Of a DNA stretch of 64,000 bases, positions 1 to 64,000 are shown in pieces. Origin of the DNA: an uncultured Geobacteraceae bacterium. Lineage in GTDB: Bacteria; Desulfobacterota; Desulfuromonadia; Geobacterales; Pseudopelobacteraceae. The position numbers and the translations under genes were made by a program. Position 1 is the stretch's first letter. Each line of letters begins with the position of its first letter. Location: positions 48,273 to 112,272 of the forward strand of contig CAIQWT010000060.1 of NCBI GenBank assembly GCA_903875605.1, read 5' to 3'. The notes below the pieces were generated by a model. It searched no databases. It was not told where the DNA came from and saw only the letters and a program-made list of their open reading frames with translations.

Positions 1-1
1 T

Positions 2-241
2 AATACCGTTCTAGTAAATGTTGTTGCGCCTGGTCGCAGAGCCATGTGTTTTGCCATTAACATCTTTACTATTCATGCCTTGGGCGATGCCATATCACCT
101 GCTATTATCGGCTCCCTGTCTGATAGGTGGGGACTGCCATCGGCGCTGTTAATAACTCCGCTGGCTGTTCTGCTTGCTGCATTCTTTGCCTATCGTGGAA
201 GGCACTTCGTGGAGGCCGATCAGCGTGCTGCGGATGATTGA
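2..241 (+). CDS. MFS transporter, C-terminal part (5' truncated by window edge)
   Basis: Frame is open from base 2; NTVLVNVVAPGRRAMCFAINIFTIHALGDAISPAIIGSLSDRWG resembles the last TM helices of an MFS (spinster-like) transporter. Confidence 0.75.
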   Translation, partial: NTVLVNVVAPGRRAMCFAINIFTIHALGDAISPAIIGSLSDRWGLPSALLITPLAVLLAAFFAYRGRHFVEADQRAADD

Positions 242-245
242 CGCT

Positions 246-1949
246 TCATATAATATGTATTTGCAGGCCGCGCCCTTCTCCTGAAACGTAGACAAATGTT
301 ATTGAAACAGCCTCTTGAGTCACCCAGCCGGTTCGATAATCCACCATAAACTGATAACAGAAGCACTTAACTCTGCTGTCGGTTCTCAGGTTCAGATCAC
401 TCGGTAGATCACGGAGTTTTGGCCAGGAACAGTTGAATTGTTTTGCGGCGACAAAGGCGGGGAGTTTTCCCATCAGCGGCATCTCACGCCTGCAGAAATC
501 GAAAAAGAGAGCGTCATACAGCAGTTGTCTTGAGTCAAAATCGATTAACGGTTCTGCCAATCGGGCAAAAAGCTCAAAAAAACTTCGGCACGAAAGGCTG
601 GAGAGATTTTCATTTCCGGCCTGACGAGCCATGATATCGAGAATGCCAGAAAAAGACCTGTAGTGCTGAAGAGTACGAAGTGCCGCTGTAAAGCCGCCAT
701 GCTTGTGTATCAGATCCAGGAGGCGCCCGATAGTTTCTATACGGCAGATATCTTCATATGAAAGCCAAGGATTACCCAGGATCGTGTAGGGTGGTGATTC
801 TGAAAAACCATACCCTTCCCGGTTGGCGATTGCTCTCATCGGTGCACCTTTAAGTACTTTAAGCGGCTCGATTTGAAGCATGTCCGGAGCCAGTTCTGCT
901 ACCGCCTGTAATGATTTGAGAAACGCGCTGTAATCCTCACCCGGCAATCCGGCCACTAAATCAAGATGAAGTTCAATGCTAGTCACCGTTTTAAGCTGGT
1001 GGACATTTTTAAAAATATGGGGCAGATCCGACGTTCGTCCCACCTGTTCGAGCGTCTCTTTAGATGAAGACTGGATTCCTATTTCGAAGCGGAAGGTTTT
1101 CTCCGGTACCTGTGCCAGGGTGATAAAATTATTTTTGTTCAGCAGGTCAGCGGCAATTTCAAAGTGAAAGTGACTGCTCCGGTTGTTCTCCAGAATAAAT
1201 TTCCAGATCAGATCCGCTCGAGCTGAGTCATAATTAAAGGTACGGTCTACAAGTTTTATCTGTGGGACATTGTTGCTCATCAAGTAAAGCAGATCTTTTT
1301 TAATTCTATCCATACTGAAGGAACGTACCGAGCCCTCAACAGATGAAAGGCAGAAAGCACAGGAAAACGGACAGCCGCGAGAAGTTTCGTAATAGATAAG
1401 CGGTTTTGACAGGTCCACCAATCCGGCTGAAAAGGGCGATGGAAGCGAATCCAGTGTCAGGTTGTTTTGGCTCAGCGGTCCTGATACTATGTCGCCGCCA
1501 TCACGGAAAAACAGATTATCGATATCCGCGAGGCTTTCCTGCCTTTCTCTGCTCTTTTCCCGCAGCAACGCTTCAATCAGTTGTTTGAAAGGTTCTTCCC
1601 CCTCACCTTTAATGACGAAGTCTATTGCCGGGTTCCCGTTCATGAGATCAAAAATCCCGAAGGATACTTCCGGCCCACCCAGTATAATACGAGTCAGCGG
1701 GGATATTTTTTTGATGTCTGAAATAATCCGTAACGTCTGCTCAATGTTCCAGATATAGCAGGAGAAGGCGACCATGTCGGCCTGCTCGGCCATGACAAGT
1801 TTCAGGATATGTTCGCGTGGCTCATTAACAGTCCATTCGCGGATTGTTACATTGATATTCGGGATGTTTTGGCAATAAGCCGCCAGGCATGGGAGCGCAA
1901 GTGATGCGTGAGAATATTTGGCATGCAGTGTTGTAAGAAGTATTTTCAT
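246..1949 (-). CDS. B12-binding domain-containing radical SAM protein (DUF4080-like C-terminus)
   Basis: 567 aa; N-terminal cobalamin-binding-like region, radical SAM CxxxCxxC motif (CPFSCAFC), GGPEVSFG motif. Confidence 0.88.
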   Translation of the reverse strand: MKILLTTLHAKYSHASLALPCLAAYCQNIPNINVTIREWTVNEPREHILKLVMAEQADMVAFSCYIWNIEQTLRIISDIKKISPLTRIILGGPEVSFGIFDLMNGNPAIDFVIKGEGEEPFKQLIEALLREKSRERQESLADIDNLFFRDGGDIVSGPLSQNNLTLDSLPSPFSAGLVDLSKPLIYYETSRGCPFSCAFCLSSVEGSVRSFSMDRIKKDLLYLMSNNVPQIKLVDRTFNYDSARADLIWKFILENNRSSHFHFEIAADLLNKNNFITLAQVPEKTFRFEIGIQSSSKETLEQVGRTSDLPHIFKNVHQLKTVTSIELHLDLVAGLPGEDYSAFLKSLQAVAELAPDMLQIEPLKVLKGAPMRAIANREGYGFSESPPYTILGNPWLSYEDICRIETIGRLLDLIHKHGGFTAALRTLQHYRSFSGILDIMARQAGNENLSSLSCRSFFELFARLAEPLIDFDSRQLLYDALFFDFCRREMPLMGKLPAFVAAKQFNCSWPKLRDLPSDLNLRTDSRVKCFCYQFMVDYRTGWVTQEAVSITFVYVSGEGRGLQIHII

Positions 1950-2002
1950 AGATTAGTGGACATACCTGTAAAAAGAGATGTATGGGGGAATTGGTACTGA
2001 TT

Positions 2003-3025
2003 TCAAAATGGTATCGTGTGTATGCCATTTTTACTTTCAATCGTCGTCTTAAATGGTTCTGAAAGGAAATTCAGCTTTTCGATGACGGCGGTGCTCCTTT
2101 CTCCTGTTAAAATTTGCGGCTGAAAACCGACCCTCCGATGGAGGACATCAAGCGGCACAATTTCGGCCTCACGCCGATCCTCAGTCAACCTCAGGCGTAT
2201 TATCGCACTCACGTCAGCTGTTGCACTTTTGCTGGCAAATGTAAAGTTGCCCAGACTGTAAAAAATGATGCCGTTTTTGTACCTTTCGATCCCCTGCAAA
2301 ACATGTGGGTGGTGGCCGATAATGACATCAGCACCGGCATCAATGGCTTTGCGGGCGGCGGCACGTTGATACTGCTGTACGGTGCCGGTAGCCTCTTTCC
2401 CCCAGTGAAACGAGACGATAACATAGTCTGCCTGTTTGCGGGCGCTGGCTATATCGGCTGTCACCAGTTTTTCGTAACCTGGAGCAGTTCCAGGGCGATT
2501 CTGTCCTGCAAAAAACTCGATCGGCTGGGTCAAAGAATAACTAAGGAAGGCAACTTTTTTTCCTTTGATTGTGTAAAGAGCCATTTTTCTCGCTTCAGCC
2601 AGGTCATTGCCGGCACCAATCCAGGCGATCCCGTTTTCGCTAAGATTCTGGAGTGTTTCTGATAGCGCCCCGCCACCAAAATCCATGCTATGGTTGTTCG
2701 CGAGTGTTACCAGGTTAAAGCCGGCGCTACGAATTGCCTTTGCAACTGGTGGTTCTGCCCGGAAGCGAAATTTTTTTTCTGAAAACTCCTGTCCCCCCTC
2801 AGCTATGGGTGACTCCAAATTTGCGATATTGATGTCACTTGATAGCAGCTCTTTTCTCACGCCGGCAAACGGGTAGTCATAACCTTTTTGTCGTAGCAGA
2901 GGTGCCCATCTACCGGCCAGCATTATGTCGCCGACAGCGTTGATAATAATCTCTGCGGCATACAGCTGTAGCGGCTGGCAGAGAAGTAAGATGGCAACTA
3001 ACATATTGGTAATTAATGATTTCAT
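2003..3025 (-). CDS. CapA family protein (poly-gamma-glutamate synthesis-like metallophosphatase fold)
   Basis: NAVGDIMLAGRW, NLESPI, LANNHSMDFG, VSFHWGKE, GHHPHVLQG motifs; signal peptide after the MKSLITNM start (internal start of the 2003..3058 ORF). Confidence 0.9.
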   Translation of the reverse strand: MKSLITNMLVAILLLCQPLQLYAAEIIINAVGDIMLAGRWAPLLRQKGYDYPFAGVRKELLSSDINIANLESPIAEGGQEFSEKKFRFRAEPPVAKAIRSAGFNLVTLANNHSMDFGGGALSETLQNLSENGIAWIGAGNDLAEARKMALYTIKGKKVAFLSYSLTQPIEFFAGQNRPGTAPGYEKLVTADIASARKQADYVIVSFHWGKEATGTVQQYQRAAARKAIDAGADVIIGHHPHVLQGIERYKNGIIFYSLGNFTFASKSATADVSAIIRLRLTEDRREAEIVPLDVLHRRVGFQPQILTGERSTAVIEKLNFLSEPFKTTIESKNGIHTIPF

Positions 3026-3093
3026 CGGGCTCTTTTGCATTGACGTATATAGACGCAAGTGCTAATAAATACACGCTTACTACTGAAAAATAA

Positions 3094-4377
<1,284 letters not shown>

Positions 4378-4434
4378 GTGTAGGCTTTGTAGTTGTAGTC
4401 AATCGCTGAGAAGCTGATGTAGCGGGGGTGTCTG

Positions 4435-4923
4435 ATGTTTGGCAAAAAAAATGCGTTATTGCTGGAAGAGGCAGAGGCCAAAATAAAGCTGCAGCAGGAT
4501 AAGCTTGATTGGTTCCAGAGGCATTATGAAAAACAACAGGTTTATATTGAAGACCTTTACGATGTGGTCGGCGATCTTTCCCGTCAACTCGGGATGGTGC
4601 TGAAAAGTGAAAATATGGAACGCCTTCAGAAAAGTGTGTATCTGGAAGGGAACAGCAATTTTTTTCTCGACCTGTACCTGCTTTTCAGTACTCGACTAAG
4701 GAAAGGTAAAAATGTTTCGTGCTATTATGGTAAAGAACTAGAGGAGATTCAGCGTAAATTTCAGGACAGGGATTTCAAAAACAGTAAAGTCATTCACCTG
4801 ACGGAGCGCCTGACACTTGATAATTTACGTACGCTTTTTAAAGATGGTCTGTGGAGGAAATCAGTTGAGGATTCGCTTCAGGCAATACGAAGTGAGAGGA
4901 AGTTTGATAGCAATCAACAATGA
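4435..4923 (+). CDS. Conserved hypothetical protein, coiled-coil N-terminus
   Basis: 162 aa ORF between serS and tRNA-Ser, RBS-like GGGGGTGT upstream; no family recognised. Confidence 0.6.
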   Translation: MFGKKNALLLEEAEAKIKLQQDKLDWFQRHYEKQQVYIEDLYDVVGDLSRQLGMVLKSENMERLQKSVYLEGNSNFFLDLYLLFSTRLRKGKNVSCYYGKELEEIQRKFQDRDFKNSKVIHLTERLTLDNLRTLFKDGLWRKSVEDSLQAIRSERKFDSNQQ

Positions 4924-4958
4924 TGATCTGAATTTCTGCCCTTGGTGACGCTTACTAT

Positions 4959-4987
4959 TTGAAAAAACGAAACAGGTGTGCTATACA
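4959..4987 (+). promoter_or_regulatory. Sigma-70-type promoter for tRNA-Ser
   Basis: TTGAAA - 17 bp - TATACA ending 18 bp before the tRNA. Confidence 0.6.
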
Positions 4988-5005
4988 CTTAAAAAGTAGG
5001 TATAT

Positions 5006-5093
5006 GGAGAGGTGGCCGAGTGGTTTAAGGCAGCGGTCTTGAAAACCGCCGAGTGTAACAGCTCCCAGAGTTCGAATCTCTGCTTCTCCGCCA
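5006..5093 (+). tRNA. tRNA-Ser (anticodon TGA)
   Basis: GGAGAGG acceptor paired with CTTCTCC, long variable arm, anticodon loop CTTGAAA, TTCGAATC T-loop, encoded CCA. Confidence 0.96.
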
Positions 5094-5104
5094 TAATAAA
5101 ATCA

Positions 5105-5139
5105 GGCACTTAGGTTAATATCTGAGTGCTTTTTTTTAT
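5105..5139 (+). terminator. Intrinsic terminator after tRNA-Ser
   Basis: GCACTTAG...CTGAGTGC stem followed by T8. Confidence 0.8.
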
Positions 5140-5458
5140 TGCATGGATTGATCAAAATCAGACAATGGGACACCAAAACAAAACAATACCGCCAGAATAA
5201 AAACAAATGTCCCGCCTATGGCTGAGTATTGATGCTGTTGGGCAAGTTAATCCGGGATCCAATAGGCAAGGTGAATAAACAAAGTATCCTAAGGATGAGC
5301 TAACTAAAGCAAAATTAATTCGTTTACATGGCGATAGATGCTTGGTATGTCTCATATAGGGTATGGCTGTGATTATATGAGGTCCATAAAATGAACAGGT
5401 AATAAGTCTGAAATTGATATAATGAAAGTTATCAGCATGTTGCGTAATTAATAATACT

Positions 5459-5473
5459 TGGCACGCCATGTGC
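5459..5473 (+). promoter_or_regulatory. Candidate sigma-54 (-24/-12) promoter
   Basis: TGGCACG-CCAT-GTGC matches TGGCACG-N4-TTGC at all but one position; 46 bp upstream of the 5519 ORF. Confidence 0.6.
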
Positions 5474-5518
5474 TTTTAGTAAAAACAGATTTGCTGAAAT
5501 TACCTGGAGGTTTTACCC

Positions 5519-5746
5519 ATGAAAAAAGTTCTTTCCACAATCGTTGCTGCTCTCGTTGCTATGTCTTTCTCCGCTGTAGTATTTGCTGCTGATGCTGCTC
5601 CTGCTGCTGCACCTGCCGATGCTACTCACGCTGCAGTTGCTGAGAAAAAAGAAGTAAAGAAAGTAAAAAAAGCTAAAAAAGTAAAGAAAGCTGCAGTTAA
5701 GAAAGAAGCTGCTCCTGCTGTAGAAGCTGCTCCTGCTGCAAAGTAA
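5519..5746 (+). CDS. Small Lys/Ala-rich exported protein
   Basis: 75 aa; Sec-type signal peptide (MKKVLSTIVAALVAMSFSAVVFA-AD), then AAPAAAPADA and KKEVKKVKKAKKVKKAAVKK low complexity; RBS CTGGAGG; terminator follows. Confidence 0.8.
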   Translation: MKKVLSTIVAALVAMSFSAVVFAADAAPAAAPADATHAAVAEKKEVKKVKKAKKVKKAAVKKEAAPAVEAAPAAK

Positions 5747-5766
5747 TTCACTTTTAATAGTGCTTA

Positions 5767-5798
5767 AAGGGCTGCATCCTTTGGATGTGGCCTTTTTT
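5767..5798 (+). terminator. Intrinsic terminator
   Basis: GGGCTGCATCC-TTT-GGATGTGGCC followed by T-run. Confidence 0.75.
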
Positions 5799-6018
5799 TA
5801 TGCTTAACCAAACTAATTCACCACCAACACCCGCTATTTTCTGTCGACCCCGTTTGGTAATAATTCCGTTTTGTAGCTCTAGTCAAAAAAATCCAAGAAG
5901 ACCATTTTAGTCTTGACACTGACCGGCAGTGTGAAGTAATTTCCATGACAAATAGTGAAGTTTCCGATAGCATATTTGTTGTGATGTGCTTCTGGGCTTC
6001 AATTCAAAGGAGAGACAA

Positions 6019-7083
6019 ATGGACATAACAAAAATATTAAAAACTGTGTCTTTAGTTATTGCTGCGACTTCTGCGGGAACTTTATTCGGCTGTGCCAATT
6101 ATGAGGTGAATACAAAACGGGGTGAAATTCCCGGTTACTATATCCGCTATGAAATGCAAGAAGCGGATAGAGCAGTAGAGACTGCTCGTCAGGCAGGAAA
6201 GGACAAGGCTTGCCCGGCTGAATTCAAAGTAGCTGAGGAAGCAAAAATAAATGCCTATGATGTATTCAGGGCCTGTCACACCGAGGAGGGTGCCGCTCTG
6301 GCAAAACAGGTAACAGCTAAAGTGAATGCTCTATGCCCGCCTCAGATCGTCAAAGAAGTGCCAGTTGTTGCTGCGCCTCCAGCTGTTGTGCCGGCACCAG
6401 TTCCAACTCCAGTGCTTGAGCCTAAACCCGCACCAAAGCCGGCACCATTGGCACCTTCAGGTAAGCTGACAATAGTTCCGGGGTCGATTACAGTGGGCGG
6501 ATCTGCGACTCTCACATGGGCATCACAAAACGCCACTGGCTGTGAAATCCAGCCTGGAATTGGTTCAGTGGAGCCGCAGGGCTCATTAACAATAAATCCG
6601 ACCGACAATACGGGTTACACTCTTGTTTGTAACGGTGCCGGTGGTTCAGCCCAGAGCTCCGCACTAATAGCCGTCATCGCTGCACCTGCTCCCGTTGTCG
6701 CCGTTGCTCAGCCAATGTCAGCAGCAAAACTATGTACCCAGACAGTAATAAATGTTCATTTTGACAGCCAAAAAAGCGACTTGAAGCCACGCTACCATGA
6801 TGAATTAAAAAAACTGGCTGACTTCCTTACAGAGTTCCCTGACGCCACCGGGGTTATCGAAGGACACACTGATAGTGCCGGAGATTTGGCCAGCAACATG
6901 AATCTGTCTCAGCGTCGTGCAGACAGTGTCCGCAATTACCTTGTTAAAATCTTCAAAATAGCACCTGGACGCATCACTGCCAAGGGCTTCGGCCCTACTA
7001 AACCGGTTGCTGACAACAAAACCGCCGCCGGCAAACAGAAGAATCGCCGCATTGAAACCAATTTTTCCTGCGCCAGTAGATAA
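6019..7083 (+). CDS. OmpA family lipoprotein with Ig-like insert
   Basis: Lipobox LFGC; C-terminal OmpA domain (NVHFDSQKSDLKPRYHDELKKLADFL...GHTDSAGDLASNMNLSQRRADSVRNYL); RBS AAAGGAGAG before ATG 6019. Confidence 0.9.
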   Translation: MDITKILKTVSLVIAATSAGTLFGCANYEVNTKRGEIPGYYIRYEMQEADRAVETARQAGKDKACPAEFKVAEEAKINAYDVFRACHTEEGAALAKQVTAKVNALCPPQIVKEVPVVAAPPAVVPAPVPTPVLEPKPAPKPAPLAPSGKLTIVPGSITVGGSATLTWASQNATGCEIQPGIGSVEPQGSLTINPTDNTGYTLVCNGAGGSAQSSALIAVIAAPAPVVAVAQPMSAAKLCTQTVINVHFDSQKSDLKPRYHDELKKLADFLTEFPDATGVIEGHTDSAGDLASNMNLSQRRADSVRNYLVKIFKIAPGRITAKGFGPTKPVADNKTAAGKQKNRRIETNFSCASR

Positions 7084-7110
7084 ACAAAGAAATTAACATA
7101 TGGATATACA

Positions 7111-7149
7111 ATCGCCCTTTCGGAAACATTCCAAAAGGGCGATTTTTTA
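7111..7149 (+). terminator. Intrinsic terminator
   Basis: ATCGCCCTTT...AAAGGGCGAT followed by T6. Confidence 0.85.
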
Positions 7150-7356
7150 TGTATGCGCCTGCCAACAAAATGTTTTTTCACTCCCTCCCCACACAAATAT
7201 CATAAAATAGTATATGGTCGCGCCTGTGCTCGAATTGCTTCAGGTCGATGAAACCCGGAAAAAAGGTTTACTCGGATCACAAATGCCAGAAATACGCGAG
7301 AGTATAGTAGTTTGCTGTAAACGTTTTATTAAATATCTGCGGCAAGGAGAAACAGG

Positions 7357-7815
7357 ATGAAAGTTACAGAAAAATCGTTGAAAGCCCGCTGTACGGAGTT
7401 GAACCTTGGCCCTCTGAGAAATACTACATTCGGGATAAAGACCACCAGGCTGAATGCCGGTTACACTGTTGAGCTTCAGTACAGGGACGCAACTCCTCCG
7501 CAGATACTTGCTGAGTCTGTGACCGCAGCCGAGGCGGCTGCCACAGTCGAGGGCGCGGCAGCTGGTGCCGCAGCTGTGAAAGTTGCTGGTCTTGATAAGC
7601 CGGAGTATGTCACTCGGGATACATTTGTCCGTCAGGCTGCTGAAAGATGTCCGAAATGTGCGACAAAAGATATTTTCAGTGGTCATGTTTCAGTCGACAA
7701 AGGATCGCTTGTCCAGAAATGCTCTTGCCAGCGGTGCAGCTTGGTCTGGAGCAGCATTTATCGTCTTGATGATTATGAGCTGTCCCTTCCGGTGTCTGAA
7801 ATGACTGAAACTTGA
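7357..7815 (+). CDS. Hypothetical protein with C-terminal zinc-ribbon-like Cys motif
   Basis: 152 aa; CPKC...CSCQRC; Ala-rich linker; RBS AAGGAGAAACAGG. Confidence 0.7.
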   Translation: MKVTEKSLKARCTELNLGPLRNTTFGIKTTRLNAGYTVELQYRDATPPQILAESVTAAEAAATVEGAAAGAAAVKVAGLDKPEYVTRDTFVRQAAERCPKCATKDIFSGHVSVDKGSLVQKCSCQRCSLVWSSIYRLDDYELSLPVSEMTET

Positions 7816-7927
7816 ATTTGTTTTTGCCACCTTACGGACACAGTTACCTTTCTGCCGTACTCACTGAAAAAGATGCTATGATGGAGGATGATTAAAGGAT
7901 TACGTTTAACCAAGGAGAATACAAATA

Positions 7928-9220
7928 GTGGAAAAAAGCATAACTGATAGAGCCGTGGGTACGGCGGTTTTAAACAGTACAAGAGTTGATGAAATCGAAT
8001 TCCGTAAGCTTTCCTTTGAAGACAAACGCAGCTATCTTTTAAGCATGACACCGATGGAGAAAGTAGACCTGATTTCTGGAGACCTGGACAATAAGAGACT
8101 GACGCGAGCCATGCAGCCGCAGGAACTCTATTGGCTATTCAAGGAAGTTGGAGCTCCTGATGCTATGGAATTGCTGGGAATGGCAAGTCCCCGTCAGTTC
8201 CTTTTTATTCTGGATATGGAACTATGGAAGGGCTGGACGTTTTCAGAAGATAATGCGATCGAATTTCTCGGGTATATTTTAAAAAGAAGTGAGGAGCATT
8301 TTCTGGAATTACTTCCGCATCTCGATTTCAATCTCCTCTCACTTCTTCTGGGAAGGGAACTCATTGTCGCCGGAGGCATTGGCGACCTGAATACGGATGA
8401 AGAACGCCTGACTGATTGGGACCACACATTTGATGATGTGTTTTTGATAAAATTCAAGAACCCGGAGCACGCCACCATAATCGGCTCCTTTCTGGAACTT
8501 GTCTGCCGTTTGGATAATCCCCTGTATACGTCACTCCTGGAAAGTGTCAGCGGTGAAGTTGATATAGAATCAGAAGAGGAGTGCTATCAGGCAAAATCTG
8601 GACGCCTTGCTGATTTGGGTTTTCCCCCGCACCATGAGGCGCTTGAAATTTACTCCCGAATCAACCCGGTCACGTTTACACCAGGTCGACACAAAGAGCT
8701 CCTGCAGACGGTCGAAACGGGTACACTTCCCGAGATATTTTTGACCGGTAAGACGTTTCTGGAAAGGATTATTATCCGTGTGGATTCGGAATTGTTTCGC
8801 ATGGAACTTAATTATCTGATTAATACCGCACTGGTAGCCGATGAGGCTCATCTTGCCGATGTGGAACAGATGAAGTCTGTAGTGGAGAGGGTTTACGGCT
8901 ATTTGAACATTGCACTTGAGTATCTGAGCGAAGATGATGAAATTAAGGGGGCGGAAATCCTTGCCGGTGAATACCTGAAAAGCCTGTTCCAGCTTGGGTT
9001 TAGTATAATTCTCGGCCTCAAATTCAGGGCGGATAAGCACACGGATTCGAGCTATGCTACCGGTAAAGCTCTCTCAGGACTGAAGAGCTCCAGGCCACTC
9101 TATTATCGTGGCTTAGATGCCGACGCTGTTGATAGCTACAGGGAATTCAGGGAGATGCGGGATGTTAAGATTATGTCCGATTTTATGACAGTCAAATTCG
9201 GAAATGCCAGTCGCGTATAA
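7928..9220 (+). CDS. DUF6178-like conserved protein
   Basis: 430 aa; RKLSFEDKRSYLLSMTPMEKVDLIS...LYWLFKEVG pattern recalled from Geobacter DUF6178 proteins; GTG start. Confidence 0.7.
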   Translation: MEKSITDRAVGTAVLNSTRVDEIEFRKLSFEDKRSYLLSMTPMEKVDLISGDLDNKRLTRAMQPQELYWLFKEVGAPDAMELLGMASPRQFLFILDMELWKGWTFSEDNAIEFLGYILKRSEEHFLELLPHLDFNLLSLLLGRELIVAGGIGDLNTDEERLTDWDHTFDDVFLIKFKNPEHATIIGSFLELVCRLDNPLYTSLLESVSGEVDIESEEECYQAKSGRLADLGFPPHHEALEIYSRINPVTFTPGRHKELLQTVETGTLPEIFLTGKTFLERIIIRVDSELFRMELNYLINTALVADEAHLADVEQMKSVVERVYGYLNIALEYLSEDDEIKGAEILAGEYLKSLFQLGFSIILGLKFRADKHTDSSYATGKALSGLKSSRPLYYRGLDADAVDSYREFREMRDVKIMSDFMTVKFGNASRV

Positions 9221-9334
9221 TCTGTGTCGTATAATCTGTTGGAAAGTTCCCGTAGTTCGAGTATATTAAAAAGCTAAACTTTATATTTATCCGCCTGCTC
9301 ACGTAGTTGCTGCGTAGAAAGTGAATGCAATAAA

Positions 9335-9877
9335 ATGGCTCAGCCATCATCCATATATCGTGCAAATATCCAACTCGCAGACGTTGATCGCGGCATCTAT
9401 GAAACACTCCAGGCTACCGTTGCACGTCACCCGTCTGAAACCGAAGAGCGACTTGTTGCCCGATTGTTGGCCTACTCACTCTTCTTTGAACCAGGCATAG
9501 CTTTTACAAAGGGAATCAGTGCAGTGGATGAACCTGATCTCTGGGTAAAAGGGCCGGATGGTCGAGTGCTGCTCTGGATGGAAGTGGGCATTCCTGAATC
9601 GGACAGGATAGTCAAGGCGTGCCGTCATACAGAACGTGCCGCGCTTGTCGCCTGCGGCAAGGCGTTCCTCAGCTGGGAACAGCAGCATCTACCGAAGCTT
9701 GTAAACATACCAAACTTAACGGTAATAAGTTTTGATCAGACCTTTATCAATTGCCTGACGTCCAAGTTGGATCGAACGATAAACTGGGACGTCACCATTA
9801 CAGATGGCAACCTATATATAAATGTTGGTGTTGAAACTTATGATACGGTACTTAAAGTGAGGACTGGAAAGAGATAA
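9335..9877 (+). CDS. YaeQ family protein
   Basis: YRANIQLADVDRGIYE, RHPSETEERLVARLLAY, DEPDLWVK, IGIPE-type motifs. Confidence 0.9.
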   Translation: MAQPSSIYRANIQLADVDRGIYETLQATVARHPSETEERLVARLLAYSLFFEPGIAFTKGISAVDEPDLWVKGPDGRVLLWMEVGIPESDRIVKACRHTERAALVACGKAFLSWEQQHLPKLVNIPNLTVISFDQTFINCLTSKLDRTINWDVTITDGNLYINVGVETYDTVLKVRTGKR

Positions 9878-10018
9878 AAATAAGCTTAAGATTTATATCT
9901 TTACCTAAGGTCGGATGTCTGCTGCGATGGCATGGCGTTTTATGGTTGATATAGCCCGGGACAAATTTATTCTATACTGACATCAGTCTGGCAGCTTCAC
10001 AGGGAGAACTAATTAGCG

Positions 10019-10216
10019 ATGCAGATAACAACACCTTTTATTAAATTGGACAGCTTTCTAAAAGCTGAAAATGCAGTTTCCTCAGGTGGTGAGGCGAAAG
10101 TAATGATCGCAGAAGGATACATTACCGTAAATGGTGAAGTAGAACTTCGTCGTGGTCGCAAATTGTATCCCGGAGACAGAGTTGTGTATGGCAAAAGAAA
10201 GTTCTCGGTCGAATAA
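10019..10216 (+). CDS. S4 domain RNA-binding protein (YbcJ-like)
   Basis: 65 aa; IKLDSFLKAENAVSSGGEAKVMIAEGYITVNGEVELRRGRKLYPGD. Confidence 0.88.
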   Translation: MQITTPFIKLDSFLKAENAVSSGGEAKVMIAEGYITVNGEVELRRGRKLYPGDRVVYGKRKFSVE

Positions 10217-10218
10217 AC

Positions 10219-11115
10219 GTGAATTTGGTGCGTATGCGGTTAATCAGCGTTTTTTTGTTTTTTACCTTAATGATCACTTCGCAGGCTATTGCAGCGTTCA
10301 ATCTTGAGGTCCCTGCTGAGCCATGGGACGAATATCGCCTGCAGTTCAAGAACTATTCAAAGCATCTGCTCGCTTCATATGACCGGGCGTTTGTGGATGA
10401 TTATGACGGTGCCATTCGTGAGGTAGATAAAGCGATTGAATTGCTTCCGGAAGAGGGTATCGGTTTTGCCGAGCGGAGTAAATATCACCGGATTGTAGGC
10501 AATACCGCATTGGCTGAAAATGATTTCAAGACCGCAATCACGCGCTTTGACCAGGCAATTGAGCGTTATCGTCCCGGCCCGGAAAAAAAATCTAAAAAAA
10601 ATTTGGCTCGTAAAGTAAATCCCGCAGAAGCCGGTCGCCTGATTGCAACCCTTCGTTATCAGCGTGGAGAAGCATTTTTTAATTTCGAACAATATCGTCA
10701 GGCAAATGATGACTTTGCGGCCGCGTGTCAAGGTGGAAATGCTGTCGCCTGTCCACGGATATGGGATGTCAAGGCGATAGAGAAACGGGGAGTTCAATGG
10801 ATTCCTCTTTCTGCCCGGCAGTATTATGACCGGCGCAGCGTTAAACACATTTCTCCCACAATTACCAGAGTGTGGGTGAGACGTGAAGACCCACAGCCTG
10901 TACGCCCTGAAAGCGTATCCGAGAACCATATTCTGCAGCACTTTGAGCTGAACTGCTCAACACGGGAATTTCGTCTGATAGTGGCGCTGGTTATTGCCAA
11001 CGACAGCCAGCCGATGACTGTTACACTGGCCGAAGCAGGTTTTACGAAACCGGTCACCGGAACTGCGCCAAGTAAATTAATGATTACTCTTTGCCCGCCT
11101 TATCAACCGAAGTAA
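10219..11115 (+). CDS. TPR-containing exported protein with surface-adhesin-E-like C-terminal region
   Basis: GTG start; signal peptide; TPR-like helices; WIPLSARQYYDRRSVKHISPTITRVWVRRE. Confidence 0.65.
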   Translation: MNLVRMRLISVFLFFTLMITSQAIAAFNLEVPAEPWDEYRLQFKNYSKHLLASYDRAFVDDYDGAIREVDKAIELLPEEGIGFAERSKYHRIVGNTALAENDFKTAITRFDQAIERYRPGPEKKSKKNLARKVNPAEAGRLIATLRYQRGEAFFNFEQYRQANDDFAAACQGGNAVACPRIWDVKAIEKRGVQWIPLSARQYYDRRSVKHISPTITRVWVRREDPQPVRPESVSENHILQHFELNCSTREFRLIVALVIANDSQPMTVTLAEAGFTKPVTGTAPSKLMITLCPPYQPK

Positions 11116-11242
11116 TGGTGCTCAGGCTGAAATCGGTATAATCAGAGCTCAAATAATTTGACTTATTCAGTAGTTTAAAATTACAATACCGCCTTTAAAT
11201 GTGCCATATCCCACGCCCTTGAGCGTTATTTAGGAGAGATAA

Positions 11243-12265
11243 ATGAATATGAGATTTCTTGATGCCTGTTGGGGCAAGCCGGTAGACCGAACCCCAGTAT
11301 GGCTTATGCGTCAGGCCGGTCGTTATCTGCCGGAGTATATGGCGGTTCGTTCCAAATGTACTTTTCTGGAATTGTGTAAAACTCCTGAACTGGCCGCTGA
11401 GGTGACTATTCAGCCGGTTGACTATCTCGGTGTTGATGCGGCGATTATGTTCTCTGATATCCTGACTCCGGTTGAGCCAATGGGAATGAAGCTGGATTTC
11501 GTGCCTGGCCCTGTATTCGAAAGTCCGATTCGCAGCATGGCGGATGTGGAAAAACTGCGCATTCCGCAGATGGAACAGGATGTTCCTTATGTCCTTGAAA
11601 CAATTAAAATACTACGCCGCGAGTTGGCTGGTAAAGTGCCTCTGATCGGTTTTGGCGGCGCACCATTTACTCTGGCCTGTTACATGGTTGAAGGTAAAGG
11701 CTCCAAGGATTTTGCCCAGATCAAGCGGATGATGTATGCTGCACCGGAAGTCTACGCAGCTTTAATGGAAAAAATCACTACCATGAGCATGGAATACCTG
11801 AACGCACAGATTGCCGCAGGTGCACAGTGTATCCAGATATTTGATACATGGGGTGGAATTCTTTCACCTGCCGATTACGAGCGATATGTCCTTCCGTACA
11901 CGGTCAGACTGATTAATGGTCTGAATCGCATTGAAACACCGGTAATCCATTTTGTAAAAGGCTCCGGAGCAATGCTTGATACTGTCAAGAAAGCCGGCGG
12001 TGATGTTATGGGGTTGGACTGGCATGTGGGTCTTGGAGCAGCACGCGATTTGCTGGGCACACAGATGGCGGTACAGGGCAACCTGGACCCGACCGTGCTG
12101 TATGCAACACGTGACATAATAGAACGCGAAGTTAAGCGGGTTCTTGACGAGAATGCTGATCGCCCCGGGCACATTTTTAACCTGGGACACGGAATCCTGC
12201 CAACGGTGCCACCTGAAAATGCCAAATTCATGGTTGAGTGTGTGCATCGCCTGTCGCAGAAATAA
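11243..12265 (+). CDS. hemE: Uroporphyrinogen decarboxylase
   Basis: PVWLMRQAGRYLPEY and GFGGAPFTLACYMVEG motifs. Confidence 0.98.
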   Translation: MNMRFLDACWGKPVDRTPVWLMRQAGRYLPEYMAVRSKCTFLELCKTPELAAEVTIQPVDYLGVDAAIMFSDILTPVEPMGMKLDFVPGPVFESPIRSMADVEKLRIPQMEQDVPYVLETIKILRRELAGKVPLIGFGGAPFTLACYMVEGKGSKDFAQIKRMMYAAPEVYAALMEKITTMSMEYLNAQIAAGAQCIQIFDTWGGILSPADYERYVLPYTVRLINGLNRIETPVIHFVKGSGAMLDTVKKAGGDVMGLDWHVGLGAARDLLGTQMAVQGNLDPTVLYATRDIIEREVKRVLDENADRPGHIFNLGHGILPTVPPENAKFMVECVHRLSQK

Positions 12266-12295
12266 AAATACTGAAAGATTCCTGAAAAGGCTGCC

Positions 12296-12649
12296 ATGTC
12301 GATTGCACTAAAAAATATCGTAGTGTTCGTTACAGACCTTGTTAAGGCAAGGTCGTTCTACGTTGATCTTCTCGGACTGCCGGTTTCCGGTCAGAGCGAG
12401 ATGCTTATAGAGTTTTTCCCCGGAAATACAGCTACGTTGGGAGTTTCACTCGCTCTGCATGATGATGCCCGCTGCCTGGTTGGAAGGCACACCGGCATCA
12501 CCCTTAAGGTGGAAAATATAGTTGCGGTCTGTGAAAGCCTTAAAAACGGCGGTGCACATTTTGTAGAACCGCTCGAGTCCAGTCCATGGGGTAAAATGGC
12601 TGTTGTTCAAGACTTCGATGGCAATATGCTTGCTCTGGTAGATCGCTAG
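12296..12649 (+). CDS. VOC (glyoxalase/dioxygenase) family protein
   Basis: VFVTDLVKARSFYVDLLGLPV...VVQDFDGNMLALVD. Confidence 0.88.
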   Translation: MSIALKNIVVFVTDLVKARSFYVDLLGLPVSGQSEMLIEFFPGNTATLGVSLALHDDARCLVGRHTGITLKVENIVAVCESLKNGGAHFVEPLESSPWGKMAVVQDFDGNMLALVDR

Positions 12650-13117
12650 GTGAAAATAGTCACTCGTAAACTGGTTGCAGATATCTCTGCTGAAGCCAGA
12701 CAAAACCCGAGACTACGCAAGAACCACAACTTTCACCCGTCGGATGAATCCTGTTGTCACCGCCTTCTTAATGCAATTGAGCCAGGTTCATATATCAGGC
12801 CGCACCGGCATCTTGACCCGGAAAAAGATGAAGCATTTATCCTGTTAAGTGGTTCATTGGGGGTTATTACCTTTACCGATGATGGTGAGGTTGCCGAGAC
12901 GGTGCTGCTGTCGCATGCCGGTGGTAATCTTGCGGTGGATATTCCGTATGGAGTGTACCATACCGCGCTAAGTCTTGAGTCGGGCACTGTATTTTATGAA
13001 ACCAAGGCAGGTCCTTACCGACAGCTGGATGATGCTGAAACGGCCATTTGGGCCCCTGAAGATGGCGATTCTCATGTCAAGGATTTCCAAGTGCAACTGC
13101 AGAGCCTGTTTAGTTAA
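12650..13117 (+). CDS. WbuC-like cupin metalloprotein
   Basis: GTG start immediately after the VOC stop; RKNHNFHPSDESCCHRLLNAIEPGSYIRPHRHLDPEKDEAFILLSGSLGV. Confidence 0.82.
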   Translation: MKIVTRKLVADISAEARQNPRLRKNHNFHPSDESCCHRLLNAIEPGSYIRPHRHLDPEKDEAFILLSGSLGVITFTDDGEVAETVLLSHAGGNLAVDIPYGVYHTALSLESGTVFYETKAGPYRQLDDAETAIWAPEDGDSHVKDFQVQLQSLFS

Positions 13118-13118
13118 T

Positions 13119-13724
13119 GTGACAGGCCGAAACACTGCTTTTTTTCTGATTTTTTATGTCATGGTCATGGGCGGGGCTACTGGACTTGCTGCCGGTCCTC
13201 CCCGAATGCGACCATATACAGGTATCGGACTGGTCATTTTTTCGCAGCCCGGCAATGATGCAAACGCGGTCATGCCGTTACAGTTGTACCAGGAACCCGG
13301 ACTTTTGCGGCTTGAAACAGTAACCAACTCCGGAACCTCTGGAAATGAGTGGATTTTCGGACTGTCGGCGGAAAATTCGCCGCTTATTGTTTCTGCCCGT
13401 AAAGGCGACTGGTTGCGGGTCTATTATGATGACGCCGGTCGTGAGGCCTGGATGGATGTGCGGAAGAGAGGTCGATTTCTATCGTGGGAGCAGTTTTTAA
13501 AACTGCAGACCGGTCGAATGCTTCCCGGCTTACAGCCCCTGTATTACCGGCTTTACCAGCAACCTGGAGGTAAAACTCTTGGAACACTGACGCCAAAGCA
13601 GGTGTTCAAGGTATTGAAGCTGGAGAATGCCTGGAGTATGGTGCTGACTGAACAATCACAAATCGGATGGGTGCGTTGGAGTGATGACGACGGCCGCCTG
13701 ACTATAGATACTGGTAAAAAGTAG
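13119..13724 (+). CDS. Exported protein with SH3-like domain
   Basis: Likely GTG start at 13119 in the 12975..13724 ORF (VTGRNTAFFLIFYVMVMGGATGLAAG signal); C-terminal SH3b-like ending in GWVRWSDDDGRL. Confidence 0.6.
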   Translation: MTGRNTAFFLIFYVMVMGGATGLAAGPPRMRPYTGIGLVIFSQPGNDANAVMPLQLYQEPGLLRLETVTNSGTSGNEWIFGLSAENSPLIVSARKGDWLRVYYDDAGREAWMDVRKRGRFLSWEQFLKLQTGRMLPGLQPLYYRLYQQPGGKTLGTLTPKQVFKVLKLENAWSMVLTEQSQIGWVRWSDDDGRLTIDTGKK

Positions 13725-13832
13725 TAAATACGGGAGTTATTTTCGCATCGGCCTGAGATGAAATGTTTGTCCGGGCTTATGCATCTTTGGGCCTGCCTGC
13801 CCATTTAATTATTTGTATTAGTGAGGTATAGA

Positions 13833-15137
13833 ATGAGGATCGAACTGGTACCACCAGGAACCGGCGAATTGACTTACGAAATCAGAAATATCGTCAATGT
13901 CGCAGAAAAACTCCAAAAATGCGGGGTCAAGATTAATTGGGAAAATATCGGCGACCCGATTGTCAAAGGCGAGATCATTCCTGAGTGGATGAAAGAAATA
14001 GTTGCCAGGGCCGCTATGGATAACCGTACCTGGGGCTATTGTCATACCCGTGGCGTCCTTGAAACACGCGAATTTATTTGCGAGACCACCAACAGTCGCG
14101 GTGGGGCTCAGATAACTCCCGATGATATCATTTTCTTTAATGGTCTTGGAGATGCAATCGCTAAAATATACGGATGTCTGCGCCCTGAAGCGCGGGTACT
14201 TATGCCGTCACCATCTTACACCACTCACACGTTGGGTGAGATAGGGCACGCTCACTCAGCTCCTTCGCTATTCTGCCTCAAGCCGGATAATAACTGGTAT
14301 CCGGATATGGACGACCTGCGCAGCCATGTCAAATACAATCCGAATATTTGCGCAATTATGCTAATCAACCCGGATAATCCAACCGGTATGGTATATACCC
14401 GTGAGATGCTTGAAGAGATCGTTGCGGTGGCACGAGAAAACGATCTGTTTATAATCGCTGATGAAGTCTATATCAACATCGTCTATAACGGACAAAGTAC
14501 GGTGCCAATCAGTGATGTAATCGGCGATGTTCCTGCGATATCATTGAAGGGGATTTCTAAAGAGTTTCCCTGGCCCGGATCGCGTTGCGGCTGGATAGAA
14601 GTATATAACAGCCAGAAAGACGAGCGTTTCCGGAAATATATCAACCTGATTCTGACCGGTAAAATGAACGAAGTCTGTTCCACGACTTTACCGCAGATGG
14701 TTATTCCTGAAATCGTCCGTCACCCGGAATATTCTACATATCTGGCGCTGCGTATAGCCAGTTATGAGCGGATGAGTAACATCACCTACGACTGCCTCAG
14801 TCAGGTTTCTGCGCTGCAGGTAAATCGAACCAACGGCGCATTTTATATGGCTGTGGCGTTCAAGGATGGCATGCTGAACAATCGGCAATCGATCCCTATT
14901 GCCAACCAGGAAATCAGAGACCTGGTTGATGGGTTGATTAACCAGCCGGGAGTATCTCCTGATAAAAGATTCGTGTATCAGATCCTGGCCTCCACCGGTA
15001 TCTGCATCGTGCCGCTTTCATCGTTTTCAACGCCGTTGCAGGGTTTTAGGGTCACGCTGCTGGAGAAGGACGAGAATGAGTGCCGCCGTATTTACGCAAC
15101 TCTGGCAGAAAAAATCGGCGAATACCTGGCGTCTTAA
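13833..15137 (+). CDS. Pyridoxal phosphate-dependent aminotransferase, class I/II
   Basis: LINPDNPTGMVYTREML, IADEVYINIVYNG, SLKGISKEFPWPGSRCGWIE motifs. Confidence 0.92.
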   Translation: MRIELVPPGTGELTYEIRNIVNVAEKLQKCGVKINWENIGDPIVKGEIIPEWMKEIVARAAMDNRTWGYCHTRGVLETREFICETTNSRGGAQITPDDIIFFNGLGDAIAKIYGCLRPEARVLMPSPSYTTHTLGEIGHAHSAPSLFCLKPDNNWYPDMDDLRSHVKYNPNICAIMLINPDNPTGMVYTREMLEEIVAVARENDLFIIADEVYINIVYNGQSTVPISDVIGDVPAISLKGISKEFPWPGSRCGWIEVYNSQKDERFRKYINLILTGKMNEVCSTTLPQMVIPEIVRHPEYSTYLALRIASYERMSNITYDCLSQVSALQVNRTNGAFYMAVAFKDGMLNNRQSIPIANQEIRDLVDGLINQPGVSPDKRFVYQILASTGICIVPLSSFSTPLQGFRVTLLEKDENECRRIYATLAEKIGEYLAS

Positions 15138-15167
15138 TCACAGTAAAACGAGTGTCAGTTTCAACAC

Positions 15168-15206
15168 GCAAAGAGGGGAGCGGCCGATGCCGTTCCCCTC
15201 TTTGCG
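15168..15206 (+). terminator. Intrinsic terminator-like hairpin (symmetric, between convergent genes)
   Basis: CGCAAAGAGGGGAGCGG-CCGATG-CCGTTCCCCTCTTTGCG. Confidence 0.7.
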
Positions 15207-15326
15207 TTAATCCGTTTCAGGCTGAAACACAAACTTTGATGACTCATTCCTGTCTTCTTTGTGCCCCGCCGCCTTGCTTATGTCTTTAGTTCTAAAACTG
15301 CAATTACAGCGATTACTTTTTTATTT

Positions 15327-15515
15327 TCAGACTTTTTTTTCAGGTTCATCGCTCTTGGGCTTGATTTCTATCTCGTCTTTACCATCTGATGCCTTTTTAA
15401 AGTTACGGATACTTTTGCCTAGTGCCCCGCCTATTTCAGGCAGTTTACCCGCTCCGAAAACGACCAGAACGATGACAAGTATGATTATCATTTCCGGCAT
15501 ACCAAAACCAAACAT
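15327..15515 (-). CDS. tatA: Twin-arginine translocase TatA/TatE subunit
   Basis: [42 protein letters not shown]. Confidence 0.95.
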
Positions 15516-15754
15516 TGTGCCCCCTCTGTAACGAGTGTGTAGTGCCTCTGCACTATCTCATTGACCAATAAAAAAATCAAGTCCTCTGCACATTAATCAA
15601 AGTTATCCATTTTGGCTTGCCTGCTCAACCATTAATGAAAAACTAGTTTAAAAACAGGCAGTTAGCGTTGTATTGCCAGCTCCGGTGATTCATTGACACG
15701 GTTTTTAACGCATGGTACAACAATGACTTAAATCACATTATCACGAGGGCTCGC

Positions 15755-17449
15755 ATGTCAAACAGATCATATAGTAACATTGCGGCGGTTCGGACCAGAA
15801 TAATCGTTTTATCACTGGCTGTTTCAGGAGCGGTAGGGGGAACAGCCTTTTTTCTCGGGTGCCCGTTCTCCGTCTTGACTGCGACCATTGTTAGTGCGCT
15901 GTTTTGCTCTTTGCTCTGTGCCGGAATCATTCAGCGCATACTGTCAGAAATTCGATCGGAACAGTTTGCCGTTCTGGCCAGGGTGGCTTCCGAACTGGAA
16001 ATGACATCTTCCACTGCACAGCCTGACGATATTATAGCTATTTTTTCAATCCGCGATCTTGTTGAAGACGTTTATGAAGTCAAACAGAAAAAACGCCAGG
16101 AATTGCTAGAACAGATATTTGTAGCACAGGAAAAACTCAAATTGACCATGCATGGCTGGTCTATCGGTGATGAAAAAGAAACGTCCAGAGTACAGGATGC
16201 CGTAAGGGCAATTGAACTTCTTAATAACGGATATTCAAAGGTAATAGCTGAAATCGATGAGCTTTCCGGCCGTACAGAAGAACGGGCGTCAATTTCGACG
16301 CAGATGAGCGCTACCACCGATGCGATTGCTGAAAATATCAATCAATATTCAAACTTTGTGATTGAGACATCCAGCTCAATTGAGGAAATGGCCCGCGCAA
16401 CCCGGGAAACGGCCTCAAATATCCGGGCACTGTCCACCTCCACAGAGCAGACTGTATCTTCTATTAATACGATAAGCACGTCACAAGCCACCGTACGAGA
16501 CAATTCAGAGCGGAGTGCGTCAGTCTCGGAAAACGTGCGAACACAGGCTCAGCACGGGCTGCGTAGCATGGTCGCAACGATGAAGGCGATGCATGAGATT
16601 GCCAAGAGTAGCGATGAATCCTTTGAATCGATCAACCGCCTATCCCGTCACTCGGCGCGGGTCGGAGAATTTCTGAGTGTTATACAGGAGGTTGTCGATC
16701 AGACTAACCTGTTGTCTCTTAATGCATCCATTATTGCTGCTCAGGCAGGAACGCGGGGTCGGGCGTTTGCCGTTGTTGCAGAAGAGGTGCGTTCCCTGGC
16801 CAGGCGCACTTCTGCTTCTACCAAGGAAATTGAGGAGTTGGTACGTAATATCCAGAAAGAGACCTCTTCAGTTCAGCGCTCGGTGACCCAGGGAAAAGAT
16901 AAGATAAAAGAAGGGGTGAAAATTTCCGCTCTGGCTAATGAGTCACTCATTGCAATCGAAAAAAGTGCAGAAGATGCTTTTAGGATGGTGTCGAGAATCG
17001 CTGTTGAAGCAACGGAGCAGGCTGTAAGTATTCAACGTATTACTGAAGATTCAGAGAAAAACCTGGAACGGGTACAGCAGGTTACGCTTGCAACAGAACA
17101 TCAACAGCAGGGGAGCCTGCTGATCGTAAAAAATCTTGAACAGATGCGGGAGCTCGCCCAGCGGATTAATTTGTCTGCACAGGAGCAGGCCAAGGGTAAT
17201 CGTCTCTATCTTAAAAGTGTTATGGACGACAATGACCGGACAAGAGAGCTGAAAAACGAGGCGACCCGGAATATCGCACTGGCAACGCAGGCCGTTGAAG
17301 CTGTCAGGGGTGTTGATGCTCAAATCGTGATGAATTCGCTTGAAAGCAGCAGAACTACCGATGCTCTAAGCCACTTAACACGCCTGATAGATAATTATCG
17401 CGGTGGAATGATTCAGGAGCTTAATGATGATTCGGCAAATTACGAATAG
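15755..17449 (+). CDS. Methyl-accepting chemotaxis protein without a clear periplasmic sensor domain
   Basis: Two N-terminal TM segments; MCP signalling hairpin ([55 protein letters not shown]). Confidence 0.93.
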
Positions 17450-18443
17450 CCTGCTGTTACTGATATGTTTACTTGCTTCACCACTTACCCCCTCAGCTGC
17501 TGATTTTGAAATTACCCCGTTTATAACCGGTAATCAAAGCCCTCTTGTTCAGATATATGGGCTTCCGCACGATACCGGCGCCGACATCGTTCCCCCTGGA
17601 AAGGTTCATTTCAGCCTGAATCAGGATATCTCCAGCAACTATACTTTTAGCAACAGTGCTCGCGAACAGGTAATACTTGACGGCGAGTTTTATCGCATGA
17701 CATTGGCAGCCCGTTACGGAGTTGCGTCACTTTGGGAGGTTGGAATAGAGATCCCTTACGTCCAACAGGGTGGGGGCTTCCTGGATGATTTTGTCATCAA
17801 TTGGCACGACACCTTTGGCCTGCCGCAGGGTGGACGTGACAGTGCACCCAAAAACAGGGTGAACTACAGTTACCGTAAGGATGGTGAGCAAAAACTGCAG
17901 ATAAATCGTGCCGCCTCAGGAATCGGAGATATTTCGCTGACTGGTGGATTCAAGCTGTATGATAGTGACGGTTCGGGATTTCATGATAGGCTGGCGCTCA
18001 AAGGGGCGGTAAAGCTGCCTGCCGGTAACAGCTCAGATCTCCTCGGAAGCGGCAGCACCGATGTTATGCTGCAGCTTTGCGGTAGCATGAACAGCTATGG
18101 TGAACACGGTTCTCTCGGTATGTATGGATCCGTAGGTGGCCTTGTTATGTCCAGGAGCGATGTCTTGAGTAATCAACACAACCAGCTTGCAGGGATCGGC
18201 AACATCGGTTTTGGCTGGGGCCCTTTCTCATGGATATCATTTAAAGTGCAACTTAACGGTAACACTCCGCTTTATCGTAATAGTTCGCTGGAAGAAATCT
18301 CAAAAAATCCTCTGCTGCTTATTTTCGGTGGAGCACTGAAGTTCCCCGGAGATTATCTGCTTGATATTGGTGTTGCGGAGGATGTGGCGGTTGCTACTGC
18401 ACCGGATGTGAGCTTCCATTTGGGATTAAGTAAGATTTTCTGA
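17424..18443 (+). CDS. DUF3187 family protein (exported)
   Basis: Signal peptide; [10 protein letters not shown]...[13 protein letters not shown]...[10 protein letters not shown] pattern; overlaps the MCP 3' end. Confidence 0.8.
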
Positions 18444-18872
18444 AAACCTTCAATGAGCAATTACGCATATCAAGAAACAATATATTTAACAAAAACAGAT
18501 ATATTACCAGACTAAAGATCGTCTCCCACCTCATGCCCACTGCCGAAATTGCTGGAGTTTCAGTAAAAAATATTGGGGAACAAGTATGTTCGCTAAAACA
18601 ATTCCGCAATGAGATAGTCGCTGCTCTTGACTTTCTGATTACCGGAATATGAATTAAATTTATGTGGATACGTCCACGATGACGGCCTCCGCATTCCTCC
18701 CTTGATGTGCTCCCATGCTACCAGATTCTTTACAAATATACCAGTTTCACTGTCTTGAGTCGCAATCAAGTATTGGTGAAACTGATGAATGACCTACCGA
18801 TGAACTCACCATATTTATTCCCAATGGAATATGGCGCACCATTTAGTGGCAATTCATGCAGTAAAATGTCAG

Positions 18873-18904
18873 GAAAACAAAAAGCCCCGCGGAAACGGGG
18901 TCTT
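18873..18904 (-). terminator. Intrinsic terminator for leuC-leuD
   Basis: On the minus strand: CCCCGTTTCCGCGGGGCTTTTTGTTTT. Confidence 0.85.
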
Positions 18905-18932
18905 AATTTGTAACGGCGATGATTGTATCGGG

Positions 18933-19460
18933 TTAATATTTTTGATCAGCGTAATCAACCCAGCCACCGGCCAGAACCAGGGCTTTATCAAAGGGTGAAA
19001 TCTCAAAGCTGAAAGTGCTCTGGGTGCCGCCGCCGCTTATGGTAAGAGATCCGGATTCAATATCGATACTCATAGAAGCATCAGTGTCGTCGGCATGAGC
19101 AAAAACCTGATCAAGGTCGGCTGCGGGCAGCTCAATGGCCGCCATACCGCAGTTGAACATGTTCTGGCGGAAGATGCGTGCAAAAGATTCTGCTATGACA
19201 GCGGTGATGCCGTTAACCTCGAACACCCATGGAGCATGTTCGCGAGAGGAGCCGCAACCGAAGTTGGCGCGCGAGAGGATCACCCGGGCATTTTTTGTCT
19301 GAGGCCCATTTGGATCGAATCCGGGAAGTTTTAGATCTTCAAGTATATACGGCTTGAGATCTTCCTTTGTGATTTCTGTCAGGTACTTGGCCGGGATTAT
19401 CTCGTCGGTGTTGATGTCGCTGCGGTCGAGAAAGAGGACAGGGCCTCCGAAAGTCTTCAT
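18933..19460 (-). CDS. leuD: 3-isopropylmalate dehydratase small subunit
   Basis: FLDRSDINTDEIIPAKYL, NFGCGSSREHAPW motifs. Confidence 0.95.
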   Translation of the reverse strand: MKTFGGPVLFLDRSDINTDEIIPAKYLTEITKEDLKPYILEDLKLPGFDPNGPQTKNARVILSRANFGCGSSREHAPWVFEVNGITAVIAESFARIFRQNMFNCGMAAIELPAADLDQVFAHADDTDASMSIDIESGSLTISGGGTQSTFSFEISPFDKALVLAGGWVDYADQKY

Positions 19461-19523
19461 ATATATTTTCTCCTTAAAACAGAAATTAAACCTGATTATC
19501 TCAGCGTCTCAGTATTATATGGA

Positions 19524-20807
19524 TTATAAATACTTTCTTGGATCAGCAATCATTCCCTCAATCGCACTGGCTGCAGCCGTAGCAGGTGACATCAGGTGAA
19601 CCATGCCACCTTTGCCCATTCGGCCCATGAAATTGCGATTCGTGGTTGATGCGCATACTTCACCGTCAGCGAGGACGCCGTTGCTCATGCCGAGACAGGC
19701 ACCGCAGGTGGGGTTCGTGACGCAAAACCCGGCTTCCATAAAGATATCAATCAGCCCTTCACGCATAGCCTCCTGCTGGATTTTAGGGGTGGCTGGCGAA
19801 AGAATACCACGTACGTTAGGAGCCAGTTTGTGCCCTTTCAAAATCTGTGCAGCGATGCGCAGGTCTTCCAGGCGCCCATTGGTGCAGGAGCCGATATAAA
19901 CCTGGTCAAGCAGAGTGCCTGCAAGTTCAGATACGGTCTTGACCTGATCAGGTTTGTAACCGAAGGTGATCGTCGGCTGTAGAAGCGTAACATCAATTTC
20001 AATGGTCTGATCATATTCGGCATCAGTATCGGCACGCCATTGGGAATAATCAGCAAGAGCGGCTTCTTTTGTGGCAAACTCTTCCTGGATGAATGGCCAG
20101 AGATACTCAACTGTTGTCATGTCCGGCTGACAGATCCCTGATGTTCCACCCGCTTCAATTGCCATGTTACAGAGCGTCATGCGTGATTCCATAGTCATAG
20201 AATCAATAGCAGAACCGTGGAACTCCATGACACGGTCAGTAGCTCCGTTGACACCTATTTTGCCGATGATATGCAGGATAACATCCTTGGCGTAGACGCC
20301 TTTAGGCAGAGTCCCTGTTACGTTGAATTTAATTGTTTTTGGCTGGCGGAAGGCACAGACGCCCTTCAGGATGCCGACCTCCAGGTCTGTCGTGCCGATT
20401 CCGGCGGCGAAAGCTCCAAAGGCACCGTGGGTACAAGTGTGGGAGTCACCCATAATGACGGTGTATCCGGGACGGATAAAGCCGCGCTCAGGGAAGAGGG
20501 CGTGACAAACACCGTTGGCTCCGACATCAAAAAAGTCTTTTATCCCGTGGCGGCGAGCCCAGTCACGAAGTATCTTGGCCTGGGTGGCGGTTTTTGTATC
20601 CTTGCTCGGTGTAACGTGGTCGATGACAGCTTTAATCTTTGTAGGATCAAAGACGCGATCTTTGTTGCGCCGGATCAGGTCGTCTATGGCTATCGGTGTG
20701 GTGATTTCGTGGCACAGTACAGCATCCAGGCGGAGCACTTTGGTGCCGGGAAAGGGCTCGTTGACCAGGTGAGCATCAAAAATCTTTTCTGAAGTTGTTT
20801 TACCCAT
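19524..20807 (-). CDS. leuC: 3-isopropylmalate dehydratase large subunit
   Basis: GDSHTCTHGAFGAFAAGIGTTD, IGSCTNGR, NPTCGACLGM motifs; start at MGKTTSEKIF. Confidence 0.95.
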   Translation of the reverse strand: MGKTTSEKIFDAHLVNEPFPGTKVLRLDAVLCHEITTPIAIDDLIRRNKDRVFDPTKIKAVIDHVTPSKDTKTATQAKILRDWARRHGIKDFFDVGANGVCHALFPERGFIRPGYTVIMGDSHTCTHGAFGAFAAGIGTTDLEVGILKGVCAFRQPKTIKFNVTGTLPKGVYAKDVILHIIGKIGVNGATDRVMEFHGSAIDSMTMESRMTLCNMAIEAGGTSGICQPDMTTVEYLWPFIQEEFATKEAALADYSQWRADTDAEYDQTIEIDVTLLQPTITFGYKPDQVKTVSELAGTLLDQVYIGSCTNGRLEDLRIAAQILKGHKLAPNVRGILSPATPKIQQEAMREGLIDIFMEAGFCVTNPTCGACLGMSNGVLADGEVCASTTNRNFMGRMGKGGMVHLMSPATAAASAIEGMIADPRKYL

Positions 20808-20983
20808 TATTCGACCTCGCATGATTCAGTATTGGCAGACATGTAGCATAACTATCTTGAAAAATCCACTGGTGAACTTTTTTTTGATAATCCTACATTG
20901 TATATTCGGCAGGTTTTCCATGAAAAACTATTACAGGCATGGTATAACGGCACAACAAATCGGATGCGTCAGGGACTCTATTT

Positions 20984-21733
20984 ATGAATCAGGAATATCT
21001 CAAAACAATGCTCAATTCGGTCCAGCAGGGGGCGTTATCAGTTGATGCAGCAATGCTGCAGTTGCGTCAGCTTCCCTTTCAGGATATAGGCTGTGCTCAG
21101 GTAGACCACCATCGCCAATTACGTCAGGGCATGCCTGAAATGGTCTTTGGTGAGGGTAAGACAGTTGAGCAGATTTTGGCAATTACGGCGGCTATGTCAG
21201 ATAAGGGGAGCAACATCCTTGTGACACGGCTGGATAATGAGAAGGCTGAGTTGATTGTACAGGCCATTCCGGAAGCATCCTATCATGTCGAAGCACGTTG
21301 TCTGACGCTGGAACATCAGCCACCGGAACAGCGTGGTAAGGGAATTGTTCTGGTCGTTTCAGCCGGCACCTCTGATATCCCGGTGGCTGCTGAAGCGCTC
21401 GTAACTGCTCGATTTCTCGGCAACCAGGTCGGGCAGATCTATGATGTGGGAGTGGCCGGTATCCACCGATTGCTTGCGCGGCATGACCAACTTTCCGCCG
21501 CATCAGTTATCATAGTGGTGGCCGGTATGGAGGGAGCGCTCCCCTCTGTTATCGGAGGGTTGGTGGATAAGCCGGTCATTGCCGTGCCGACCTCGGTCGG
21601 ATATGGTGCTTCCTTCGGGGGTATTGCGGCGTTACTGGGGATGCTGAATTCGTGTGCCTCCGGGGTGACTGTGGTCAACATCGATAACGGTTTCGGTGCC
21701 GCCTGTGCGGCGAGTTTAATGAACAGGGTGTGA
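20984..21733 (+). CDS. larB: Nickel pincer cofactor biosynthesis protein LarB
   Basis: VSAGTSDIPVAAEA, VVAGMEGALPSVIGGLVDKPVIAVPTSVGYGASFGG motifs. Confidence 0.93.
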   Translation: MNQEYLKTMLNSVQQGALSVDAAMLQLRQLPFQDIGCAQVDHHRQLRQGMPEMVFGEGKTVEQILAITAAMSDKGSNILVTRLDNEKAELIVQAIPEASYHVEARCLTLEHQPPEQRGKGIVLVVSAGTSDIPVAAEALVTARFLGNQVGQIYDVGVAGIHRLLARHDQLSAASVIIVVAGMEGALPSVIGGLVDKPVIAVPTSVGYGASFGGIAALLGMLNSCASGVTVVNIDNGFGAACAASLMNRV

Positions 21734-22920
21734 CAGGTATGAAAATTCTTTACTTCGATTGCCAGGTTGGCATTTCAGGAGATATGGCAGTTGGAGCTCT
21801 GCTTGGTCTTGGTGTGCCATTGGAATATCTGCGCACAGAGCTAGACAAACTGGAACTTCCGCCCGCCTCCTATGAAATCTCCGTTAGCCAAACGGCACGG
21901 CAGCAGTTACCTGCACTTAAGTTTGACGTAACTGTTTATGACCAGCATACGCACCGGCACTATTCCGGTATTGATGCCATGATTGCTGAGAGCGGGCTAT
22001 CCGATTCCGTCAAGAAAACATCTCGGCGGATATTTCAACGACTGGCAGAAGCCGAGGCGAGAGTGCATGGAGTGCCCATTGACCAGGTCCATTTCCATGA
22101 AGTTGGAGCGATTGACTCTATTGTTGATATTGTAGCCACTGCTATCTGTCTGGAGTTTCTCCAGGTTGATCAGATCCATGCTTCGGCACTGCCGTTTGGA
22201 AGCGGCTTTGTAGATACGGCTCACGGCCGCCTTCCGGTTCCTGCTCCGGCAACTGTGGACCTTCTTCAAGGAGTGCCGCTGCATGGTGAATGCGGTCCAG
22301 GTGAGCGGGTAACGCCAACCGGAGCAGCTATTGTGGTGGCCCTCGCCAGCGGTTTTGGTAAACAGCCGAAAATGGTTCTGGAAAAGACGGGTTTTGGTGC
22401 GGGGGGGAAAGATTTCCCGGATTGCCCTAACATCCTAAGAGCTTTTATGGGGCACTCTACGGTCACTAAAAAACAGGCTGATGACGTGATTGTTGTCGAA
22501 GCAAATATTGATGACTCGACCCCCGAACTGCTAGGGTATGCCATGGAGCGTCTTTTTGATGAAGGGGCATTGGATGTGTTTTTTACGCCGATACAGATGA
22601 AAAAAAATCGTCCAGGTGTGATGTTGTCGTTTCTCTGCCGCCAGCAGGATTTCGACCGGTTATCCCGGCTGTTGTTGGTCGAAACTTCGGCGATTGGTCT
22701 GCGCTACTACCGCACTGACAGAATGATTTTACTGAGACAGATTGTGGAAGAACATACAGAGTTTGGCCCGGTACACTTTAAACAGGTCCGTGACGATAAT
22801 GGAAAGGTGCTACGTGCTGCTCCTGAATATGAAGATTGTCGACGGATTGCCAGAGAAAAAGGTATCCCCTGCAGAGAAGTCATGGAGCGCCTGCAGTATA
22901 AAGGAGTATCTGAAACATGA
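21730..22920 (+). CDS. larC: Nickel pincer cofactor biosynthesis protein LarC (single uninterrupted ORF)
   Basis: [63 protein letters not shown] motifs. Confidence 0.93.
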
Positions 22921-24164
22921 GAATTTCAACATTGAGCATCGGCGATGAACTGATTTGCGGCCAGTTGACTGATACTAACGCCGGCACTATAGCTGCCAGG
23001 CTGCTTACAGAAGGGCTGCGCGTTCAACGGCATCTTACGGTTGGTGACAGTGAACCCGATATTATCGGTGCGTTGAGTGACCTGGGGAGGATTAGCGACG
23101 CGATCATAGTAACCGGAGGACTCGGCCCAACGGCAGATGATCTGACGTCGCGGGCTGCTGCACGTGCTACGGGGCGGCGACTGGTCATTCATGAAGAGGC
23201 TCGCAGCCATGTCCGCCTGATGTCGGGCAAGCTTCAAAGCCTGATTGTATGCCCTTTGAGCGATAAACAGGCCATGATTCCGACCAAATCTGTGCTGATA
23301 CCCAATCCTAATGGAACCGCCTGTGGTTTTCATTTTATGCACAACGGCTGTTTCATGTTTTTCATGCCCGGTGTCCCTTCAGAAATGGTTGTGATGCTGC
23401 GTGATACAGTTATCCCATTCGTTATGGAGCGGGTTCCACGCAAGCGAATTATTCGCACTTTCAGCATTAACCTGTTTGGGCCGTGTGAAGCGGAAGTTGA
23501 TGAATTGCTCCTGGGTATCGCCAGAGTGGAGCAAGGCTTAACGCTTGGCATATGTGTAACATTCCCCTGGATGAAAGTGACTTTGCGAGTTGAAGCTGAC
23601 AGTGAAGATGCTGCCGCCAACCTTCTTGCGCCGGCAGTTCTTCAGGTGCGGGAGCGTTTGAAAGAGTATTGTTTCTCCTCCGGCAACATCAGCATGGATG
23701 AAACAGTAGCCGAGCTCTTTCGCAACGGTTGCCTGACGCTTTCTCTTGCTGAGTCGTGTAGTGGCGGTTTTATTGCGAAACGGATAACCGATATTCCCGG
23801 CAGTTCACAGTATTTCTGTGAAGGTTTAGTGACATATTCTAATGAAGCAAAAACACGTCTGCTGGGGGTTTCCGGTGATGTCCTTAACAGCAGCGGTGCC
23901 GTTAGTGCTGAATGTGCTTCTGCGATGGCCAAAGGTGCCAGGCTGGCTTCCGGAAGTGACCTTGGTTTGGCGGTAACCGGTATTGCCGGACCTGATGGCG
24001 GCAACGATGACAAGCCTGTCGGTACGGTATTTATCTCGCTTGCAGCCCCGGACGGATGCTGGACCAAGCGTTTTCAATTTAGCGGGTGCAGGGAGGAAGT
24101 ACGCATCATGACGGCATGGACGTCTCTGGATTGGCTGCGGAGATATCTGCTGAAAAAGGTGTAG
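22917..24164 (+). CDS. cinA: CinA family protein (two-domain)
   Basis: [63 protein letters not shown] motifs. Confidence 0.95.
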
Positions 24165-24205
24165 ACAGTGCAGTCTGGCTCGTTAACATACTATACGGAG
24201 GCGCA

Positions 24206-25009
24206 ATGCCTGAACTGCCGGAAGTAGAAGTAACCCGCCGCCGACTGGAGTCAGCGCTCGTGGGTAAGATGGTTACACAGGTATTGCGGCGTGTTGCCAA
24301 GCTCCGGTTGCCCGTGTCGGCAGAGCTCACAGAAATATTGCCTGGAATGACGATTCGGGGTATCGAACGGCGTGGCAAGTACCTGCTTTTTGATTGCTGC
24401 AAAGGTTGGCTGCTAATACACCTGGGCATGACCGGTTTTTTACGACTAATCAGCAGTGGCACACCACCGGGAAAACACGATCACGTAGACTTCATTTTTA
24501 ACGATGACCACCTGCTCCGTTACCACGACCCTCGCAAATTCGGCATTATTACATGGTTTACCGGTGATCCTTTACAACACCCGCTGCTGGCTGAAATAGG
24601 TCCAGAGCCGCTTACAGCAGCCTTCGATGGCAGTTACCTGTATGCTGCTGCGAAAAAACGTAAGGTTTCTGTAAAACAGCTGCTAATGAACAGCTCTGTG
24701 GTGGCGGGAGTAGGAAATATCTACGCCAACGAAGCTTTGTTTCGTGCCCGTATTCTCCCAAGCCGTGCAGCTGAAACTTTGACACCACTGGAATGTACCG
24801 ACCTTGCCGGGATTATCTGTAAGGTTCTGGAAAAGTCGATTAGTGAGGGGGGTAAATCCTGTGTAGCTGAGGAAACCGTCGCTTATTATCCTCAGACTTT
24901 CAGTGTCTATGGAAGGGGAGGAAAACTCTGTTACGTCTGCGGTGATTCACTTGATGAAATCAAGCTCGGTAGCAGGAGTACGGTTTTTTGCAGCAATTGC
25001 CAAAAATGA
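24206..25009 (+). CDS. mutM: Formamidopyrimidine-DNA glycosylase
   Basis: Internal ATG start MPELPEVEVTRRRLE; H2TH region and C-terminal Cys4 zinc finger. Confidence 0.96.
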   Translation: MPELPEVEVTRRRLESALVGKMVTQVLRRVAKLRLPVSAELTEILPGMTIRGIERRGKYLLFDCCKGWLLIHLGMTGFLRLISSGTPPGKHDHVDFIFNDDHLLRYHDPRKFGIITWFTGDPLQHPLLAEIGPEPLTAAFDGSYLYAAAKKRKVSVKQLLMNSSVVAGVGNIYANEALFRARILPSRAAETLTPLECTDLAGIICKVLEKSISEGGKSCVAEETVAYYPQTFSVYGRGGKLCYVCGDSLDEIKLGSRSTVFCSNCQK

Positions 25010-25118
25010 GTAACAGTCCAAAAAAATCAATCAGATAAAACCTTGCGATAAAACTGTCGGATATGCTATTTTCAACCCCTTTATTCTGCACACTTCTATC
25101 CTTCAGGAGATACTTCTA

Positions 25119-26174
25119 ATGGCTGAAAAAAACAACACGCTTGAGAAAAATAAGGCGATAGAACTCGCGTTAAGTCAGATCGAGAAACAGTTTGGTAAGG
25201 GTGCGATCATGCGGCTTGGTAATGACGAGGCGCTTCCAGGGGTCGAGGCCATTTCCACGGGATCCATTTCCCTGGATATGGCCCTCGGAGTCGGTGGTGT
25301 GCCTCGCGGCAGAGTTATTGAAATATATGGCCCTGAATCATCAGGTAAGACAACGCTGGCACTGCATATAGTGGCTGAAGCACAAAAAACCGGAGGCATT
25401 GCCGCTTTTATCGACGCTGAGCATGCGTTGGACATCGGTTATGCCCGTAAGCTTGGAGTCAAGACTGATGACCTGCTTGTATCCCAGCCGGATACCGGTG
25501 AGCAGGCACTGGAAATTACCGAAACCCTGGTCAGGAGCGGTGCTATTGATATTCTCGTCGTTGACTCAGTAGCTGCCCTGGTACCCAAGGCCGAGATTGA
25601 GGGTGACATGGGTGATTCCCATATGGGGCTTCAGGCACGTTTGATGTCCCAGGCTTTACGCAAGCTGACCGGCATTATCAGTAAGTCTAACTGCTGCGTA
25701 ATTTTCATAAATCAGATCCGTATGAAGATCGGTGTAATGTTCGGTAACCCTGAGACGACCACAGGCGGAAACGCTCTCAAATTCTACGCTTCGGTGCGTA
25801 TGGATATCCGCAAGATTGCCACGCTTAAACAGGGTGATCAGATCATTGGTTCCCGTACTCGCGTAAAGGTAGTAAAAAACAAGGTTGCTCCCCCGTTCAA
25901 AGAGGTTGAGTTTGATATTCTTTACGGTGAAGGCATCTCGCGTACTGGAGACGTGCTAGATCTGGCGGTTGATAAAAATATCGTTGAAAAGAGTGGCGCC
26001 TGGTACTCATACGGCAAAGAGCGCATCGGTCAGGGCCGTGAAAATTCCCGTACCTGGTTGACTGAACACCCTGAAACGCTTGCTGAGATTGAGAGCAAGC
26101 TAATGGACCTACTCAAGCCGACTCCGGTTCCTGATAAGGGCGGCAAGACAGACAAGGCAGAAAAAACTGCCTAG
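25119..26174 (+). CDS. recA: Recombinase RecA
   Basis: [47 protein letters not shown] motifs. Confidence 0.99.
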
Positions 26175-26189
26175 CAGCGGAGAGAAGCT

Positions 26190-27347
26190 ATGGAGCTGAA
26201 CGAGATACTTACCATTGCTTTTAAAGCCAAGGGTTCTGATATTCATATCAAGACCGGGCTTCCTCCTATCGTCAGAATCGATGGCCGCCTGCACCCGATT
26301 CCAAACGCGGCACGTCTGTCGCCGGATTTTGTTTCCGAGACAGCCAATGCGATCATGAATGATCGTCAGCGGCGCATGTTCGAGGAAAATTATGAAGTTG
26401 ATCTGGCGTATGCCGTTCCCGGATTAGGTCGTTTCAGGGTCAGTATATACCGTCAGCGCGGCACGGTCGCAATGGTGTTTCGCTCCATTGCTTTCGTCAT
26501 ACCGACGCTTGATGGGCTTAATCTTCCGCCGATCATGCAGAAAATCTGCAAAGAGGAACGGGGATTGATCCTGGTGACCGGAACGACCGGTTCCGGTAAG
26601 TCGAGTACGCTTGCAGCGATGATTGACTACATAAACAGTCAGCGTACCTGCAACATCATAACGATCGAGGATCCTGTCGAGTTTCTGCATCGTGACAACA
26701 AGAGTATAATCAGCCAGCGTGAGGTCGGCACCGACACCCCTACCTTTTCAGCTGCCCTGAAGGGGGCATTGAGGCAGGACCCTGATGTTATTCTTGTGGG
26801 TGAAATGCGTGATTATGAAACAATTGAAACAGCGATGACCGCAGCCGAAACCGGTCATCTGGTGATGTCAACTCTGCACACAATGGACGCGGCGGAAACT
26901 ATTAACCGTATCATAGGTGTTTTCCCCCCCTATCATCAGCGTCAGGTTCGTATCCAGCTGGCAAGTATTATCAAAGCGGTCATCTCTCAGCGATTGGTGC
27001 CGAAATCCGATGGCAAGGGGCGAGTTCCGGCGGTTGAGGTTATGCTCGCTTCAGCCCGCGTCAGGGAATGTATTGATGATAAAGATAAAACAAAACAGTT
27101 GAACGATGCCATTTCCCAGGGTTATGTCTCATATGGCATGCAGACTTTTGACCAGTCGCTGATGAGGTTGTTTTCCAATAAGCTGATTACTTATGATGAG
27201 GCTATTCGTCAGAGTACTAATCCAGATGACTTCGCCCTCAAGGTTTCAGGCATTTCATCAACTTCTGATGCCTCTTGGGAAGGGTTTGAGAATAAAGCTG
27301 ATAACGCTGATGCGGAGCCGGATTCACTTGAAATCCAAAAATATTGA
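26190..27347 (+). CDS. pilT: Type IV pilus twitching motility ATPase PilT family
   Basis: GSDIHIKTGLPPIVRIDG, TGTTGSGKSSTLAAMIDYIN, GEMRDYETIETAMTAAETGHLVMSTLHT. Confidence 0.93.
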   Translation: MELNEILTIAFKAKGSDIHIKTGLPPIVRIDGRLHPIPNAARLSPDFVSETANAIMNDRQRRMFEENYEVDLAYAVPGLGRFRVSIYRQRGTVAMVFRSIAFVIPTLDGLNLPPIMQKICKEERGLILVTGTTGSGKSSTLAAMIDYINSQRTCNIITIEDPVEFLHRDNKSIISQREVGTDTPTFSAALKGALRQDPDVILVGEMRDYETIETAMTAAETGHLVMSTLHTMDAAETINRIIGVFPPYHQRQVRIQLASIIKAVISQRLVPKSDGKGRVPAVEVMLASARVRECIDDKDKTKQLNDAISQGYVSYGMQTFDQSLMRLFSNKLITYDEAIRQSTNPDDFALKVSGISSTSDASWEGFENKADNADAEPDSLEIQKY

Positions 27348-27810
27348 GCCGTTTGTGCCGGACCAGGCCTACCCTTATGCTTTACGGCTATTGACCGGCA
27401 GGGATTATACGGTTAGTAGAATAAAGGAAAAACTTGCGAAGCGGGGAGTCCCCGAGCAGGATGCCGAAGAGGTGATTCTCCGACTGCAGCGTGAGGGATG
27501 GTTGGACGATACACGCTATGCCGGACGTTTTGCAGAGTCGGCGCTTTCGTCCGGCCGTTTCTATGGAGCCCGTCTCCGTTTGGAGATGCGTCGCAGAGGG
27601 TTTACACCGGATGTGGTGAATGAAACACTTACACCTTTGCTGGCAGAAAGTGATGAATTTTCCGAGGTCAGGTCGGCGGCAGAGCGACGCTACCCCGGAT
27701 TTTCCTATTCAACGGCGAGTGATCGCGATAAACGAAGATTGATAGGGTTTTTACAGCGGCGCGGATACGGGTTTTCTGCAATTATGCAGGCTTTGCGGGC
27801 AGAGGAATGA
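27310..27810 (+). CDS. recX: Regulatory protein RecX
   Basis: ALRLLTGRDYTVSRIKEKLAKRG, LQREGWLDDTRYAGRFAES, SFLQRRGYGFSAI-type motifs; overlaps the pilT 3' end. Confidence 0.88.
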   Translation: MRSRIHLKSKNIEPFVPDQAYPYALRLLTGRDYTVSRIKEKLAKRGVPEQDAEEVILRLQREGWLDDTRYAGRFAESALSSGRFYGARLRLEMRRRGFTPDVVNETLTPLLAESDEFSEVRSAAERRYPGFSYSTASDRDKRRLIGFLQRRGYGFSAIMQALRAEE

Positions 27811-27903
27811 GCTCCTGTTAGTCTGTACGGCACCTTACGGCGAAAGTACCGCAATCGTTGTTCCTGTATTACAGATTCAATAATTAACCTAAACGAGGGT
27901 GTC

Positions 27904-30540
27904 ATGACAGGTACAGAAATTCGGGCGCGTTTTCTTAACTATTTTGCAGAGCGCGGGCACGTGATAGTCACCAGTTCGGGGATCCTCCCCAAGAACGATC
28001 CGACTCTGATGTTTGCCAATGCCGGCATGAACCAGTTCAAGGACTGTTTTTTGGGGCTGGAAGATCGGGGCTATTACCGTGCCGTCAGTTCACAGAAATG
28101 CGTTCGGGCGGGCGGCAAGCATAATGATCTCGAAAATGTTGGCCGGACAGCCCGCCACCACACGTTCTTTGAAATGCTGGGGAATTTTTCCTTTGGTGAT
28201 TATTTTAAAAAAGAGGCTATAGCCTACGCCTGGGAGTTCCTGACTAAAGAGTTGAAGCTGGACAAAAGCCGCCTTTATGTGACTGTCTACACAGATGATG
28301 ATGAGGCTGCTGATATCTGGCATACTCAGGAAGGCGTCCCCCGCGATCGTATCTTCCGTTTTGGAGAGAAAGATAATTTCTGGTCAATGGGTGATACCGG
28401 TCCGTGCGGTCCCTGCAGCGAAATATTTTATGATCAGGGTGCTGAGATCGGCTGTGATCGCCCTGATTGCAACGTAGGGTGCGATTGTGACCGTTACATG
28501 GAAATCTGGAATAACGTCTTCATGCAGTTTAATCGCTCAAGTGACGGGACGCTGACTCCACTTCCGAAGCCGTCAGTTGATACCGGTATGGGATTGGAGC
28601 GCGTTACGGCGGTTATGCAGGGAGTCAGCTCCAATTACGACATCGATATCCTCCAGGGGGTTATCCGCCATATAGAGCGCTTGTCCGGCAAACGCTACGG
28701 CGCCGATGAGAAAGATAGTGTCTCAATGCGGGTTATTGCCGATCATGCCCGTGCGGTGACATTTCTGATCTGTGACGGTGCACTCCCCTCAAATGAAGGA
28801 CGCGGCTATGTGCTGCGCCGCATCATGCGCCGGGCCGCCCGCCACGCGAAGATGCTCGGCTGTGCTGACCCGATGCTTTACAATATGGTTGATGCGGTTC
28901 GCGAGGTTATGGGCGATGCATATCCAGAACTGCAGGAACGTGAGGAGTATATAAAGAAAGTTGTACTGAGCGAGGAACAGCGATTTGCCGAAACCCTGGA
29001 TCGTGGACTGGCTATCCTAAATGATGAGGTTGCCTCATTGCGGAGTGCAGGAAAGCTTGTCATCCCTGGTGATGTCCTGTTCAAGCTTTATGATACCTAT
29101 GGGTTTCCGGCTGACCTGACTGGCGATATAGTCGAAAGTGAAGGCTTTTCGATCGATGAAGCCGGTTTTGAAATCTGTATGGAGCGGCAACGGGCTCAGG
29201 CCAGAGAACATTGGAAGGGCTCCGGTGAAGAGGGAATTGCCCATATCTATAAAGAACTTCACAGCAACGGGACGCGCGGACAGTTTGTCGGCTACGATGA
29301 AATGTCAACCTACTCTCCGGTGTTGGCGATAATTCTGGACGGAGTCCAGGTTCAATCAGCAGTAGCGGGTGATTCAGTTGCCGTTATCACTGAAAGAACG
29401 CCTTTTTATGGAGATTCAGGCGGTCAGAAAGGTGACTGCGGGACGCTCTCAACCGGCAATGCACATCTTAATATTGCTGCAGTTAGCCGCCCGTTTGTTG
29501 ACATGATTGTGCACCACGCAATTGTCACAGAAGGAATTTTGAAAATTGGGGATGCGGCCGATTTAAAAGTTTCACGAAGTGAGCGTGATGCCACCTGCCG
29601 CAATCACACCGCGACACATTTACTGCAGAGTGCACTGCGTCAGGTTTTGGGTGAACATGTCAAGCAGGCAGGATCTCTGGTCTCATTAGACCGCCTGCGG
29701 TTTGATTTTACACACTTTTCCGCTGTGACAGCCGAGGAGCTGAACCGCATTGAAACGATTGTTAATACATTTATAATGGCAAACGATCAGGTCGTAACCC
29801 GTGAAATGAATATATCAGAGGCAATTGAGGCTGGAGCCACAGCGCTATTCGATGAAAAGTATGGTGATTCCGTCCGTGTCGTCAGGGTTGGGGATTTTAG
29901 TATGGAGCTGTGCGGTGGAACCCATGTGCGGGCAGCCGGAGACATCGGCCTCTTTAAAGTGGTTTCGGAGGCTGGTATTGCTGCCGGGGTACGTCGAATT
30001 GAGGCTCTGACCGGTTTTGGGGCACTCGAATTTGTACGTCAGATGGAGGACGAACAGAGGGTGATTGCTACATTACTTAAGGCCGAAGCGGGTAATTCTC
30101 GTGACCGGCTCGAAAAAATGCTGACACGCCAAAAAGAGCTGCATCGAGAAATAGAAACACTGCAGGCCAGGCTTAATGTCGTTGCGTCAGGGGATCTGCT
30201 GTCGCAGATAACCGTGGTGCAGGGAATCAAACTTCTGGCGGTAAAGGTTCAGGTAGAGGACATAAAGGCACTGCGTGACCTGTCTGATACACTGAAAGAT
30301 CGTATCGGAGAGGGTGTGATTGCACTTGGTGCCGACATTGGAGGTAAGGCAAACCTGTTGGTAGCTGTTACCAAAGAGCTGAGCAGTACAATAAAAGCCG
30401 GCGAAATTGTCAAACAGATAGCTCCGCTTGTCGGTGGTAGTGGCGGCGGTAAACCGGAATTGGCTCAAGCCGGTGGAAGTCTGCCTGATAAGCTGGATGA
30501 GGCGCTGGCAGCAGTAGCTAAAATACTTTCGGGGCCTTAA
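27904..30540 (+). CDS. alaS: Alanyl-tRNA synthetase
   Basis: 878 aa; [16 protein letters not shown]-like motif, [22 protein letters not shown] motifs. Confidence 0.98.
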
Positions 30541-30557
30541 TCCTGTTGGAGTGCAGT

Positions 30558-31679
30558 ATGTCGGCATCTATTTCTCATGCAAAAGAGCACCTGACAAAGG
30601 AATCAAAAACTACTATTTTAGTGGTTGATGACGAAAAAATTATCCGTGAACTATGTGAACTGGCACTCCGGAATTATCGGGTGTTACAAGCAGGTACATG
30701 TGAAGAAGCTCTCCGCTTATACGAAAGGGAACATGTCGATCTCATCCTTTCCGACATTATGATGCCTGGAGGATCTGGTATTGACCTGCTCAGACAGGTT
30801 AAAGCGCTCGACCCGAATGCTACAGTAATTATAATGACCGGGTTTGTGGATAAAGAAATTGTTCTAAATGCACTTAAAGAAGATGCTGATGACTTTATCA
30901 ACAAACCGCTCAATCTTCTGCAACTGAAAACCACTATTGAAAAGGCTTTAATAAGAAAAACGCTTAAGGATGAGTTGGCCACCATTAAGCGCTCCGAGGA
31001 ACTCAAAAACACATTTCTCTCCTTGGTATCACATAAGTTACGGACCCCTATTACGGGAGTTTCCCTCTTTCTACAAAATCTGCGGACAGGAGTTTTTAAT
31101 CAGGAGGATCCGGCTTTTCAGCAAAGCCTGGTCCTGGCCAGTGATGAGGTGCGCTATCTCGGTCTCCTTGTTACGGATCTGCTGGCATTCAGCAAGGTTA
31201 TGGTGAACAGTACCGATGTCAACAAACACTCTTGCGATTTGAATGAGATAGTTGCAGATGTTCTGATAAGGTGTCGTGAGGAGCATTGTAAGTTTGACAT
31301 TGAGCTTGAAACCTCTCCGGAAACTTTGCCTCCTGTACCGCTGGACGCATCCAAAATACGTTTTGCGCTGTACCAGGTAATTGATAACGCTTTTAAATTC
31401 TCCGGGGAGAGCGGTAACGTCACGATAAAACTCGGGAGTCACTGCGATTATGTTTTTATTGTAGTTTCAGATACGGGAATAGGAATTCCGGAGTCTGAAA
31501 GGCCAAAGGTGTTTGAAAAATTTTATCAGATTGATCCCGATCACACAGGGCAGATTCGTGGTTTCGGTTTGGGCCTGTTCTATGCGCGCGATTACATCAG
31601 GCAGCATGGAGGTAGTATCAGTCTCGCCAGTGAACCGGGATTAGGTACCACCGTTACGATAAGCTTACCTCTGAAATAA
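30558..31679 (+). CDS. Hybrid signalling protein: N-terminal receiver domain, C-terminal histidine kinase
   Basis: ILVVDDEKIIREL...ILSDIMMPG; H-box SLVSHKLRTPITG; N and G boxes (VIDNAFKFSG, VSDTGIGIPES, GFGLGLFYARDYI). Confidence 0.92.
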   Translation: MSASISHAKEHLTKESKTTILVVDDEKIIRELCELALRNYRVLQAGTCEEALRLYEREHVDLILSDIMMPGGSGIDLLRQVKALDPNATVIIMTGFVDKEIVLNALKEDADDFINKPLNLLQLKTTIEKALIRKTLKDELATIKRSEELKNTFLSLVSHKLRTPITGVSLFLQNLRTGVFNQEDPAFQQSLVLASDEVRYLGLLVTDLLAFSKVMVNSTDVNKHSCDLNEIVADVLIRCREEHCKFDIELETSPETLPPVPLDASKIRFALYQVIDNAFKFSGESGNVTIKLGSHCDYVFIVVSDTGIGIPESERPKVFEKFYQIDPDHTGQIRGFGLGLFYARDYIRQHGGSISLASEPGLGTTVTISLPLK

Positions 31680-31710
31680 AAGAGTGAATAATCTTGTTGA
31701 GGACATATAA

Positions 31711-33779
<2,069 letters not shown>

Positions 33780-33828
33780 ACTATATATGCTTTTTCTGCA
33801 CTTTTTGGGGCAGGTATAGGAGAGAAAG

Positions 33829-34758
33829 ATGTCGCGACATTTTCTAGCGTTACACGATTATACTAAAATAGAGCTGGATGGACTATTGGCACTTGCCGCC
33901 GAGTTAAAGAACAAACAAAAGTCTGGCGTCCCTCACAAGCTACTGGACGGTAAAACGGTCGCTCTGATTTTTGAAAAGGCTTCCACCCGCACGAGAGTTT
34001 CCTTCGAAGTAGGGGTTTTTCAGTTAGGCGGTCATGCCCTTTTCATGCCATCAGGTTCGTCTCAGATGGGACGAGGTGAACCGATCAAAGATAGCGCTCG
34101 TGTCATGGCTAGATATTGCGACGGGGTAATGATCAGGACCTTTGGACAGGCGATTGTTGACGAATTTGCCAAACACTCCGATATACCGGTCATCAACGGC
34201 CTGACTGACCTGTTTCACCCATGCCAGATCATGGCTGATCTGCAGACGGTAATCGAGCACAAAAAAAGTTATACCGGGTTGAAATTTGCCTGGATAGGTG
34301 ATGGCAACAACATGGCCAATACCTGGATCGAAGCGGCCGCAATCTTTGGTTTTGAATTGCGTTTGGCTTGCCCCGTCGGTTATGAGCCGGATCAAGCTGT
34401 TATGGCATGGGCTCAGGCAAAAGCTCCCGGCCTTATTACGCTTACGGCCGACCCGAAAGCTGCTGTAATCGGTGCAGATGTAATAAATACTGATGTTTGG
34501 GCCAGTATGGGGCAAGAAGCGGAACAGAAAGAGCGTGAAAAATCTTTTGTCGGTTATTGTCTTGATGACGCACTGCTTGCTTTGGCACAGCCGGATTGTA
34601 TCGTACTGCACTGCCTGCCTGCCCATCGTGGTGAGGAGATATCTGATGCGGTTATTGAAGGAAAGCATTCCGTTGTATGGGATGAGGCTGAGAACCGTTT
34701 GCATATTCAGAAGGCAATTATGGCGTATTTGATTGGCGGGGCGTCTGGAGCTCAATAA
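33829..34758 (+). CDS. argF: Ornithine carbamoyltransferase
   Basis: FEKASTRTRVSFEVGVFQLGG, HPCQIMADLQT, LHCLPAHRGEEI. Confidence 0.98.
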   Translation: MSRHFLALHDYTKIELDGLLALAAELKNKQKSGVPHKLLDGKTVALIFEKASTRTRVSFEVGVFQLGGHALFMPSGSSQMGRGEPIKDSARVMARYCDGVMIRTFGQAIVDEFAKHSDIPVINGLTDLFHPCQIMADLQTVIEHKKSYTGLKFAWIGDGNNMANTWIEAAAIFGFELRLACPVGYEPDQAVMAWAQAKAPGLITLTADPKAAVIGADVINTDVWASMGQEAEQKEREKSFVGYCLDDALLALAQPDCIVLHCLPAHRGEEISDAVIEGKHSVVWDEAENRLHIQKAIMAYLIGGASGAQ

Positions 34759-34842
34759 ACAGTACATGCCCCTGGTTTGAAACATTTTATGCTGCACATT
34801 CAACAAGAAAATATTGACTGACACCCAAAGGAGACCAACACA

Positions 34843-36066
34843 ATGGCAAAGAAACAGGAAATAAAAAAAATCGTCCTTGCATATTCTGGCGGACTAGACA
34901 CTTCTATTATCCTCAAATGGCTTAAAAACGAATATGGCTGTCAGGTAGTGGCCTTTTCTGCGGACTTAGGGCAAGGCGAAGAGCTTGATCCGGTTCGCGA
35001 AAAAGCTCTGGCCACTGGGGCAGATACCGTCTATATCGATGACCTGAAAGAAGAATTTGTCAGCGACTTCGTATTTCCGATGTTCCGCGCCAATGCTATC
35101 TATGAAGGGCACTACCTGCTTGGTACTTCAATTGCACGCCCGCTCATAGCCAAGCGCCAGATGGAAATCGCCGCCCTGGAAGGGTGTGACGCAGTTTCTC
35201 ACGGGGCAACAGGTAAGGGTAACGATCAGGTTCGGTTCGAGTTGGCATACTATCACTTCGACCCGTCTATCAAAGTTATCGCACCTTGGCGTGAGTGGGA
35301 TCTTAACAGCCGCATGGCTTTAATTGAATACGCCCAGAAGAATGATATCCCTATTCCGACGATCCAGAAGCGCCCATGGTCGTCCGACCGTAACCTGCTG
35401 CATATATCCTTTGAAGGTGGCATCCTGGAAGACACCTGGGCCGAAGCACCGGAAGAAATGTACGTGCTGACAAGGCCTCCGGAAGAGGCTCCAGATAAGG
35501 CTCAGTATGTAGAGATCGAATTCAAAAACGGTAATGCTGTTGCTGTTGATGGAGTTGAAATGACTCCAGCACGACTGCTCGCGCACCTCAATATTCTCGG
35601 TGGGCAGCATGGTGTCGGCCGTGTCGATCTGCTTGAGAACCGCTCGGTTGGCATGAAGTCGCGCGGTGTCTATGAAACCCCTGGTGGCTCGATTCTGCGC
35701 GAAGCGCATTCGGCTGTCGAGCAGATTACCATGGACCGTGAAGTCATGCGTATCCGTGACAGCCTGATTCCCGAATACGCAAAACAGATCTACGCCGGTT
35801 ACTGGTTCTCACCTGAGCGTTTGATGTTGCAGACTCTAATCGACGATTCACAAAAATGTGTTAACGGAGTCGCCCGTGTCAAGCTGTATAAAGGCCTCTG
35901 TCGCACAGTCGGGCGTAAGTCGGAAAGTGACTCTCTCTTTAACCTCGACTTTGCTACTTTCGAGAAAGACCAGGTTTTCAACCAGGCTGATGCAGAAGGT
36001 TTTATCAAAATCAATAGTCTGCGGCTGCGTATCCGCTCGCTGATGCAGGCCAATAGAAAGAAGTAA
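34843..36066 (+). CDS. argG: Argininosuccinate synthase
   Basis: [37 protein letters not shown]. Confidence 0.98.
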
Positions 36067-36070
36067 TGGA

Positions 36071-36532
36071 TTGACAAAAAAACGCTACAAAAAAGAGCAC
36101 ATAGTCACTTCAGTTGTTGCGGTGATTGTGGATGAAGAGGGGAGGGTGCTTCTAACGAGGCGAAGCATTCCTCCCTTTCTGGATTTGTGGGTGATGCCTG
36201 GGGGCAAAATAGATCTGGGCGAACCTATCCTGGAGGCTTTGAAGCGGGAAGTGTATGAAGAAGTAGGGCTGGAGATTGAAATTGACGGGTTAATAGATGT
36301 CTTTGAACACCTCACTCCAGGTGATGATAATTGCCACTTCGTCATACTCTATTACCGCTGTCGCCCACTTCATTGCGATGTTGTGCATAACGAGCATGAG
36401 GTAGCCGAAGCCGTCTGGGTTCCAAGCACAGATTTGGCAGATTTCCCGATGCCGGCCGGTGCACAATATATTTTGGGGAAGATATTTCCTGAGATGTCTC
36501 CTTACAGTGTCTCACGTGGCAACGATGCCTGA
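36071..36532 (+). CDS. NUDIX hydrolase
   Basis: Nudix box GGKIDLGEPILEALKREVYEEVGLEIE; TTG start. Confidence 0.92.
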   Translation: MTKKRYKKEHIVTSVVAVIVDEEGRVLLTRRSIPPFLDLWVMPGGKIDLGEPILEALKREVYEEVGLEIEIDGLIDVFEHLTPGDDNCHFVILYYRCRPLHCDVVHNEHEVAEAVWVPSTDLADFPMPAGAQYILGKIFPEMSPYSVSRGNDA

Positions 36533-37688
36533 AATCATCGATAGAAAAATAAATCTTGAATTTCCCCTGGGACACCACCTGCACTGTATGGTTGCCCAGA
36601 TTCCCATCCATCTTAAACGGGCTGATGTAGGTTTTTGTCTGGTTAATCCTGAAGAACAGTGGCTCTTGATCCGCTCTGTACTTGATTTAGTGGCGGTTGG
36701 GGAGGGGAACCTAAAGAAACTGCATTTTCTGCTGTTTCCTGAATCGAGTCTTCCTGCTTCCCGTTTTGATGATATGCTCGCAATAATTGAACAGCACTTC
36801 CGCCCAAACACAATAACAGTATTCGGGGTTGAACATATCCGGTTGAGCCAATACCGTGACCTGTTAGTGCGTTTCCGTTCTGATAACGCCGAGGCGCTTG
36901 AACTTGTGGATCATGATATTGATTCCGGCGATGTTTTGAATATGCCGGTCAACTGGTGCTGCGTTGCCATAAAAGAGGCTAATGGCAGCTTGCGGGTCTT
37001 CCTTGAGGCAAAAAGTCACCCCTACCACGGTGAGGAATATATCGACACATTTCATGACCTGTATCGCGGCAGACATTTCTATCTGTTTCGCTGTCGTCCG
37101 TCATGCTTCAACTTTATGGCAATTATCTGCCTTGATTACCTGTATCGTGACCTGTACTCGTCCAATATCAGGCAGATTATTGAATATACCAACCAGCTTT
37201 TCTTTGCGACTCGTCAGGGATTAGATGCTCTTTTTGTTATACAGTGCAATCCAAAGCCTGAACACAGAGCCTATCGTGATGTGATCAGTGGATTTTATGG
37301 AGAATACCTGGAGGATATGCCGGGTGTGCGCGAGACGGTTACTGTTTTCGGAAACGTTTCAGAGGAGACAACCATAGAGGGCTCTCCGGTAGAGAACGCG
37401 TATGGCAGCTCATATGTTGTTATTAACCAGAAACATCGCCTGGCTCAAGTATGTTTTTCAGAATTTAACACGGATGACTTTGATGGTGCTCCTGTTTGCC
37501 GGTTGCGTTTCGGCTCTGGAACAAGACTGCTTTATTTTAATCTGCCTCCGCAGCACGAAAATGACCCGCGAACTTCGCGAGTGCCGCTCAAGGTTCACGC
37601 AATTATGGCCGTTGACAATTCTGGTGTCTGGCATAAAATTGCAGTTGATGAACAAGTGACCGGTTGGCAGGACGATAAATCTAAATAA
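36525..37688 (+). CDS. Divergent carbon-nitrogen hydrolase (nitrilase superfamily)-like protein
   Basis: Candidate Glu-Lys-Cys triad in order: LLFPESS, EAKSHPYHGEEY, AIICLDYLYRD; ATG overlaps the NUDIX stop (ATGCCTGA). Confidence 0.65.
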   Translation: MPEIIDRKINLEFPLGHHLHCMVAQIPIHLKRADVGFCLVNPEEQWLLIRSVLDLVAVGEGNLKKLHFLLFPESSLPASRFDDMLAIIEQHFRPNTITVFGVEHIRLSQYRDLLVRFRSDNAEALELVDHDIDSGDVLNMPVNWCCVAIKEANGSLRVFLEAKSHPYHGEEYIDTFHDLYRGRHFYLFRCRPSCFNFMAIICLDYLYRDLYSSNIRQIIEYTNQLFFATRQGLDALFVIQCNPKPEHRAYRDVISGFYGEYLEDMPGVRETVTVFGNVSEETTIEGSPVENAYGSSYVVINQKHRLAQVCFSEFNTDDFDGAPVCRLRFGSGTRLLYFNLPPQHENDPRTSRVPLKVHAIMAVDNSGVWHKIAVDEQVTGWQDDKSK

Positions 37689-37703
37689 TAATCAGGAGAA
37701 TAT

Positions 37704-39080
37704 ATGTCTAAAGATAAATTGTGGGGCGGACGCTTCACTCAGCCCACTGATAAGTTCGTCGAAGAGTTCACAGCCTCTATCCAATTCGACAAACGTCTCT
37801 ATCATCAAGATATTCGTGGTTCAGTTGCTCATGCCCGTATGCTGGGCAAGCAAGGGATAATTCCACTTGATGACGTTGAGAAAATTGTCCACGGACTCCA
37901 GAAAATACTGCTGCAGATTGAGACTGGCAATTTCGATTTTTCCATAAGTCTTGAAGATATACATATGAACATTGAAGCGCGTCTGTCCGCAGCTATTGGT
38001 GAGGCTGGGAAACGTTTACACACCGGGCGTTCACGAAATGATCAAGTCGCGTTGGATATCAGACTTTACCTTCGAGATGAGATAGTTGAGATCACAACAT
38101 ATCTTGACCTATTGATTGACGCCTTGCTGATTCAGGCAGAGGCACATATTGATACCTATATGCCCGGATTCACCCATCTACAAACTGCCCAGCCGATCCT
38201 GTTCGCCCACCACCTGATGGCGTATGTTGAGATGTTCAAGCGCGATAAGGGGCGTCTTGACGATTGTCTGAAACGGGTCAATATTATGCCTCTAGGGGCC
38301 GGTGCGCTGGCCGGAACAACCTTCCCGATCGACCGTGAATATGTTGCTGAGCAGCTTGATTTCTCCTCAATAACTCGTAATTCGCTTGATTCGGTATCCG
38401 ATAGAGACTTTGCCCTTGAATTTTTAGCAGATGCTTCAATTGTGATGATGCATCTGTCCCGTTTTTCTGAAGAACTAATTGTCTGGTCAACAAGCGCATT
38501 TCAATTTATAGAACTGTCCGATGGTTTCTGTACCGGATCATCAATTATGCCACAGAAAAAAAATCCTGATGTGCCGGAACTGGTTCGCGGCAAGACCGGC
38601 CGTGTTTATGGTAATCTGATGTCATTATTGACGACAATGAAAGCTCTGCCTTTGGCTTACAACAAGGATATGCAGGAAGATAAAGAACCTCTTTTTGACA
38701 CTATCGACACTGTCAAGGGGAGTCTTAAAATATTTGCTGAGATGATCCGTGAGATGCGGGTCGATGTGGGTAGTATGCGCAAAGCAGCAGGTCAGGGATT
38801 TTCTACGGCTACCGATGTTGCTGATTATCTGGTACGCAAGGGTCTCGCCTTCCGCGATGCTCATGAGGTGGTCGGCAAGTCTGTTGCGTACTGTGTAGAA
38901 AACGAGATGGATATAACGGAACTGTCGCTGGCGGAATGGCAACTGTTTTCAGCTAAAATAGACACAGATATTTTTGAATGTATTACAGTAGAAGCCAGTG
39001 TTAACGCCCGTAATGTGCCGGGTGGAACGTCCCGAGAACGTGTATGGAATGAAATTCAGAACGTACGTGCAGGAAACTAA
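37704..39080 (+). CDS. argH: Argininosuccinate lyase
   Basis: [47 protein letters not shown]. Confidence 0.98.
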
Positions 39081-39086
39081 TCTAAG

Positions 39087-39950
39087 ATGTATTGCGATTT
39101 CTTCGGTTTTTCAGAAAAACCATTTACTATTACCCCAAATCCACATTTCGTGTTTTTGAGCAGCATTCACCGCGAAGCATTTGCCAGATTGCTGTACGGA
39201 GTCGAAAGCCATGCCGGCTTCATAGCACTTACCGGTGAGGTCGGGACCGGCAAAACAACAATGCTCCGCACACTGCTGACCCAGCTTGACCCCGATAAGT
39301 TTACAAGCGCGCTGATCTTTAATCCTTGTATGTCTGCGGAGCAGCTTCTTGCGAGTATTTGCCGTGAGTTTGGTGTTGCACCTGATGAGCAGAATCGCTT
39401 TGGTTATTTCGATGCACTTAATCGTTTTCTTATTGAACAGAATAGCAACGGCCGGACAGTTGTTCTGGTCGTCGATGAAGCACAAAACCTTGAGCCTGAA
39501 GTCTTGGAACAGGTGCGCATGATCTCCAATCTGGAGACAGAACGGGATAAGCTGATACAGATCATCCTTGCCGGGCAACCGGAGCTGAATGATGTCCTTA
39601 ATCGCCATGATCTGCGCCAGCTTAATCAGCGCATTACAGTTCGCTGCCGCTTGACCCCTATGAAGCTTGAAGACACGACTTATTACATAAATCACCGCCT
39701 TAAAATAGCTGGAAGCCGGATCCCTGAAATCTTTTCTCGTACAGCGATCAGGCGGATATATCGTTTTTCACACGGGATTCCACGACTGATAAATATAGCC
39801 TGTGAACAGGCGTTGGTAATGGCCTGGACCACTGAGACCCATTCTGTCTCATCTGCCATTGCTGCTGAAGTTGTTGCAGAGCTTCAGCCGAATGAGGAGC
39901 GCAGAGGTTTGTGGTGCCGTATTTCTAGCTGGCTTTTTGCCGGAAAGTGA
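39087..39950 (+). CDS. ExeA/GspA-like AAA ATPase
   Basis: FFGFSEKPFTITPNPHFVFLSSIHREAFARLLYGV, Walker A GEVGTGKTT, Walker B VVLVVDEAQNL. Confidence 0.9.
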   Translation: MYCDFFGFSEKPFTITPNPHFVFLSSIHREAFARLLYGVESHAGFIALTGEVGTGKTTMLRTLLTQLDPDKFTSALIFNPCMSAEQLLASICREFGVAPDEQNRFGYFDALNRFLIEQNSNGRTVVLVVDEAQNLEPEVLEQVRMISNLETERDKLIQIILAGQPELNDVLNRHDLRQLNQRITVRCRLTPMKLEDTTYYINHRLKIAGSRIPEIFSRTAIRRIYRFSHGIPRLINIACEQALVMAWTTETHSVSSAIAAEVVAELQPNEERRGLWCRISSWLFAGK

Positions 39951-39959
39951 CCTGATAAC

Positions 39960-40646
39960 ATGAGCTATATTCTTGATGCCCTGAAAAAAATTGAGCACGA
40001 AAAAAACAGAAAAAACAATTCCAATGGAAGGGTCAGTATTTCCGGCGATCTTTTTCAGGAACGCACGCTGCATATTGTCAAAACTGCTGTCTGGAAAACT
40101 ATTTTAATTATTGCCTTGGTGTCGCTTGCAACCAGTGCGGTAACATGGTTTATACTCCGTGGGAAAAGCACAAAAAATATAGAGGCTGTTGTTCGTCAGC
40201 CAGCTACTTTGCCGCCAGTTCAGGCGATTGTCCCAGTCATTCCGGTGCCAGCCCAAAACCAGCCTGCATCAGTTGTAGCCCCTCCTGTACCTCAACCCGC
40301 AATTGGATCGGTGGTTCCTGTAAAATCTGGAATTACAAAAGATGAAGATCCTTCTCTGCATCCGGCCCGGCGACCCAAAAAACATATAAAGACGGAGCCG
40401 AATCTCCCTAAACAAACAGTTCAAACAATGCAGCCACCGGCTGATATAAAGCTGTCGGGTATCGCCTGGCAGGATGAACATGTTGGTCGAAGAGCCGTAA
40501 TCAACGGATTCCTGCTCAAAGAAGGCGCTGTTATTGCCGGTGCAAAAATCCTTGATATTCAGACTGACAGAGTCCGCTTTTCATTGCCTACCGGGGTGTT
40601 TGAGATAAAACTGGATGCTGTACTGCCTGCCGAGGTCAAAAAATGA
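39960..40646 (+). CDS. GspB-like protein (general secretion pathway protein B domain)
   Basis: MSYILDALKKIEHEKN start, one TM, Pro-rich linker, C-terminal IKLSGIAWQDEHVGRRAVINGFLLKEGAVIAGAKILDIQTDRVRF. Confidence 0.82.
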   Translation: MSYILDALKKIEHEKNRKNNSNGRVSISGDLFQERTLHIVKTAVWKTILIIALVSLATSAVTWFILRGKSTKNIEAVVRQPATLPPVQAIVPVIPVPAQNQPASVVAPPVPQPAIGSVVPVKSGITKDEDPSLHPARRPKKHIKTEPNLPKQTVQTMQPPADIKLSGIAWQDEHVGRRAVINGFLLKEGAVIAGAKILDIQTDRVRFSLPTGVFEIKLDAVLPAEVKK

Positions 40647-41413
40647 GACTCATTGGACGCGCAATACAGCTTGTCAGTTTGTCGCTGATGGTTGCTGCCT
40701 GTGGTAGGAAAGGGGCTTTACTTTATCCAGATATGCTCGTTCCGGCTGCCCCGACAGTTATTGCTGCCCAGCAGAGTGGTTCCACTGTAAAACTTCAGTT
40801 TACCCTTCCGGACAAAGATCGAGCAGGTCGATCCCTGAAGGGCATCACAGGCGTAAAGATAAGCAGGCGTACGGCAGAAACGGATCCTAAAGGCGCCTGC
40901 AGGTCTTGTATGGCAGATTATCAACTGGTGAGTACTCAATACCTGGATCACCTTCCAGCAGCAACCCAGCGTTTCGGAAATCGCTTGATATTAATTGACA
41001 GTGATGTTGTGGCAGGCAATTACTATTCATACAATGTTGTGCCATTTACTGCGGATGGGGTAGATGGCGCATCAGCGACGTCTGTAGATGCTCATGTTTA
41101 TTCTCCGTTGTCAGCTCCAGTTCTGAAAGCGGAATCCAGTCCCGGGGAGATCGTGCTCCATATGGATATACAGCCCCCGGTAGTCGGTCGTTTGCTCGGC
41201 TTCAACCTGTATCGCACTTCAGGAGCTGGAGCCCGTCCATTTCAACCATTAAACAGAGAGCCGCTGAAAGGTAACGAGTTCGTGGACTCTGCTCTTAATC
41301 GTGGAGTAAGGTATCACTATTCAGCCAGGATTCTGGTCGCTCAACCGACAGGAGTCGTCTTGGAAAGTGCCGAGTCAAATGAGGTCGAGGGAATGCTGAA
41401 GGACGACGAATAA
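40643..41413 (+). CDS. Lipoprotein with fibronectin type III-like domains
   Basis: Lipobox LMVAACGRKG; FNIII-like YSYNVVPFTADG and LLGFNLYRTSG segments; overlaps the gspB-like ORF by 4 bp. Confidence 0.7.
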   Translation: MRLIGRAIQLVSLSLMVAACGRKGALLYPDMLVPAAPTVIAAQQSGSTVKLQFTLPDKDRAGRSLKGITGVKISRRTAETDPKGACRSCMADYQLVSTQYLDHLPAATQRFGNRLILIDSDVVAGNYYSYNVVPFTADGVDGASATSVDAHVYSPLSAPVLKAESSPGEIVLHMDIQPPVVGRLLGFNLYRTSGAGARPFQPLNREPLKGNEFVDSALNRGVRYHYSARILVAQPTGVVLESAESNEVEGMLKDDE

Positions 41414-41504
41414 TTCAAAGCCCAAACTTAAAGCGCTATGGTGCGGGTTTTCCTTAGCATGTCACGTAGGAAGGCCCTCATAACCACGATACCTGCCGTT
41501 TAAT

Positions 41505-41543
41505 AGAAAAAGGGCATCCATTTGTATGGATGCCCTTTTTCTA
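41505..41543. terminator. Bidirectional intrinsic terminator between convergent operons
   Basis: AAAAAGGGCATCCATTTGTATGGATGCCCTTTTT: U-tract in both directions. Confidence 0.9.
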
Positions 41544-41569
41544 CGTACAATAACTGCTACGGTAAGAAA

Positions 41570-41842
41570 TTACTTACCCATTTCAGCCAATTTAAGAGCG
41601 ATATCTTTGTAAGGGTTAGCGAAAAGGATGATCAGGCAAACAACCAGTGCATAGATTGCAAGTGACTCGATCATGGCCAGACCGATCATCATAGTGGTCA
41701 GGATCTTCCCGGAAGCGCCGGGGTTACGGGAAACACCTTCTACAGCGCTTTTAACTGCGAGACCCTGGCCAATGCCGGTGCCTACAGTGCCCAGTGCCAT
41801 ACCAATACCTGCTGCCAGAACGCACATTGTGAAAAAGCTCAT
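41570..41842 (-). CDS. atpE: ATP synthase F0 subunit c
   Basis: GTGIGQGLAVKSAVEGVSRNP and MIGLAMIESLAIYALVVCLIILFANPY. Confidence 0.97.
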   Translation of the reverse strand: MSFFTMCVLAAGIGMALGTVGTGIGQGLAVKSAVEGVSRNPGASGKILTTMMIGLAMIESLAIYALVVCLIILFANPYKDIALKLAEMGK

Positions 41843-41902
41843 CTTTACTACCTCCGTATGGGTTTTGTCTCCTAAATAGTATAGGAGTAATTAAATTCTG
41901 TT

Positions 41903-42592
41903 TTAGTGTGCTTCTTCCAGTGAACCCTGGATATATATCATTGCCAGGAGCATGAAAACGAAAGCTTGTATAAATGATACAAGAACTCCCATCAGCATCA
42001 TTGGCAACGGTACAAGAAAAGGAGCCAGGCCGAAGAAAATCATAAGTACCAGTTCGTGGCCGTTCATGTTGCCAAACAAACGTAGAGTCAAGGAAACCGG
42101 GCGACTCAAGTGACCAATTACCTCAATAAAAAACATAACAGGAGCGAGCCACGCAATAGGACCGCAAAAATGTTTCAGATAGTGCAGTCCGTGATGCTTG
42201 ATACCGACGACATGGGTAGAGACAAAAACAATTATCGCACAAGCAGCGGTTGTGTTGATGTTTGCAGTCGGCGGGAAAAAGCCCGGAATCAGTCCGATGA
42301 GGTTTGATACCAGTACAAAAATGGCCAATGTTGCAATCAAGGGGAAAAAAGGACGCCCATGCTCACCCATTGTATCCACGATCATCGTCTCAATGCCGCC
42401 GATGACAGTTTCCATGAAATTCTGCATGCCGCTCGGAATAGACTTGAGGGCTGATGTTGCCAGAAGGGAAAGGACCAAAAGCAAAACAATGATAAGCCAT
42501 GTGTAGCTTATCGCGTCTGCACTTGCTTCAGGGATGTGGAGTGGTGCCAACAGCTTGCGGAAAAACTCAAGAAACAATAACGGGTGAACCAT
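41903..42592 (-). CDS. atpB: ATP synthase F0 subunit a
   Basis: [17 protein letters not shown] and [25 protein letters not shown]. Confidence 0.97.
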
Positions 42593-42596
42593 GGAG

Positions 42597-42973
42597 CTAA
42601 CCTCCTGCGCGCAGTGCGCTGTATAGTGAAAGTGTAACTATGTTTATTACAATAATCGAGAGTCCAATAAAAAGGCCAGCCAAAGAGAACCAACCGGACG
42701 TGATAATAAAATACAAAATAAAACCGGTTAGACTTAAACGGGCAATAAAACGGAACTGGGCGTACATTGGGGCATTAGCAGGTCGTTGGCTTAGGATGCT
42801 CTGGAGCACATTTCTAATCCAAAAGAAATTAACGATTGCAATCATCCCCCCGGCAAAAATACCCAGACCCACGTTCAGTGAGAACAGAATCCATCCAGCC
42901 AGAGTCAAAGTGATGAGCAGGCCAAGACTTCCCTTGATGATGACAGCAAAGAGGTTATCCTCGTTGATCGTTA
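42597..42973 (-). CDS. atpI: ATP synthase subunit I-like protein
   Basis: Four-TM protein in the F0 operon; probable start [12 protein letters not shown] within the 42597..43016 ORF. Confidence 0.75.
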
Positions 42974-43197
42974 TCATCACTTTTTCGGATCTCCCTACCG
43001 GCAATAACGTAGACATTCTTGAAACCGGCGGCTATCCCGATAAATAAAAAAATATAAAAGAACCATGGCTTTGTGCCAAGCCAGCGATCAAGAGTCAAGC
43101 CGAACCAGACACCAATAGCTATCGCCAGTACGACAGATATACCCATACTGGAAACCATGGCAAGGCTCTGGAAAAGCTGGCGATTATTAGTAGCCAT
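42955..43197 (-). CDS. AtpZ/AtpI family F0F1-associated protein
   Basis: 80 aa, two TM; SMGISVVLAIAIGVWFGLTLDRWLGTKPWFFYIFLFIGIAAGF. Confidence 0.85.
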   Translation of the reverse strand: MATNNRQLFQSLAMVSSMGISVVLAIAIGVWFGLTLDRWLGTKPWFFYIFLFIGIAAGFKNVYVIAGREIRKSDDNDQRG

Positions 43198-43282
43198 GAT
43201 TTAACGATTTTGAAAGAGGTTTAAAACCGATACTCGATACCACAGCTTCAGCCATTTTGTCAAACATAAATGAAGGCCTCGG

Positions 43283-44569
43283 TCACGCAATCATCTTGAA
43301 ACATTTGGCCGCTGCTTCTATCGTTTTATCAATATCAATAGAAGTGTGAGTGGCAGATACAAAGGCTGTTTCGAATTGAGAAGGTGCCAAATAGACCCCT
43401 TCGTCCAGCATACCGAGGAAGTACGAGGCAAAGGCCTTCGTATCGCATTGGGATGCAGAAGGCCAGTCATAGACTTCACTTTTGCTGAAAAAGGCACAAA
43501 ACATACTGCCGACGCGGGTTGAATAGATAGGATAACCGGCCTTCTTTGCAGCATTTGCGATGCCTTCCGCGACAGCCCGGCTCTTTTCTTCAAGAGTCTT
43601 ATAAAAACCAGGCTGTTTGAGAATATTTAAAGTGGCAATACCTGCCGACATTGCAAGCGGGTTTCCTGACAGGGTACCGGCCTGATAGACTCCGCCAGAT
43701 GGTGAAAGTTTTTCCATTATTTCGCGCTTGCCGCCAAAGGCGCCAACGGGAAGACCACCACCGATTATCTTGCCAAGGGTTGTCATATCAGGAGTTACTC
43801 CATACAGTTCCTGTGCTCCGCCGTAAGAGACACGAAAGCCGGACATGACCTCATCAAAAATCAGGATAATGCCTTCATTGGTACAGATATCCCGCAGGCC
43901 CTCAAGAAAACCCTCCCGTGGAGGTACCGTACCCATGTTGCCGGCAACCGGTTCAACAATAATGCAGGCAATGGCATCCTTGTTAGTCGAGATCAGTGCA
44001 CTGACAGATTCAAGGGAATTGAATTCAGCGGTGAGCGTGTGTTTTGCAAAGTCAGCGGGTACGCCGGGAGAGTCAGGTACTCCAAATGTTGCGGCTCCGG
44101 AACCGGCCTTGACCAGCAATGAATCAGAATGGCCATGGTAGCATCCGGAGAATTTGATTATTTTATCTCGCCCGGTGCAGCCGCGAGCCAGGCGGATTGC
44201 GCTCATGGTTGCTTCTGTGCCGGAGCTGACCATGCGTACCATTTCGATTGAAGGAACAGCATCAATTACAAGATTGGCGAGGACGGTTTCACGTTCAGTC
44301 GGCGCTCCGAAACTGGCACCGCTGGTCATCGTGTCCTGGACCGCTATTATGATATCAGGGTGGCAATGGCCGACAATCATCGGCCCCCACGAGCCTACAT
44401 AATCAATAAAGGTATTGCCATCCTCATCATAAATATGACTCCCAGATGCCTTTTTAATAAAAAGAGGATCAGCGCCGACCGACTTGAAGGCACGGACTGG
44501 ACTGTTGACGCCACCTGGAATAGCGGCCTTTGCCTGCTGAAAAAGTAAACTGGATCGCTCATGATTCAT
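43283..44569 (-). CDS. hemL: Glutamate-1-semialdehyde 2,1-aminomutase
   Basis: [68 protein letters not shown]. Confidence 0.97.
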
Positions 44570-44725
44570 AGGAAAACCTCGAGTGGATATTGTGAATTAA
44601 TTTGGTACAAGAGCGAAGCTAATTATCATGAAGTATCGGGCTGTGTCAATGGTAAAGTGGTAATTTTGTTTGTAATTTGCTGATGTGCGTGTCCTTATCA
44701 GAATTTTAGTCTAGTAAAAAAACTA

Positions 44726-44754
44726 TTGACAAAGTATTCCAAGTATCCTATTAA
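44726..44754 (+). promoter_or_regulatory. Sigma-70-type promoter for the nuo operon
   Basis: TTGACA - 17 bp - TATTAA, 46 bp upstream of nuoA ATG. Confidence 0.65.
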
Positions 44755-44800
44755 AGCAGCGTTTGTATACAGTATACCGTTCGCAGTAAGGAGGATTTTG

Positions 44801-45157
44801 ATGCTTGGTGCATACCTGCCAATACTACTTCTAGTTATCGTGGCAATAGGTTTCGGGCTTGTATCCCTTGTCATGTCGTCGCTGATCGGCCAGAAAAAAC
44901 CGTCCAAGGTCAAGCTGCAGCCTTACGAAAGTGGCTGCGATCCTGTCGGAACTGCGCGTGAACGTTATTCAATCAAGTTCTACCTGATTGCCATGATGTT
45001 TATTTTGTTCGATATTGAGGCAGTTTTTCTGTATCCATGGGCTATTCTCTACAAAAAACTCGGAGTATTCGGTTTAGTTGAGATGGGGCTTTTTATTGTC
45101 ATCCTGTTTGTGGGTTATATTTATGTCTGGAAAAAAGGAGCGCTGGAATGGGAGTAG
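44801..45157 (+). CDS. nuoA: NADH-quinone oxidoreductase subunit A
   Basis: Start [12 protein letters not shown] with [49 protein letters not shown]. Confidence 0.97.
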
Positions 45158-45663
45158 ACAATCCGCTTGGCGATAATGTTATCACCACGTCACTGGACCT
45201 TTTGGTTAACTGGTCCCGGAAGTCATCCATCTGGCCGATGACCTTTGGTCTGGCCTGCTGTGCAATTGAAATGATGGCTACCGGTGCATCGCACAATGAC
45301 CTTGACCGCTTCGGTATTATATTCCGTGCATCTCCTAGGCAATCCGATTGTATTATAATTGCCGGAACGGTTACCAAAAAAATGTTGCCGGTTATCAAAA
45401 CCGTTTATGAGCAGATGCCAGAGCCGAAATGGGTAATTGCAATGGGTGCATGTGCCTGCTCAGGTGGAATCTTCGATACCTATAGTGTCGTACAGGGGAT
45501 AGACGAGGCATTGCCTGTTGATGTCTATATCCCAGGTTGTCCACCACGACCAGAGGCACTTCTGTTTGGTCTCATGAAACTACAGGACAAAATCATGACG
45601 GAACGAAACTCGTTTGGTTCCGCTATTGGTCTTGGCGAGCGTTATATTCCGGAAACAGTCTGA
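45148..45663 (+). CDS. nuoB: NADH-quinone oxidoreductase subunit B
   Basis: [59 protein letters not shown]. Confidence 0.98.
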
Positions 45664-45715
45664 TATCAGTAAAATAGACTAAACGTACACAAATCCCACA
45701 AAAGGGTTGGATATC

Positions 45716-46204
45716 ATGGCAGAAAATAATCGTGCAGTATTAAAACTGAAGGAAACGTTCGCCGCTTCGATCATTGATGTAGTCGAATTCAGGGGAGAAG
45801 TTACTGTTACTGTAGCGAAGGATGCTATTATTGATGTTCTTTCGTTCCTTAAACTGTCACTTCAGTACAACCTGCTTACCGACCTTACTGCAGTTGATTA
45901 TTTGGGAAAGAAGGAAGAGCGCTTCATGATGGTATATTTGCTCTATTCTATCCCCAATAAGGATCGTTTACGCATTAAAACCGCGGTTACCGAATCAGAG
46001 TGCAAAATACCTACCGCCACAACAATATGGAAAACTGCTAACTGGCTGGAGCGTGAAGTTTTTGACCTGTTTGGTATCACGTTTGAAGGACATCCTGACC
46101 TTCGTCGTATACTTATGACCGATGACTGGGTAGGTCATCCACTCCGCAAAGACTATCCGTTGCAGGGACCTGACCGGGAGCCCTATAAAGGGCGTCTTTC
46201 TTAG
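45716..46204 (+). CDS. nuoC: NADH-quinone oxidoreductase subunit C
   Basis: REVFDLFGITFEGHPDLRRILMTDDWVGHPLRKDYPL. Confidence 0.96.
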   Translation: MAENNRAVLKLKETFAASIIDVVEFRGEVTVTVAKDAIIDVLSFLKLSLQYNLLTDLTAVDYLGKKEERFMMVYLLYSIPNKDRLRIKTAVTESECKIPTATTIWKTANWLEREVFDLFGITFEGHPDLRRILMTDDWVGHPLRKDYPLQGPDREPYKGRLS

Positions 46205-46251
46205 TTATTACTTAAAATCGTTCTGTAATTCGATCATAGAAGAGGCGATAC

Positions 46252-47424
46252 ATGGCAACTACCGAAACAATGACACTAAATATGGGACCTCAGCATCCAA
46301 GTACCCATGGGGTTCTGCGGCTCGTTCTTGAGCTTGACGGCGAGGTTGTCGTCAAGGTTACTCCTCATATCGGCTACCTGCACCGCGGTATAGAAAAACT
46401 GTCTGAATATCGTACCTATCACCAGATCCTGCCGCTGACAGACCGCCTTGATTATCTTGCTCCGATGAGCAACAATCTGGGCTACATTCTGGCAGTTGAA
46501 AAATTGATGGATGTAGAGGTGCCGGAGCGCGCTGAAACAATCAGAATTATCATGGCAGAATTAACTAGAATAGAATCACATCTTGTCTGGATAGCTTGCC
46601 ATGCCCTTGATATCGGTGCAATGACTGTTTTCATCTATGCATTCCGTGAGCGTGAAACCGTCATGGAGATATACGAGCTGATATCCGGTGCCCGTATGAC
46701 TTCCAACTTTTTCCGTGTTGGCGGCCTCTCACAAGATGTGCCTGATGAGTTTGTAAAAAAAGTCAGCGACTTTATCGATGTTATGCCAGGATACCTTGAT
46801 CAATATGAGGGACTTCTGACAACCAACCCGATCTGGCTGAAAAGAACTGTCGGTAACGGTGTAATATCGGCAGAAGATGCTATTGATATTGGTCTGACCG
46901 GTCCTGCACTGCGTGGGTCAGGTGTTGATTGGGATCTCCGTCGTGACAACCCTTACTGCGGTTATGAAAAATACCAGTTCAAAGTGCCTACAGGCGATAA
47001 ATGCGACACGTTTGATCGATATAAAGTCAGACTAGTCGAGATGCGTGAAGCCTGTAAAATTGTTCGTCAGGGTCTTGATAAGCTCAAGCCGGGTCCGGTG
47101 CTGGCAGATAGCCCGCAGGTCTGTTATCCACCAAAAGAGAGTGTTTACAATAGTATTGAAGGCCTGATTCACCACTTCAAGATCGCTTCTGAAGGCTTTG
47201 CAGCACCGGAAGGGGAGGTGTATCAGGGGGTCGAGGCACCTAAGGGCGAACTTGGATTCTATATTGTAAGCGACGGCGGTAACAAGCCGGAACGTCTGAG
47301 AATTCGTCCACCTTCTTTTGTTAATCTCCAGGCCATTGAGCAGATGAGTGTCGGTTCCATGATTGCCGACCTGGTTGCCGTAATAGGTACCTTGGACATC
47401 GTTCTTGGTGAAATAGATAGATAA
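46252..47424 (+). CDS. nuoD: NADH-quinone oxidoreductase subunit D
   Basis: MTLNMGPQHPSTHGVLRLVLELDGE; C-terminal DLVAVIGTLDIVLGEIDR. Confidence 0.98.
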   Translation: MATTETMTLNMGPQHPSTHGVLRLVLELDGEVVVKVTPHIGYLHRGIEKLSEYRTYHQILPLTDRLDYLAPMSNNLGYILAVEKLMDVEVPERAETIRIIMAELTRIESHLVWIACHALDIGAMTVFIYAFRERETVMEIYELISGARMTSNFFRVGGLSQDVPDEFVKKVSDFIDVMPGYLDQYEGLLTTNPIWLKRTVGNGVISAEDAIDIGLTGPALRGSGVDWDLRRDNPYCGYEKYQFKVPTGDKCDTFDRYKVRLVEMREACKIVRQGLDKLKPGPVLADSPQVCYPPKESVYNSIEGLIHHFKIASEGFAAPEGEVYQGVEAPKGELGFYIVSDGGNKPERLRIRPPSFVNLQAIEQMSVGSMIADLVAVIGTLDIVLGEIDR

Positions 47425-47453
47425 CTCCGCACGATTCAAAGGAGATGGCGCGC

Positions 47454-47966
47454 ATGAGTGACGCGGTAGCGCAACAGACAGAAGAGCTGGAACCGGTGAT
47501 TGACCTTTCCATAGCCGACACAGTAATTGATAAATATATAGATATTCCGGGTAACCTTATGCCGGTACTTCAAGGCGTTCAGGATGAGTACGGATATATA
47601 CCACGTGTTGTCGCCGACCACATTGCAGAGCGGCTAAATGTATATCCAAGCCAGATATACGGTGTGCTTACATTTTATTCCCAGTTCCACCTCAAGCCCC
47701 GTGGCAAGTTTATTATCAGGGTCTGTGTCGGAACTGCCTGTCACGTACAGGGCGCAACCAGAATTGTTGACACATTCTTCGATAAATTACATATCGGCCA
47801 TGCTGAAACTTCTCCGGACCTACGGTATACATTTGAGAAGGTTGCCTGTCTTGGGGCTTGCGGGATGGCGCCTTTGGCAATGGTCAACGATTCAACCTAC
47901 GGCGCGATGACAGTTCAAAAAGTTGAAGAAATAGTAGCTGATTACAACCAGAGACCATTGAAGTAG
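47454..47966 (+). CDS. nuoE: NADH-quinone oxidoreductase subunit E
   Basis: [2Fe-2S] motif CVGTACHVQGA...CLGACGMAP; RBS AAGGAG. Confidence 0.96.
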   Translation: MSDAVAQQTEELEPVIDLSIADTVIDKYIDIPGNLMPVLQGVQDEYGYIPRVVADHIAERLNVYPSQIYGVLTFYSQFHLKPRGKFIIRVCVGTACHVQGATRIVDTFFDKLHIGHAETSPDLRYTFEKVACLGACGMAPLAMVNDSTYGAMTVQKVEEIVADYNQRPLK

Positions 47967-48004
47967 CACGTAGCTCGAAACTATCCAGCAGGGGACATAG
48001 AGTC

Positions 48005-49786
48005 ATGAGCGAAAACGCAGGAATACAGATTCTTATCTGCCAGGGAACTGGCGGAATTTCGATGGGCGCCAAAGAAGTTGAGACAGCATTCATAACATTG
48101 CTTGCTCAAAAAGGCGTGGATGCAGTTGTCGGTAAGCGGTGTGACGTTATAAAAACCGGTTGCCGCGGTCTGTGTGCCAACGATGTTCTGGTTGATATAA
48201 TCACTCCCGAACAGGGTCGCGTAACCTATGACTTTGTCAAACCTGAAGAGGTTGAAAAAATTATTGACGAACATATCGTCAAAAAAGAGATTATCGAAAA
48301 ACGCAAAGCAAAACCTTACTATAACCAGTTTGTTGACGCCCAGATGCGTGTTGTAATGACGGGTTGCGGTCAAATCGATCCTGACAGTATCGATGCATAT
48401 AAAAATGAAGAAGGATTCAAAGCTATAGAGAAGTGCGTTAAATCAATGAAGCCGGAAGAAGTAATTGATGAAGTCAAGAAGTCAGGCCTTCGTGGCCGTG
48501 GCGGCGGCGGATTCCCGACCGGAATGAAATGGTCTTTCTGCAAAGCGACTCCAGGTGATCATAAATACCTGATCTGTAATGCTGACGAGGGCGATCCAGG
48601 CGCTTTTATGGACAGATCGCTTCTTGAAGGCGACCCCTACTGTATTATTGAAGGTATGATGATTGCCGCGTATGCAATCGGTTGTGACTTTGGTTATGTT
48701 TATGTTCGCGCCGAATATCCGTTGGCTGTGCAGCGTCTTCAGCACGCCATTGATGTCTGTTACGAAAAAGGCTATCTCGGAAAGAATATTCAGGGATGGG
48801 GTCTTGACTTCGATATGCGCATTAAAATGGGCGCCGGTGCTTTTGTTTGCGGTGAAGAAACTGCATTAATGGCTTCAATTGAAGGTCATCGCGGCATGAG
48901 TCGACCACGTCCTCCATTCCCGGCTGTTCGCGGTCTGTGGGGTAAACCGACTAACATTAATAATGTTGAGACATTCGGTAACGTTCGTCATATTATTAAC
49001 AAAGGTGGCGATTGGTACGCATCATTAGGTACTGAAACTACTAAAGGTACTAAAATATTTGCAGTAACCGGTAAAGTTAAGCACACCGGGCTCGTAGAAG
49101 TACCTGCCGGTATGAAAATCCGCGAAGTTATCTATGATGTCTGTGGCGGTATTGCTAACAACCGTAAATTCAAGGCTGTCCAGGCCGGCGGCCCTTCCGG
49201 CGGGTGTATTCCTGCTGAGATCCTTGATACTCCAGTTGACTATGATTCTCTGATTAAAGCCGGCGCAATGATGGGCTCGGGTGGTCTGGTTGTTATGGAT
49301 GAAACAACTTGTATGGTTGACGTATCACGATTCTTCCTTAATTTTACCAGGATGGAGTCTTGTGGCAAGTGCGTACCATGCCGAATTGGTCTGAAGGTAA
49401 TGCTCGACATTCTTGAGCGTATCACAGAGGGACGTGGTGTTCCTTCAGATATAGAAACGCTTCAGGATCTTGGCGTTGCCATCAAAAAAGCTTCACTTTG
49501 CGGTCTCGGACAAACTGCTCCGAATCCGATTCTTTCCACTATTAACTATTTCCGGCATGAATATGAAGCGCATATTAACGAGAAACGCTGTCCATCTAAC
49601 TGCTGTAAAGAGCTTCTGTTATGGCAGGTTGTTGAAGACAAGTGTGTCAAGTGTGGTGCGTGCAAAAAAGTCTGTCCGGTTGATGCAATAGTATGGGAAA
49701 AAGGCCAGTTAGCTTATCTCGACAAGGAAAAATGCACTAAGTGCACATCCTGCTATGACGCCTGTCGCTTTATGGCTCTAGAATAG
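48005..49786 (+). CDS. nuoF: NADH-quinone oxidoreductase subunit F with N-terminal thioredoxin-like and C-terminal 2x[4Fe-4S] ferredoxin domains
   Basis: GLRGRGGGGFPTGMKWSF, ESCGKCVPCRIG; N-terminal thioredoxin-like Cys residues (CQGTGG, GCRGLC); C-terminal CVKCGACKKVCP and CTKCTSCYDAC. Confidence 0.96.
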   Translation: MSENAGIQILICQGTGGISMGAKEVETAFITLLAQKGVDAVVGKRCDVIKTGCRGLCANDVLVDIITPEQGRVTYDFVKPEEVEKIIDEHIVKKEIIEKRKAKPYYNQFVDAQMRVVMTGCGQIDPDSIDAYKNEEGFKAIEKCVKSMKPEEVIDEVKKSGLRGRGGGGFPTGMKWSFCKATPGDHKYLICNADEGDPGAFMDRSLLEGDPYCIIEGMMIAAYAIGCDFGYVYVRAEYPLAVQRLQHAIDVCYEKGYLGKNIQGWGLDFDMRIKMGAGAFVCGEETALMASIEGHRGMSRPRPPFPAVRGLWGKPTNINNVETFGNVRHIINKGGDWYASLGTETTKGTKIFAVTGKVKHTGLVEVPAGMKIREVIYDVCGGIANNRKFKAVQAGGPSGGCIPAEILDTPVDYDSLIKAGAMMGSGGLVVMDETTCMVDVSRFFLNFTRMESCGKCVPCRIGLKVMLDILERITEGRGVPSDIETLQDLGVAIKKASLCGLGQTAPNPILSTINYFRHEYEAHINEKRCPSNCCKELLLWQVVEDKCVKCGACKKVCPVDAIVWEKGQLAYLDKEKCTKCTSCYDACRFMALE

Positions 49787-49842
49787 AGTTTTTGAATCAA
49801 ATCAGTAATGTACACGGTCAAACTCACTGAACAGAGGTTGAG

Positions 49843-52317
49843 ATGGTAAATCTTACAATTGATGACAAGCAGGTTACTGCACCCAGGACTGCTACAATTT
49901 ATGAAGCTGCCAAGATAAACGGGATTAAGATCCCTATACTTTGTCACGATAAAAAACTAAAGCCATTTGGCGCATGCCGTATGTGTCTTGTTGAAGTAGA
50001 ACAGATGAAGGGACGTCAGATTCCCGCCTGTACTACACCGGTAACCGAAGGAATGATCATTCGTACTACGACTCCGGATATAGTCAAGGCGCGTAAAATG
50101 GTTCTCGAGTTACTGCTGCTTAATCACCCGCTTGATTGCCCCGTATGCGATAAATCCGGTGATTGTGATCTGCAAAATCTGACATATGAATACAAAGTAA
50201 ACAGCAATCGGTTTAAAGACGAAAAATTCAATCACACGATAGACTATAATAATCCGCTGATTGAGCGGGATATGAACCGTTGTGTTTTATGTGGTAAATG
50301 CGCTCGAATTTGCGATGAAATAGTTAGCTACGGAGCTTTGACTTTTATAGACCGTGGTATTGAAACAAAAATAGGTTGTGAATTTGATGATGGTCTGAAT
50401 TGTGAATTCTGCGGATCATGTATATCTGTGTGCCCAGTTGGATCTCTGCTTGCCCGTCCTTTCAAGCATAAGGCCCGCTTTTGGGCGATGACCAAGCATA
50501 CATCTGTTTGCAGTTATTGTGGCACAGGCTGCAATCTTACACTTGGCGTTAAAGACAATAAGGTTTTAACAACAATCTATGATGAGGAACAGGGTTTCCA
50601 TAAAGGGCAGCTTTGTGTACGTGGTCGTTTTGGTTACCAGTTTATTAATAGTACTAAGCGATTAACTAAGCCGTTGATTAAAAAGAACGGCAGATTGATT
50701 GAATCAACCTGGGACGAGGCTCTTGAACTAGTTGCCGGTCGTCTTAAGGGAGGCACAGAAGTTGCCGCTCTTGCAACTCCGCGTCTTACTAATGAGGAAC
50801 TTGCTCTCTTCAAAAAACTTCTTCTGGAAAATATCGGCACTAAAAACTTTGACCATGCTGCAGGATTCGCTCACGCCGCACTTACTGATGGTCTTGAAAA
50901 AAGTTTTGGTACGCCGGCATCCTCTGCAAGTATACTTGACATCCAAAAAAGTGATTTCCTTCTCGTAATTAAAACGGATGCGTATGAAACTCATCCGGTA
51001 GTTGGTTTTGAAATAAATATGGCTGTTAAAAATAAGGGTTCTAAGCTCAATATTATTTCTGACAAACGTGGTAAGCTTTCAAAACTTCCTGAGACAAATA
51101 CATTTGTCCACGTTCCTGGAAGTGAAGTCGCTGTATTGAATGCCTTAGCCAAAATTATTCTGGACGAAAAACTAGTTAGTGCAGCTGCAGCATCCGTCCC
51201 AGGTTATGCCGAACTTGAAAAAGCATTGGTGCCATTTAGCGCCGAAGCGGTGTCTGTACAGAGTGGCATTGCTGCCGCTGATATAAAAAAGCTTGCCTAT
51301 GAATATGCCGCAGCAGAAAAAGCGCTGATTATATTTCCAATAGGGCAGGGTTATGCTGGACATGCTGCTGATCTTGCGAGTGCAGTTGCGAATCTGGCAA
51401 TCCTGACTGGTAAATACGATAAAGAAGGATGCGGAGTCCTTTGCCTCTCCGAGAAAAACAACAGTCAAGGGGCTGTGGATGTCGGCTTTTACGCACAAGA
51501 TGGTGCTTTAGGCGGCTTACAGATTCTTGACGCCTGTTCAACCGGCACAGTCAAGACACTTTTCATTGCTGGTGAAAACCCGCTGACCTCGTACCCTGAT
51601 CGCAGTAGGGTCAAGGCTGCGCTTGAGGCAGTTGAGTTTTTGGTAGTTTCTGAAATGTTCCTTACCGAGACCGCTGCAATGGCAGATGTTGTGCTACCCG
51701 TCTGCTCATTTGCTGAAAAAGATGGTACTTTTACCAGTACGGATCGTCACGTTCAATACTTCAAAGCAGCAATTCGTAAAAGCGTTCAGATTAAGAGCGA
51801 TCATGAAGTGTTCTCAGCTCTGATAACTCTGCTTGGCGGGACAGCCCCAACGTCTCCATCAGCAACTTTTAGCGAAATTGCTTCAAAGACACCTGGGTAC
51901 TCTGGTTTAAGTCATGTATCTCTCCGCAAAGACGGCGCTTATGCTCCTGTTGTAATTACTCCGTCGCTTGTTGTGACGCAAGTTGCGCCTTACAAAACAG
52001 TTGAACAAGGCAAGTTAGCGATGGTAACTGGCAGTGCCCTGTATCACAACGGCACTTTGTCACAGCACGGTGAAGGGCCTATGCATGTCTGTCCTGAAGG
52101 TTATATAGAATTATCGCGTGCTGATGCCACTGCCCAAAAAATTACTGATAGTGACATGATCAATGTATCTTCTTCAACCGGAAGTATGCAGCTCAAAGTA
52201 AAAGTGTCACCACGTATGCCAGCAGGTGTCGTATTTGTACCATATCATTTTAGTGAATCACCGATTAATACAATTTGGAGTGGCTCACCAGTTACTTTGG
52301 TTGCTCTTGCAAAATAA
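49843..52317 (+). CDS. nuoG: NADH-quinone oxidoreductase subunit G (molybdopterin oxidoreductase-like)
   Basis: [2Fe-2S] domain, CVLCGKCARICDE, CEFCGSCISVCPVGSLL, CSYCGTGCNLTLGV. Confidence 0.95.
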   Translation: MVNLTIDDKQVTAPRTATIYEAAKINGIKIPILCHDKKLKPFGACRMCLVEVEQMKGRQIPACTTPVTEGMIIRTTTPDIVKARKMVLELLLLNHPLDCPVCDKSGDCDLQNLTYEYKVNSNRFKDEKFNHTIDYNNPLIERDMNRCVLCGKCARICDEIVSYGALTFIDRGIETKIGCEFDDGLNCEFCGSCISVCPVGSLLARPFKHKARFWAMTKHTSVCSYCGTGCNLTLGVKDNKVLTTIYDEEQGFHKGQLCVRGRFGYQFINSTKRLTKPLIKKNGRLIESTWDEALELVAGRLKGGTEVAALATPRLTNEELALFKKLLLENIGTKNFDHAAGFAHAALTDGLEKSFGTPASSASILDIQKSDFLLVIKTDAYETHPVVGFEINMAVKNKGSKLNIISDKRGKLSKLPETNTFVHVPGSEVAVLNALAKIILDEKLVSAAAASVPGYAELEKALVPFSAEAVSVQSGIAAADIKKLAYEYAAAEKALIIFPIGQGYAGHAADLASAVANLAILTGKYDKEGCGVLCLSEKNNSQGAVDVGFYAQDGALGGLQILDACSTGTVKTLFIAGENPLTSYPDRSRVKAALEAVEFLVVSEMFLTETAAMADVVLPVCSFAEKDGTFTSTDRHVQYFKAAIRKSVQIKSDHEVFSALITLLGGTAPTSPSATFSEIASKTPGYSGLSHVSLRKDGAYAPVVITPSLVVTQVAPYKTVEQGKLAMVTGSALYHNGTLSQHGEGPMHVCPEGYIELSRADATAQKITDSDMINVSSSTGSMQLKVKVSPRMPAGVVFVPYHFSESPINTIWSGSPVTLVALAK

Positions 52318-52380
52318 TACGGTTACTCACAGTAACCATTCGAATTAACTAATTTCACACAAGCAAAGAAAGAGGGACAG

Positions 52381-53445
52381 ATGGGAATCGAGATATTAGG
52401 ACTGCCGATGATGTATTACATCGCCATGGTTGCCAAGGTCCTGCTGGCATTTGTCTTTGTGCTGCTGACCGTCGCCTATGCCACATATGCCGAGCGTAAA
52501 ATAATTGGCCATATGCAGGTTCGTCTGGGGCCTATGCGTACAGGATGGCACGGTTTATTACAGCCGATTGCAGATGGGCTTAAACTTTTCTTTAAAGAAG
52601 AGATTATACCTTCGCAGGCAAGCACCTTTGCATTCCTGGTTGCTCCACTTATTGCACTCATACCGGCGTTTATAACCTTTGCTGTCATTCCTTTTGGTGG
52701 CGTAATTGAAGTAGCCGGTTACAAAATACCACTCCAGATTGCGGCTTATTATGACACGACTGCCGGACAGGTTTTTGATGTAAATGTCGGCGTGCTATAC
52801 ATTCTTGCAATGTCTTCACTTGGTGTTTATGGCATTGTTCTGGCTGGTTGGGCGTCAAACAGTAAGTATTCACTTATGGGTGGTCTGCGCGCCTCGGCTC
52901 AGATGATATCGTATGAACTTGCGGCTGGTCTGTCCATCATCGCCGTGTTTATGCTTTCCGGGACGCTTTCACTTACTAAAATTGTTGAGCTTCAATCAGG
53001 AATGGGCGGCTTTGAGTGGTACCTGTTTAAACAACCTCTTGCTGCGTTTATGTTCTTCATATGCTCGCTTGCAGAAATTAACCGTACTCCTTTTGATTTA
53101 CCTGAAGCCGAAACTGAGTTGGTCTCCGGTTTCTGTACTGAATATTCATCAATGAAATACGCTATGTTCTTTATGGCTGAGTATGCAAACATGGTTACCG
53201 TTTGTGCGCTGACTGTCACACTTTTTCTTGGTGGTTGGAATGGCCCTTTAACCAACGCAATGCCGCTTCTTGGTCCAGTATACTTTGTAGCAAAAGTTTA
53301 TTTCCTCATGTTTGTCTGTATGTGGATTCGTGCAACACTGCCACGCTACCGATATGACCAATTAATGCACCTTGGCTGGAAAGTATTTATTCCCGTGGCA
53401 CTCGTAAATATAGTGGTTACAGGAATTATCGGGTATTTTTTGTAA
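52381..53445 (+). CDS. nuoH: NADH-quinone oxidoreductase subunit H
   Basis: YAERKIIGHMQVRLGPMRTGWHGLLQPIADGLKLFFKE; EINRTPFDLPEAETELVSGFCTEYSSMKYAMFFMAEY. Confidence 0.98.
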   Translation: MGIEILGLPMMYYIAMVAKVLLAFVFVLLTVAYATYAERKIIGHMQVRLGPMRTGWHGLLQPIADGLKLFFKEEIIPSQASTFAFLVAPLIALIPAFITFAVIPFGGVIEVAGYKIPLQIAAYYDTTAGQVFDVNVGVLYILAMSSLGVYGIVLAGWASNSKYSLMGGLRASAQMISYELAAGLSIIAVFMLSGTLSLTKIVELQSGMGGFEWYLFKQPLAAFMFFICSLAEINRTPFDLPEAETELVSGFCTEYSSMKYAMFFMAEYANMVTVCALTVTLFLGGWNGPLTNAMPLLGPVYFVAKVYFLMFVCMWIRATLPRYRYDQLMHLGWKVFIPVALVNIVVTGIIGYFL

Positions 53446-53488
53446 CACGCTGAATTAGTAACGTTATTTCAGAGACGAGGATGAACAC

Positions 53489-53890
53489 ATGAATCCGATT
53501 ACACCAATAATAAACGGCATGAAGATTACATTAAAGCACATGTTCATGAAGCCGGTGACGTTGCAGTACCCAACCGAGCGTCCGCAGGTTGCAGAGCGTT
53601 TTCGTGGACTTCACGGTTTAAAGGTTTCACACAGTAAAGCAAAATGTGTTGCCTGCTACCTTTGTCCGACTGTATGCCCTGCTAAATGTATAACTGTTGA
53701 GGCTGCCGAAGACTCAAATCACGACAAGTATGCATCCGTTTATGAAATAGATATGCTTCGTTGCATCTTCTGTGGCTATTGTGTCGAAGCCTGCCCGGTT
53801 GACGCTCTCAAGATGACAGGTGAGTTCGAACTGGCTAATTATAAACGAGAAGATTTTATCTACTCTAAAGAACGTCTCTTAGAAAAGTAA
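53489..53890 (+). CDS. nuoI: NADH-quinone oxidoreductase subunit I
   Basis: Two 4Fe-4S motifs: CVACYLCPTVCP and CIFCGYCVEACPVDAL. Confidence 0.97.
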   Translation: MNPITPIINGMKITLKHMFMKPVTLQYPTERPQVAERFRGLHGLKVSHSKAKCVACYLCPTVCPAKCITVEAAEDSNHDKYASVYEIDMLRCIFCGYCVEACPVDALKMTGEFELANYKREDFIYSKERLLEK

Positions 53891-53903
53891 TAAGGAGCAG
53901 TGC

Positions 53904-54407
53904 ATGGAAACCCTTTTCTTTCTGATCATATCGTTGGTGGCAATAGTATCGGCGATCCTTGTGATCACCTGCAAGAACCCGATTAATAGTGCACTGGCGC
54001 TTATCATGACGTTCTTCTGCCTTGCAACATATTACGTTATGCTGGACGCACCTTTTATGGCTGCCGTTCAGGTAATGGTGTATGCAGGTGCTATTATGGT
54101 TTTGATGGTGTTCACTATCATGCTGCTGAATGTACGAGTGGATGCTTCGAAAAAACATTCTCATAAGCTCATTTTTGGCACAATAGTAGGCTTTTTTACA
54201 CTGATAAACATTGTCGTTGTCCTTGTTAAAAGCCGGGCAGCACTGCCAACAGGCCCTTACACTGGCGACATGATTAAAAATATCGGTCACACGGAGCTTA
54301 TTGGAAGAGAAATATTTACTAACTTTCTATTACCATTTGAAATAACCTCGATACTTTTGTTAGTTGCAATAGTCGGCGCTGTTATTCTGGCCAAGAAAAA
54401 AATATAA
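53904..54407 (+). CDS. nuoJ: NADH-quinone oxidoreductase subunit J
   Basis: Five-TM protein with [21 protein letters not shown]. Confidence 0.95.
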
Positions 54408-54421
54408 GAGGGATCTATTTC

Positions 54422-54724
54422 ATGGAAAACCTTAACAGTTATCTCATCGTTAGCGCCATACTCTTTACAATCGGTACGATAGGCGTCCTGACCCGTAAAA
54501 ACGCTATCGTAATTTTCATGTGTATTGAGCTTATGCTAAATGCCGTCAACCTTACTTTTGTAGCTTTTTCCCGCCACCTTGGCAATCTGGATGGTCAGGT
54601 TTTTGTCTTCTTCATAATGACAGTAGCCGCAGCAGAAGCAGCCGTCGGTCTGGCACTTATCATTGCGTTCTTCAACAACAAAGAGTCAATTGATGTTGAA
54701 GACATAAATTTAATGAAGTGGTAA
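54422..54724 (+). CDS. nuoK: NADH-quinone oxidoreductase subunit K
   Basis: [31 protein letters not shown]...[17 protein letters not shown]. Confidence 0.97.
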
Positions 54725-54779
54725 AACAGTAGCCCACCCCTTACGACAATGTTTAACGATTGCATAAAAGGAGTCTTAC

Positions 54780-56774
54780 ATGTTTGACAACGTATGGCTA
54801 ATACCGCTATTCCCTCTAATCGGGTTCATTATTAATGGACTCTTTGGGAAAAAAATCAAGAATGAGGCTGTTATCGGCGGAATTGGAACGCTGATGATCT
54901 TCTTGTCATTCTTGGTATCGTGCGGAATACTCATGCAGATGATCGGTCTGCCTCCGGAACAGCGAGTCTTTGAAAAAGTACTTTTCCCTTGGATTCACTC
55001 CGGTAACTTTAAGGCCGATATGGCTTTTCTGGTAGACCCACTGTCAGTGATTATGATCATGGTGGTTACTGGCGTCGGTTCGCTGATACATCTCTATTCC
55101 ATAGGCTACATGCACGGAGAAGAGGGCTTTTATCGTTTCTTTGCTTATCTGAATCTATTCTGTATGTCGATGCTACTACTGGTACTCGGCAGTAATATGC
55201 TGGTAATGTTCATCGGATGGGAAGGAGTTGGTCTCTGCTCTTATCTCCTGATCGGTTACTATTTCCACAAAAAATCTGCTGGTGACGCCGCTAAAAAAGC
55301 TTTTGTCATGAATCGTGTGGGTGACTTTGGGTTTTTGATTGGTCTATTTACACTATACTGGTGGTTCGGTAGCAACCACAACATCTGGACAGTTAATTTC
55401 ATGGAAATTAAAGCAGCATCACATCTTCTGCCATACGGCGGTGTAGTTACTTTTGCCACCTTATGCTTTTTTGTTGGTGCAACAGGCAAGTCGGCACAGA
55501 TTCCTCTTTTTACCTGGCTTCCTGACGCAATGGAAGGCCCAACACCTGTATCAGCTCTTATTCACGCTGCAACCATGGTTACGGCTGGTGTCTACATGAT
55601 TGGCCGCATGAGTTTCGTATTTGTAAAATCACCTGAAACAATGATGGTAATTGCCGTTGTGGGCGCAGCAACAGCAATTTTTGCAGCAACCATTGGTACT
55701 GCACAAAATGATATTAAACGGGTTCTGGCTTATTCTACAGTTTCCCAGCTCGGTTTCATGTTCCTTGCTATGGGTGTTGGTGCCTTTAGTGCCGGTATCT
55801 TCCATCTAATGACACACGCTTTCTTTAAGGCCTGTCTATTCCTTGGGTCTGGTTCGGTTATTCACTCAATGCATCATGCACTGCACAAGGTACATGCTCA
55901 TGATGATGCCCAGGATATGCGTAATATGGGTGGTCTGCGTAAGGCCATGCCGATTACTTTTATAACCTTTCTCGTATCCACTATTGCAATCTCCGGTATC
56001 CCGGGATTCTCAGGTTTCTTCTCGAAAGACGAAATCCTTTGGATGGCTTTTGCCAATCCATACCATGGTAATCTCAATATTGTTCTTTGGGGTATTGGTG
56101 CTATAGCTGCATGTTTCACAGCTTTCTACATGTTCCGCCTTGTATTCATGACATTCTTCGGTGAGTGCCGGATAAATCCTAAAGCCAAGAGTTATCTCCA
56201 TGAGTCTCCTCTTGTGATAACTATTCCGCTGATGGTTCTTGGTACATTAGCAGCGGTTGGTGGTTATCTCGGTATGCCTAAAATCCTTGGAATGTTACCA
56301 AACTACTTTGAACACTGGTTAGATCCAGTCTTTGAACTTGCCAACGAATATGGCAGTAAATATGCTCACCACGGTGCACATCCGAGTCATGCAATTGAAT
56401 GGGGACTAATGGGTTTGTCTGTTGTTATCGCGCTGGTTGGAATTGCGATCGCATTTACAATGTATGTTAAAAACACCGAATTGCCTGGTAAATTTGTGGC
56501 AACATTTCCGACACTTCACAGGGTTGTCTATAACAAGTGGTATGTGGATGAACTGTATGATTATGTTTTTGTAAATCCTTGCAAGTCTTTCGGCCAGTTT
56601 CTCTGGAAAGGTTTTGATGTCCTTGTTATTGACGGCATAGTTAACGGCGTAGCCAATGTTGTAATGGGGTTCAGTGGAATCTTCCGGTATCTTCAGTCCG
56701 GTTATATATACAACTACGCATTTTCAATGGTACTCGGTGTTGTTGTAATGCTTGGCTACTTCATTTTTAAATAA
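54780..56774 (+). CDS. nuoL: NADH-quinone oxidoreductase subunit L
   Basis: FVMNRVGDFGFLIGLF, TWLPDAMEGPTPVSALIHAATMVTAGVYMIGR. Confidence 0.98.
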   Translation: MFDNVWLIPLFPLIGFIINGLFGKKIKNEAVIGGIGTLMIFLSFLVSCGILMQMIGLPPEQRVFEKVLFPWIHSGNFKADMAFLVDPLSVIMIMVVTGVGSLIHLYSIGYMHGEEGFYRFFAYLNLFCMSMLLLVLGSNMLVMFIGWEGVGLCSYLLIGYYFHKKSAGDAAKKAFVMNRVGDFGFLIGLFTLYWWFGSNHNIWTVNFMEIKAASHLLPYGGVVTFATLCFFVGATGKSAQIPLFTWLPDAMEGPTPVSALIHAATMVTAGVYMIGRMSFVFVKSPETMMVIAVVGAATAIFAATIGTAQNDIKRVLAYSTVSQLGFMFLAMGVGAFSAGIFHLMTHAFFKACLFLGSGSVIHSMHHALHKVHAHDDAQDMRNMGGLRKAMPITFITFLVSTIAISGIPGFSGFFSKDEILWMAFANPYHGNLNIVLWGIGAIAACFTAFYMFRLVFMTFFGECRINPKAKSYLHESPLVITIPLMVLGTLAAVGGYLGMPKILGMLPNYFEHWLDPVFELANEYGSKYAHHGAHPSHAIEWGLMGLSVVIALVGIAIAFTMYVKNTELPGKFVATFPTLHRVVYNKWYVDELYDYVFVNPCKSFGQFLWKGFDVLVIDGIVNGVANVVMGFSGIFRYLQSGYIYNYAFSMVLGVVVMLGYFIFK

Positions 56775-56812
56775 CTATTTCATTAGCACTTTGTATAAAG
56801 GAGCACGAATTC

Positions 56813-58501
56813 ATGAGTAACGTACTGAGCCTGACGACATTCCTGCCGATACTGGGTGTCCTGCTGCTGCTGTTCATTCCGAAAGAGAGCAAGGGAGTTT
56901 TGCGGAATGTTACCCTGGCGGTAACGGTTGTGACATTTATAGTATCGCTGATCATGCTTACAGGATTCCAGACCAACGCTGAATTCCAGTTCGTTGAAAA
57001 TGTACCCTGGATTGCTGCTGGTCCGTTCATTATGCGATATAATATTGGTATTGACGGAATCAGCCTGTGGCTCGTAATTCTGACAACTTTTATGCTGCCC
57101 ATCGCTGTTCTTTCCACCTATACAGCAGTTGATGAGAAGGTTAAAGAGTACATGATTTGCCTGCTCCTTCTTGAAACCGGAATGCTGGGCGCCTTTATTT
57201 CGTTAGACCTCTTCCTTTTCTATATTTTCTGGGAAGTTATGCTGATTCCTATGTATTTTATGATCGGTATCTGGGGCGGTAAAAACAAAATCTATGCGGC
57301 TGTGAAGTTTTTTATATACACCATGGTTGGATCACTGTTGATGCTGGTAGCTCTTGTCTTCCTGTATTTCAAAGGTATGGAGGCAGGTATAACGGACTTT
57401 GGTCTGTTGCAGTTCTTCAACCTTAAGTTGGATATGGCAACTCAAGTCTGGTTGTTTCTGGCATTTGCTTTCGCCTTCGCAATCAAAGTTCCAATGTTTC
57501 CGCTTCATACCTGGTTACCTGATGCACATACCGAAGCGCCGACAGCGGGCTCAGTGATATTGGCAGCAGTACTTTTGAAGATGGGTACTTACGGTTATGT
57601 TCGTTTTGCTATACCGCTTTTCCCAGAGGCTGCGCACAAGTTTGCGCCTATGATTGCAACTCTCGCTGTAATTGGCATTATTTACGCTGCTCTTGTTGCG
57701 ATGGTTCAGGAAGATGTTAAAAAACTAGTTGCCTACTCGTCGGTAGCTCACCTTGGTTTTGTTATGCTGGGCGTATTTGCTTTCAATGTTGAAGGCATCT
57801 CCGGCGGAATGCTGCAGATGATTAATCACGGTATTTCTACCGGCGCATTGTTCCTTATCGTCGGGTTCATTTATGAGCGTCGTCATACCCGCTTGATAAC
57901 AGATTTTGGTGGTTTATCAAAACAGATGCCGATTTTTGCAACAGTATTCATGATTGTTACTTTCTCTTCTGTTGGCCTTCCTGGTACAAATGGTTTTGTT
58001 GGAGAGTTCCTGATTTTACTTGGTGCTTTTGAAAGTCAATTGCGTTGGTGGACAATTATAGCAACTAGCGGGGTTATTCTTTCGGCAGTCTATATGTTGT
58101 GGGTATTTCAGCGCGTCATGTTTGGTGAGCTTGATAATCCAAAAAATCAGAAACTGCTTGATCTTAATGCCCGCGAAATAGTGATCATGATCCCACTGCT
58201 GATAATGATCTTCTTTATGGGACTTTATCCAAAGCCATTTATTGATAAAATGGACCCTGCTATTAAGAAACTGGTTGCTCAGGTTCGCGTTGCTTCAGTT
58301 AACGCTCAGGTAATGCCTGCTTCTGACCAGATGAAGATGCCAACAGGCCATCAGGCAATGCCTCAGGCGCCAGCCGCTAATACCGGTTCTGAGATGCCGG
58401 CTGGTAACGCAGGTAGTAATATGCCTGCAGGACACTCCGGAATGGAAACACCTGCTGTACCGACAGCAGCACCAGTTGTTAATCCGCACGAAGCTAAGTA
58501 G
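56813..58501 (+). CDS. nuoM: NADH-quinone oxidoreductase subunit M with Met/Pro/His-rich C-terminal extension
   Basis: TWLPDAHTEAPTAGSVILAAVLLKMGTYGYVRF; tail MPASDQMKMPTGHQAMPQAP...MPAGHSGMETPAVPT. Confidence 0.97.
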   Translation: MSNVLSLTTFLPILGVLLLLFIPKESKGVLRNVTLAVTVVTFIVSLIMLTGFQTNAEFQFVENVPWIAAGPFIMRYNIGIDGISLWLVILTTFMLPIAVLSTYTAVDEKVKEYMICLLLLETGMLGAFISLDLFLFYIFWEVMLIPMYFMIGIWGGKNKIYAAVKFFIYTMVGSLLMLVALVFLYFKGMEAGITDFGLLQFFNLKLDMATQVWLFLAFAFAFAIKVPMFPLHTWLPDAHTEAPTAGSVILAAVLLKMGTYGYVRFAIPLFPEAAHKFAPMIATLAVIGIIYAALVAMVQEDVKKLVAYSSVAHLGFVMLGVFAFNVEGISGGMLQMINHGISTGALFLIVGFIYERRHTRLITDFGGLSKQMPIFATVFMIVTFSSVGLPGTNGFVGEFLILLGAFESQLRWWTIIATSGVILSAVYMLWVFQRVMFGELDNPKNQKLLDLNAREIVIMIPLLIMIFFMGLYPKPFIDKMDPAIKKLVAQVRVASVNAQVMPASDQMKMPTGHQAMPQAPAANTGSEMPAGNAGSNMPAGHSGMETPAVPTAAPVVNPHEAK

Positions 58502-58539
58502 AACAAATAATCAGTCAATCCGACCGGAGGATATTTTAG

Positions 58540-59997
58540 ATGGACATGATTTCAATCCCAGCCGTCAACATGACGCCGATTCTCCCGGAGATATTTCTCT
58601 CCGTGCTGGCCATGGCTCTTCTGCTGATCAATGTATTTAGACCCGGCGGACAGAAGTCATACCTGGCACTTATCAGCTTTTTCGGTATTGTAGCCACGGC
58701 AGTACTTGTAGGTGCAGGATGGGGCGGTCACATTGAGAGCTTCAGCGGCTCAGTGGTGTTAGATAACTTTGCAACGTTCTTTAAGATGACGTTTCTGGTT
58801 GCTGCCGGTCTCACAGTCCTTATTTCTGACCGTTATATGGAACGAGAGGGTTGTAATCAGGGCGAACTTTATCCGCTGATACTTTTTACCGTTGTAGGTA
58901 TGATGCTGATGGCATCCGGTACTGATTTGATGACGATCTTTCTTGGCCTGGAAGTTATGTCAGTGTCTCTTTACGTACTTGCCGGATTTAACAGAGCGAA
59001 CAAGAAGTCCAACGAAGCCGGCCTTAAATACTTTTTGCTTGGTGCATTTTCAACAGGTTTCCTGCTCTATGGTATGGCGTTAATCTACGGCGCTACCGGT
59101 ACAACCCGGCTGTATAAGATAGCCGTTATCGTCGGTCAGATGACACTTCCTTCTGCTAATATACTCCTGGTAGCCGGTATGTTACTCATGATGACCGGCT
59201 TTGCCTTCAAAATTGCGGCAGCTCCGTTTCACATGTGGACACCTGATGTTTATGAGGGTGCTCCGACCCCGATGACCGCTTTTATGTCTGCTGGTCCAAA
59301 GGCTGCCGGTTTTGCTGCACTGCTTCGTATCTTCCTTGTTGCGCTTCCTACTCTCCAGGTAGAATGGAGTCAGGTACTCTGGGTATTGGCCGTATTGACT
59401 ATGACGGTCGGTAATATTACCGCTCTGCGTCAGGATAATATCAAACGTGTTCTTGCCTATTCTTCAATTGCACATGCTGGTTATGCACTGGTCGGTTTTG
59501 CCGCTGGAAACGGAACCGGAACCGCTGGTATCCTGTTTTATATGCTCTCCTACGCTTTTATGAATATTGGTGCTTTTGCTATAATTATTCTGGTTGCTAA
59601 AAAAGGCGAAACGAATGGCAATGTAATGGATTTCGCAGGTCTCGGTTTTAAGCGGCCGGTTCTAGCTCTTGTAATGACGATATTCCTTTTTTCGCTGGCA
59701 GGCATGCCGCCGACAGCAGGATTCATCGGCAAGTTCTATCTTTTCTCCGGTGCTATCCAGAAGGGTTATATCTGGCTTGCTGTTATCGGTGTTCTTAATA
59801 GTGCTGCATCAGTATATTACTATCTACGTGTAATGGTTTACATGTATATGAAAGAGCCTACTGAGGACTTTGAGTGGGTCCAGGTTACCGGTCCAGTTGC
59901 TCTTGCACTTATAATTGCCGTTGCTGGTTCTTTGATTCCTGGTATTGTGCCTTCTTTCATTCTTCAATATGCACAGATGGCCGTAAAACTTATATAA
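58540..59997 (+). CDS. nuoN: NADH-quinone oxidoreductase subunit N
   Basis: AAAPFHMWTPDVYEGAPTPMTAFMSAGPKAAGFAALLRIF. Confidence 0.97.
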   Translation: MDMISIPAVNMTPILPEIFLSVLAMALLLINVFRPGGQKSYLALISFFGIVATAVLVGAGWGGHIESFSGSVVLDNFATFFKMTFLVAAGLTVLISDRYMEREGCNQGELYPLILFTVVGMMLMASGTDLMTIFLGLEVMSVSLYVLAGFNRANKKSNEAGLKYFLLGAFSTGFLLYGMALIYGATGTTRLYKIAVIVGQMTLPSANILLVAGMLLMMTGFAFKIAAAPFHMWTPDVYEGAPTPMTAFMSAGPKAAGFAALLRIFLVALPTLQVEWSQVLWVLAVLTMTVGNITALRQDNIKRVLAYSSIAHAGYALVGFAAGNGTGTAGILFYMLSYAFMNIGAFAIIILVAKKGETNGNVMDFAGLGFKRPVLALVMTIFLFSLAGMPPTAGFIGKFYLFSGAIQKGYIWLAVIGVLNSAASVYYYLRVMVYMYMKEPTEDFEWVQVTGPVALALIIAVAGSLIPGIVPSFILQYAQMAVKLI

Positions 59998-60026
59998 TCT
60001 GTTTTACTGTTTGGTATGTTATAAAT

Positions 60027-60053
60027 GGCGAACTCGTTAAGGGTTCGCCTTTT
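60027..60053 (+). terminator. Intrinsic terminator after nuoN
   Basis: GGCGAAC-TCGTTAAG-GGTTCGCC followed by TTTT. Confidence 0.75.
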
Positions 60054-60102
60054 GTATTTAGAAGGCAGGAAGAGAAATTAAAGCCTGATTACTGGAGCGG
60101 GA

Positions 60103-60966
60103 ATGGGCACGCAGGAAATATGGACTACAATAAAAATACTTGCATGGACAAAAGAATATCTCGCATCTAAAGGTATTATCAATGCGCGGCTTGAAGCCGA
60201 ATGGCTTCTTTGCGCAGTAATGAATCTTGACAGGGTGGGGCTGTATTTACAGTACGATAAGCCATTGAATGATCTGGAACTGGCCGGATATCGCGATCTG
60301 GTTATGCGTAGAGCCAGGCGCGAACCGCTGCAGCATATTTTAGGAACTCAAGAATTTTGCGGTCTGGATTATGAGGTTACAGCAGATGTTCTTATACCGA
60401 GGTACGATACTGAAATATTGATTTGTGAAGCTATTTCAAAATATCCGAAAGCCAAATCTATCCTTGATATCGGTACTGGAAGCGGTTGTATAGCAATAGC
60501 ACTGCAAAAACGTTTTGCAGTGGCGCTTGTTACTGCTACTGACATCTCTGATGCGGCACTGGCAGTTGCTCGCCGTAATGCTATTAAAAATAATGCAACT
60601 ATAGAATTCTTATTGGGTTCTCTTTTTGAACCTCTTGAAAATCGCTTTTATGACTTAATTGTTTCAAATCCACCGTATATACCTTCTGATGATATTTGCA
60701 GTCTTGATCAGGAAGTTCGTGACTATGATCCTCGTTCTGCTCTGGACGGTGGAAGTGACGGTCTGCATATTTACCGATCGCTCATACCTGCAGCTGTCGG
60801 GCATCTGAATCCCGGTGGATGGCTTTTAGTTGAGATTGGTTACGGGCAGGCAGGTGATGTTATTCAATTATTTAAGTCCTGTAACTGTTATGATGAGCCT
60901 GTTATTACTCTTGATGGAAGTGGTATAGAAAGAGTTGTCGGAGCTAAGCTAAAGGAGAAATCATGA
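60103..60966 (+). CDS. prmC: Release factor glutamine methyltransferase
   Basis: VLIPRYDTEILICEA, ILDIGTGSGCIAIAL, LIVSNPPYIPSDD. Confidence 0.95.
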   Translation: MGTQEIWTTIKILAWTKEYLASKGIINARLEAEWLLCAVMNLDRVGLYLQYDKPLNDLELAGYRDLVMRRARREPLQHILGTQEFCGLDYEVTADVLIPRYDTEILICEAISKYPKAKSILDIGTGSGCIAIALQKRFAVALVTATDISDAALAVARRNAIKNNATIEFLLGSLFEPLENRFYDLIVSNPPYIPSDDICSLDQEVRDYDPRSALDGGSDGLHIYRSLIPAAVGHLNPGGWLLVEIGYGQAGDVIQLFKSCNCYDEPVITLDGSGIERVVGAKLKEKS

Positions 60967-61514
60967 ATATCCAAGATGCGAATAAAATGTTGGCAGAAGC
61001 TGATCTGCTTGTAACTGAATCTGCTGTGGCTCAATCAATTAATCGTATGGCACAGGAAATAACGGATCAGCTTAAAGATTCGCGACCTGTGCTACTCTGT
61101 GTAATGAACGGCGGGCTAATCTTCACCGGGCAACTTCTAACCCAATTAGTATTTCCGCTGGAAATAGATTACGTTCACGCCACTCGTTATGGCCATGAAA
61201 CAAACGGTGCCAGCCTTCAATGGACTGTTCGTCCACAGTTAGATCTAAAAGGTAGAACTGTGCTGTTACTAGACGACATCCTAGATGAGGGTGTTACACT
61301 GGCTGCAATTGCCGATCACTGCCGTCAACAGGGCGCTGTTGAGGTTCTTATGGCTGTTCTGGTAGAAAAACTTCACCTGCGCAAGGTCACTCCTGGAATG
61401 AGAGCTGACTTTACTGGCATAGAGGTTGGTGATCGCTTTCTATTTGGTTATGGACTTGATTACAAGGGTTACTGGCGCAATGCTCCAGGTATCTATGCAG
61501 TAAAAGGTTTGTAG
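60963..61514 (+). CDS. hpt: Hypoxanthine-guanine phosphoribosyltransferase
   Basis: VLLCVMNGGLIFTGQLL, VLLLDDILDEGVTLAAIADHC; overlaps prmC by 4 bp. Confidence 0.88.
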   Translation: MNIQDANKMLAEADLLVTESAVAQSINRMAQEITDQLKDSRPVLLCVMNGGLIFTGQLLTQLVFPLEIDYVHATRYGHETNGASLQWTVRPQLDLKGRTVLLLDDILDEGVTLAAIADHCRQQGAVEVLMAVLVEKLHLRKVTPGMRADFTGIEVGDRFLFGYGLDYKGYWRNAPGIYAVKGL

Positions 61515-61635
61515 ACAACAAAATCCGCCAGGCATAGTATTTCAACAAAGTGCGAAGTGACATAATTCTGGACTCTGTAGTCAACTATCGATTCTCAATT
61601 CCGGTGATTATTTCTATAAATGCGGTCATCCATGT

Positions 61636-61664
61636 CTGAGGAATGATCAATGATTATTCCTCAG
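61636..61664. other. Inverted repeat between convergent hpt and the DUF309-like gene
   Basis: CTGAGGAAT...ATTCCTCAG; overlaps the DUF309-like stop codon, no long T-run. Confidence 0.5.
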
Positions 61665-62067
61665 TGGGGCTTGGAAATCGAACCGCCGAAGCCGTCTTTA
61701 TCTGAGGTATGAGCGTTGACTCCAGTGATTCCATGTGGTCTTTGCCTAACGATTCCAACGCTAAACGCACTTTGTCTGAATCAGCTATAAGTGTCGCTAC
61801 GTCAACCCATAGACATACATCCGGTACACGCTTTAGATAGGTGACTCCACTTGTGAGGAGACTGATCGCGCCACCATGGTTTCCGTTGTGCCAATGAAGC
61901 ATAGCTACTGAGATCTGGAGGGTTCCCTGTAGAAAATCCCGCATTTCACCCTTTTCACCAAGCCACAATTCTTCAATAGTTTCATGGCAATCGTACCACT
62001 CTCGGCTATTAAATTGTCTTATCGCCAGCAGCATCTGCCCTGACGGAGATTCTTTGCATTGAAGCAT
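61654..62067 (-). CDS. DUF309-like protein
   Basis: REWYDCHETIEELWLGEKGEMRDFLQGTLQISVAMLHWHNGNHGGAISLLTSGVTYLK. Confidence 0.85.
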   Translation of the reverse strand: MLQCKESPSGQMLLAIRQFNSREWYDCHETIEELWLGEKGEMRDFLQGTLQISVAMLHWHNGNHGGAISLLTSGVTYLKRVPDVCLWVDVATLIADSDKVRLALESLGKDHMESLESTLIPQIKTASAVRFPSPTEE

Positions 62068-62112
62068 AATATCCCACTATTATAAGCCGATAACTTTTTT
62101 TACTACATGGAT

Positions 62113-62247
62113 CTATGCATGGTTAGCAGTCATAAGACTGCCAGCAGTGTCAACGTGGTACCCTTCTCTCTTCAGGGTGCTTTCTAGCGTTATGCAAACC
62201 TGTGTCTCATCATCGACAATCAGTATGTGGTCGTTCGAAGGTGTCAT
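62113..62247 (-). pseudogene. Truncated response regulator receiver domain
   Basis: 44 aa MTPSNDHILIVDDETQVCITLESTLKREGYHVDTAGSLMTANHA then TAG; lacks the phosphoacceptor-Asp half of the receiver domain. Confidence 0.75.
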
Positions 62248-62407
62248 TGCGTGGATAATACTTTGAGGTGCTGACAGTGTCAAGAGTGTGAGTCAATATG
62301 CACTGATGACTCACTTTTAGGCTAAATACTTGCGAAGCTCAGTTCGGACGACATAATTGCATATGACGTGACGCGTCAGGTGAAGATAGAGAAGGCGTTG
62401 GGGGGGC

Positions 62408-62572
62408 TCAGTTTTGCTCTTTGAAGAACTGATCAACAAGCGTTTCCATCATGACTTCATACTCTGTGGTAACAGCGAAAAGAAATACGTACCAGGCCCA
62501 GAGGAATATTACTAAAAAATGGACGATGCCGACTAGAGACTTGAAGTCTGCACTAAATCGGTTCAGCAACAT
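62408..62572 (-). CDS. Putative small single-TM protein (54 aa; below the ORF-track cutoff)
   Basis: MLLNRFSADFKSLVGIVHFLVIFLWAWYVFLFAVTTEYEVMMETLVDQFFKEQN: one hydrophobic segment, soluble tail. Confidence 0.5.
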   Translation of the reverse strand: MLLNRFSADFKSLVGIVHFLVIFLWAWYVFLFAVTTEYEVMMETLVDQFFKEQN

Positions 62573-62718
62573 ATTTTAAGTGAGAATGTCACATTGTTAA
62601 AATATATATATCATATATTAAGATCAATGGACATTCCATTGTCTCAGTATTAATGTTTGTAGTTTAATGGGATTAGTAGTATAGCTTCATCAATAATCAG
62701 TTTTGGAAAGAACTCAAG

Positions 62719-62733
62719 TGGCAAAACTATTGC
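62719..62733 (+). promoter_or_regulatory. Candidate sigma-54 (-24/-12) promoter
   Basis: TGGCAAA-ACTA-TTGC; correct GG-N10-GC spacing. Confidence 0.5.
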
Positions 62734-62799
62734 GCAGACAGCAAAATGTCCTCCTAAACAAACACCAATGTCACAATTATTCTGATTGATGCCGTTACT

Positions 62800-62838
62800 A
62801 ACCGGCGTTGCGGTTTTTTCCGTGCGCCGGTTTTTTTA
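62800..62838 (+). terminator. Strong intrinsic terminator or attenuator upstream of the Cache sensor gene
   Basis: ACCGGCGTTGCGG-TTTTTT-CCGTGCGCCGGT followed by T7. Confidence 0.75.
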
Positions 62839-62884
62839 AACTTGAGAGTGTTATGGCCACACCAATCAAAACGAGGCGAGATCC

Positions 62885-64000
62885 ATGACAACCTCCCCAT
62901 TATCCGACATCGTCACACCCAAAACAGGCAAACCACTATTGGCTCCCAGCACAATATTTGAGTGGCGTTCACTCAAGACAAGAATCACCCTCACAATGTT
63001 GGCTATTTTCGTTATCGGCATCTGGTCGTTGGTGTTCATTACCAGCTACACGCTGAAAAATGATTTGGAAAAAGAGTTGGGTGAACAACAATTATCAACA
63101 GTTTCCATTATTGCAGCAGAGATCAGTACCGGTTTAACCGACAGGATGAGTGTACTGGAGCAAGTTGCTAATCTGATTACTCCGGCTATGATGGGCGATA
63201 CAGCGTCCATGTAGGCTTTCATCGAAGGGCGTCCGGCTTTTTCGACGATGTTTAACGGTGGAGTCTTTGTACTGTTGCCTGATGGAACCGCGATTGCTGA
63301 TTTTCCTATTTCTACAGGGCGGCTCGGCCTCAACTTCATGGACAGAAAATATGCAATCGGCGCACTCAAGGAAGGGAAAACAACGATTGGTCGACCGGTT
63401 ATGGGCAAGGCGTTGCGGTCAACGATTTTCAGCATAGCGACACCAATTCATGATGCTCAAGGCAAAGTGATCGGTGCTTTGAATGGAACTGTCGACCTCG
63501 CTAAACCTAATTTCATCAGCAGAATTACAGATAATAGTTATGGTAAGACGGGTGGTTTTCTGCTGGTTTCGCAGCAAATCAGGACGATTGTTTATGCCAC
63601 TGACAAAAAGCGCATTATGGAAGTGTTGCCTGCCCACGGCGTCAACCCGCTGATTGATCGTTTTATTCAGGGCCACGATGGTACTGGTATCACAAACAGA
63701 CCAAGCGATGGAGTTGAGATACTAACATCTGCCAAAAGTATTCCTGTGTCGGGTTGGTATGCTGTGGCCCTGATGCCTACCGAAGAAGCCTTTGCTCCGA
63801 TCAATTCTTTGCAGAAACGTGGACTGCTGGCGGCGATCTTACTGACACTGCTGGCAGGAGGTCTGACTTGGTGGATGTTGAAACGCCAGCTTGCGCCAAT
63901 ATTTACAACTATTAATACTTTGTCTGCACTGTCGGATATCGACAAGCCCCTGCAATTACTGCCCATAACAAGGCAAGACGAAATCGGCGAACTGATCGGC
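62885..64000 (+). pseudogene. dCache/HAMP transmembrane sensor (MCP or kinase class) interrupted by an in-frame TAG; 3' truncated by window edge
   Basis: ORF 62885..63214 ends at TAG (63212-63214), but the same frame stays open to 64000: AFIEGRPAFSTMFNGGVFVLLPDGTAIADFP...KTGGFLLVS...GLLAAILLTLLAGGLTWWML then HAMP-like residues. Confidence 0.8.

Follow-up and report, generated by a model that had tools for sequence, protein, structure and literature searches.

A NUDIX hydrolase gene and a gene for a divergent nitrilase-superfamily protein, here called NIT, form a real pair in genomes of the bacterial class Desulfuromonadia. The catalytic residues are conserved, and the two genes are paired, co-occur and have moved jointly. 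Since the pair is kept together across a whole class, the two proteins probably work together. We give about an even chance to the possibility that they constitute a functional two-enzyme pair for metabolite repair or salvage, acting on one metabolite or on two linked ones. No paper on this locus or on the NUDIX-NIT pair was found in a search that mostly covered literature outside subscription journals.

Gene organization of the locus

The window analysed here is a stretch of 64,000 nt of contig CAIQWT010000060.1 (GCA_903875605.1), forward strand, positions 48,273 to 112,272, and all positions below are those of the window. An earlier note on this DNA described a NUDIX gene and an overlapping gene for a protein of about 387 aa between argG and argH. 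Both open reading frames are indeed found there, sharing 8 bases (Table 1). The TTG start codon of NUDIX lies 4 bases past the argG stop, NIT begins with ATG, and 15 bases separate the end of NIT from argH. The TTG start and the 8-base overlap are conserved in most close relatives. Directly 3' of argH lies an ExeA/GspA-like AAA ATPase gene (39087-39950). It is present after argH in the window's genus and in several genera of its family, at 66-87% identity, and was not detected in the loci of other families.

Table 1. Features of the NUDIX-NIT locus, in window positions
Feature	Position	Strand	Evidence
argG (argininosuccinate synthase), upstream neighbour	34843..36066	+	ORF and homology across relatives
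NUDIX hydrolase gene, 153 aa, TTG start, MutT-like	36071..36532	+	PF00293, E 3e-23
Nudix box GKIDLGEPILEALKREVYEEVGL, NUDIX residues 45-67	36203..36271	+	regular-expression match
NIT, predicted divergent nitrilase-superfamily protein, 387 aa	36525..37688	+	AlphaFold2 model, Foldseek
8-base overlap ATGCCTGA, NUDIX stop joined to NIT start	36525..36532	+	sequence
Codon of NIT Glu73, catalytic base by homology	36741..36743	+	E in 79/79
Codon of NIT Lys163, catalytic Lys by homology	37011..37013	+	K in 79/79
Codon of NIT Glu170, candidate second Glu of nitrilase tetrad	37032..37034	+	E in 79/79
Codon of NIT Cys202, nucleophile by homology	37128..37130	+	C in 79/79
argH (argininosuccinate lyase), downstream neighbour	37704..39080	+	ORF and homology across relatives

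Sequence and predicted structure of the two proteins

The NUDIX protein shares the canonical Nudix box (GX5EX7REUXEEXGU) with MutT-type hydrolases, and among solved chains it comes closest to MutT, NUDT18, a probable pyrophosphohydrolase and NudI. It scores below the cut-offs of all listed NCBIfam equivalog families.

Profile searches with NIT returned no Pfam and no NCBIfam family, and a PHROGs search gave nothing useful. PF00795, the profile of the nitrilase superfamily, does not match the window protein even at E<=1; among 79 NIT homologues it matches two, weakly, with a best E of 0.011. This absence of a curated family agrees with the earlier description of NIT as divergent from standard nitrilases. 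It had also been proposed that the fold be checked by structure prediction. With 24 aligned sequences AlphaFold2 reached a pLDDT of just 61, whereas an alignment of 79 gave a good model (pLDDT 86.9, pTM 0.91). When this model was compared with the PDB by Foldseek, all 27 matches at E<=0.001 belonged to the nitrilase superfamily, the best being amidases (E 3.4e-9). They comprise aliphatic amidase, formamidase, carbamoyl-D-amino-acid amidohydrolase, vanin-1 and Lnt. A viral structure library contained no match at E<=0.001. NIT is therefore, by prediction, a nitrilase-superfamily protein with the alpha-beta-beta-alpha fold. With TM-scores of at most 0.55 against the best nitrilases, it is a divergent member of the superfamily; at 387 aa it is also longer.

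The Glu-Lys-Cys triad that had been read from the sequence is in the right order. The motifs are LLFPESS (E73), LEAKSHPYHGEEY (K163, E170/E171) and AIICLDYLYRD (C202), so that a second Glu follows shortly past the Lys, as it does in the superfamily. E73, K163, E170 and C202 are identical in all 79 aligned homologues, one of which is just 22% identical to the window NIT, and these motifs are therefore not a product of chance. In the model, C202 comes after a strand (residues 196-201), and where the triad residues fall in the secondary structure would be compatible with their lying within reach of each other. When NIT is aligned by hhalign with the genome's four ordinary nitrilases, K163 and C202 fall into register with their Lys and Cys, although the alignment is not significant (E 0.13).

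These four are the PF00795 genes of the genome, and NIT is not among them. Judging from their sequences, one resembles AguB and lies beside an agmatine-deiminase-like gene, and the others resemble an omega-amidase, Lnt and the glutaminase half of NadE. We considered NIT as the carbamoylputrescine amidase (AguB) of the genome and dropped this candidate, given that the PF00795 gene beside the agmatine-deiminase-like gene fills that role and AguB is present in 93 of 96 relatives irrespective of NIT. A replacement of the NMN deamidase PncC by NIT was likewise dropped, as PncC is found in 93/96 relatives whether or not NIT is present. A PncC domain (CinA C-terminal, NMN deamidase) lies at about 23712-24146 of the window, about 12 kb upstream of NIT. 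Many relatives have it on the NIT contig at a similar distance from NIT, probably through ordinary synteny.

Distribution and pairing

NIT is present in 64 of 98 close relatives and in 146 of 244 Desulfuromonadia genomes. Outside the class, a sample of the phylum (n=297) yielded a single remote, partial match. The NUDIX orthologue occurs in 148 of the 244 class genomes (E<=1e-25). Cross-counting the two genes gives 140 genomes with both, 6 with NIT only, 8 with NUDIX only and 90 with neither; these are not 244 independent tests because the genomes are related. NUDIX stands directly upstream of NIT in 61/63 relatives and at 26/34 class-wide loci. These counts answer in the affirmative the question raised in the earlier note, namely whether the pairing is conserved in relatives. 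The sequence identities of NUDIX and NIT track each other (r 0.91, 0/2000 permutations), consistent with joint inheritance or transfer.

Anaeromyxobacter, a Myxococcales MAG and Holophagaceae carry NIT but no NUDIX orthologue, and NUDIX stands alone between argG and argH in three genomes (G142, G170 and G182). Neither gene, therefore, strictly needs the other. In a tree of 63 NIT sequences, those from Anaeromyxobacter, the Myxococcales MAG and Holophagaceae are nested among Geobacterales, and this nesting, some forks of which are weakly supported, suggests transfer.

Further NIT copies, about 51-54% identical to the window NIT, were seen at loci L160, L167, L176, L178, L180-L183 and L186. They form two separate clades in the tree and adjoin neither arg genes nor NUDIX. 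Some genomes hold both this kind and the window type.

Genomic context and the proposed arginine link

The commonest gene order is argG-NUDIX-NIT-argH. The two arg genes enclose the pair in 50/61 close relatives and at 26/34 class-wide loci, across many families. In the NIT tree, too, this arrangement is the most frequent one, and it extends over most of the branches. Pairs without arg neighbours occupy three places in the tree: a same-genus clade, a clade of two MAGs of the Geobacter group, and a Myxococcales MAG. At two such loci (L050 and L059) a YhaM-like OB/HD exoribonuclease gene lies directly upstream of NUDIX, and at L052, L057, L061 and L063 an ABC-F-type ATPase gene lies upstream of it, directly or nearby. 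Among 25 relatives that lack NIT, the stretch read at argH shows argG directly before argH in 16 and NUDIX alone there in one (L204); for the remaining eight, the 1.5 kb read contained no argG. No NUDIX orthologue was found in those checked of the relatives with bare argG-argH and no NIT. The NIT genes of other phyla have no arg neighbour.

The earlier note tentatively linked the pair to arginine or carbamoyl metabolism. This link is not supported: about three lineages have the pair intact at a distance from arg genes, argG-argH also occurs without the pair, and AguB, the nitrilase one would expect in arginine metabolism, is present regardless. Together with the occurrence of NIT without NUDIX in other phyla, these observations leave an arginine role doubtful.

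Relationship to Lamassu and DRT nitrilases

The best match of NIT in any profile library is the PADLOC model of LmuA with a C-N hydrolase effector domain (PDLC03850), at E 3e-25 between NIT residues 8-303 and model positions 11-305. The LmuA model fails to match three of the genome's ordinary nitrilases, and in a search of the whole genome it finds only NIT, so the match is not a generic nitrilase signal. The PADLOC RT_UG5-nitrilase model matches around the catalytic Glu, without significance (E 0.03). Some Lamassu effectors carry C-N hydrolase domains (PMC10586767, a review). For the nitrilase of DRT1, its authors suggest substrates such as ATP, GTP or NAD+ (PMC13275509).

The likeness to LmuA is confined to the N-terminal half of that protein. 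NIT, with its 387 aa, does not have the C-terminal (docking) half of the 604-position model, and its neighbours are NUDIX and arg genes rather than LmuB, which is SMC-like, or LmuC. Moreover, NIT is a stable chromosomal gene. Without a C-terminal half and without LmuB, it is not a Lamassu component. DRT nitrilases belong with class 3 UG/Abi reverse transcriptases, whereas no reverse-transcriptase domain or gene accompanies NIT. No relatives of NIT were found in the phage, plasmid and viral-contig collections searched.

At another locus (L203, positions 1135-2895, genome G291), we noticed a 586-aa protein whose nitrilase-like N-terminal part is 22% identical to NIT over the aligned part. It matches PADLOC LmuA with E 3e-11 and is a possible Lamassu effector; no SMC-like gene lies in the 14 kb read.

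Possible function of the pair

On the repair or salvage reading, NUDIX would cleave a substrate of the nucleoside di- or triphosphate type, either a nucleotide that is damaged or unwanted or a metabolite linked to a nucleotide. NIT would be a Cys-Glu-Lys(-Glu) amidase of the nitrilase fold and would break an amide-like C-N bond of that metabolite or of a related one, the two together performing a repair or salvage step. Both enzymes would then be active, in a common and nucleotide-linked pathway. In the commonest arrangement the pair would be co-translated with argG and argH, and we propose that what places it there is the steady expression of this operon and not an arginine intermediate as substrate. 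The resemblance of NUDIX to MutT-type nucleotide hydrolases speaks for this reading, as does the fact that other amidase roles are already filled. Against it count the genomes, in the class and outside it, that carry just one of the two genes, the modest TM-scores of NIT, and the wide retention of the argG-argH position. A comparable arrangement is NitFhit, in which a Nit amidase is fused to the nucleotide hydrolase Fhit. It also joins a nitrilase-fold amidase with a nucleotide hydrolase, but the latter is a HIT and not a NUDIX protein, the two are fused instead of separate, and Nit1 is an ordinary PF00795 protein.

The same retention of position could point to a direct part of the pair in arginine or carbamoyl metabolism. 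It might, for instance, dispose of a by-product formed from citrulline or argininosuccinate by carbamoylation or cyclisation, and NUDIX would take away a nucleotide adduct arising in the argG reaction, which uses ATP. The coverage of most of the NIT tree by the arg-linked arrangement and the N-carbamoyl-D-amino-acid amidohydrolase among the fold matches are in favour of such a role. Nevertheless, we regard it as doubtful, since the pair is intact in unrelated contexts, 16 relatives lack NIT and have nothing between argG and argH (those checked lacking the NUDIX orthologue as well), and NIT in other phyla has no arg neighbour. Alternatively, NUDIX and NIT may be passengers of the operon, two housekeeping enzymes that are each useful in their own right, whose shared operon is a matter of history and which have no common substrate. 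Operon neighbours need not share a pathway, and each gene does occur without the other. The tight co-occurrence of the two nevertheless makes this rather unlikely, as do the repeated cases in which both lie side by side, on one strand, away from the operon.

The LmuA and UG5-nitrilase matches raise the further question of a defence or toxin-like two-gene cassette related to Lamassu and DRT effectors, in which NUDIX would be a regulator or antidote. The absence of the pair in about a quarter of the genus members and its occurrence in several contexts would fit such a cassette. We consider it very unlikely, however, given a single copy, high conservation and stable position across the class, no LmuB-like or reverse-transcriptase partner, and no relatives in the mobile and viral collections mentioned above. 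In mammals, the same combination of a Nudix enzyme and a nitrilase-superfamily enzyme operates in CoA turnover, and by analogy NUDIX would cleave CoA and NIT would be a vanin-like pantetheinase. Vanin-1 is indeed among the fold matches of NIT (E 9e-6). Yet amidases and formamidases rank above it, and no match to the NuCoA motif, the mark of CoA-cleaving NUDIX proteins, was found ahead of the Nudix box, so that CoA turnover seems highly improbable.

The relationship to defence nitrilases may have another meaning. Lamassu and DRT systems could have recruited their nitrilase effectors from NIT, a housekeeping cousin of these, or the recruitment could have gone the other way. The shared substrate would be a nucleotide-derived amide, as the NUDIX partner of NIT would indicate. 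We hold this idea to be speculative and, on balance, quite unlikely. If true, working out the NUDIX-NIT pair would show which molecule the defence nitrilases destroy. With phage-defence nitrilase effectors as its closest relatives in sequence, NIT may be a tractable route to that substrate question. For the Desulfuromonadia themselves, NIT represents a family with a predicted nitrilase fold that neither Pfam nor NCBIfam covers and that most sampled lineages of the class retain. Its class-wide pairing with a probable nucleotide hydrolase suggests a repair or salvage reaction that has so far gone unrecognised.
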